From a virus: DNA of 28,461 nucleotides. The notes beneath the pieces are model-generated. The model was not told where the DNA came from, made no database searches, and worked only from the letters and a program-made list of their open reading frames with translations. The stretch's first letter is position 1. Each line of letters begins with the position of its first letter. Below, piece after piece: positions 1-28,461 of this stretch. A program made the translations under genes and the position numbers. The stretch lies in IMG/VR virus record IMGVR_UViG_3300025769_000618, positions 1-28,461 of that record; one strand, given 5' to 3'.

Positions 1-49
1 CTTCCGAACTGAAAACCCCGATTACTACTCTCAGGCATACGGAGCATAA
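1..49 (+). CDS. C-terminal end of an unknown upstream gene (partial)
   Basis: Reading from base 2, this frame encodes the last 15 residues of a protein (ending YYSQAYGA) and stops with TAA at 47-49, three bases before the next ATG. The sequence GGAG at 41-44 inside this tail is well placed as the ribosome binding site for the gene at 53. From its position it may be the end of a head protease, scaffold or portal gene, but nothing in 15 residues proves that. Confidence 0.5.
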   Translation, partial: FRTENPDYYSQAYGA

Positions 50-52
50 ACC

Positions 53-442
53 ATGTCTAACACTGATAATCTAAAATCATTTGTTGCGGCGGTTGCGATC
101 GACGAGTTCGAGATCGTCGCGATTGACTCAAACGGCAAAGTTACACTTCCAAGCGGTGGCGATGATGACGGTATCGTCGGAGTCGCTCAACGTTCAGTCG
201 CGGCGGGCGACGTCGTCGACGTTCTCGTACATGGTATCACCCGAGTTAAGGCGGGCGCCGCTTTGACCTTCGTTACTACTCCTCTTCTTATGGCTGCAAC
301 TGACGGCGAAGTCGTCGCGGCAAGTGGAACAGGTAACTACCCGATCGCCCGCGTCTTACCTAACATCAATCAAACTGCGACCGCCGCCGCGGGTGAGCAG
401 TTCTCGGCGTTCTTCTTTGGCCCGAGCATCGCACTCGCTTAA
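53..442 (+). CDS. Putative head decoration / capsid-stabilising protein
   Basis: This 129-residue protein has no signal peptide or membrane segment and is rich in Gly, Ala, Val and Asp. Its pattern of short beta strands (GIVGVAQRSVAAGDVVDVLVHG, then an Ala/Thr-rich turn) resembles DUF2190-like or lambda gpD-like proteins that bind the outside of the capsid shell. Its place directly before the major capsid protein fits that role, as lambda D precedes E. The start at 53 is supported by GGAG at 41-44. The call rests on position and strand pattern; no catalytic residues are expected. It could instead be a head fibre base. Confidence 0.6.
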   Translation: MSNTDNLKSFVAAVAIDEFEIVAIDSNGKVTLPSGGDDDGIVGVAQRSVAAGDVVDVLVHGITRVKAGAALTFVTTPLLMAATDGEVVAASGTGNYPIARVLPNINQTATAAAGEQFSAFFFGPSIALA

Positions 443-448
443 TATAGA

Positions 449-464
449 GAGGTTTAATCATGGC
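449..464 (+). promoter_or_regulatory. Strong ribosome binding site and start of the capsid gene
   Basis: The 16 bases GAGGTTTAATCATGGC, covering the Shine-Dalgarno sequence, spacer, ATG and first base pair of codon 2, are repeated exactly at 4292-4307 before the major tail protein. These two genes make the most abundant virion proteins, so this looks like a shared high-output translation start. Confidence 0.6.
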
Positions 465-1464
465 TAGTTCATACAGTAATCTACACCCAGTAGACGAGAT
501 TCTATCAAGCCTCGTCGTCGAAGCCGTCCCTAGTGATGACGTCCTTATCGCTGATAAAATCATGGAGTCTATCAAGATTCCTGAGAGAAGCGGCACACTC
601 TTACTCGAAGAGTCACGAAACTTCATGGGCGCGGGCGCGGGTCTTGATCTTGAGAGAGCCGCCGGCGCGAGTCGTGCGACTATCGGAGGATTCGACCGCA
701 CCTCACAGACCTTTAAGGCTCTCATCTATGCGGCGAGTGATTCTATCGCGATGGAAGATATCCTCGACTCTCAATACCCAGGTAGCGAAGAAGCCCGCAT
801 CGCAAAAAAAGTCGCTCGCGTCATGAAGCTCGCTCGCGAGAAGCGTGCAGCTGATCTTCTCTTCGGCACTTCAAACTTCAACAATAGCGACGCGGTTACC
901 GAGTTCGGCGGCGAGTTCGATGACGCGAACGCCGAGCCACTTAGCGACCTTTATGACCTTAAGAATACCGTCTTCGAGGCTTCACATGGGATCAACCCCG
1001 ACTCACTCATCATGGGTCATAAGGTATTCCGAACCCTTGCAAAGAACCCCGAGGTTCGCGGCTTCGCCGGTCAGACTTCAGCGGGTCTCGCAAGTGGAAA
1101 CCGTATCATGTCAAATGACGCGGTCATCGAGGTTCTTAAGGACGTTCTCGGCATCCCTAATATCTACGTCGGTTCAGCTCGCCAAGATACCGCCGTACCG
1201 GGCGCGACCTCAAGCGAGGGCTTCATCTGGGATCAGTCAACCATCTTCATGGGTATTCTTAGAGGTAGCGACGCAATCGTACAGAAAAGCGGCAACGTTA
1301 AGGGTATGCCAGTCGCGGCGCTTAACCTTCAGTTTAGCGACATGGTCGCGGGTCAATACGATTCTCTCGATCGTACTCGCCGCTATGTCTACGCCGAAGA
1401 GGTTAATGTATTCCACGCGGTAGACTCGACCCTCGGTCGTATCATCACTTCATGCGTTAACTAA
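460..1464 (+). CDS. Major capsid protein
   Basis: The product has 334 residues, a normal length for an HK97-fold major capsid protein without a scaffold domain. It is soluble, has no signal peptide, and runs from an N-terminal arm through a helical segment (about residues 105-130, with IAKKVARVMKLAREKRAADLLF) to a mixed beta/helix body. The helix followed by a GTSNF loop matches the spine helix of such proteins. It lies between a decoration-like gene and head-completion genes, and has the strongest-looking start signal in the head region. Assignment is from context, size and fold pattern. The absence of a long N-terminal delta domain suggests any scaffold is a separate gene outside the window. 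Confidence 0.85.
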   Translation: MASSYSNLHPVDEILSSLVVEAVPSDDVLIADKIMESIKIPERSGTLLLEESRNFMGAGAGLDLERAAGASRATIGGFDRTSQTFKALIYAASDSIAMEDILDSQYPGSEEARIAKKVARVMKLAREKRAADLLFGTSNFNNSDAVTEFGGEFDDANAEPLSDLYDLKNTVFEASHGINPDSLIMGHKVFRTLAKNPEVRGFAGQTSAGLASGNRIMSNDAVIEVLKDVLGIPNIYVGSARQDTAVPGATSSEGFIWDQSTIFMGILRGSDAIVQKSGNVKGMPVAALNLQFSDMVAGQYDSLDRTRRYVYAEEVNVFHAVDSTLGRIITSCVN

Positions 1465-1471
1465 GAAGTGT

Positions 1472-2365
1472 ATGTTTTGTTCATGCGGTCGACCCGTCCT
1501 ACTCGCAGAGAGCGACGCCGATAAAAAAGCGATCGATGATCTTAAGCGCCAAGCTAAGGATCAAGGCGGGGTCGCCGCTGAACTAACACAAGCCCGAGTT
1601 GATCAGCTACAAGCAGAGATTAACGCCGAGAAGGCGTATCAAGCCGCGATCTCTCGGGCGAATAGAAGCATGATTCAGTCGATGGCTAACCATGCAACGA
1701 TGAGAGCGATTCTCGGTTATACCGATGAGCAGCTCTTAGCATTCGTACTCGATAACGGGTACGGTCGAGCCGTTCAAGAGTTCATCGATCAAGCTGACCT
1801 CATCAGAGAATCAGTAAGACGAGCTTTTGAAGTGACGGCTAATGACTTCAGCTTCGATAAAATCGAACTACAGGTCGACACATTACAAACGATCACGACG
1901 GGCGCGGTCTTCGATGACGTCGTTATCCCTACAGTTAAAAGCAATATTAAGGAAGCTCTCAGAGACCTAGCGCTCGGCGTCGCTGAAGAGACGATACGCT
2001 CTAACCTAGCTCAGAAACTAGAGAGCGCTTCGGGTCGTCAACTGACTGAGATACGAACTAAGATTAGTCAATACGGTCGAGGAGTCAATGCGGTCGCCGC
2101 CGACGCGGCGGGGCTTGAGAGTTACCTTTATACAGGGCCGATCGACGGCGTGACCCGCGGTTTTTGTCGGGAACTCGTCAACCTGGTCGTCACTAAAAAA
2201 CAAATGGCGAAGCTCAATAACGGGCAAGGCTTATCTGTGATAACATCAGGCGGCGGGTATAACTGCCGTCATTCATGGTCGCCAGTCAGCGAGGGCTTTA
2301 TTAAGGCGGCTCGACTCAACAAGGCGACGAACGCAGATATAAACAAAGCGAACGCGAGGGCATGA
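1472..2365 (+). CDS. Minor head protein with Mu gpF-like C-terminus
   Basis: This 297-residue, largely helical protein ends in the pattern typical of phage Mu gpF-type head morphogenesis domains: a PIDGVTRGFC motif near residue 225, a charged helix (KKQMAKLNNG), then GGGYNCRHSW near residues 261-270. These proteins bind the portal inside the head and help assembly or are ejected with the DNA. It starts 7 bases after the capsid stop and overlaps the next gene by 4 bases. Its position after the capsid gene, rather than beside the portal, is less usual. The N-terminus holds a CxC pair (MFCSCGRP) of unknown use. Confidence 0.6.
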   Translation: MFCSCGRPVLLAESDADKKAIDDLKRQAKDQGGVAAELTQARVDQLQAEINAEKAYQAAISRANRSMIQSMANHATMRAILGYTDEQLLAFVLDNGYGRAVQEFIDQADLIRESVRRAFEVTANDFSFDKIELQVDTLQTITTGAVFDDVVIPTVKSNIKEALRDLALGVAEETIRSNLAQKLESASGRQLTEIRTKISQYGRGVNAVAADAAGLESYLYTGPIDGVTRGFCRELVNLVVTKKQMAKLNNGQGLSVITSGGGYNCRHSWSPVSEGFIKAARLNKATNADINKANARA

Positions 2366-3309
2366 TGAGAAAAGCGATAACAAGTCAAGATCATCGGTTT
2401 ATATGGTCGCCTCAAGTACCGATCGCGGGTACACCTAGCTTGACCATCGACACAGAGTCGGGAATAAGCGAGAACTTTACCCGCTTCGCCGATAATGTGA
2501 CTGTAACGTCAATCGCTAATGATCGGCGAACGCTGACGATCTCAAGCGCCCCGCCGACCTATTATCGCGAGATGAGTTCAGCCTTCTTGATTACAAGCGC
2601 CGACACTTATTACTCGGTCAATATCTCTCGTATCGTCAACACGACTGCGATACTAGCCGAGCCTTTACCACGCGAGATTGATCTATCTAGTTCGGCGACT
2701 CTTCAGCTAGCGACGAGCTACGTTGATATCGCTTCGGCTAGCCTAGCGACTAACGGCGTTTATCCTTATCGGGTCAGCTTCACTGAGTTAAACATGAGCA
2801 CCGCTCGACAAGAGCGAGGCTTATTCAAGGTCACGCCCCGACCATTCAACACAGGACTTGATCATTACGAGCTTGTCGAGACCTTCGCTCAACTAGCTGA
2901 CATGATACCAAGACGTCAAAGCGACTTTGAACCACAGATCAGCGCCGCTTTGCATGAGATCATTCTAGCGATTCGAGATCATGTAAACAGTGACGACATT
3001 ACCGAAGACGAAGTCTTTAACCCTGAGTCGTTTGCGCTAGCTCATAAGTATTGTACCGCCGCGATCATCTACGAGATGACTCTAAACTTAGACGCCGCCT
3101 CAGCTATGCGAGAGCGCTGTCATGAGTTAATGACTTCGGCGCTTAGATCAATCGCGCTTGATCTTGACGGTGACGGGGTTGTCGATGAGGGCGAACTCGA
3201 CTTAAGGCGAAGCGGCGGCTCGGCGCGTGACTTGCGGGCGTCTTGGCGTAACTATTCAAAGACGGCGAATGATAGCTTCTTTAATCCGATTCGTGGTATG
3301 AGGCACTAA
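2362..3309 (+). CDS. Putative head-tail connector (adaptor) with EF-hand-like loop
   Basis: The 315-residue product has a beta-rich N-terminal half (about residues 20-165) and a helical C-terminal half. The helical segment around residues 175-250, with LADMIPRRQ, an Asp/Glu-rich loop and AHKYCTAAIIYEM, has the shape of gp6/gp15-type adaptor proteins that sit below the portal. Residues 267-278 (DLDGDGVVDEGE) match the 12-residue calcium-binding EF-hand loop at positions 1, 3, 5, 9 and 12. It overlaps the previous gene by 4 bases and is followed 2 bases later by the tail completion gene. The connector call is an inference from order and helix pattern. Confidence 0.5.
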   Translation: MMRKAITSQDHRFIWSPQVPIAGTPSLTIDTESGISENFTRFADNVTVTSIANDRRTLTISSAPPTYYREMSSAFLITSADTYYSVNISRIVNTTAILAEPLPREIDLSSSATLQLATSYVDIASASLATNGVYPYRVSFTELNMSTARQERGLFKVTPRPFNTGLDHYELVETFAQLADMIPRRQSDFEPQISAALHEIILAIRDHVNSDDITEDEVFNPESFALAHKYCTAAIIYEMTLNLDAASAMRERCHELMTSALRSIALDLDGDGVVDEGELDLRRSGGSARDLRASWRNYSKTANDSFFNPIRGMRH

Positions 3310-3311
3310 GC

Positions 3312-3839
3312 ATGGCGACCCGCGTTGATATCAATGTACCTCGTTCAGTATGGACGGAGAAAGATACCAGGGCGCTAGCTCAGAATGTCTTAGCCTCTAT
3401 TAAGCTGAGAACGAGCCGAGGTATCGACGCGAACGGCGAGCCCTTTCAAGAGTATTCAACGAAGCCAATATACATTCAAAAGCAAGGGGCGAAGCTCAAG
3501 CCTAAAGGCGGTCGACCATCGAAAAGCGGAAAGTCGGTTTATTACGAGGGCGGGTATCAAGAATATAAAGAGCAGAGCAGACGAAGACAGCAGCAACCGA
3601 CGACGAAGAGCGGGGCGGGTCAAAGCGCTGAAGTCGACCTCGTCTTAAGCGGTGCGCTTATGAATAACTTTGTAGTCTTAGAGGCGACGGCGACTTCATT
3701 TAAGCTCGGCTTGACTAAGCACGTTCAACACTATGGCTATGAGGTTAACGAATATCGCCCTTTCATCGGATTAACTGACGAAGAGGTCGATATATTAGTC
3801 GAAGCGATCGAGCATGATATTAAGGATAAACTAAAATGA
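3312..3839 (+). CDS. Tail completion / neck protein (HK97 gp10-like or Mu gpG-like)
   Basis: This basic protein of 175 residues has an N-terminal amphipathic helix, the segment SRGIDANGEPFQEYS, a Lys/Arg-rich loop (residues about 55-95), LSGALMNNF near residue 115 and a C-terminal YGYEVNEYRPFIGLTDEE motif. This order (RGID-G-PF-Y, then LSG-L-N, then RPF-GLT) is typical of virion morphogenesis proteins that complete the head-tail interface. It sits between connector and tail terminator genes, as in HK97-type gene order, and overlaps the next gene by 4 bases. Confidence 0.7.
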   Translation: MATRVDINVPRSVWTEKDTRALAQNVLASIKLRTSRGIDANGEPFQEYSTKPIYIQKQGAKLKPKGGRPSKSGKSVYYEGGYQEYKEQSRRRQQQPTTKSGAGQSAEVDLVLSGALMNNFVVLEATATSFKLGLTKHVQHYGYEVNEYRPFIGLTDEEVDILVEAIEHDIKDKLK

Positions 3840-4300
3840 GTCAGGGTATCTTCGCCGCTTTAGAGTATCTTGAGAACGAGATACAAGATATCGACCCTAA
3901 AACCGACAGTCATTCGGGCTTCGTCGCGATTCGCCGAGGCGATGGCTTTACAATCGACCTCGAAGAGAGAGCGCATCAAAACAGATACTTCGAGTTATCG
4001 ATCTCGACTTATCCCATAGACGACGGGCAAGCGGGGTTATCGGGTCGAAAGAGGGCGCGTATTGATTGCCGAGTACGGTATGAAATACCCGTTGATTATG
4101 CCTTCCTAACTCGCATGATCGGCGAAGACTCATCAGCAATCATCGACGCTTTGAAAGAACCCGATTACGACTTAGTCAATACAGGGATCATAAGCGTGAT
4201 ACCTTTACAACCGACCTTCGAGTCTTTGACAAATACTACAGGTGAGCGCGTCGCGCACATTCTTACTTTACCTTTCGATCTTCTCTATTTGGAGGTTTAA
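3836..4300 (+). CDS. Putative tail terminator protein
   Basis: The product has 154 residues, the usual size for a tail terminator (lambda gpU type), and alternates helices and strands: an N-terminal helix (IFAALEYLENEI), a central beta hairpin region (FELSISTY, ARIDCRVRYEIPV), and a final strand (RVAHILTLPFDLLYLEV). Terminators cap the tail tube and join it to the head. It directly precedes the major tail protein, the standard position. Its last codons (GAG GTT TAA) form the ribosome binding site of the next gene, so the two are translationally linked. The family is inferred from order and size. Confidence 0.6.
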   Translation: MSQGIFAALEYLENEIQDIDPKTDSHSGFVAIRRGDGFTIDLEERAHQNRYFELSISTYPIDDGQAGLSGRKRARIDCRVRYEIPVDYAFLTRMIGEDSSAIIDALKEPDYDLVNTGIISVIPLQPTFESLTNTTGERVAHILTLPFDLLYLEV

Positions 4301-4307
4301 TCATGGC
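4292..4307 (+). promoter_or_regulatory. Strong ribosome binding site and start of the major tail protein gene
   Basis: This is an exact 16-base copy (GAGGTTTAATCATGGC) of the translation start region of the capsid gene at 449-464. It is preceded here by TTG, giving a full GGAGG core at 4291-4295. Confidence 0.6.
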
Positions 4308-5619
4308 GGTCACTCATCGTTCACTATCAATCGCAAAAGAAACGACCTTCGGTTCACCCGATACAAACGGCATACCGTCTTCGACGGGCTTGACCTTCGT
4401 CTCGATCCCTTGCGAGCGCGACCCTATTGTCATCGCGGGCGAACCAGTCGTCAGCGAGAGAAACGACGCCCGCGACGGGTCTTACTTCAACGCGCCCGAA
4501 CCTGATACAGTTTGGTCAAACGGGGATCGTCTTCGTCGCCGTACTGGTCAAATCGTTTGTCGCGTTGACCTTACGACCATCGGTACAGCGGCGGCGAACT
4601 ACGATTCAAACTATCTCGGGTATCTACTCGGCGCGGGCTTCGCGACTCAAGCGCCGAGCGCTAACCTTAAGAGCGACACCGCGTCGGCAGTGACCTCGGT
4701 TAACCAATACACACCTAGCGCAGCCCCCGCGCTAGCTGACGTCGGCTTACTTGTCGGTTCAGAGATCAACGGTCGAGCCGAATACTCGGCGATCACTGAT
4801 AACGACGTCGCGGGCGACGTGACTGTATCACCCGCTTTTAGTGCGGGCTTTAGTGGTACACCGACAGTTCGCGGGCTTCAGACTTGGTATACACCGAGCC
4901 GAGCGGCAACCGGTGACTTTAACAGCTCAGTCGCCTTTAAAATCGACGGGGCGAGCTTTCAAACACTCGCCTTCGGTTGTGTTCTTGAGTCACTCAGTAT
5001 TACAGTTGATAACGGGCGCTTAATGGGCGAGTTCACCTATCAAGCCTCGTTCATTACAGATAATCATGGCGCGGCGAGTACTCCGATTGAGCCGGTTTAT
5101 AATACAGGTGCGCCCGCTTTCTTTAGGGGCTCTTATGCTGTCATCTCGGGCGGGTCGCCCGCTTCAAGCTCTAATGGTACAGTCGGCGAGACTCAATCAA
5201 GAGTCGCTCTCGATTGTGAGGACTTCTCGCTTACAGTTACGAACACTCTTACACCGCTCGGTTATTCTAATAACGTTATCGGTATGTCAGGTATGGATAT
5301 TAGCGATGTATCTGTTGAGCTCTCGCTTACTCTGTCTTCACCTTCAGCGACTGTCGCTGATGACTTCTTTAATCGTACAGTTCGCCAGGTCTTAGTCGGT
5401 ACAGGCCCACTTGGTGACGGTAAGGGGTGCGCGGTCATGTTGCCCGCCGCCGTCTTGACAAACGACCCTAGTGTTTATGATGTATCGGGTAATGATATTG
5501 TTCGACAGACTTTGACGTATCAGCAAGCTCGATATGCGGGCGACTTCACCACGTCAAGCTATGAGTCGAACGCGGGTAACTCACCCTTTAGAATCGGTCT
5601 AGTAGTAGGAAACGTGTAA
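4303..5619 (+). CDS. Major tail protein (tail tube)
   Basis: A 438-residue beta-rich protein, low in Cys and Lys and rich in Ser, Thr, Gly and Val, lies exactly between the tail terminator and the tail assembly chaperone, where siphoviruses carry the tube protein. The N-terminus (AVTHRSLSIAKETTFGSPDT) resembles tube-forming proteins that begin with a statement of 'simple, test-case' beta strands, and LESLSITVDNGRLMGEFTYQ near residue 225 is typical of tube subunits. It is longer than lambda gpV (246 residues), which leaves room for an extra surface domain. The conserved strong start region agrees with a very abundant protein. Confidence 0.75.
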   Translation: MAVTHRSLSIAKETTFGSPDTNGIPSSTGLTFVSIPCERDPIVIAGEPVVSERNDARDGSYFNAPEPDTVWSNGDRLRRRTGQIVCRVDLTTIGTAAANYDSNYLGYLLGAGFATQAPSANLKSDTASAVTSVNQYTPSAAPALADVGLLVGSEINGRAEYSAITDNDVAGDVTVSPAFSAGFSGTPTVRGLQTWYTPSRAATGDFNSSVAFKIDGASFQTLAFGCVLESLSITVDNGRLMGEFTYQASFITDNHGAASTPIEPVYNTGAPAFFRGSYAVISGGSPASSSNGTVGETQSRVALDCEDFSLTVTNTLTPLGYSNNVIGMSGMDISDVSVELSLTLSSPSATVADDFFNRTVRQVLVGTGPLGDGKGCAVMLPAAVLTNDPSVYDVSGNDIVRQTLTYQQARYAGDFTTSSYESNAGNSPFRIGLVVGNV

Positions 5620-5621
5620 TA

Positions 5622-6134
5622 ATGGCTTTATCGTTCGTGACGAGTACAGATATTGAAGTCGACGTCGTCGTAACCTGTGACCCCGCCGTCGAAGCGACTA
5701 TCGAGCAGAGAGCCGCCTATCTTCAGTCAGGCGACTTTAATAACCTCGGTTCAGTCGGTGAAGACGCGACAAGGTTTACGATCAGAGCTCTCTCGCCCGC
5801 CGAGCGTGAAAGAGCCGAAGTCGCCGCCGGTGCTTATACTCGAAGCGAACTAGGGCGCTTATTATGGATTGAAGCGCCGGGCAACGTTGAAGAGCGGGCT
5901 CGGTGGCATCATGAACTTGAGGACGATGAGAGAGTCGCTCTCGCTCAATATAACGAGTATCTATCTCGGGTATATATTGAAATGGTCAGAGAGTCACTTA
6001 TCGCGATCGATGGCGAAGAGAAGCACGTCGAGACCTTGCAACGTATACGACCCGACGAAAAGCGTACTCAGACGATCAGTGAGCTTGTACTTCATATTCA
6101 GCGACTCTCGCTCTTAGATTCTGCGGGAAAATAG
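5622..6134 (+). CDS. Tail assembly chaperone, short form (gpG analogue)
   Basis: This 170-residue acidic, helical protein begins 2 bases after the tail tube gene and ends at a TAG (6132-6134) directly behind a slippery heptamer. Tail assembly chaperones occur between tube and tape measure genes and come in two lengths made by frameshifting: the short form binds the tape measure protein and the long form recruits tube subunits. The sequence has RFTIRALSPAERERAEVAAGA near residue 55, common in this family. The protein is not expected in the finished virion. Position, size and the slip site all agree. Confidence 0.8.
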   Translation: MALSFVTSTDIEVDVVVTCDPAVEATIEQRAAYLQSGDFNNLGSVGEDATRFTIRALSPAERERAEVAAGAYTRSELGRLLWIEAPGNVEERARWHHELEDDERVALAQYNEYLSRVYIEMVRESLIAIDGEEKHVETLQRIRPDEKRTQTISELVLHIQRLSLLDSAGK

Positions 6135-6550
6135 CGGCGGCGGCTTCCGTTTGGCTAAGTCAAGCGGGCGGTCGCGCCTGGTCGTGTGAACAGTGCCAAG
6201 CTAAACCAGGTCTTCGACGCCTTCGCGGTAACTGCGGCGGCTCGTTTCGTCGTGGTCTACCTCAAGCGCTCGAAGACGAGCAAGGGCTTTACATCATGGG
6301 ATATCGTGTCGCACCTGACAGCGGCGAGAACTTTAGCGAACTTAAGATTCGCTCTTGCCCTGTCGCTGACGTCAACCGATTCGCCCCGATTATCCAAGTA
6401 TATAACCGACTCAAGAGCGGGCTAGTTAGTCTTACTGATCTATACCCGCGCCCGTCTTGCGCTTTGATAGAATCGATTGATATAATAAGCGCCAGTGTCG
6501 ATGAGGCTCAAAGACGAGCCACCGAGAGAGCGCTAAAAGAAAAGAGCTAA
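5622..6550 (+). CDS. Tail assembly chaperone, long frameshifted form (gpGT analogue)
   Basis: The predicted coding path is join(5622..6131,6131..6550), giving 309 residues: 170 from the short form plus 139 from the -1 frame. The T part starts IAAAASVWLSQAGG and carries three cysteines in WSCEQCQ and GNCGG, possibly metal binding. It then contains IRSCPVADVNRFAPIIQVYN and a helical C-terminus, a pattern known from T domains of other tail chaperones (a CPV motif followed by a helix). There is no good start codon with a ribosome binding site near the beginning of this frame; the first ATG, at 6296, would miss the Cys motif. This supports production only by frameshifting. It ends 1 base before the tape measure start. 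Confidence 0.8.
6125..6131 (+). promoter_or_regulatory. Programmed -1 ribosomal frameshift site GGGAAAA
   Basis: In the zero frame the bases read G GGA AAA followed at once by TAG, which is the canonical X XXY YYZ heptamer and differs from the lambda G/GT site (GGGAAAG) by its last base. Slipping back by one base lets both tRNAs re-pair on GGG AAA and reading continues ATA GCG GCG. The -1 frame is then open to 6550. GC-rich sequence directly downstream (6134-6145) may slow the ribosome. Confidence 0.85.
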
Positions 6551-6551
6551 C

Positions 6552-8618
6552 ATGGCGAATCAAGTAGTTGTCGAGGTCGTCTTAGAAGGCGCTGAGGAGG
6601 CTAGCCGAGGTCTAGGTAAGATCGGCGAGACTTCGGCGGCGATGGCTGATCGATTCGCCGATGGTAACGAGAAACTAGGCGAGGGTTTAGGCTCATTAGT
6701 TGGTAACGTTGAGGAGCTCGGCGGGGCGTTCAAAGAACTAGGGTCGACCGTTGGTAACACGTCTAAGATGAGCGCCGCTTCATTCGGTGCGCTTGTACCG
6801 GCAATCGGTGCAGTCGTCGCGGCGGGCTTCGCTCTATATGAGACCTTCTTAAACATTAGCGGGGCGGCTCAAGACGCCGAAGACCGAGCCGAGGCGATGG
6901 CAGCGGCGGCGGGCGACCTTGAAGCCAAGCTCGAAGCGCTTTCAGAGAATGGCATTGTTCCGACGACTAAAGACTTGAGGGCGTTCACTAAAGCGACGAT
7001 TCAAGCTCAACTCGCTAAAGAGCTATTACAAAAGAAGATCGAGAACGCCGAGAAGAGTTTTACAGGTCTAACGAAGGCACAAGACGAGGCGACCGCCGCT
7101 CAAAAGCGATATGCAAAGGGCAACATAGGCGACGTACTTTTAGAGTCGATCGGATATCATACTAGTTATAAGACCGCACTTGATAACGTCAAAGAAGCTG
7201 AGAAAGAGTTTAACAAGACTCTCGACTCGATCATACCAGCGCAAGAGAAGGTTAATAAGCTCGTCGCCGAAGCGGCGAAACAAGGCAAGGCGCTCGAAGA
7301 CCAAAGCGCCGAGGCGACGATCGGTCGTATTAAAGAACTAGCCGCTAAAGAGCAATCGATAAGCCTAGCGAGAGCAGAGATCGAGACGAGTGATAAGGCG
7401 CTTAAGAAGCGTCAACTTGAGATCGAGCAAAATAAGCAACTCTTAGAGCTGACCATCGATCGAAACAAAGAAGACGCTAAAGCCCTTCGAGAGATTGAGA
7501 AGCAGACACAAGCTAGACTTGACGCCGCGCTATCGGGTGAAAAACAAGAAGATATTATTCGCCGTCAATATGCGAAGCGGGCTCAAGAGCTAGACAAAGA
7601 GACGAATGATAAGCGGGTCGAGAATCGACGCAAGGCGACCAGGCTTAAGAAGCCGATCATCTTAGAAGACCTCGCCGCCGAGCGTATGCTTCAGCGCGAA
7701 CTAGAGATGATCAGGGCGCTTGAACTTCAATCGTTAGAGATCAACGGCGCTGATCAACTAGAGCTTATACGCCTTCGTTATGAAGATGAGCTCAAGCTAG
7801 CCGAGGATAACCATAATCTAATCACCATCGCCCGAATGAGGCGACAAAATGCAGAAGACCGAATCGTACAAGAGGACATAAGGCGAAGCGAAGAGGCGAT
7901 ACAGAATCGAAAGCTATTAGCGATCGAGTCGGCTGAGTTCGATCTAAGTTTGACCGCCGATTCGACGAGCAAGAAACTCGATCTCTTGACGCTAAGGTAT
8001 GAGAAAGAGCGACAGCTCGCCGGCGACAATGCCGAGATGATAACCGAGATCAACCGACGAGAAGAGCTAGAACGATCTCGCATACAAGAAGAGGCGATAA
8101 GCGCCCGTTATGTTCAACTTGAAGAGCTAGGTAAACAACTCGCCGCGGCGGGCGCAGAGGCGGCTTATGCTTCAATCGTTGCGGGCGAAGGCTTTCAAGA
8201 CTCAATCGGTCAGGCAATCTTCGCCCTCGGTCAGCAAGCGGCGGTCAAGGCGCTATTTCAAACAGGCGAATCAATCGCCCTTGCGGCGACTGGTAATCTT
8301 GTCGCGGCGGGCGCTGCACTTAAGGCGGCGGCGGTATATGGTACGGTTGCCACCGTCGCGGGCGTGACAGCTAGCAAGCTCGGTGTCGGCGGGGGCGGCG
8401 GCGGTGGGGCTAGTGCTTCGCCTTCGGGTCTCCCTCAGACTTCGACAGCGCCTCAAAGAGAGCAAGCCGAAGATCGACAGGTCGTCTATAATATAAACTT
8501 CGGCGGCTCGGTGATCTATGATAGCAAGACCGCCGCTGAACAAGCCTTCGCGAATCGTATCACTCAGCTCCAAAACCGAACGCCGCGAGGCGGTGTAAGA
8601 CCAAGACCGAGGGCTTAA
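6552..8618 (+). CDS. Tape measure protein
   Basis: The 688-residue protein follows the G/GT chaperone pair and has the classic layout: a Gly/Ala-rich N-terminal part, a hydrophobic stretch at about residues 78-100 (LVPAIGAVVAAGFALYETFL), a long charged helical coiled-coil region (about 105-530), an Ala-rich hydrophobic region near 545-615, then a run of glycines and a short basic end. It sets tail length and is ejected toward the host envelope. Using about 0.15 nm per residue, a tail near 100 nm would be expected, which is an estimate only. No lysozyme or peptidase motif is visible in it. Confidence 0.85.
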   Translation: MANQVVVEVVLEGAEEASRGLGKIGETSAAMADRFADGNEKLGEGLGSLVGNVEELGGAFKELGSTVGNTSKMSAASFGALVPAIGAVVAAGFALYETFLNISGAAQDAEDRAEAMAAAAGDLEAKLEALSENGIVPTTKDLRAFTKATIQAQLAKELLQKKIENAEKSFTGLTKAQDEATAAQKRYAKGNIGDVLLESIGYHTSYKTALDNVKEAEKEFNKTLDSIIPAQEKVNKLVAEAAKQGKALEDQSAEATIGRIKELAAKEQSISLARAEIETSDKALKKRQLEIEQNKQLLELTIDRNKEDAKALREIEKQTQARLDAALSGEKQEDIIRRQYAKRAQELDKETNDKRVENRRKATRLKKPIILEDLAAERMLQRELEMIRALELQSLEINGADQLELIRLRYEDELKLAEDNHNLITIARMRRQNAEDRIVQEDIRRSEEAIQNRKLLAIESAEFDLSLTADSTSKKLDLLTLRYEKERQLAGDNAEMITEINRREELERSRIQEEAISARYVQLEELGKQLAAAGAEAAYASIVAGEGFQDSIGQAIFALGQQAAVKALFQTGESIALAATGNLVAAGAALKAAAVYGTVATVAGVTASKLGVGGGGGGGASASPSGLPQTSTAPQREQAEDRQVVYNINFGGSVIYDSKTAAEQAFANRITQLQNRTPRGGVRPRPRA

Positions 8619-8620
8619 AT

Positions 8621-9817
8621 ATGCCGATGAATGAACCCGCGCCGAGCTTCGCTCTCTTGAGCTCGTTTGATATTAGAGATCTCTCGGGCGTCGACGCTTT
8701 TGTAAGAGATGGTTCTTATACTGTGACCCTTCCGACCCTCGGCGCGAATGATATCTATGAAGATCTCTTACACTTCTTGAATGGGAGAGAGAGCGACGCT
8801 CTCGTATATGGCACAGGTCAACTTAATACACTCGGTTTTGGCGGTGCGACCTGGTCGATCACAATCAACGCCGATGACAAAGTAGAGATCTCAGCGCCCG
8901 TTGAGTTCGAGCTAACGTCGACCGGTACTAGTGATCACCTCGGCTTCGGTTCATCGACAGTCAGTTCAACGCTTGTCGGTTCGGTCTATGTCGCGACCGC
9001 TTCTTATGACTGGTCAAGAGGTCGGCTAATACTTGACGACATGACATATCAGATAGACGAGGTCGGCGGGGCGGGCTCTTTCAACTTCCCAGCGATCACA
9101 CCTGATATTCAAGACGTGTCGGTTTTCCTGAGATCGTCAGCGGGTGACGCTGATAACTTCGGCTTATCATCTCTTCAAGAGCTAGATAATACGGCTCGCG
9201 GTATCAATGATATGACATGGCTGATCAATGACGAAGGCTTCGTTCAGTGTCACTATAGAACGTCACAAGGCGATATCGTTTGGTCATCTACCGAGCTTCG
9301 TGACCTCCTCGGCTTTAGTGGTAACGAGTCACCCGTCATCGATGGTTCAATCTCAAGACTCACCGCGACATATCAAAGCGGGGCGCTCTTATTGCCGACT
9401 CGCCCGATTCAATCGCATCATTTAAGGGTAGAGAACGTCGCTCAATATCGGCGTAAAATAGGCGGCGGATATGCCTCTAACTTTATCGGCTCTTATGTAA
9501 AGTCGGCGCTTTCGTTTGACCTTGACGCCGCTTTAGATACTAGAGACGACTATAGACACTTTACCGACCGATTCGCCCCGATGATAAGCGCGGGTGAACG
9601 GATTAACTTTTATCAGTGTTGGGGTGACTCTCGCCGGGCGCTTCGCAGTGATGAAGCGAGGGGTAATCAAGGCGCTTATGATACGCTTTATACCTCAGAG
9701 GATAACGGCGAACGAGGGCGAGTAAGAGGTAGCTTGACAAATCAAGAGTTCGATCTCGCTTACCCGTCAAGACTACACCGACGGGTACCGGTGTCGATGG
9801 AGATTGAACACCTATGA
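8621..9817 (+). CDS. Distal tail / minor tail protein, unassigned family
   Basis: The product has 398 residues, no membrane segment, and a beta-rich sequence with repeated Gly-Phe-Gly turns (LGFGGATW, HLGFGSSTV, LLGFSGNES). It occupies the position of a distal tail protein, directly after the tape measure. The C-terminal part (YRHFTDRFAPMISAGERINFYQCWGDSRRALRS) is rich in aromatic residues. It overlaps the next gene by 4 bases (ATGA). I do not recognise a family with confidence; a Dit-like or tail-tip ring role is inferred from gene order. Start at 8621 or 8627 is possible. Confidence 0.5.
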   Translation: MPMNEPAPSFALLSSFDIRDLSGVDAFVRDGSYTVTLPTLGANDIYEDLLHFLNGRESDALVYGTGQLNTLGFGGATWSITINADDKVEISAPVEFELTSTGTSDHLGFGSSTVSSTLVGSVYVATASYDWSRGRLILDDMTYQIDEVGGAGSFNFPAITPDIQDVSVFLRSSAGDADNFGLSSLQELDNTARGINDMTWLINDEGFVQCHYRTSQGDIVWSSTELRDLLGFSGNESPVIDGSISRLTATYQSGALLLPTRPIQSHHLRVENVAQYRRKIGGGYASNFIGSYVKSALSFDLDAALDTRDDYRHFTDRFAPMISAGERINFYQCWGDSRRALRSDEARGNQGAYDTLYTSEDNGERGRVRGSLTNQEFDLAYPSRLHRRVPVSMEIEHL

Positions 9818-10896
9818 GTAACACCTTCAGCGCCTCGCCGACCTTAGTTGACCCGAGCAGAGTGACCGCCGGTCAAACGATCCGAACTACTGAGATCGCG
9901 AGACTATGCGACCTTCAAAACTATATCTTCGCGACGGGTGGCACTCATAACGTCATTAGTCAAACTTATGATGATTCGTGTTTCGTTCAAGATTCTACGT
10001 CCAATGTAACGATGAGTGAATGGTATATCCCTATCTTGTCGCGATCTCATAACGACCTCGTCGTTAACATATCGGGCTTTTGTGGTACAGCGGGCGCTCA
10101 AGTATTAGTTAGTCTCACCTTCCCTATCTCGACCAATAAGTATACGACGACGATTGATATTACTGATACTTCAAGATATGGCGGCGGCTTCAACACTGGC
10201 ACAATAACGAAGCCATCAACCGAACTTGAAGAGTTCGCCATCGTTAGTATTGACGTCAAAGCGCCGACGGGCGACGAGGTCGAGATATTAGGGATTCAAG
10301 CCCGATGGTCGCCTTTAACGTCTCCTATTTCGGGTGGTGTAAAAGCAATCGGCAGCGCTCGATATATACCGCAAGGCACACAGAGACAAAGCGCCGACCG
10401 CCCTCTATCTAGTCGCTTCGGTGTCGAGACCTTAGAGAATATTAACATTCTAAGAAAGCGCGGGCGAGTCCTCTTGAACTGGTCGGGCGTCGCCTCGGCG
10501 AGCTCGTCAAGCGCTCTCTCAGTCGCCGCGAATCCTCCGATCGGTTTAGGCATTCTTGACCGTCAAGTCATGTTTAGCGAGGTCGCTTTATTCTCAGGCA
10601 TGAATGAGACCGACAATCTCAGAATACAAATATATGTTAAAGCGGCGGGTATCACCTCGCCTGATACCATATCGCTAGATATCTTCAATCATCGACTGAT
10701 TCTCACCGCTAACGGGTGGACAGGCTTTAGCATTGAGCTAGTCGCTAATGAGATTGACCGCTCTAACGAGTTCGGTTTATCGATGTATCGTGTCGGCGTT
10801 GACTCAACTGATACAAACTTTAATAACCTCTTAAGCGGTTACAACCCGATCGCGTCGACGCCTTACATTTCGGCGCTCTCGATCATAGGTGTCTAA
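9814..10896 (+). CDS. Putative minor tail protein
   Basis: I do not recognise this 360-residue protein. It is soluble and beta-rich, with an N-terminal helix (IRTTEIARLCDLQNYIF) and many Ser/Thr-rich strands. The N-terminal part may contain a carbohydrate-binding-like sandwich, but I see no defining motif. The gene overlaps the one before by 4 bases and abuts the one after (TAA then ATG), so it belongs to the tail operon between the tape measure and the hub-like gene and is probably a tail-tip structural protein. Confidence 0.45.
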   Translation: MSNTFSASPTLVDPSRVTAGQTIRTTEIARLCDLQNYIFATGGTHNVISQTYDDSCFVQDSTSNVTMSEWYIPILSRSHNDLVVNISGFCGTAGAQVLVSLTFPISTNKYTTTIDITDTSRYGGGFNTGTITKPSTELEEFAIVSIDVKAPTGDEVEILGIQARWSPLTSPISGGVKAIGSARYIPQGTQRQSADRPLSSRFGVETLENINILRKRGRVLLNWSGVASASSSSALSVAANPPIGLGILDRQVMFSEVALFSGMNETDNLRIQIYVKAAGITSPDTISLDIFNHRLILTANGWTGFSIELVANEIDRSNEFGLSMYRVGVDSTDTNFNNLLSGYNPIASTPYISALSIIGV

Positions 10897-11535
10897 ATGC
10901 TAATACCTACAGCTTTTCAAAGATTGCCTAGTGATAACGGGTGTCATAATGGTCGCGTCATTATGGGCGGCACAGTGTCACAAATGGCGGCGGGGCTAGC
11001 TCAGTTAAGCAACGCGAAGCTATTAGGCGAGGCACATTACCAGGTATCACATTCCCTTTATGGTAGATATGGTCATGGGTCTTCGATCGGTGGTCTCACT
11101 CACTTGAGCACACTACCCGCCTATAAGTCTCGAAAGTATCACTTCTTATATCAGTCGACGCCACTTAGCGAGCGACTAGCGATCTCGTTTATTTATAATG
11201 CTTCGACGATCGATGATACGCCCGAGATCACTGTTAAACTTCGCCCGACGACGGGGTCATCTTATAGCGCGACGGCGATTGATAACGGTATCAAGTTCAG
11301 TTATGAGCTACATATACAAGCGCCCGCGACGCCCGACGGTGTCTTAGCTCGATCACTCTTCACCGGTTGTGAGTTAATCGACGCGCCGACTAATGTTCTA
11401 CCTGATCTACCAAGACCGCTTTATGTACCGTCGGCGAATCGTGGTGATCTATTGAATATCGAGTTCGAGGTCAACGGGGTCGCGCTCGGTGCGGTTCACA
11501 TTTACGACATATTCGAAGCCGAGGTGACACCATGA
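10897..11535 (+). CDS. Putative minor tail protein
   Basis: This 212-residue protein is not recognised. It starts immediately after the preceding stop and overlaps the following gene by 4 bases. It has an N-terminal segment with SQMAAGLAQLSNAKLLGEAHYQVSHSL and then alternating strands, ending IEFEVNGVALGAVHIYDIFEAEV. The general strand pattern of its second half recalls the preceding protein's second half (both end with a run of hydrophobic strands), so the two may be related tail-tip subunits. This is only a visual impression. Confidence 0.4.
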   Translation: MLIPTAFQRLPSDNGCHNGRVIMGGTVSQMAAGLAQLSNAKLLGEAHYQVSHSLYGRYGHGSSIGGLTHLSTLPAYKSRKYHFLYQSTPLSERLAISFIYNASTIDDTPEITVKLRPTTGSSYSATAIDNGIKFSYELHIQAPATPDGVLARSLFTGCELIDAPTNVLPDLPRPLYVPSANRGDLLNIEFEVNGVALGAVHIYDIFEAEVTP

Positions 11536-14500
11536 TAACAAGCGAGCAAGGGCGGCGAGTCTTCGCTTTAGAGATCGGCGGGCTATTATATCGCTATCAC
11601 TCATCGACCCCGCCTAGTTCATCGAATCTTGATAGTAATATCGCTTCGGGTATTGCCTACGAAGATCGGCAAGGGGTCATCAGTGTCGGCGCGTTTTCGG
11701 CGTCGCTTGACCCGAGCGGCGGTGTCGGCGAATACTCACCGGTCTCTATCTCTCTCGCCATCGATCGCAAGGGCGACCAGGGTGACGCGGGCGTAATCTT
11801 TGGGCGGTGCGGTGCGAGGTCGACGACGACAAGCGCTCAAATCACGCAAACGGTAGACCGAGACGACGCGATTATAAGAGTCGGCTCGAACCTTACTTCT
11901 CTCTCATACCCTCGCTTAATGCATATCGGCGCTGAGACTGTTAGAGTTAACTCGGCGACCGCTTCGATTCTCACAGTATCAGCGGGGCGCGGGGTAGGTA
12001 ATACCCCTATTCAATCTCACTCGATCTCGCTTGAAGGGGCATCAGTACCCGAGGTTACTACCGAGATCACCACGTTTAGAGGACGACGGGCGAAGCTATA
12101 CGGGGCGCACCGATACGCCGACGGGTCGACAAGTGACTATGTCGAGATCATTAACGGGATTATCGAGAGTTCACCATCGATCGAGAACGGCGAGACGATT
12201 GAGCTTTCAATCGTGCCGCTGACGGCGCTTATCGATACCTCGCTTAGTGATAAGGTTAGTCAAACAAGGCTACTTAATAACTATCATTATTTTGACGGTC
12301 AGTTTGGCTCTGCGATTGAATACGCCACCGAGTTAAACGCCGTTGATCATGACGCGGTTCTCGCCTTCCCTGTCAGCGGGGCGACACTTACCGCGAATAC
12401 ATATCAAGTTCAGCTCTTTAATGGTACATTCTCGATCATCGGACAGATAAACGGCGACCTCGTCGACTTCGACGCGACGCTACCCGCCTCGGGCGAGATC
12501 GATAACTATTCAGCGCCTCACCCTCGATATCCTAGATTCCAACGAGAGTTTAGTGAGTTCGCAGAGAAGGCGAGTTATCCGACCTCACTGACTGATATAA
12601 CGGCGGGAACATATACGACTTATCAAGTGATCGCTGATTCGACGCCATCGAACGCACTAAGCGCCGCCGAGCTCTCGCCGCTGATAAATATTCCACTGCC
12701 ACGAACCGAGATAAAGAGACACACTCTCGGCAGTGGTGAGGTAAAGCGCTTTCCTGATGTGATTAATGAGACCCTGGAGAGCGACGGCGCAACATCGACA
12801 AGCGGCTTATCAGGTGCGGTCGCCAGGTGGCGACTTGATCGAGATAATAAAGTAATCGCCTCTAAGCTCTCCTCGTCAGCATTTCCCGCGAGCGTCTATC
12901 TTTGGACAACTCAAGCCGCTTGGGTCGCTCATAGCGACGCGAACTACGCAAGCCGCCCGAGATTCTTTGACGCCGTCGGCGACTCACTAGAACTCGATAC
13001 ACTCTCTCGTATCTCATACCCGATCGATATAGGCGAAGGTGATGATCCATACATCGAAGACTTTAGATTGCCCGATTCATCTCTAGTTAAGCGGGTCAGA
13101 GTCGAGCCTAGCGCGGGCGCTGCTGAATATCAGTTAAGGGACGTCGCGAAGGCATATTATCAGCTTTACGAGTCGGCGCTATTAGTCGAGAACTCTCTCG
13201 GTCTCCCGAGTTCGGCGACGGCGGGCGAGTACTACTGGTTAACGATTCGCTATTACGACCGCAAGGCGGGCGAGACTCGAACGCAATATTTACAGGCGAC
13301 ACATGAGACCGTCGCGACTTACGATTCAGTAAATGTAGGTTATGTTATTCACCTTCGCGCCGGCGCTGACCTTTCGCGTAATCAATCATTTGGCGACTGG
13401 TCAGGGCAAGAGCGAGCTTTGATCACAAGGGGCGGTCGATTCGTCGGCGAACGGGTCGGCGTCGCCTTGCTTAAGCTCTTAGAGAGCGGCGGCGGTGGTG
13501 AGATCAATGGCGACTATGATGTACTAAGCATCGGGCTCAATATCCCCTCAAGCGAGATCGACGAGGCGTCATTCTTAGCGGTCGACTCTACCTCACCGTT
13601 TCTACTATCTGAGCAGTACGCCGGCGACGGTGCTGACCTTCGGTCGACCTTCGAGAGTATACTTAAGCTCTTAGGCGCTGCACTTGTAATGAAGCGTGAT
13701 GAGACGACGGGTAAGAGTAAGATAAGCCTCATCTCGATCGGTGCAGATAGAAGCGCAAATACGACGTTAGATATACAGTCGGGTGACTGGTTAGTCGAGC
13801 CGCCGCCGTCATGGGGTATCTATGAAGATATCGTAACTCAAATCGAGTTTAGCTTTGATTATGACCCCGCCGAAGAGAAGTACAAAAGCGAGGTCTTATT
13901 CAATGATCAAGAGTCGATCAATCGATACGGCGGCGAACGCTCTAAGATTAGCTTAGAACTGCCAGGCGTAAGCTCTGATCAGTTTGGTCGCGGTGTCGGC
14001 GACTCATACGATCAGTTCTTACCAACGGCGAGCCGGCTCTTCAACTTGTTAGCGAACCCCCTTAGGACTTGGCGAGGTGCGATCTCGACAGGGTCTTCAA
14101 TCTATCTCGATCTCGGCTCATATGTTAAAGCGTCATCACCTCACCTCCGAGGCTATGGCGATTCATACGGCGTGACTAATGGCGTCGCGATGGTTCGCTC
14201 TATTAATCAAGAGCTATTAAATGAGGGGTGCGAACTAGAGATGATCACGACGGGCTTGACGGTGGTAGCTTGGAACGCTAGCGCCCTCGTCGCGACGATA
14301 CCCGACACGACCTCTATTACTGTCTATGAAGATACCTTCAGTGATTCAAGCGTCGATGATGTAACCTTTTTTCAAGCGGGCGACGTCGTCGACTATGTAC
14401 CGACAGGTGATCAAGACAACGCGATTACAGGTCTAACGATAGATTCGATCTCGGGTAACACGATCACATTTACCGCCGCTCATGGGATCGCGACCGCCTC

Positions 14501-14618
14501 GGGATCAATCGAGCCGACGATCTACGCGAACGCAAGTGATCAACATCAAAGCGATGGATATTTAGCAAATAGCTCGAATGTGATAAACTCTAATGTCGAC
14601 GCTCAAAAGTATAACTAA
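11532..14618 (+). CDS. Tail hub / tail-tip protein (central tail-associated protein)
   Basis: At 1028 residues this is the largest gene product in the window and the last of the distal-tail block, where siphoviruses encode the hub that closes the tube and contacts the host (lambda J or Tal type). The N-terminal 250 residues contain VEIINGIIESSPSIENGETIELSIVPLTALIDT, the kind of beta layer found in hub proteins. A middle region around residues 440-680 carries PSAGAAEYQLRDVAKAYYQLYES and YDRKAGETRTQYLQA. The C-terminal 100 residues (TTSITVYEDTFSDSS and onward) are Asp/Ser/Thr-rich and may anchor fibres. No peptidase motif is seen. The hub assignment is by order, size and general pattern. Confidence 0.6.
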   Translation: MITSEQGRRVFALEIGGLLYRYHSSTPPSSSNLDSNIASGIAYEDRQGVISVGAFSASLDPSGGVGEYSPVSISLAIDRKGDQGDAGVIFGRCGARSTTTSAQITQTVDRDDAIIRVGSNLTSLSYPRLMHIGAETVRVNSATASILTVSAGRGVGNTPIQSHSISLEGASVPEVTTEITTFRGRRAKLYGAHRYADGSTSDYVEIINGIIESSPSIENGETIELSIVPLTALIDTSLSDKVSQTRLLNNYHYFDGQFGSAIEYATELNAVDHDAVLAFPVSGATLTANTYQVQLFNGTFSIIGQINGDLVDFDATLPASGEIDNYSAPHPRYPRFQREFSEFAEKASYPTSLTDITAGTYTTYQVIADSTPSNALSAAELSPLINIPLPRTEIKRHTLGSGEVKRFPDVINETLESDGATSTSGLSGAVARWRLDRDNKVIASKLSSSAFPASVYLWTTQAAWVAHSDANYASRPRFFDAVGDSLELDTLSRISYPIDIGEGDDPYIEDFRLPDSSLVKRVRVEPSAGAAEYQLRDVAKAYYQLYESALLVENSLGLPSSATAGEYYWLTIRYYDRKAGETRTQYLQATHETVATYDSVNVGYVIHLRAGADLSRNQSFGDWSGQERALITRGGRFVGERVGVALLKLLESGGGGEINGDYDVLSIGLNIPSSEIDEASFLAVDSTSPFLLSEQYAGDGADLRSTFESILKLLGAALVMKRDETTGKSKISLISIGADRSANTTLDIQSGDWLVEPPPSWGIYEDIVTQIEFSFDYDPAEEKYKSEVLFNDQESINRYGGERSKISLELPGVSSDQFGRGVGDSYDQFLPTASRLFNLLANPLRTWRGAISTGSSIYLDLGSYVKASSPHLRGYGDSYGVTNGVAMVRSINQELLNEGCELEMITTGLTVVAWNASALVATIPDTTSITVYEDTFSDSSVDDVTFFQAGDVVDYVPTGDQDNAITGLTIDSISGNTITFTAAHGIATASGSIEPTIYANASDQHQSDGYLANSSNVINSNVDAQKYN

Positions 14619-14631
14619 AAAGGGTCTCTAA

Positions 14632-15291
14632 ATGCCTACTAAAGCCGAACTACAAGAAAGGGTCGACAATCTCGAAGCCGACCTTCGCCGAATGGATAGA
14701 GCGCTTAATCAAGCTCAACTCGACCTTGAATCGCTACCCGAGTCAAACAAGGCTCATCTGACCCCGCACACAAGCGAACATAACCGAGCGGCGGTCGCTC
14801 GAGCGGTCGAAGAGCTAACTCGCGTCGTACATGATCCAAGCCCAAGAGTCGACAGCTATATCAAGAGCGCTGATGGTATCGGCTGGTCATGGGAAGAGCC
14901 CTATACTAAAAACGGTCAGTTCGCCTGGTGCGGTGCATTCGCGGCGTTCTGTCATACCGCCGTTAAACGAGACATAAGAAAAAAGATCTTCCCTAGCTGC
15001 TATCGTATGTTTAGAGCGTGGGCGAATACGAGCCGAAAGATTAAGCCCGAAGAGGTCACAAAGGGCGATATCGTCGTAGTGTATACCTCTAAGAGATCAC
15101 GACAAGGCGATCATATCACGCTATGTGTCGACGCTTCGACCGTCGGCGAAGGGTATATTACTACGATCGAGGGTAATGCTTTCGGCGAGCTCGGCGACGG
15201 GTCACGCGGCGAAGGCGTCATCACTCGTCAACGCAAGATCGAAGAGTTCGCGCACGTTTACCGCTTGCTAGGTGTCGACTTCGATGAGTGA
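14632..15291 (+). CDS. CHAP-type peptidoglycan hydrolase (probable endolysin)
   Basis: The 219-residue protein has an N-terminal coiled coil (about residues 5-35, heptads in ELQERVDNLEADLRRMDRAL) and a C-terminal CHAP/NlpC-P60-like domain. The catalytic triad is visible as Cys100 in FAWCGAFAAFC, His161 in QGDHITLCVD, and a polar residue in TIEGN (Glu180/Asn182). Such enzymes cut peptide bonds in the cell wall. There is no signal peptide, so release would need a holin, and a two-helix membrane protein is encoded directly downstream, overlapping by 8 bases. Because it follows the tail hub gene, it could alternatively be a tail-borne wall hydrolase like lambda K. Confidence 0.75.
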   Translation: MPTKAELQERVDNLEADLRRMDRALNQAQLDLESLPESNKAHLTPHTSEHNRAAVARAVEELTRVVHDPSPRVDSYIKSADGIGWSWEEPYTKNGQFAWCGAFAAFCHTAVKRDIRKKIFPSCYRMFRAWANTSRKIKPEEVTKGDIVVVYTSKRSRQGDHITLCVDASTVGEGYITTIEGNAFGELGDGSRGEGVITRQRKIEEFAHVYRLLGVDFDE

Positions 15292-15505
15292 GACTAAACC
15301 GATCGGCACTATGGAAAAACTAGGCGGTCGTAAAGCGATGGGCTTCTATGCCGCCCTCGCTTGTTCATTCGTTCTCGCTTTGACTGAGAAGGCAAGCGGC
15401 GAGATCTTAGGTCTTATCGATACTCTGTATTTAGTTTTCGCCGGCGCTAACGTCGCCGCTAAGAGAGTCTCACCGACTCAAAAAAAAGAGGAGGGCTTAC
15501 AATGA
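15284..15505 (+). CDS. Small two-helix membrane protein, putative holin
   Basis: With the ATG at 15284 the product has 73 residues. Two hydrophobic segments, about residues 19-34 (GFYAALACSFVLALT) and 40-58 (EILGLIDTLYLVFAGANVAA), are joined by a short charged turn, and the C-terminus is highly charged (KRVSPTQKKEE). This is the layout of a class II holin that opens the inner membrane. It overlaps the hydrolase gene by 8 bases in an ATGAGTGA junction and is followed by a 4-base overlap with the next gene. I preferred ATG 15284 over GTG 15272 because AGGTG at 15269-15273 is well spaced for it. An antiholin is possible. Confidence 0.6.
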   Translation: MSETKPIGTMEKLGGRKAMGFYAALACSFVLALTEKASGEILGLIDTLYLVFAGANVAAKRVSPTQKKEEGLQ

Positions 15506-15888
15506 AGAAGGGCGTTCAGAATCCTATTACGGCGGGTCAAGTGATCGCGTCATTTAATGCGAGTTCAGTAAATGACACCGACTGGCACACCCTAAACTCA
15601 AGCGACTTCTATGACCCGACGACCGGCACACAGCTCGCCGCTGATCTTCAGTTCGCTTTTGTAGGTGTCGCGAGTTCATCGGCTTCGACACCTAGCTATA
15701 TCAAGCTAAGAGAGCGCACACTTGCAAATGATGGCAAGACGAACGCTGACGGGGTCGTCGCTGTACTCGGCTCATATAGCGTCGACGTCGCGGCGATCGA
15801 TGGCGGCTCAAGCGTAACCGATATCGCATACGCTAAAGCGGCGGGCGGTGATTCATTTATCATCTATGCTGGCTTCAATAGGGGGTAA
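15502..15888 (+). CDS. Unknown small protein in the fibre region
   Basis: This 128-residue protein is not recognised. It lacks Cys, membrane segments and a signal peptide, and has a strand-rich composition with short Ser/Gly/Ala-rich turns (FVGVASSSASTPSYIKLRER, VVAVLGSYSVDVAAIDGG). It has one of the best ribosome binding sites in the window (GAGGAGGG at 15488-15495), suggesting high expression. Lying between the holin and the tail fibre, it is probably a virion surface or fibre-associated protein. Confidence 0.45.
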   Translation: MKKGVQNPITAGQVIASFNASSVNDTDWHTLNSSDFYDPTTGTQLAADLQFAFVGVASSSASTPSYIKLRERTLANDGKTNADGVVAVLGSYSVDVAAIDGGSSVTDIAYAKAAGGDSFIIYAGFNRG

Positions 15889-15890
15889 TC

Positions 15891-18485
15891 ATGGCGATTA
15901 AGTTTGATACATTCACGACGGCGGGCGGCGGTGCGAGTAGCCTTGACGACGTCACCACAGTCGGCGCGACAACGACGAACAGTATTACAGTCGGCGGGGT
16001 GACAATCGGTACAGAATACACCCTCCCTTCGACGGATGGTTCACCTAATCAATACTTAAAGACCGACGGCGCGGGCGCTCTCTCTTTCGCTTCTCTCGAT
16101 ATCACAGGCGGTCTTGTTTACCAGGGGAGCTATGACGCCTCAATAAATACGCCCGCTCTTACGAACGCCGAACAAGGCGACTTCTATATCGTATCAGCGG
16201 CGGGTACTCAGTTCGGTAAATCCTGGTCGATCGGCGATCACCTCTTAGTGAATGCCGATATGGGCGGATCAATCGATAACTCTAAAATCGATAAGATCGA
16301 CAATACAGAGACGACAGCAACTGAAGACGTCGCGGGCGTAATCGAGATCGCAACGAACGCCGAGGCGGGCGCGGGCACTGCGACAAACAAGGCGCTTGTA
16401 CCTAGTAATATCAGTTCGCTTGACCTCTCTTCGATGAATAACACGACGAGCGGCTTTATCGCTGATATTACAGGCGAGAACTTAGGCGAGCTATCTGACG
16501 TCACGATAACTTCAGCGACCTCGGGCGAAGTCTTAAAGTATGACGGGGCGTCATGGGTAGACGCTCAACTCGCTTATTCAGACTTGAGCGGCACGCCATC
16601 ACTTGCGACGGTCGCGACGACGGGCGCTTACTCTGACCTCACCGGCACGCCATCACTTGCGACGGTAGCGACAACGGGCGCTTACTCTGATCTTAGCGGT
16701 ACGCCGACGAATGTTAGCACATTCACAAACGACGCGGGCTACCTGACAGATATTACAGGTGAGAACTTAGGCGAGCTATCTGACGTCACGATCACCTCAG
16801 TGACCTCGGGGCAAGTCCTCAGCTATAACGGCTCGGCATGGGTTAACGCTGCGGCGGCGGGCGGTGCTTCGGCTCTTGATGACTTAACAGACGTCACGAT
16901 TACAGCGGCGGCGACGGGCGAAGTTCTACGCTATAACGGTTCAGCATGGGTCGACGCTCAACTTGATTACTCCGACTTAAGCGGTACAGCGCCGACACCA
17001 TTTACAGTCACAAATACGGCTGCGACTTCTTACACTGCAAGCGCTAACGAGATTATTAATCATACCGGTAGCGGCTCAGGCGCGGCAGTTATCACCATGC
17101 CGTCTTCAGCGGTAAGCGGCGACGTCGTAATCATTCGCAAAACGACCGGTCAAGGAACAATGATTACGATCAATGACCCTGGCGGCTCGAAGATTCAAGA
17201 CGTCAACATATTCCCATATACCGGAAATGTGATGGTCACATATGACGGTACTAACTGGATCGCACCACGCACTAACTACGACTTCCAAAGATCGACTTCA
17301 ACGGCGTTCACACTTTATGGTTATTGGTTCGGGCGCTTTGTCATCTTTGCTGACGGTAGTGACGGGAATACATTTACAGTAAACATTCAAGTATCAGCTA
17401 CATCATTACTAGAGGGTGCACGACAGCTGATCTTATGTCGCGGCGCTCGCGATCTCGTTATTACAAGCCCTTCGTCTGACATTGTTGATCCAACTGACGG
17501 GAATACGACAGATACGCTTGTTAATAGTGTAACAGTGCCAGCGCATGGCGGGATAGTTGAGTTATGGGTTAACGGTCAGGGTCAATATGTCATTAGCGCC
17601 CCACTCGCTAATCTAAGCACCGTAGCGACAACGGGCGCTTACTCTGACTTAAGCGGTACGCCATCACTTGCGACCGTCGCGACAACGGGCGCTTACTCTG
17701 ACCTCACAGGCGCACCGACAACCGTTAGCACCTTCACGAATGACTCGGGGTACTTGACCGATATTACAGGCGAGAGTATCAGCGACTTATCTGACGTCAC
17801 GATCACTTCGGCGACCTCGGGTCAAGTGTTGAGTTATAACGGCTCAGTATGGGTCAATAGTGCATCGTCGGGCGGGGCTTCGGCTCTTGATGACTTAACA
17901 GACGTCACGATCACTTCGGCGGCGTCGGGCGAAGTTCTACGCTATAACGGTTCGTCATGGGTCGATGCTCAACTCGCCTATTCTGATCTAAGCGGTACGC
18001 CGACACTTGCCACCGTCGCCACAACGGGCGCTTACTCTGATCTTACAGGTACGCCGACGAATGTTAGCACGTTCACAAACGACTCGGGCTACCTGACCGA
18101 CATAACGGGCGAGAGTATCAGCGACTTATCTGACGTGTCGATCACTTCGGCGACCTCGGGTCAAGTCCTCAGCTATAACGGCTCGGCATGGGTTAACGCT
18201 GCGGCGGCGGGCGGCGGCGGATGGACTTATAGCGCAATCACTGCCGACCCCGCGAACGCACAAACGGGGTATCATTACTCATGTACTGGTACATTTACGA
18301 TTACTTTACCGACGAGCGGCGTGAACTCGGGCGAAGAGATCAGAATCAAGAACATGGGTACGGGCTCAATAACGGTCGACCCTGGTACTCAAAACATTGA
18401 CGGGTCGACGACTGACTACGTTCTCGACGTTCAGTTCTCGGCGATTACCCTTGTTTCAACCGGTGCACATTGGGAGATTATCTAA
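15891..18485 (+). CDS. Tail fibre protein built from short repeats
   Basis: The 864-residue product shows six copies of a module of the form (S/T)DVxITxxxxG(E/Q)VLxYxGxxWV and eight copies of YSDL(S/T)G, five of them preceded by VATTGA. These repeats form the shaft type common in phage side fibres. Two non-repeat beta domains interrupt or end it: one at about residues 370-580, and a C-terminal one from about 775 that resembles the first part of the middle domain. The N-terminus (AIKFDTFTTAGGG) is likely the virion attachment end. It is preceded by AGGGGGTAATC before its ATG. Receptor recognition by the C-terminal part is an inference. Confidence 0.8.
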   Translation: MAIKFDTFTTAGGGASSLDDVTTVGATTTNSITVGGVTIGTEYTLPSTDGSPNQYLKTDGAGALSFASLDITGGLVYQGSYDASINTPALTNAEQGDFYIVSAAGTQFGKSWSIGDHLLVNADMGGSIDNSKIDKIDNTETTATEDVAGVIEIATNAEAGAGTATNKALVPSNISSLDLSSMNNTTSGFIADITGENLGELSDVTITSATSGEVLKYDGASWVDAQLAYSDLSGTPSLATVATTGAYSDLTGTPSLATVATTGAYSDLSGTPTNVSTFTNDAGYLTDITGENLGELSDVTITSVTSGQVLSYNGSAWVNAAAAGGASALDDLTDVTITAAATGEVLRYNGSAWVDAQLDYSDLSGTAPTPFTVTNTAATSYTASANEIINHTGSGSGAAVITMPSSAVSGDVVIIRKTTGQGTMITINDPGGSKIQDVNIFPYTGNVMVTYDGTNWIAPRTNYDFQRSTSTAFTLYGYWFGRFVIFADGSDGNTFTVNIQVSATSLLEGARQLILCRGARDLVITSPSSDIVDPTDGNTTDTLVNSVTVPAHGGIVELWVNGQGQYVISAPLANLSTVATTGAYSDLSGTPSLATVATTGAYSDLTGAPTTVSTFTNDSGYLTDITGESISDLSDVTITSATSGQVLSYNGSVWVNSASSGGASALDDLTDVTITSAASGEVLRYNGSSWVDAQLAYSDLSGTPTLATVATTGAYSDLTGTPTNVSTFTNDSGYLTDITGESISDLSDVSITSATSGQVLSYNGSAWVNAAAAGGGGWTYSAITADPANAQTGYHYSCTGTFTITLPTSGVNSGEEIRIKNMGTGSITVDPGTQNIDGSTTDYVLDVQFSAITLVSTGAHWEII
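16474..18215 (+). repeat. Direct repeats encoding the fibre shaft modules
   Basis: Nucleotide repeats follow the protein repeats. The block ACGGGCGCTTACTCTGA occurs five times (near 16618, 16675, 17627, 17685 and 18024), and near-identical copies of CTATCTGACGTCACGAT and TATAACGGCTCGGCATGGGT recur in the six shaft modules. A non-repeat domain from about 16990 to 17610 divides the array. Such identity at base level makes recombination between modules likely. Confidence 0.75.
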
Positions 18486-19012
18486 TGAGTCATAATACTA
18501 TCGAGGTCAATAACACTGCACCCGATCGAATCGGCGACATAAATGTAAACTCGGTGATCGGTTACGCTCGATTTGGTCAAGGCGAGAGTTCGGCTTATTC
18601 TAATAGCCCCGCGACCGGCATGGGGTCAGGCGACAGCTATTACTTTTATGATACGTCGCCAGTTAATGAGATCAGCGGCGCGACCTTTACGACGACAAAT
18701 GATTGGTGTACGTCGTTCACATTGCCGGCGGGCGCTTATGTTATTCAATGGGGCTTTCATGTCGAATATACCGCCTCGAGTTGGTTTATTTACTTAGGTC
18801 TACAAAGCGGAGCTACGAACCTCGGGTATTCTTTTATTGGTTCGACAATCAACGCCGAGCAGTCAAACGGGTGGGGTATGACCTACATCACGCCGACGTC
18901 TAGCACGACTTACGACTGGGACTTAGCGAGTAACAGTAATATCGATACAGTCGCGAATCAAAGCACGACGCCCAGTCAGTATGGCGTATTCTATATTTGG
19001 AAGGTCGGTTGA
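18485..19012 (+). CDS. Adhesin-like tail protein with shared N-terminal tag (first copy)
   Basis: Using ATG 18485 (overlapping the fibre stop as TAATG, with GGGAG at 18472-18476) the product has 175 residues. It begins MSHNTIEVNNTAPDRIGD, nearly the same tag as the next gene's product. The rest is strand-rich and aromatic (FTLPAGAYVIQWGFHVEY, SSWFIYLGLQSG, YGVFYIWKVG), the order of strands expected for a small C1q/TNF-like jelly roll, a common phage receptor-binding fold. I infer a fibre-tip or accessory adhesin. No chaperone or enzyme motif is visible. A TTG start 15 bases upstream is less likely. Confidence 0.55.
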   Translation: MSHNTIEVNNTAPDRIGDINVNSVIGYARFGQGESSAYSNSPATGMGSGDSYYFYDTSPVNEISGATFTTTNDWCTSFTLPAGAYVIQWGFHVEYTASSWFIYLGLQSGATNLGYSFIGSTINAEQSNGWGMTYITPTSSTTYDWDLASNSNIDTVANQSTTPSQYGVFYIWKVG

Positions 19013-19013
19013 T

Positions 19014-19559
19014 ATGAGTCATAATATCTTCGCAGTGAATAACAATACGCCCGATATTAAGGGCGATACGTCTTTAGTCGTTAACTATGACTTCGCCGCG
19101 AAGATCTCAGAGTTGAGTCACGCGGGCTCTTCAAATACGGCGAGCGTCGGCGACTATGCACAAATAAGGGATTCCGGCTCTTCGGGTGAAACTGACTCTA
19201 ACTATATTTCGTTTATCGACGCTGACGCGAGAGCGATTAAAAGTAATACGTCTTATTCAATGGGCTTTACGATCGAAGCCGTCGGCGTCTTTTATGTCGA
19301 GTTAGTCATGAAGTTTAATAATGATTCAACTGACGCGATCGTCATTCAAATAGTTGATTCGTCTAATAATCCGGTTGGGCCGAAGGCTTATTACGGAAAC
19401 ACGACGAGAGATTATATACTCCCGACGACGATTACAGCGCTCATTGATAATACGACCGCCGGCAGTGACTACTTTTATCGCGTTCAAGAAGTGACGAACT
19501 CACCAGGGCAACCGACGCCAAACTATGGATCATCTTATCTGAAGATCATTAAACTTTAA
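19014..19559 (+). CDS. Adhesin-like tail protein with shared N-terminal tag (second copy)
   Basis: Starting at ATG 19014, after GGAAGG at 18999-19004, the product has 181 residues. It opens MSHNIFAVNNNTPDIKGD, matching the previous protein's first 18 residues at MSHN, VNN, PD and GD. Beyond that the sequences differ, though the pattern of aromatic strands (YSMGFTIEAVGVFYVELVMKF, and a C-terminal SSYLKIIKL) is again jelly-roll-like. This looks like a duplicated docking tag with diverged receptor-binding bodies. Its start overlaps nothing; the preceding stop is at 19010-19012. Confidence 0.55.
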   Translation: MSHNIFAVNNNTPDIKGDTSLVVNYDFAAKISELSHAGSSNTASVGDYAQIRDSGSSGETDSNYISFIDADARAIKSNTSYSMGFTIEAVGVFYVELVMKFNNDSTDAIVIQIVDSSNNPVGPKAYYGNTTRDYILPTTITALIDNTTAGSDYFYRVQEVTNSPGQPTPNYGSSYLKIIKL

Positions 19560-19568
19560 GGGTTAAAT

Positions 19569-19928
19569 ATGTTTATTAAATGCTCAGTATCTTCGACGTT
19601 AAATATCGGAGATCTCGTTCAATATGACTCGGCGTCGTCAACGTGGGTCGCGTTGACCTCTTCAAGCGCTAGCCCTTGGGGCGTCGTCATATCAACGCCG
19701 ACCGCCGACGAGACCGAGGGTAGTTCGCTTTTCCTCGCCCGCGTTCAGTTCGCCGGCGCTTGCCTAGCTAAAGCCTCGCGAGACGTGCCAGACGAGGGCG
19801 GCTCTCTCGCTGTCGAATCAGGCGGGGTATATGTTGACGCTAGTGGGGACTGTGGTCTTGTTGCTCCTAAGGCTTACTCGGCTTTAAGTCGCATCGCTAA
19901 CGATCTAGTCATGGTTCACATCCGATGA
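19569..19928 (+). CDS. Small beta-rich protein, possibly decoration-like
   Basis: This 119-residue protein is not firmly recognised. It begins with strands of the type CSVSSTLNIGDLVQYDSASSTWVALTSS and continues with WGVVISTPT, a Gly-rich turn and LFLARVQFAGACLAKAS. That layout (a value is set, a Gly-Val-Val strand follows, then a hydrophobic strand with Ala-Gly) weakly recalls the decoration-like protein at 53-442. It has three Cys residues in its second half or near it. The start has GGGTT nearby and overlaps the next gene by 4 bases. A role on fibres or virion surface is a guess from context. Confidence 0.45.
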   Translation: MFIKCSVSSTLNIGDLVQYDSASSTWVALTSSSASPWGVVISTPTADETEGSSLFLARVQFAGACLAKASRDVPDEGGSLAVESGGVYVDASGDCGLVAPKAYSALSRIANDLVMVHIR

Positions 19929-20221
19929 TTGAACAACTATTGAATCACAGAGACTCTATCCCTTACGCTCTCGCGATCGGTGCTATCGTTCTCGCTATGA
20001 CCCTCGGGTATATGCTCGGCGACAAAGACCCCGCGACTCTATGCGCTCCTCATATCGTAGAAGTCGAGCAGCTCACCGAGAAGCTAAGTGACCTTAACGA
20101 GAAGTTGACGAAGTGTCAGTCAACGGGCGTCGGGCAAGCGGCGGTCGAATGTCAAACGGTATGCGCTAGCCAGGTAGAGAAGGCGCTCGCCACACATAAG
20201 GATATTGTTTGTAGTGACTAA
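19925..20221 (+). CDS. Membrane-anchored coiled-coil protein, possible inner-membrane spanin
   Basis: The product has 98 residues with one N-terminal membrane segment (about residues 13-31, PYALAIGAIVLAMTLGYML) followed by a coiled coil (VEQLTEKLSDLNEKLTKC, about 47-64) and six Cys in total, mostly in the last half. An N-terminal anchor and outward coiled coil is the layout of Rz-type inner-membrane spanins, and the next gene overlaps its end with a secretion signal. It is also similar in layout to other small phage membrane proteins, so the lysis role is tentative. It overlaps the previous gene by 4 bases. Confidence 0.45.
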   Translation: MIEQLLNHRDSIPYALAIGAIVLAMTLGYMLGDKDPATLCAPHIVEVEQLTEKLSDLNEKLTKCQSTGVGQAAVECQTVCASQVEKALATHKDIVCSD

Positions 20222-20663
20222 CTTAATACTTACTCTCTCATTATGGGCGGCACCTTTATTACCCGCCGACATACCGGCGAACGCTATTTATCTAGGCAAG
20301 GGCGTCGGCTTGATCCATTCGCTTAAACTTCGTATGGGTGAAGTAATGCCTCATAACGGCATGGTATTGACCTTCGCAAATTTCGTTCGACTCAAGAGCG
20401 CCCTTGAAGACGCACCCGACCTTTGTGTATGGGCGGTCGACCAGGCGGTTAATGAGTGTACTAAAGGGCTCGATCGCGAGCGAGATATCATGCTCAATCG
20501 CGAGACTGACGATCAAGCGATCATCACAGCATATGAGAAGCGACTATTCGCAACCGAGACCGCTTTACAGAATGAGACGAATCGGCGACAATATATGATG
20601 TATACCGCACTCATTACGGGCGCGGTCGCCATTGTATCAACCTCGCTTCTCATAGGCTTATAA
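20214..20663 (+). CDS. Exported protein with C-terminal membrane anchor, spanin-like topology
   Basis: From GTG 20214 (AAGGA at 20198-20202 lies upstream) the product has 149 residues. It begins with a signal-like segment (LILTLSLWAAPLLPADIPANA), with probable cleavage near residue 24, and ends in a membrane segment (about residues 128-149, MMYTALITGAVAIVSTSLLIGL). Between them is a charged region with a helical stretch (YEKRLFATETALQNETNRRQ). A secreted domain with a C-terminal inner-membrane anchor is the layout of single-protein spanins, but those carry a lipobox Cys near the signal and none is present here. The gene overlaps the preceding one by 8 bases. Confidence 0.45.
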   Translation: MTNLILTLSLWAAPLLPADIPANAIYLGKGVGLIHSLKLRMGEVMPHNGMVLTFANFVRLKSALEDAPDLCVWAVDQAVNECTKGLDRERDIMLNRETDDQAIITAYEKRLFATETALQNETNRRQYMMYTALITGAVAIVSTSLLIGL

Positions 20664-20664
20664 G

Positions 20665-20961
20665 ATGGATATGAACGCTATTGATTACGGCACGATTCTC
20701 GCCTTTATCGCTTTGATTCTTAAGCAGCAGAATGACAAAGCACAAGCCGCCGAAGAACTAGGCAAGATGAAACAACAGCTAGTCACGCTTGAAACGAAGT
20801 CAGCTCAAGTCGACCAAAAGTTCAGCGAGATCGATTCTAAGTTGTCTCACCTCGTCGCGAGTAATGCCAGACTTGAAAGTTTAGTCAAGATGCTAATCTC
20901 TAGTAAGTCATCGACCGCCGCGAATCTGAAGTTCTTAGAGACTCCAACGATTAGCGGGTGA
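20665..20961 (+). CDS. Small coiled-coil protein with hydrophobic N-terminus
   Basis: This 98-residue protein has a short hydrophobic stretch (about residues 8-19, YGTILAFIALIL) followed by a long amphipathic helix (about 22-80, with KMKQQLVTLETKSAQVDQKF and ARLESLVKMLI). It starts one base after the preceding stop; ATG 20671 is an alternative. Its 3' end overlaps the end of the convergent RecT-like gene by 11 bases. It could be the last late gene, perhaps part of the lysis or envelope-remodelling group, but no function can be assigned. Confidence 0.4.
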   Translation: MDMNAIDYGTILAFIALILKQQNDKAQAAEELGKMKQQLVTLETKSAQVDQKFSEIDSKLSHLVASNARLESLVKMLISSKSSTAANLKFLETPTISG

Positions 20962-22048
20962 GCTCGTCGACGTACTCGTAAAGCGCCCAATCATTTGGGT
21001 CATACTTCTGAAGAGCCGCTTTGACCTTATCGGCGTCGGCGTCGATGGCGATTGAGATAGTCTCAACGAAGGCGGGCGCACTTAAGCGGTATTTAAGCCA
21101 GCTGATCGGTATATCTTTAACGATCGGGTATTGATGAGATAAGCCGCCATGAAGATCTGCGAGACGTTCGGCGCTGACTGTCTGCCATTCAGCGGGCAAG
21201 AACGAAGACCGCCTGATGACGTTATGACGAATCGTCGAATAGTAAAGCTCTTCGCGGTCTTCGGTGCTTAGTGAGTCAATGTCGATCTCTAATGACTTTA
21301 GCTTCGTGTCGACCTCATGACGGTTAATGTCTTCACTCTCGACAGCGTGCCAAAAGTCGGCGGTCGTGTCGAAGGTGTAAAGCGGGTCGGCGGCGACCTT
21401 CGGTTCGTCAATCTCAATCGGCTCGTAAGAGATCGGTGCGGGCGCTGGTGTCGGATGAACGGGCGGCGCTGACTGAGGTTGATTCGATCGGCTTAAGCCG
21501 TCGTCATAGCCAAATGATCGAGCGGTCAGTTCTTCTACCTCTCGCTCGCTTAGGTTCGAGTGATCTGCCATTTCGTCGATCGTATAAAGACCGCTGACAG
21601 CTTCAGAGAAGACTTCACGAACGAGCCAAGCTCTCGCCCGCTTCTTTAGCATATTCGCTCTTTGCTTATGCCATGACGCCTTGACGAGGTTCATTTGTTG
21701 AGCCATTTCGATGGTAAATGTAAAGCTGTGAATCGTGCCGGCGGGCTCGTCGACTCTCTCGGCTTCAACGGTGCAATGTTGGTCATTTGACGACACAACT
21801 TGAAAGCGCCTTACAAGCCCTTTAGCGTAACAGATACCGACGAGCGCATCACTCAAGAGGGCGGGCTTGCCTTGGATCACTGAGACGTTAGCTTGTACCT
21901 TGCCTAGATGATTACCGAAGTGGTGACCGAACCATGCATGAGCCTTGATAAGATCATGAGCTTCGCGGGCGTTCGTGGTGAGAATGTTAGCGAGTCTCTC
22001 AAGCTCTTCGCCGGTCTTAGGAATCCAAAAGTCATTTAAGGTGTTCAT
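20951..22048 (-). CDS. RecT-like single-strand annealing protein with long C-terminal extension
   Basis: The product has 365 residues. Residues about 25-185 follow the RecT pattern: a glycine-and-aromatic segment (WFGHHFGNHLGKVQ), KPALLSDALVGICYAKGLVRRF, a strand block ending in SFTFTIEMAQQMNLVKAS, then W-K-RANMLKKRARAWLVREVFSEAVSGLYTIDEM, the characteristic ML-RA-R-G-Y-E motif. RecT-type proteins anneal complementary strands during phage recombination and end repair. After a Pro-rich linker (about 193-208) comes an unassigned 150-residue acidic part. No exonuclease gene lies beside it. It is the last gene of a leftward operon, starting at ATG 22048. Confidence 0.8.
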   Translation of the reverse strand: MNTLNDFWIPKTGEELERLANILTTNAREAHDLIKAHAWFGHHFGNHLGKVQANVSVIQGKPALLSDALVGICYAKGLVRRFQVVSSNDQHCTVEAERVDEPAGTIHSFTFTIEMAQQMNLVKASWHKQRANMLKKRARAWLVREVFSEAVSGLYTIDEMADHSNLSEREVEELTARSFGYDDGLSRSNQPQSAPPVHPTPAPAPISYEPIEIDEPKVAADPLYTFDTTADFWHAVESEDINRHEVDTKLKSLEIDIDSLSTEDREELYYSTIRHNVIRRSSFLPAEWQTVSAERLADLHGGLSHQYPIVKDIPISWLKYRLSAPAFVETISIAIDADADKVKAALQKYDPNDWALYEYVDELTR

Positions 22049-22072
22049 ATGTCTTATCCGTTCGTGTGTTGA

Positions 22073-22375
22073 TTAAAGGGTCATGTCGTAAGTGTTAGGC
22101 ATTTCGGGGTACGTCTTCGCCTCGGTCATCTTGTCTGACCAGTTGTCGAGATGATCGGTACACCATGAAGCCACGTCGCCATATGATGAGGGGAAGTCGC
22201 CGTTGATGAGCTGCGACACCTGGTAAGGCGAGAGAGTATTGATCAGTTCGTTAGCGCACTCGTCTTTCGGTGCATATCCGACGTCGAGAGAAGTGATACC
22301 GAGAAGTACAGCGCATACAGCAGTCGAAATGATGACAGTTAGAATATCTTGTCCGAGTCGTTTATCAGGGTACAT
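22073..22375 (-). CDS. Small single-pass membrane protein, unknown
   Basis: The 100-residue product has a basic start (MYPDKRLGQD), a membrane segment at about residues 11-30 (ILTVIISTAVCAVLLGITSL) and an acidic, aromatic domain with two further Cys residues (PKDECANELI and ASWCTDHLDNW) that would face the periplasm if the basic end stays inside. Its ribosome binding site lies in the end of the HTH gene, so the two are co-translated. Small membrane proteins beside a repressor-type gene often change the cell surface or block superinfection, which is possible here but unproven. Confidence 0.5.
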   Translation of the reverse strand: MYPDKRLGQDILTVIISTAVCAVLLGITSLDVGYAPKDECANELINTLSPYQVSQLINGDFPSSYGDVASWCTDHLDNWSDKMTEAKTYPEMPNTYDMTL

Positions 22376-22377
22376 GA

Positions 22378-22767
22378 TTAACCTCTTAAGCCTTCGATGA
22401 TGGTAGTTAGTCGATAAAGTGTATTGAACGCCTCAAGCATACTCGGCGCTGACGGGTCAGCGTCGCGGCGTAGGTCATCGATCGTCATGATTCTTTGGGC
22501 GATCTCGATCTCAAGTGTCGCGATACGCTGGTCAATCGCGTCTTGATAATCGGTGTCAGCGTCGGGGATAAAGTCAGCCTTGATGAAATAGCTTGTTCGC
22601 TGAGTGAACATATTACAAGCGGCGGCGAGTCGGTTAGCGAGTTCGACTGAGGGCACTACCGAGCCATTGACGCAACGTGAGACGTAAGAGCGGTCAGCGC
22701 CTACGAACTTGGCGAGCTGCGTGACGGTACAGAACTTACTTAAGAGTGTTTGTTTATCAGTGTTCAT
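22378..22767 (-). CDS. HTH (XRE/Cro-like) transcription regulator
   Basis: From ATG 22767, behind GGAG, the product has 129 residues. Residues 13-36 hold a helix-turn-helix (TVTQLAKFVGADRSYVSRCVNG), the recognition helix ending SYVSRCVNG as in XRE-family proteins. The rest is an acidic helical region (DAIDQRIATLEIEIAQRIMTIDDLRR) likely to dimerise. It is divergent from the replication initiator gene and leads the leftward operon with the membrane and RecT-like genes, so it is well placed to control both directions through the 22768-22907 region. No integrase is seen, so whether it maintains lysogeny is open. A farther upstream start is less likely, as it lacks a ribosome binding site. Confidence 0.75.
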   Translation of the reverse strand: MNTDKQTLLSKFCTVTQLAKFVGADRSYVSRCVNGSVVPSVELANRLAAACNMFTQRTSYFIKADFIPDADTDYQDAIDQRIATLEIEIAQRIMTIDDLRRDADPSAPSMLEAFNTLYRLTTIIEGLRG

Positions 22768-22845
22768 ATATTCTCCGAGGGTTAAAGCGATATTGCTTAA
22801 CTGTGTTCTAATACATAAAAGTGTGCGGGTCAACACAAAAGTGTT
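22745..22845. promoter_or_regulatory. AGTGT-type repeats, possible operator
   Basis: The half-site AGTGTT or a near match occurs at 22745, 22759, 22802 (TGTGTT), 22820 (AGTGTG) and 22840. The copies at 22820 and 22840 are each preceded by AAA (AAAAGTGT) and lie 20 bases apart, about two helical turns, flanking the -35 of the leftward promoter. They are candidate binding sites for the HTH regulator, but the assignment is by proximity. Confidence 0.35.
22805..22833 (-). promoter_or_regulatory. Leftward promoter of the HTH operon
   Basis: Read on the minus strand there is TTGACC (22833-22828), a 17-base spacer and TAGAAC (22810-22805), about 38 bases ahead of the HTH gene start at 22767. It faces away from the initiator promoter and the two are separated by repeats of AGTGT. 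Confidence 0.5.
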
Positions 22846-22872
22846 TACATTAGAAAAAAAGTTTATTAGGGT
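22844..22872 (+). promoter_or_regulatory. Possible rightward promoter of the replication operon
   Basis: TTTACA at 22844-22849 and TAGGGT at 22867-22872 are 17 bases apart, ending 35 bases before the initiator ATG at 22908. The -10 match is weak (T, A and the last T only). It lies back to back with the leftward promoter. Confidence 0.35.
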
Positions 22873-22907
22873 CGTCTTACCCTCACCTTTATATATACGG
22901 AGAGCAT

Positions 22908-23564
22908 ATGAACGCTAAACCACAAGCCCGCGAAATCGATCTTCGACGGGCGATCATGCGACTTGACCTTAAGCCCGTCGCTAAACTTGTATTCTTAGGT
23001 CTACTCGACCGCGTTGACTGGTCGACGATGAGCGGCGAAGTCAGCTCAAGCGCAATCGCTAACACTCTAAACCATAATCGAAGATCAGTCGTGAGAGCAC
23101 TTGGCGACCTGGTCGACCTCGGCTATATCACTCGCGACTCTCACCGAATCGAGGCGACCCGAAGCTCGATCAGTGTTACGACTCTAAACGTCTCTCTCAT
23201 ACTCTCTAAGAGTAGTGACAACATGACACATAGTGACGCCTTGTCACCTAGTGACAACATGACACATAGTGACACCTTGTCACTAGGGGTAGTGACACCA
23301 TGTCTCAAAAGTAGTGACGCCTTGTCACTAGGGGTAGTGACACCATGTCACACAATCAATAACTATCAATATATCAATAATGATCAAGATAAGAGTGACA
23401 CCTTGTCACTACCTAAACGAACACGTCTAAACCGAGATCAAGTAATCGCTATTGAAGATGAGTGTAATCGACTCAATGACAGTTCACACACTACGAGAGT
23501 TAAGATCGCCTCAAAACTATTCAATATTAAGCTATTGAAGGGGGGCTATTATGAGTCACTCTAA
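22908..23564 (+). CDS. Winged-helix replication initiator (lambda O-type role)
   Basis: The 218-residue product has an N-terminal winged-helix domain at about residues 8-95: DLKPVAKLVFLGLLDRVDW, then SSSAIANTLNHNRRSVVRALGDLVDLGYITR. This is the pattern of phage initiators and replisome organisers. Residues about 102-165 are a low-complexity Ser/Thr/Asp linker produced by the iterons embedded in the gene; a short basic C-terminal part follows (KRTRLNRDQVIAIEDE). It overlaps the helicase loader gene by 14 bases, the same order as lambda O and P. By inference it binds its own iterons and recruits the loader. Start at 22908 has GGAGAG behind it. The family name is not certain. Confidence 0.7.
   Translation: MNAKPQAREIDLRRAIMRLDLKPVAKLVFLGLLDRVDWSTMSGEVSSSAIANTLNHNRRSVVRALGDLVDLGYITRDSHRIEATRSSISVTTLNVSLILSKSSDNMTHSDALSPSDNMTHSDTLSLGVVTPCLKSSDALSLGVVTPCHTINNYQYINNDQDKSDTLSLPKRTRLNRDQVIAIEDECNRLNDSSHTTRVKIASKLFNIKLLKGGYYESL
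23213..23410. repeat. Eight 18-bp iterons within the initiator gene (likely replication origin)
   Basis: Copies of TAGTGACRMCWTGWCACH begin at 23213, 23231, 23249, 23267, 23290, 23312, 23335 and 23393 (the last begins GAGTGAC). The first four are in direct tandem with no spacer; later ones are 22-23 bases apart and the eighth is 58 bases on. The best copies are an interrupted palindrome, AGTGACA-3-TGTCACT. The copies fall in two reading phases, encoding SDxLSx or VVTPC, so the DNA, not the peptide, is conserved. This mirrors the four iterons of lambda's origin inside gene O. Confidence 0.85.
23353..23392. other. AT-rich unwinding element of the probable origin
   Basis: These 40 bases between iterons seven and eight are strongly AT-rich, the most AT-rich stretch of this gene. 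They contain ATCAATA at 23355, 23365 and 23373, and ATCAAGA at 23383, spaced 10, 8 and 10 bases, near one helical turn. Direct AT-rich repeats next to initiator sites are the usual place where origins melt. Confidence 0.7.
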
Positions 23565-24480
23565 ACCGATGGTCAGCTTAAGCGAGAGCTTCGATCGGAT
23601 CATACCACACCTTGAAGCCCTCAAAGCTCGAAGCGCTGAACTCAAAGCGAATCGATCAGAGAAGGCATACGGCGACTTTAGACATATCAATGATCGAAAC
23701 CTCGAAGAGCTTGATCTCGCCCTCGAAGACGCGTCGACTTTCACCGTTCGAGATATTCCCGAGTGTGGCTTATGTCTCAACGGTCAAACTTACTACCGCG
23801 ACGAGCTCGGCTATCAATACGGCGGCGACTGTATACGATGTACCATCATTCAAAAGCGAATCACTAAGCTCAATCGTTTACTATTGCCGCCCGATGCATA
23901 CGGCGTGCACTTCGGAATGTATCAATGGGATAGTAACGAGCAACGCGACCGAGTCGCCGCTCTAAACTCTTTCATCAGTTACGGCGCACCAGATAAGCGA
24001 GTTAAGAGCCCGAGTGTTTATCTATGGGGTTCGCCTGGCAATGGCAAGACCTCGCTTTTGTACTGCATGGCTAAAGAGTCAATCTTCGCCGACCTTCGTG
24101 TTAAGTATGTCACACATCAAAGCATGATCGAATCGAGATATGCTCAGATTAAAGGCGATCGAAACCCGCTTAAGGGGTGGTTAGATAATGTCGATCTTTT
24201 GCTCTTCGATGAACTAGGCGGCGTCGGCGGGCGAGGTCATCAAACTGACTGGCTACGTTCTTTTAATGCCGAGATGTACAGTTATATGTATGAACGATGG
24301 TCACGCGGTCTTGCGATCGTGATGACGACTAACTTAACACCTGATCAGTTCTATCAATCGACCGGTCGTAACGCTGCGATTATGAGCCGCTTCGCTGAGA
24401 TGTTCGGCGAGCCGATCGCGATGACAGGGCGCGACCGACGAACGATAAGCCGCGATCTTTCATCATGGGGCGTCAAATAG
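23551..24480 (+). CDS. DnaC/IstB-type AAA+ helicase loader
   Basis: This 309-residue ATPase has Walker A at residues 160-168 (GSPGNGKTS), Walker B at 216-221 (LLLFDE), and a sensor-like IVMTTN segment near 256. Ahead of these, Cys72, Cys75, Cys94 and Cys97 (CGLC and CIRC) form a likely zinc site, seen in many phage loaders. The family opens the replicative helicase ring and loads it at origins. It directly follows the initiator gene, overlapping by 14 bases, with GGGGGG as ribosome binding site. No phage helicase is seen, so it probably loads the host DnaB, which is an inference. Confidence 0.85.
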   Translation: MSHSKPMVSLSESFDRIIPHLEALKARSAELKANRSEKAYGDFRHINDRNLEELDLALEDASTFTVRDIPECGLCLNGQTYYRDELGYQYGGDCIRCTIIQKRITKLNRLLLPPDAYGVHFGMYQWDSNEQRDRVAALNSFISYGAPDKRVKSPSVYLWGSPGNGKTSLLYCMAKESIFADLRVKYVTHQSMIESRYAQIKGDRNPLKGWLDNVDLLLFDELGGVGGRGHQTDWLRSFNAEMYSYMYERWSRGLAIVMTTNLTPDQFYQSTGRNAAIMSRFAEMFGEPIAMTGRDRRTISRDLSSWGVK

Positions 24481-24481
24481 A

Positions 24482-24778
24482 GTGAGATCACTTAGAGTCT
24501 TTAGAGCGAAAGAGTTAATCATCAAAACTAGTGAGTTTACGCCGACACATGGCGGGTGGTCATTTATCACCCTCGAAGGCGAGATCGAGATACTAGAACA
24601 TGATCGAGATACTTATCATATCGCCCTAAAGCCTCAAGCGGTCTTGATGGTCTATCGTCATAATGAGTCAGGCATACAAGCGGCGCGACTCTACATGAAC
24701 CCCGATGAGGCAGAAGAGACAATCGACTCGCCATCGTCGACCAGTCGACCCGAAGTCGTAATAGTTCTTGACCGGTGA
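24482..24778 (+). CDS. Unknown small protein of the replication operon
   Basis: The 98-residue product is not recognised. It is likely a small beta-barrel or sandwich, with strands LRVFRAKELIIK, WSFITLEGEIEIL, TYHIALKPQAVLMVY and a Ser-rich linker (SPSSTSRP) before a final strand EVVIVL. It uses a GTG start one base after the helicase loader stop, so translation is probably coupled to it. There is no membrane segment or Cys. The last gene before the 254-base regulatory gap, it may be a replication accessory, but nothing shows this directly. Confidence 0.45.
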   Translation: MRSLRVFRAKELIIKTSEFTPTHGGWSFITLEGEIEILEHDRDTYHIALKPQAVLMVYRHNESGIQAARLYMNPDEAEETIDSPSSTSRPEVVIVLDR

Positions 24779-24802
24779 TCAATCATCTCATACGCTCAAT
24801 AC

Positions 24803-24888
24803 CCCTCGCCCCTTGATTCTTTAAACATTAAAACTAGAACGCTTGTTTTGTTTATTGGTCTTGTTCAACTTCTCTTTCAGGGCGAGGG
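24803..24888. repeat. Long-loop inverted repeat, 9-base perfect arms
   Basis: CCCTCGCCC at 24803-24811 is exactly complementary to GGGCGAGGG at 24880-24888, with a 68-base AT-rich loop between. It follows the replication operon and precedes the promoter. The second arm is followed by ACTTATTTATCTT, not a clean T run, so a normal intrinsic terminator is unlikely; it may be a folded RNA or a DNA site. Confidence 0.45.
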
Positions 24889-24899
24889 ACTTATTTATC

Positions 24900-24929
24900 T
24901 TGACTAAGTTAAGTATAACTAAATATACT
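24900..24929 (+). promoter_or_regulatory. Sigma-70-like promoter for the RHH-SSB operon
   Basis: TTGACT at 24900-24905 and TATACT at 24924-24929 are 18 bases apart, each with five matches to the consensus hexamers. Transcription would start near 24936, leaving a leader of about 97 bases before ATG 25033. It is the best promoter sequence I found in the window. Confidence 0.65.
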
Positions 24930-24935
24930 TAAGTT
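24906..24935. promoter_or_regulatory. Operator-like palindrome over the promoter
   Basis: The 12-base arm AAGTTAAGTATA (24906-24917) and its partner TATACTTAAGTT (24924-24935) are complementary except at one position, with a 6-base centre. The palindrome fills the promoter spacer and the -10 box, so a bound protein would block transcription. The downstream ribbon-helix-helix protein is the obvious candidate. Confidence 0.55.
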
Positions 24936-24943
24936 GTGTGTAT

Positions 24944-25010
24944 GGCGGCGACCGGTGGTTTGTGGAGACCTTGACACGTCTTTTTTTTAATTAACTCGGT
25001 CGTCGCCGCC
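24944..25010 (+). promoter_or_regulatory. Structured leader with inverted repeat and T8 run
   Basis: GGCGGCGACC (24944-24953) pairs with GGTCGTCGCCGCC (24998-25010) apart from a 3-base bulge. The loop holds GAGAC (24965-24969), a partial match to GTCTT (24978-24982), followed by eight Ts at 24981-24988. Two alternative folds, one short and followed by T8, could work like an attenuator. This is a structural guess. Confidence 0.4.
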
Positions 25011-25032
25011 TAATCTTACGAAAGGTTTATTA

Positions 25033-25263
25033 ATGCCTAGCAAAGGTCAGCGTTCAGAGAAGAAACCTAAAGGGCGCACTTCGTCGGTTTACATCTCCCC
25101 TGATACTGACGAGGTAATCAGCGAGCTCGCCGAGCGTTATAACATCAGCCGAAATAAAGTAATGCGAGAACTTATCAATCATTCGTTAAAACAATACAAT
25201 CAAAGAGAATATGTAGAGGGGTCAACTCTCGAACACACCTTACAAGGGTCAAACAATGGTTAA
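25033..25263 (+). CDS. Ribbon-helix-helix (CopG/Arc-like) DNA-binding protein
   Basis: This 76-residue protein has a basic N-terminal arm (KGQRSEKKPKGRT), then a short strand RTSSVYISPDTDEVISEL and two helices (EVISELAERY and SRNKVMRELINHSLKQY). Strand, helix, turn NIS, helix is the Arc/CopG fold, in which a dimer places a beta ribbon in the major groove. It lies behind a promoter with a palindrome in it, so it probably represses its own operon, which includes SSB. The start follows AAAGG at 25020-25024, and the end overlaps the SSB start by 8 bases. Confidence 0.75.
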   Translation: MPSKGQRSEKKPKGRTSSVYISPDTDEVISELAERYNISRNKVMRELINHSLKQYNQREYVEGSTLEHTLQGSNNG

Positions 25264-25699
25264 TGAAGTCACTCTCATCGGTAACGCGGGTCGCGACGCT
25301 GAGTTAAGGTCGAGCAGCTCCGGCGCTCAATATTGTACTTTCACAATGGCGACAAGCGAACGCTTCAAGGGTCATGACGGCGAATGGCGAGAAGACACCG
25401 AATGGCATAAAATCAAAGTCATCGGTAAGAGCGCCGAGCGAATCGCTAGTCAGGTAAAGAAGGGCGATCGGCTTTATGTCAACGGTAAGATCTCTTCGTA
25501 TGAGACCGACGGCGTCACCCGAGTCGAGATCAAGAGCTTTCGAGTTCTCGTCTTGAACGGTCGAAAAGATGAAGCTCAAGCGACACCTGGTCAGTTCTTG
25601 CCACCTAGCGAGACGAGTAAGCGCGACCCATGGCGAGGCGATCAACCTCAAGAACCTAACTATCAAGTTTGGAATCCATCCCAAACACAATGGCGTTAA
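25256..25699 (+). CDS. ssb: Single-stranded DNA-binding protein
   Basis: The 147-residue protein begins VNEVTLIGNAGRDAELRSSSSG, the N-terminal OB-fold pattern of bacterial SSB, and continues with FTMATSERFK, TEWHKIKVIGKSAERIASQVKKGDRLYVNGKI and a Pro/Ser/Gln-rich tail. It protects single strands made in replication and recombination. The tail ends NPSQTQWR and lacks the acidic DDxxPF tip with which SSB recruits host partners. It starts inside the preceding gene (ATG over AATGGTTAA), so the two are translationally coupled. Confidence 0.9.
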   Translation: MVNEVTLIGNAGRDAELRSSSSGAQYCTFTMATSERFKGHDGEWREDTEWHKIKVIGKSAERIASQVKKGDRLYVNGKISSYETDGVTRVEIKSFRVLVLNGRKDEAQATPGQFLPPSETSKRDPWRGDQPQEPNYQVWNPSQTQWR

Positions 25700-25711
25700 A
25701 AGAACGCCGCC

Positions 25712-25735
25712 CCCGATCAGAACGAGAAGATCGGG
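25712..25735 (+). promoter_or_regulatory. Stem-loop between SSB and the following gene
   Basis: CCCGATC (25712-25718) and GATCGGG (25729-25735) form a perfect 7-base stem with a 10-base loop; a weaker extension reaches 25705 and 25741. The lower end touches the GGAG ribosome binding site at 25740-25743. No T run follows, so it is more likely to affect translation or RNA stability than end transcription. Confidence 0.45.
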
Positions 25736-25748
25736 CGACGGAGAACAT

Positions 25749-26423
25749 ATGAACAAGACAGATACTAATACAAGAGCGACATTTATTCAAGAGCTCAACG
25801 GCACAAGCGCGAATACTCATGATCAGCTACATCTCGGTATTGAACAAGAGAAGACCCGAAAGATCGGGCGAAGAGTCATCTTGACTGAATATGGTATAAG
25901 ATGTGTGATCGCGGCTTATCAGCAGACTAAGAACGTTAATGTATCAGCCGAAGCGGGCGGTATATCAGGCACTCATTTAACTCGAATACTCAGAGACAAG
26001 AGTCATGATAATCACGCGGCTCTCGTCGGTCACTTCCCTAAACCTCGCCGTCATGGTTCAAAAGAGTATCTCGAATATGAACGAGAAGTCGCGAAGGCTT
26101 ATCAGGAGATGAGACGTAAGGGCGCTTCATTCGAGACGATCTTTATCTATCTTCGCGATATTGACTTTAAGATGGCATCGGGTTTAAGGGCGAACGAGAT
26201 GAGCGACGACTCGCTTAAACTTCATTGTAAAGACTATTTCGACCTATATGACTTCGACGAACCGATCACAGAGCAAGCCGACAATGACGACCAGTCATCA
26301 CCCGAAACTCTTAGAGAGCGACTAGATATGATCGAAGCTCTCTTATCGGTCGCTCTCGGCTTATCGCCATCCGAAGCACTGCGATATATTACCGCCGCTC
26401 ATGAACTAGCGAGAGAGTCTTAA
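25749..26423 (+). CDS. Unknown protein with possible HTH segment
   Basis: The product is 224 residues when started at ATG 25749, behind GGAG at 25740-25743. A central stretch (TEYGIRCVIAAYQQTKNVNVSAEAGGISGTHLTRILRD, about residues 42-78, cited only by its range) has the spacing of a helix-turn-helix, with NVSAEAGGISGTHLTRIL as core. A charged region and an acidic tail (TEQADNDDQSSPETLRERL) follow. I do not recognise the family. It comes after SSB and before a gap leading to the terminase genes, so a late-gene regulator or packaging-associated DNA-binding protein is possible. Confidence 0.45.
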   Translation: MNKTDTNTRATFIQELNGTSANTHDQLHLGIEQEKTRKIGRRVILTEYGIRCVIAAYQQTKNVNVSAEAGGISGTHLTRILRDKSHDNHAALVGHFPKPRRHGSKEYLEYEREVAKAYQEMRRKGASFETIFIYLRDIDFKMASGLRANEMSDDSLKLHCKDYFDLYDFDEPITEQADNDDQSSPETLRERLDMIEALLSVALGLSPSEALRYITAAHELARES

Positions 26424-26430
26424 GGCGCTC

Positions 26431-26458
26431 TTGATAGAGTGAATACAGGGTTTATGTT
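26431..26458 (+). promoter_or_regulatory. Possible promoter before the terminase block
   Basis: TTGATA at 26431-26436 and TATGTT at 26453-26458 are 16 bases apart in the only gap (38 bases) before the packaging genes. Transcription would begin near 26465, inside the first gene's coding start at 26462, so it would serve the terminase genes rather than that gene. Confidence 0.3.
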
Positions 26459-26461
26459 ATT

Positions 26462-26689
26462 ATGCATGATATAAAAAATAGAAACTTATTACGCGGGCGC
26501 GAAGATGTTTTATCGCAGCTTTACCAAACTTTAAGGATCGCTGACGAAGACGAAGAGCTTAAGGACGAAGCCCTTAAGCTTTACAAAGAGATTGAAGCCG
26601 CCCTCATCGAAGCGACCCGAGAGATATATGAGCCAAGAATCGCAGAAGCCCGAAAAGAAGAAAACAGGGCGAAAGACAAAGAAGATTGA
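26462..26689 (+). CDS. Small charged helical protein, unknown
   Basis: The 75-residue product is almost entirely predicted helix, dense in Glu, Lys, Arg and Asp (EDEELKDEALKLYKEIEAALIEATREIYEPRIAEARKEENRAKDKED by composition, not quoted as a motif), with no Cys or Trp. The gene overlaps the small terminase gene by 62 bases, an unusually long overlap. AGGG at 26447-26450 is a weak ribosome binding site. A role in packaging or as a protein partner is possible, but no family is recognised. Confidence 0.4.
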   Translation: MHDIKNRNLLRGREDVLSQLYQTLRIADEDEELKDEALKLYKEIEAALIEATREIYEPRIAEARKEENRAKDKED

Positions 26690-27080
26690 TAAGTATATCG
26701 ACCCGCTTTTAGATAACCTTCGATCGGGTATGTCTTACCAGGCGGCGGCGACTCAAGCGGGGCTAGCTCTCTCAACTGTTAACAAGTGGCGAGAGTCAGA
26801 TGAGGAGTTCGCCGAGCTCTTCGACGCGGCGGTCGACTATGCCGAAGCGGTCATGCTAGCTGAGATTCGACAGCAAGGGCGGGCGCGTGAAGACTGGCGA
26901 GCGACTGCTTGGATACTAGAGCGCCGCTTCCCCGAACGGTGGGCACTGCGAAAAGAGATCGACATGAGCGTCAATAAGAAGAGTGACGGTCAAGATATGG
27001 TCGCCGCGATGATTGAACAAGCCGTCGACGCAATGACAGCGGGCGAGACCATCGATGACAGCGAGGACGATGACGCATGA
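26628..27080 (+). CDS. Terminase small subunit
   Basis: From ATG 26628 the product has 150 residues. It begins with a Lys-rich arm (PEKKKTGRKTKKIDKY), then a helix-turn-helix at about residues 35-57 (MSYQAAATQAGLALSTVNKW), the segment EIRQQGRAREDWRATAWILERRFPERWALR (about residues 79-107; the WILERRFPERW motif is typical of the family) and a disordered acidic tail. Small terminases bind the packaging site and bring in the motor. The gene starts 62 bases inside the preceding gene and overlaps the next by 4 bases. A TTG start at 26592 is less likely. Confidence 0.8.
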   Translation: MSQESQKPEKKKTGRKTKKIDKYIDPLLDNLRSGMSYQAAATQAGLALSTVNKWRESDEEFAELFDAAVDYAEAVMLAEIRQQGRAREDWRATAWILERRFPERWALRKEIDMSVNKKSDGQDMVAAMIEQAVDAMTAGETIDDSEDDDA

Positions 27081-27358
27081 ACGCCGAGCCGATCTATTAT
27101 ACGCCCCGCGACACCTTCGATCCCGCTGTATTAGAGGTTAAAGACGGGCTAGTGTTCTACTCTCGATCTAAGCTCATGAGTATATTAGTTGAAGAGTACG
27201 TCACTAACCTTGAAGCGCTTACTCAGTATCGAGGGTCGCCCCGTTCACATCTTGAGCGACTCGCCGAGCGATCGGCGGTCAAGTGGCTGATCTACATTCG
27301 ACATTCTCAGCATTACGGCGCGATCGAACGCCGACCGGTGATCGTTGACGATGAGTGA
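27077..27358 (+). CDS. Unknown small protein between terminase subunits
   Basis: The 93-residue product is not recognised. It is soluble, with an N-terminal aromatic segment (EPIYYTPRDTF), a helix VEEYVTNLEALTQYRG and a basic helical part (SHLERLAERSAVKWLIYIRHSQHYG). It overlaps the small terminase by 4 bases and the large terminase by 8, which implies tight co-translation. Being locked between both terminase subunits suggests a packaging accessory role, which is inference only. Confidence 0.45.
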   Translation: MNAEPIYYTPRDTFDPAVLEVKDGLVFYSRSKLMSILVEEYVTNLEALTQYRGSPRSHLERLAERSAVKWLIYIRHSQHYGAIERRPVIVDDE

Positions 27359-28461
27359 AGATAAGCCACCGCTCGACCTTAACGAGCTTCAACGCCAAAT
27401 CATCGGGCGAATCATCAGGCGCGATAAGTTTATCTCGGCTCGGTGTGGGTGGGGCTCGGGTAAGACCTCGGCTTTAGTCTTTAGTATCTTAATGGTCGCA
27501 CGCGCCCGACCTGGTAAAAGCATATTGATCGTCACCGATACGACACCGCGCTATAACTCAGTACTTCACCCCGAAATATCAAAGTGGCTTGAGCCGCTCG
27601 GGTGGTTCTTTAATCACACTCATAAAACTTGGACGGATCCACACACAGGATCATCGGTCTATGCTCGAAGCTATTATCGACCAGGTACAAGAGAAGCGAC
27701 ACACAACCCGCTCGAGGGTCTTAACATTACCTCAGGCGTATGTCTCATCGACGAATGCCAAACACTAAGCGCCGAAGTCGCATACAAAGCGCTCGGGCGT
27801 CTAAGGTCAGGCGCGTCGCCGATCTTAATCATGGTCGGCTTGCCCGTCGTTGATGCTTGGTGGTGTTCGATGGCTGAGAGCGCGGGCTATTCACCTTTAC
27901 TCTTTAGCTCATACGTTAATCAGCAAAATCTATCTGATGATTGGTTCGAGGCGACTAAATATCTCCCCGCTGACGAACGCGAAGCGATGGTCATGAATAA
28001 GCCTAAGCCGCCTTCGGGTCTCGTCTATAATGAGTTTAATGAGTCAATGATCATCGATGACTTTGAATATCATGAGTCGATGACGGCAAGGGTCGCGATT
28101 GACTGGGGCTTTAGAAAGCCGAGTGTACTGATCATCGTTTATGATGAGCGCCGCGAAGCCTCGGTCATCGTCGCCGAGTTCAACCCGAAAGAGGTAACGA
28201 CCGAGCAGCTAGCTCAGATGATATTATCGGTGGCATGGTCTCGAGAGCTCCGAGCGCTAGCGCCTTCGCCTCGAATATGGCTAGACGGCGGGGTCGCTGA
28301 CAAAGCGGGCAAGGCTCGAAACGATCAGACAGGTGCTTCGGCATTTAGAGCGATGAGAGCTTCGCCGCCTAAGGGTCTCGGCATGGCTTTAAGGTCAACT
28401 CAAGACCCGATTAGGATAGACATACTGAACGGCGTTCAACGACTGAAGAGAGCCTTCGCGA
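27351..28461 (+). CDS. Terminase large subunit (3' end outside window)
   Basis: The visible 370 residues include the packaging ATPase Walker A at residues 32-40 (CGWGSGKTS) and Walker B with the catalytic acid at 131-136 (CLIDEC), then the start of the RNase H-like nuclease domain, with acidic residues Asp251 (VAIDWGF) and Asp312 (IWLDGG). The enzyme cuts concatemeric DNA and drives it into the head. It starts at ATG 27351, overlapping the previous gene in ATGAGTGA. The frame stays open to the last base, so the C-terminal end of the nuclease domain and the stop lie beyond the window. Confidence 0.9.
   Translation, partial: MSEDKPPLDLNELQRQIIGRIIRRDKFISARCGWGSGKTSALVFSILMVARARPGKSILIVTDTTPRYNSVLHPEISKWLEPLGWFFNHTHKTWTDPHTGSSVYARSYYRPGTREATHNPLEGLNITSGVCLIDECQTLSAEVAYKALGRLRSGASPILIMVGLPVVDAWWCSMAESAGYSPLLFSSYVNQQNLSDDWFEATKYLPADEREAMVMNKPKPPSGLVYNEFNESMIIDDFEYHESMTARVAIDWGFRKPSVLIIVYDERREASVIVAEFNPKEVTTEQLAQMILSVAWSRELRALAPSPRIWLDGGVADKAGKARNDQTGASAFRAMRASPPKGLGMALRSTQDPIRIDILNGVQRLKRAFA

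Follow-up and report, generated by a model that had tools for sequence, protein, structure and literature searches.

Comparative evidence for programmed -1 frameshifting in a probable G/GT-type tail chaperone gene pair of uncultured phages

Introduction

Just upstream of the tape measure gene, an uncultured phage carries two abutting reading frames in different registers, with a slippery heptamer at their junction. Does this locus hold two separate genes, one broken gene, or a pair from which ribosomes make both a short protein and a frameshifted fusion? We address this question in a 28,461-nt stretch of DNA (the window, meaning the whole stretch analysed) and in its relatives.

In phage lambda, G/GT frameshifting yields a pair of products in a ratio of about 30:1; G binds the tape measure, whereas T binds the tail tube (PMC5009743). 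Such frameshifting is widespread though sequence similarity is low (PMC5009743); it has been measured at about 6-7% in HK97-like cases (PMC3711429), and downstream structures have often been noted (PMC3483164). We conclude, with a probability of about 95%, that the locus encodes a tail assembly chaperone pair of the G/GT type and uses programmed -1 ribosomal frameshifting for its expression, the slippage itself and its efficiency being predicted.

Results

Layout of the locus

The features of the locus are as follows.

4303..5619, + strand: putative major tail protein (tail tube), named by position; homologue directly upstream in 95/95 relatives
5622..6134, + strand: G-like tail assembly chaperone, 0-frame ORF, 170 aa, TAG stop; 28-sequence alignment and realigned PDB matches
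6125..6131, + strand: slippery heptamer G_GGA_AAA; slip site kept in 96/96 distinct loci
6131..6550, + strand: C-terminal T-position domain, -1 frame, 139 aa, TAA stop; conserved from residue 1, pLDDT 93
6132..6134, + strand: 0-frame stop TAG right behind the heptamer; adjacent in 88/96 loci, 6 nt later in 8/96
6136..6178, + strand: RNA hairpin, likely frameshift stimulator; minimum free energy -27.2 kcal/mol, family z -2.3, compensatory changes
6552..8618, + strand: tail length tape measure protein; phrog_1538, E 5.5e-9, homologue downstream in 72/73 relatives

The heptamer GGGAAAA is read in the 0 frame through GGA (6126-6128) and AAA (6129-6131), and the TAG abuts it. The -1 frame is free of stops from 6083 to 6547 and is ended by TAA at 6548-6550, so that 139 codons past the shift complete a 309-aa fusion; the sole ATG/GTG/TTG-initiated ORF of that frame in this region spans 6296-6550 and encodes 84 aa. 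The first-pass annotation had described the G GGA AAA TAG site, the 139-codon -1 frame, the 309-aa fusion and the ATG at 6296, and every one of these numbers was reproduced from the sequence. Slip heptamers in frame are rare in the forward genes of the window, with 7 in 7528 codon steps, and this one, which abuts a stop and persists as a slip site in all 96 distinct loci, exceeds what chance would give.

The window itself is an incomplete linear piece. Its left end lies close to the major capsid gene (460-1464), and its right end cuts through an ORF (27345-28460) weakly similar to large terminases; nothing in its 28,461 nt was recognised as a portal gene, and contigs of relatives reach 35-39 kb. 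Elsewhere, a fibre-like ORF (15891-18485) carries repeated YSDLSGTP / FTNDSGYLTDITGE motifs and has no Pfam match above the cut-off. A reverse-strand ORF among the early genes (20951-22048) shows a weak RecT match (E 0.0034, below the cut-off), and its neighbours include HTH regulators, an AAA ATPase and SSB.

Conservation of the slip site

Relatives were collected by searching viral contigs with the -1-frame protein, which gave 59 loci, the majority matching from residue 1, and by an alignment-based scan that reported 240 matching stretches, of which 80 were kept; another scan added distant loci. With duplicates removed, 96 distinct loci formed the set for site counts. Every one of them has a slip site: GGGAAAA in 90, GGGAAAG in 4, CCCAAAA in one (L064) and a run of ten A in one (L066). 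The first-pass annotation had staked its reading on relatives keeping the heptamer and the -1 frame; across about 96 loci both are kept, together with the cysteine cluster of the -1-frame domain.

The codon whose third base opens the heptamer varies, encoding E, S, A, Q or R, and yet that third base is G in 90 of the 91 aligned loci and C in the locus with CCC. In 60 of the 96 loci, a stop closes the -1 frame 0-3 nt before the heptamer, and the frame change is therefore confined to the heptamer there. The TAG is adjacent to the heptamer in 88 loci and six bases further on in 8; on the tree, these delayed stops occur at three or more separate points (L109/L119, L113 and L017/L021), plus L066. 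We do not claim selection for UAG as such, because a conserved alanine (GCN) at T2 forces G after TA. No conserved Shine-Dalgarno-like stimulator was found upstream. In L066, the most distant relative, the A run replaces the heptamer (L066:4975-5000), and transcriptional slippage could act there too.

Selection on the two reading frames

At the heptamer, the frame under purifying selection changes from 0 to -1. Across a sample of about 39 loci, pN/pS over the last codons before the site is 0.38 in the 0 frame against 1.7 and 0.9 in the others, and after the site (codons 2-36) it is 0.31 in the -1 frame against 1.2 and 1.4. Because synonymous differences approach saturation, we rely on the contrast between frames alone. 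In the alignment, the -1-frame product is conserved from residue 1, directly at the shift site.

A conserved hairpin downstream of the slip site

A downstream hairpin, absent from the first-pass annotation and newly found here, has compensatory changes and is selected beyond the demands of protein and codon usage. In 25 sampled loci, the 70 nt that follow the heptamer fold with a lower energy than their composition predicts (mean z -2.1; z < -1.5 in 80%), with neighbouring stretches near zero. When shuffling preserves both the protein and local codon usage, the mean z of T codons 2-19 is -2.3 over 63 loci, compared with -0.1 to -0.7 in ten other windows treated in the same way. The window's own hairpin (6136-6178, -27.2 kcal/mol) reaches a z of only about -1.5 to -1.75 when taken alone.

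The longest helix begins 7 or 8 nt past the heptamer in 49 of 64 sequences, and its register varies by lineage, mostly by one or two codons and usually in one-codon steps. RNAalifold gave no consensus structure for the whole sequence set because the stem register differs between lineages, and covariation was then counted at a fixed register. For an 11-pair helix in all 64 sequences, covariation is 0.326 versus 0.192 (sd 0.014) after shuffling, and sliding the same helix along these sequences gives at most 0.189. The 24 sequences that fold in this register reach 0.513 versus 0.228, a group picked by fold and hence biased toward pairing. Collectively, these data indicate that the hairpin is likely a frameshift stimulator.

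The G-like protein and its neighbours

A homologue of the putative major tail protein lies upstream of the pair in all 95 relatives, and a tape-measure homologue lies downstream in 72 of 73; the upstream protein itself has no Pfam or PHROG name. G gave no significant hit in Pfam or PHROGs, whether alone or across 28 family members, no sequence similarity to the lambda and HK97 chaperones was detectable, and a PDB sequence search with profiles of the family found no match.

The G model (pLDDT 88) was realigned to 302 PDB chains. HK97 gp13 (2ob9) ranks best (Z 6.1, rmsd 3.1, 85 residues) and Bacillus subtilis YqbN (3klu), a protein of the skin/PBSX prophage genes with a tail chaperone role, ranks second (Z 5.3, 98 residues). 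Both matches are moderate, and the third-ranked chain has Z 4.1; with Foldseek alone, the tail-chaperone matches were not significant (E above 1). The two tail chaperones at the head of the predicted fold list agree with the gene's position. Gene order and, at these moderate scores, the predicted fold support the tail-chaperone reading of the first-pass annotation.

The T-position domain

C19, C22, C35 and C76 of the -1-frame domain (window 6185-6358) are invariant in 28 aligned sequences, a pattern that makes this cluster a possible metal site. The T part, singly and with its 28 members, has no significant profile match in Pfam or PHROGs; no sequence similarity to lambda or HK97 chaperones was detected, and the hhalign probability against lambda T is 0.25%. 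A fold search of the PDB with the confidently predicted model (pLDDT 93) returned no match, which does not make the fold new. The first-pass annotation had proposed a T-like domain; its cysteine cluster is conserved, and the label follows from position and architecture, as comparison with known T domains found no match in sequence or in fold.

In the viral model library, the T part matches an unnamed 84-aa entry, A0A516LZP6, with 54% identity over 81 columns. This entry is consistent with a piece that a gene caller kept after an internal start.

Alternative explanations

Abutting ORFs in different frames would look alike in a single sequence if one indel had split a single ORF through gene disruption or assembly error. 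The identical layout of 96 distinct loci, with each frame under purifying selection on its own side, refutes this explanation, and its probability is negligible. Alternatively, ribosomes could terminate at TAG and re-initiate at a start codon overlapping the stop or lying downstream, giving the -1-frame protein as a product of its own. In most loci the stop does overlap an ATA triplet (A_ATA_G), ATA being a listed rare start, and the window has an ATG at 6296. That triplet is not constant, however (ATA 84, ATC 4, GTA 4, ATT 3, AAA 1), and the position of the earliest -1-frame ATG/GTG/TTG ranges across loci from residue 3 to residue 98. The invariant W8, R15, W17, C19 and C22 precede the first usable start in about two-thirds of loci, which argues against separate initiation. 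Since re-initiation would also leave the conservation of the heptamer and the GGG to CCC change unexplained, we consider it very improbable.

Transcriptional rather than ribosomal slippage on the A run is harder still to credit: the ten-A run of L066 would suit it, whereas the window and 95 of the 96 loci have only 3-4 A at the site, and the GGG/CCC triplet and the ribosomally spaced hairpin would be left without a role. The least improbable alternative, itself unlikely, accepts frameshifting and takes the product for another tail-region protein. The lack of sequence homology to known chaperones and the unmatched T fold would fit such a product, but the tail-tube and tape-measure flanks in essentially all relatives and the moderate fold match of G to two tail assembly chaperones speak against it. 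A frameshifted tail chaperone pair therefore remains our preferred reading.

Discussion

Under the model that we propose, most ribosomes would stay in the 0 frame and terminate at TAG, giving the 170-aa G-like protein. In a minority, tRNA-Gly and tRNA-Lys on GGA AAA would re-pair one base back on GGG AAA, aided by the hairpin some 7-8 nt downstream and perhaps also by the adjacent stop codon, and the shifted ribosomes would read the 139 further codons of the 309-aa fusion. By analogy with lambda, G would bind the tape measure protein and the -1-frame domain would recruit the tail-tube protein.

Lambda gpG/gpGT shares with the pair described here a G_GGA_AA(G/A) heptamer, a -1 shift near the end of G and the gene order tail tube, G/T, tape measure (PMC5009743), but the proteins have no sequence similarity. 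In lambda, the 0-frame stop lies 15 nt past the heptamer, compared with 0 nt in the window, and the 60 nt downstream show no excess structure (z +0.67), whereas the family here has a selected hairpin. HK97 gp13/gp14 likewise forms a -1 frameshift fusion at the same place in the gene order, and gp13 heads the realigned fold matches of G; the two differ in sequence, without similarity, and in the length of G (170 aa here versus 128 aa in HK97), and the T part here has a cysteine cluster unmatched in any library. YqbN gives the second-best realigned fold match, though no sequence match to G was found. Burkholderia phage KL1 gp18/gp19 comes close in layout, with a predicted GGGAAAC directly before the 0-frame stop and a predicted stem-loop downstream (PMC3483164). 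It differs in being a single predicted case with an extra gene before the tape measure, and is likened here by description.

Every single element of the system thus has precedent. The novelty lies in the protein family, its lack of GenBank phage relatives, the T part with its cysteine cluster and the comparative evidence for a stimulator. A tblastn search of GenBank phages with G and T recovered no relative among 50,697 records at the sensitivity used. As to the host, the sole match in the genome-contig scan was truncated at the edge of a Sphingomonadales MAG contig and too short to use.

A bolder interpretation, which we hold only tentatively and consider rather doubtful, is that the -1-frame product represents a new kind of T domain, with no relation to lambda T, that may bind metal through C19, C22, C35 and C76. 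A large group of uncultured phages would then have reached the G/GT architecture with a new module, and the hairpin, together with the stop that abuts the heptamer, would drive frameshifting at a rate different from that in lambda.

These findings extend the G/GT frameshift to a phage group with 96 or more distinct loci, one scan alone having reported 240 matching stretches. In this group, gene calling breaks up or shortens the protein, as the public viral entry A0A516LZP6, with only an 84-aa matching piece, probably illustrates. For a downstream stimulator hairpin at a tail-chaperone frameshift, the family further supplies evidence from covariation and from codon-controlled shuffles, where reports on single genomes can only suggest one.
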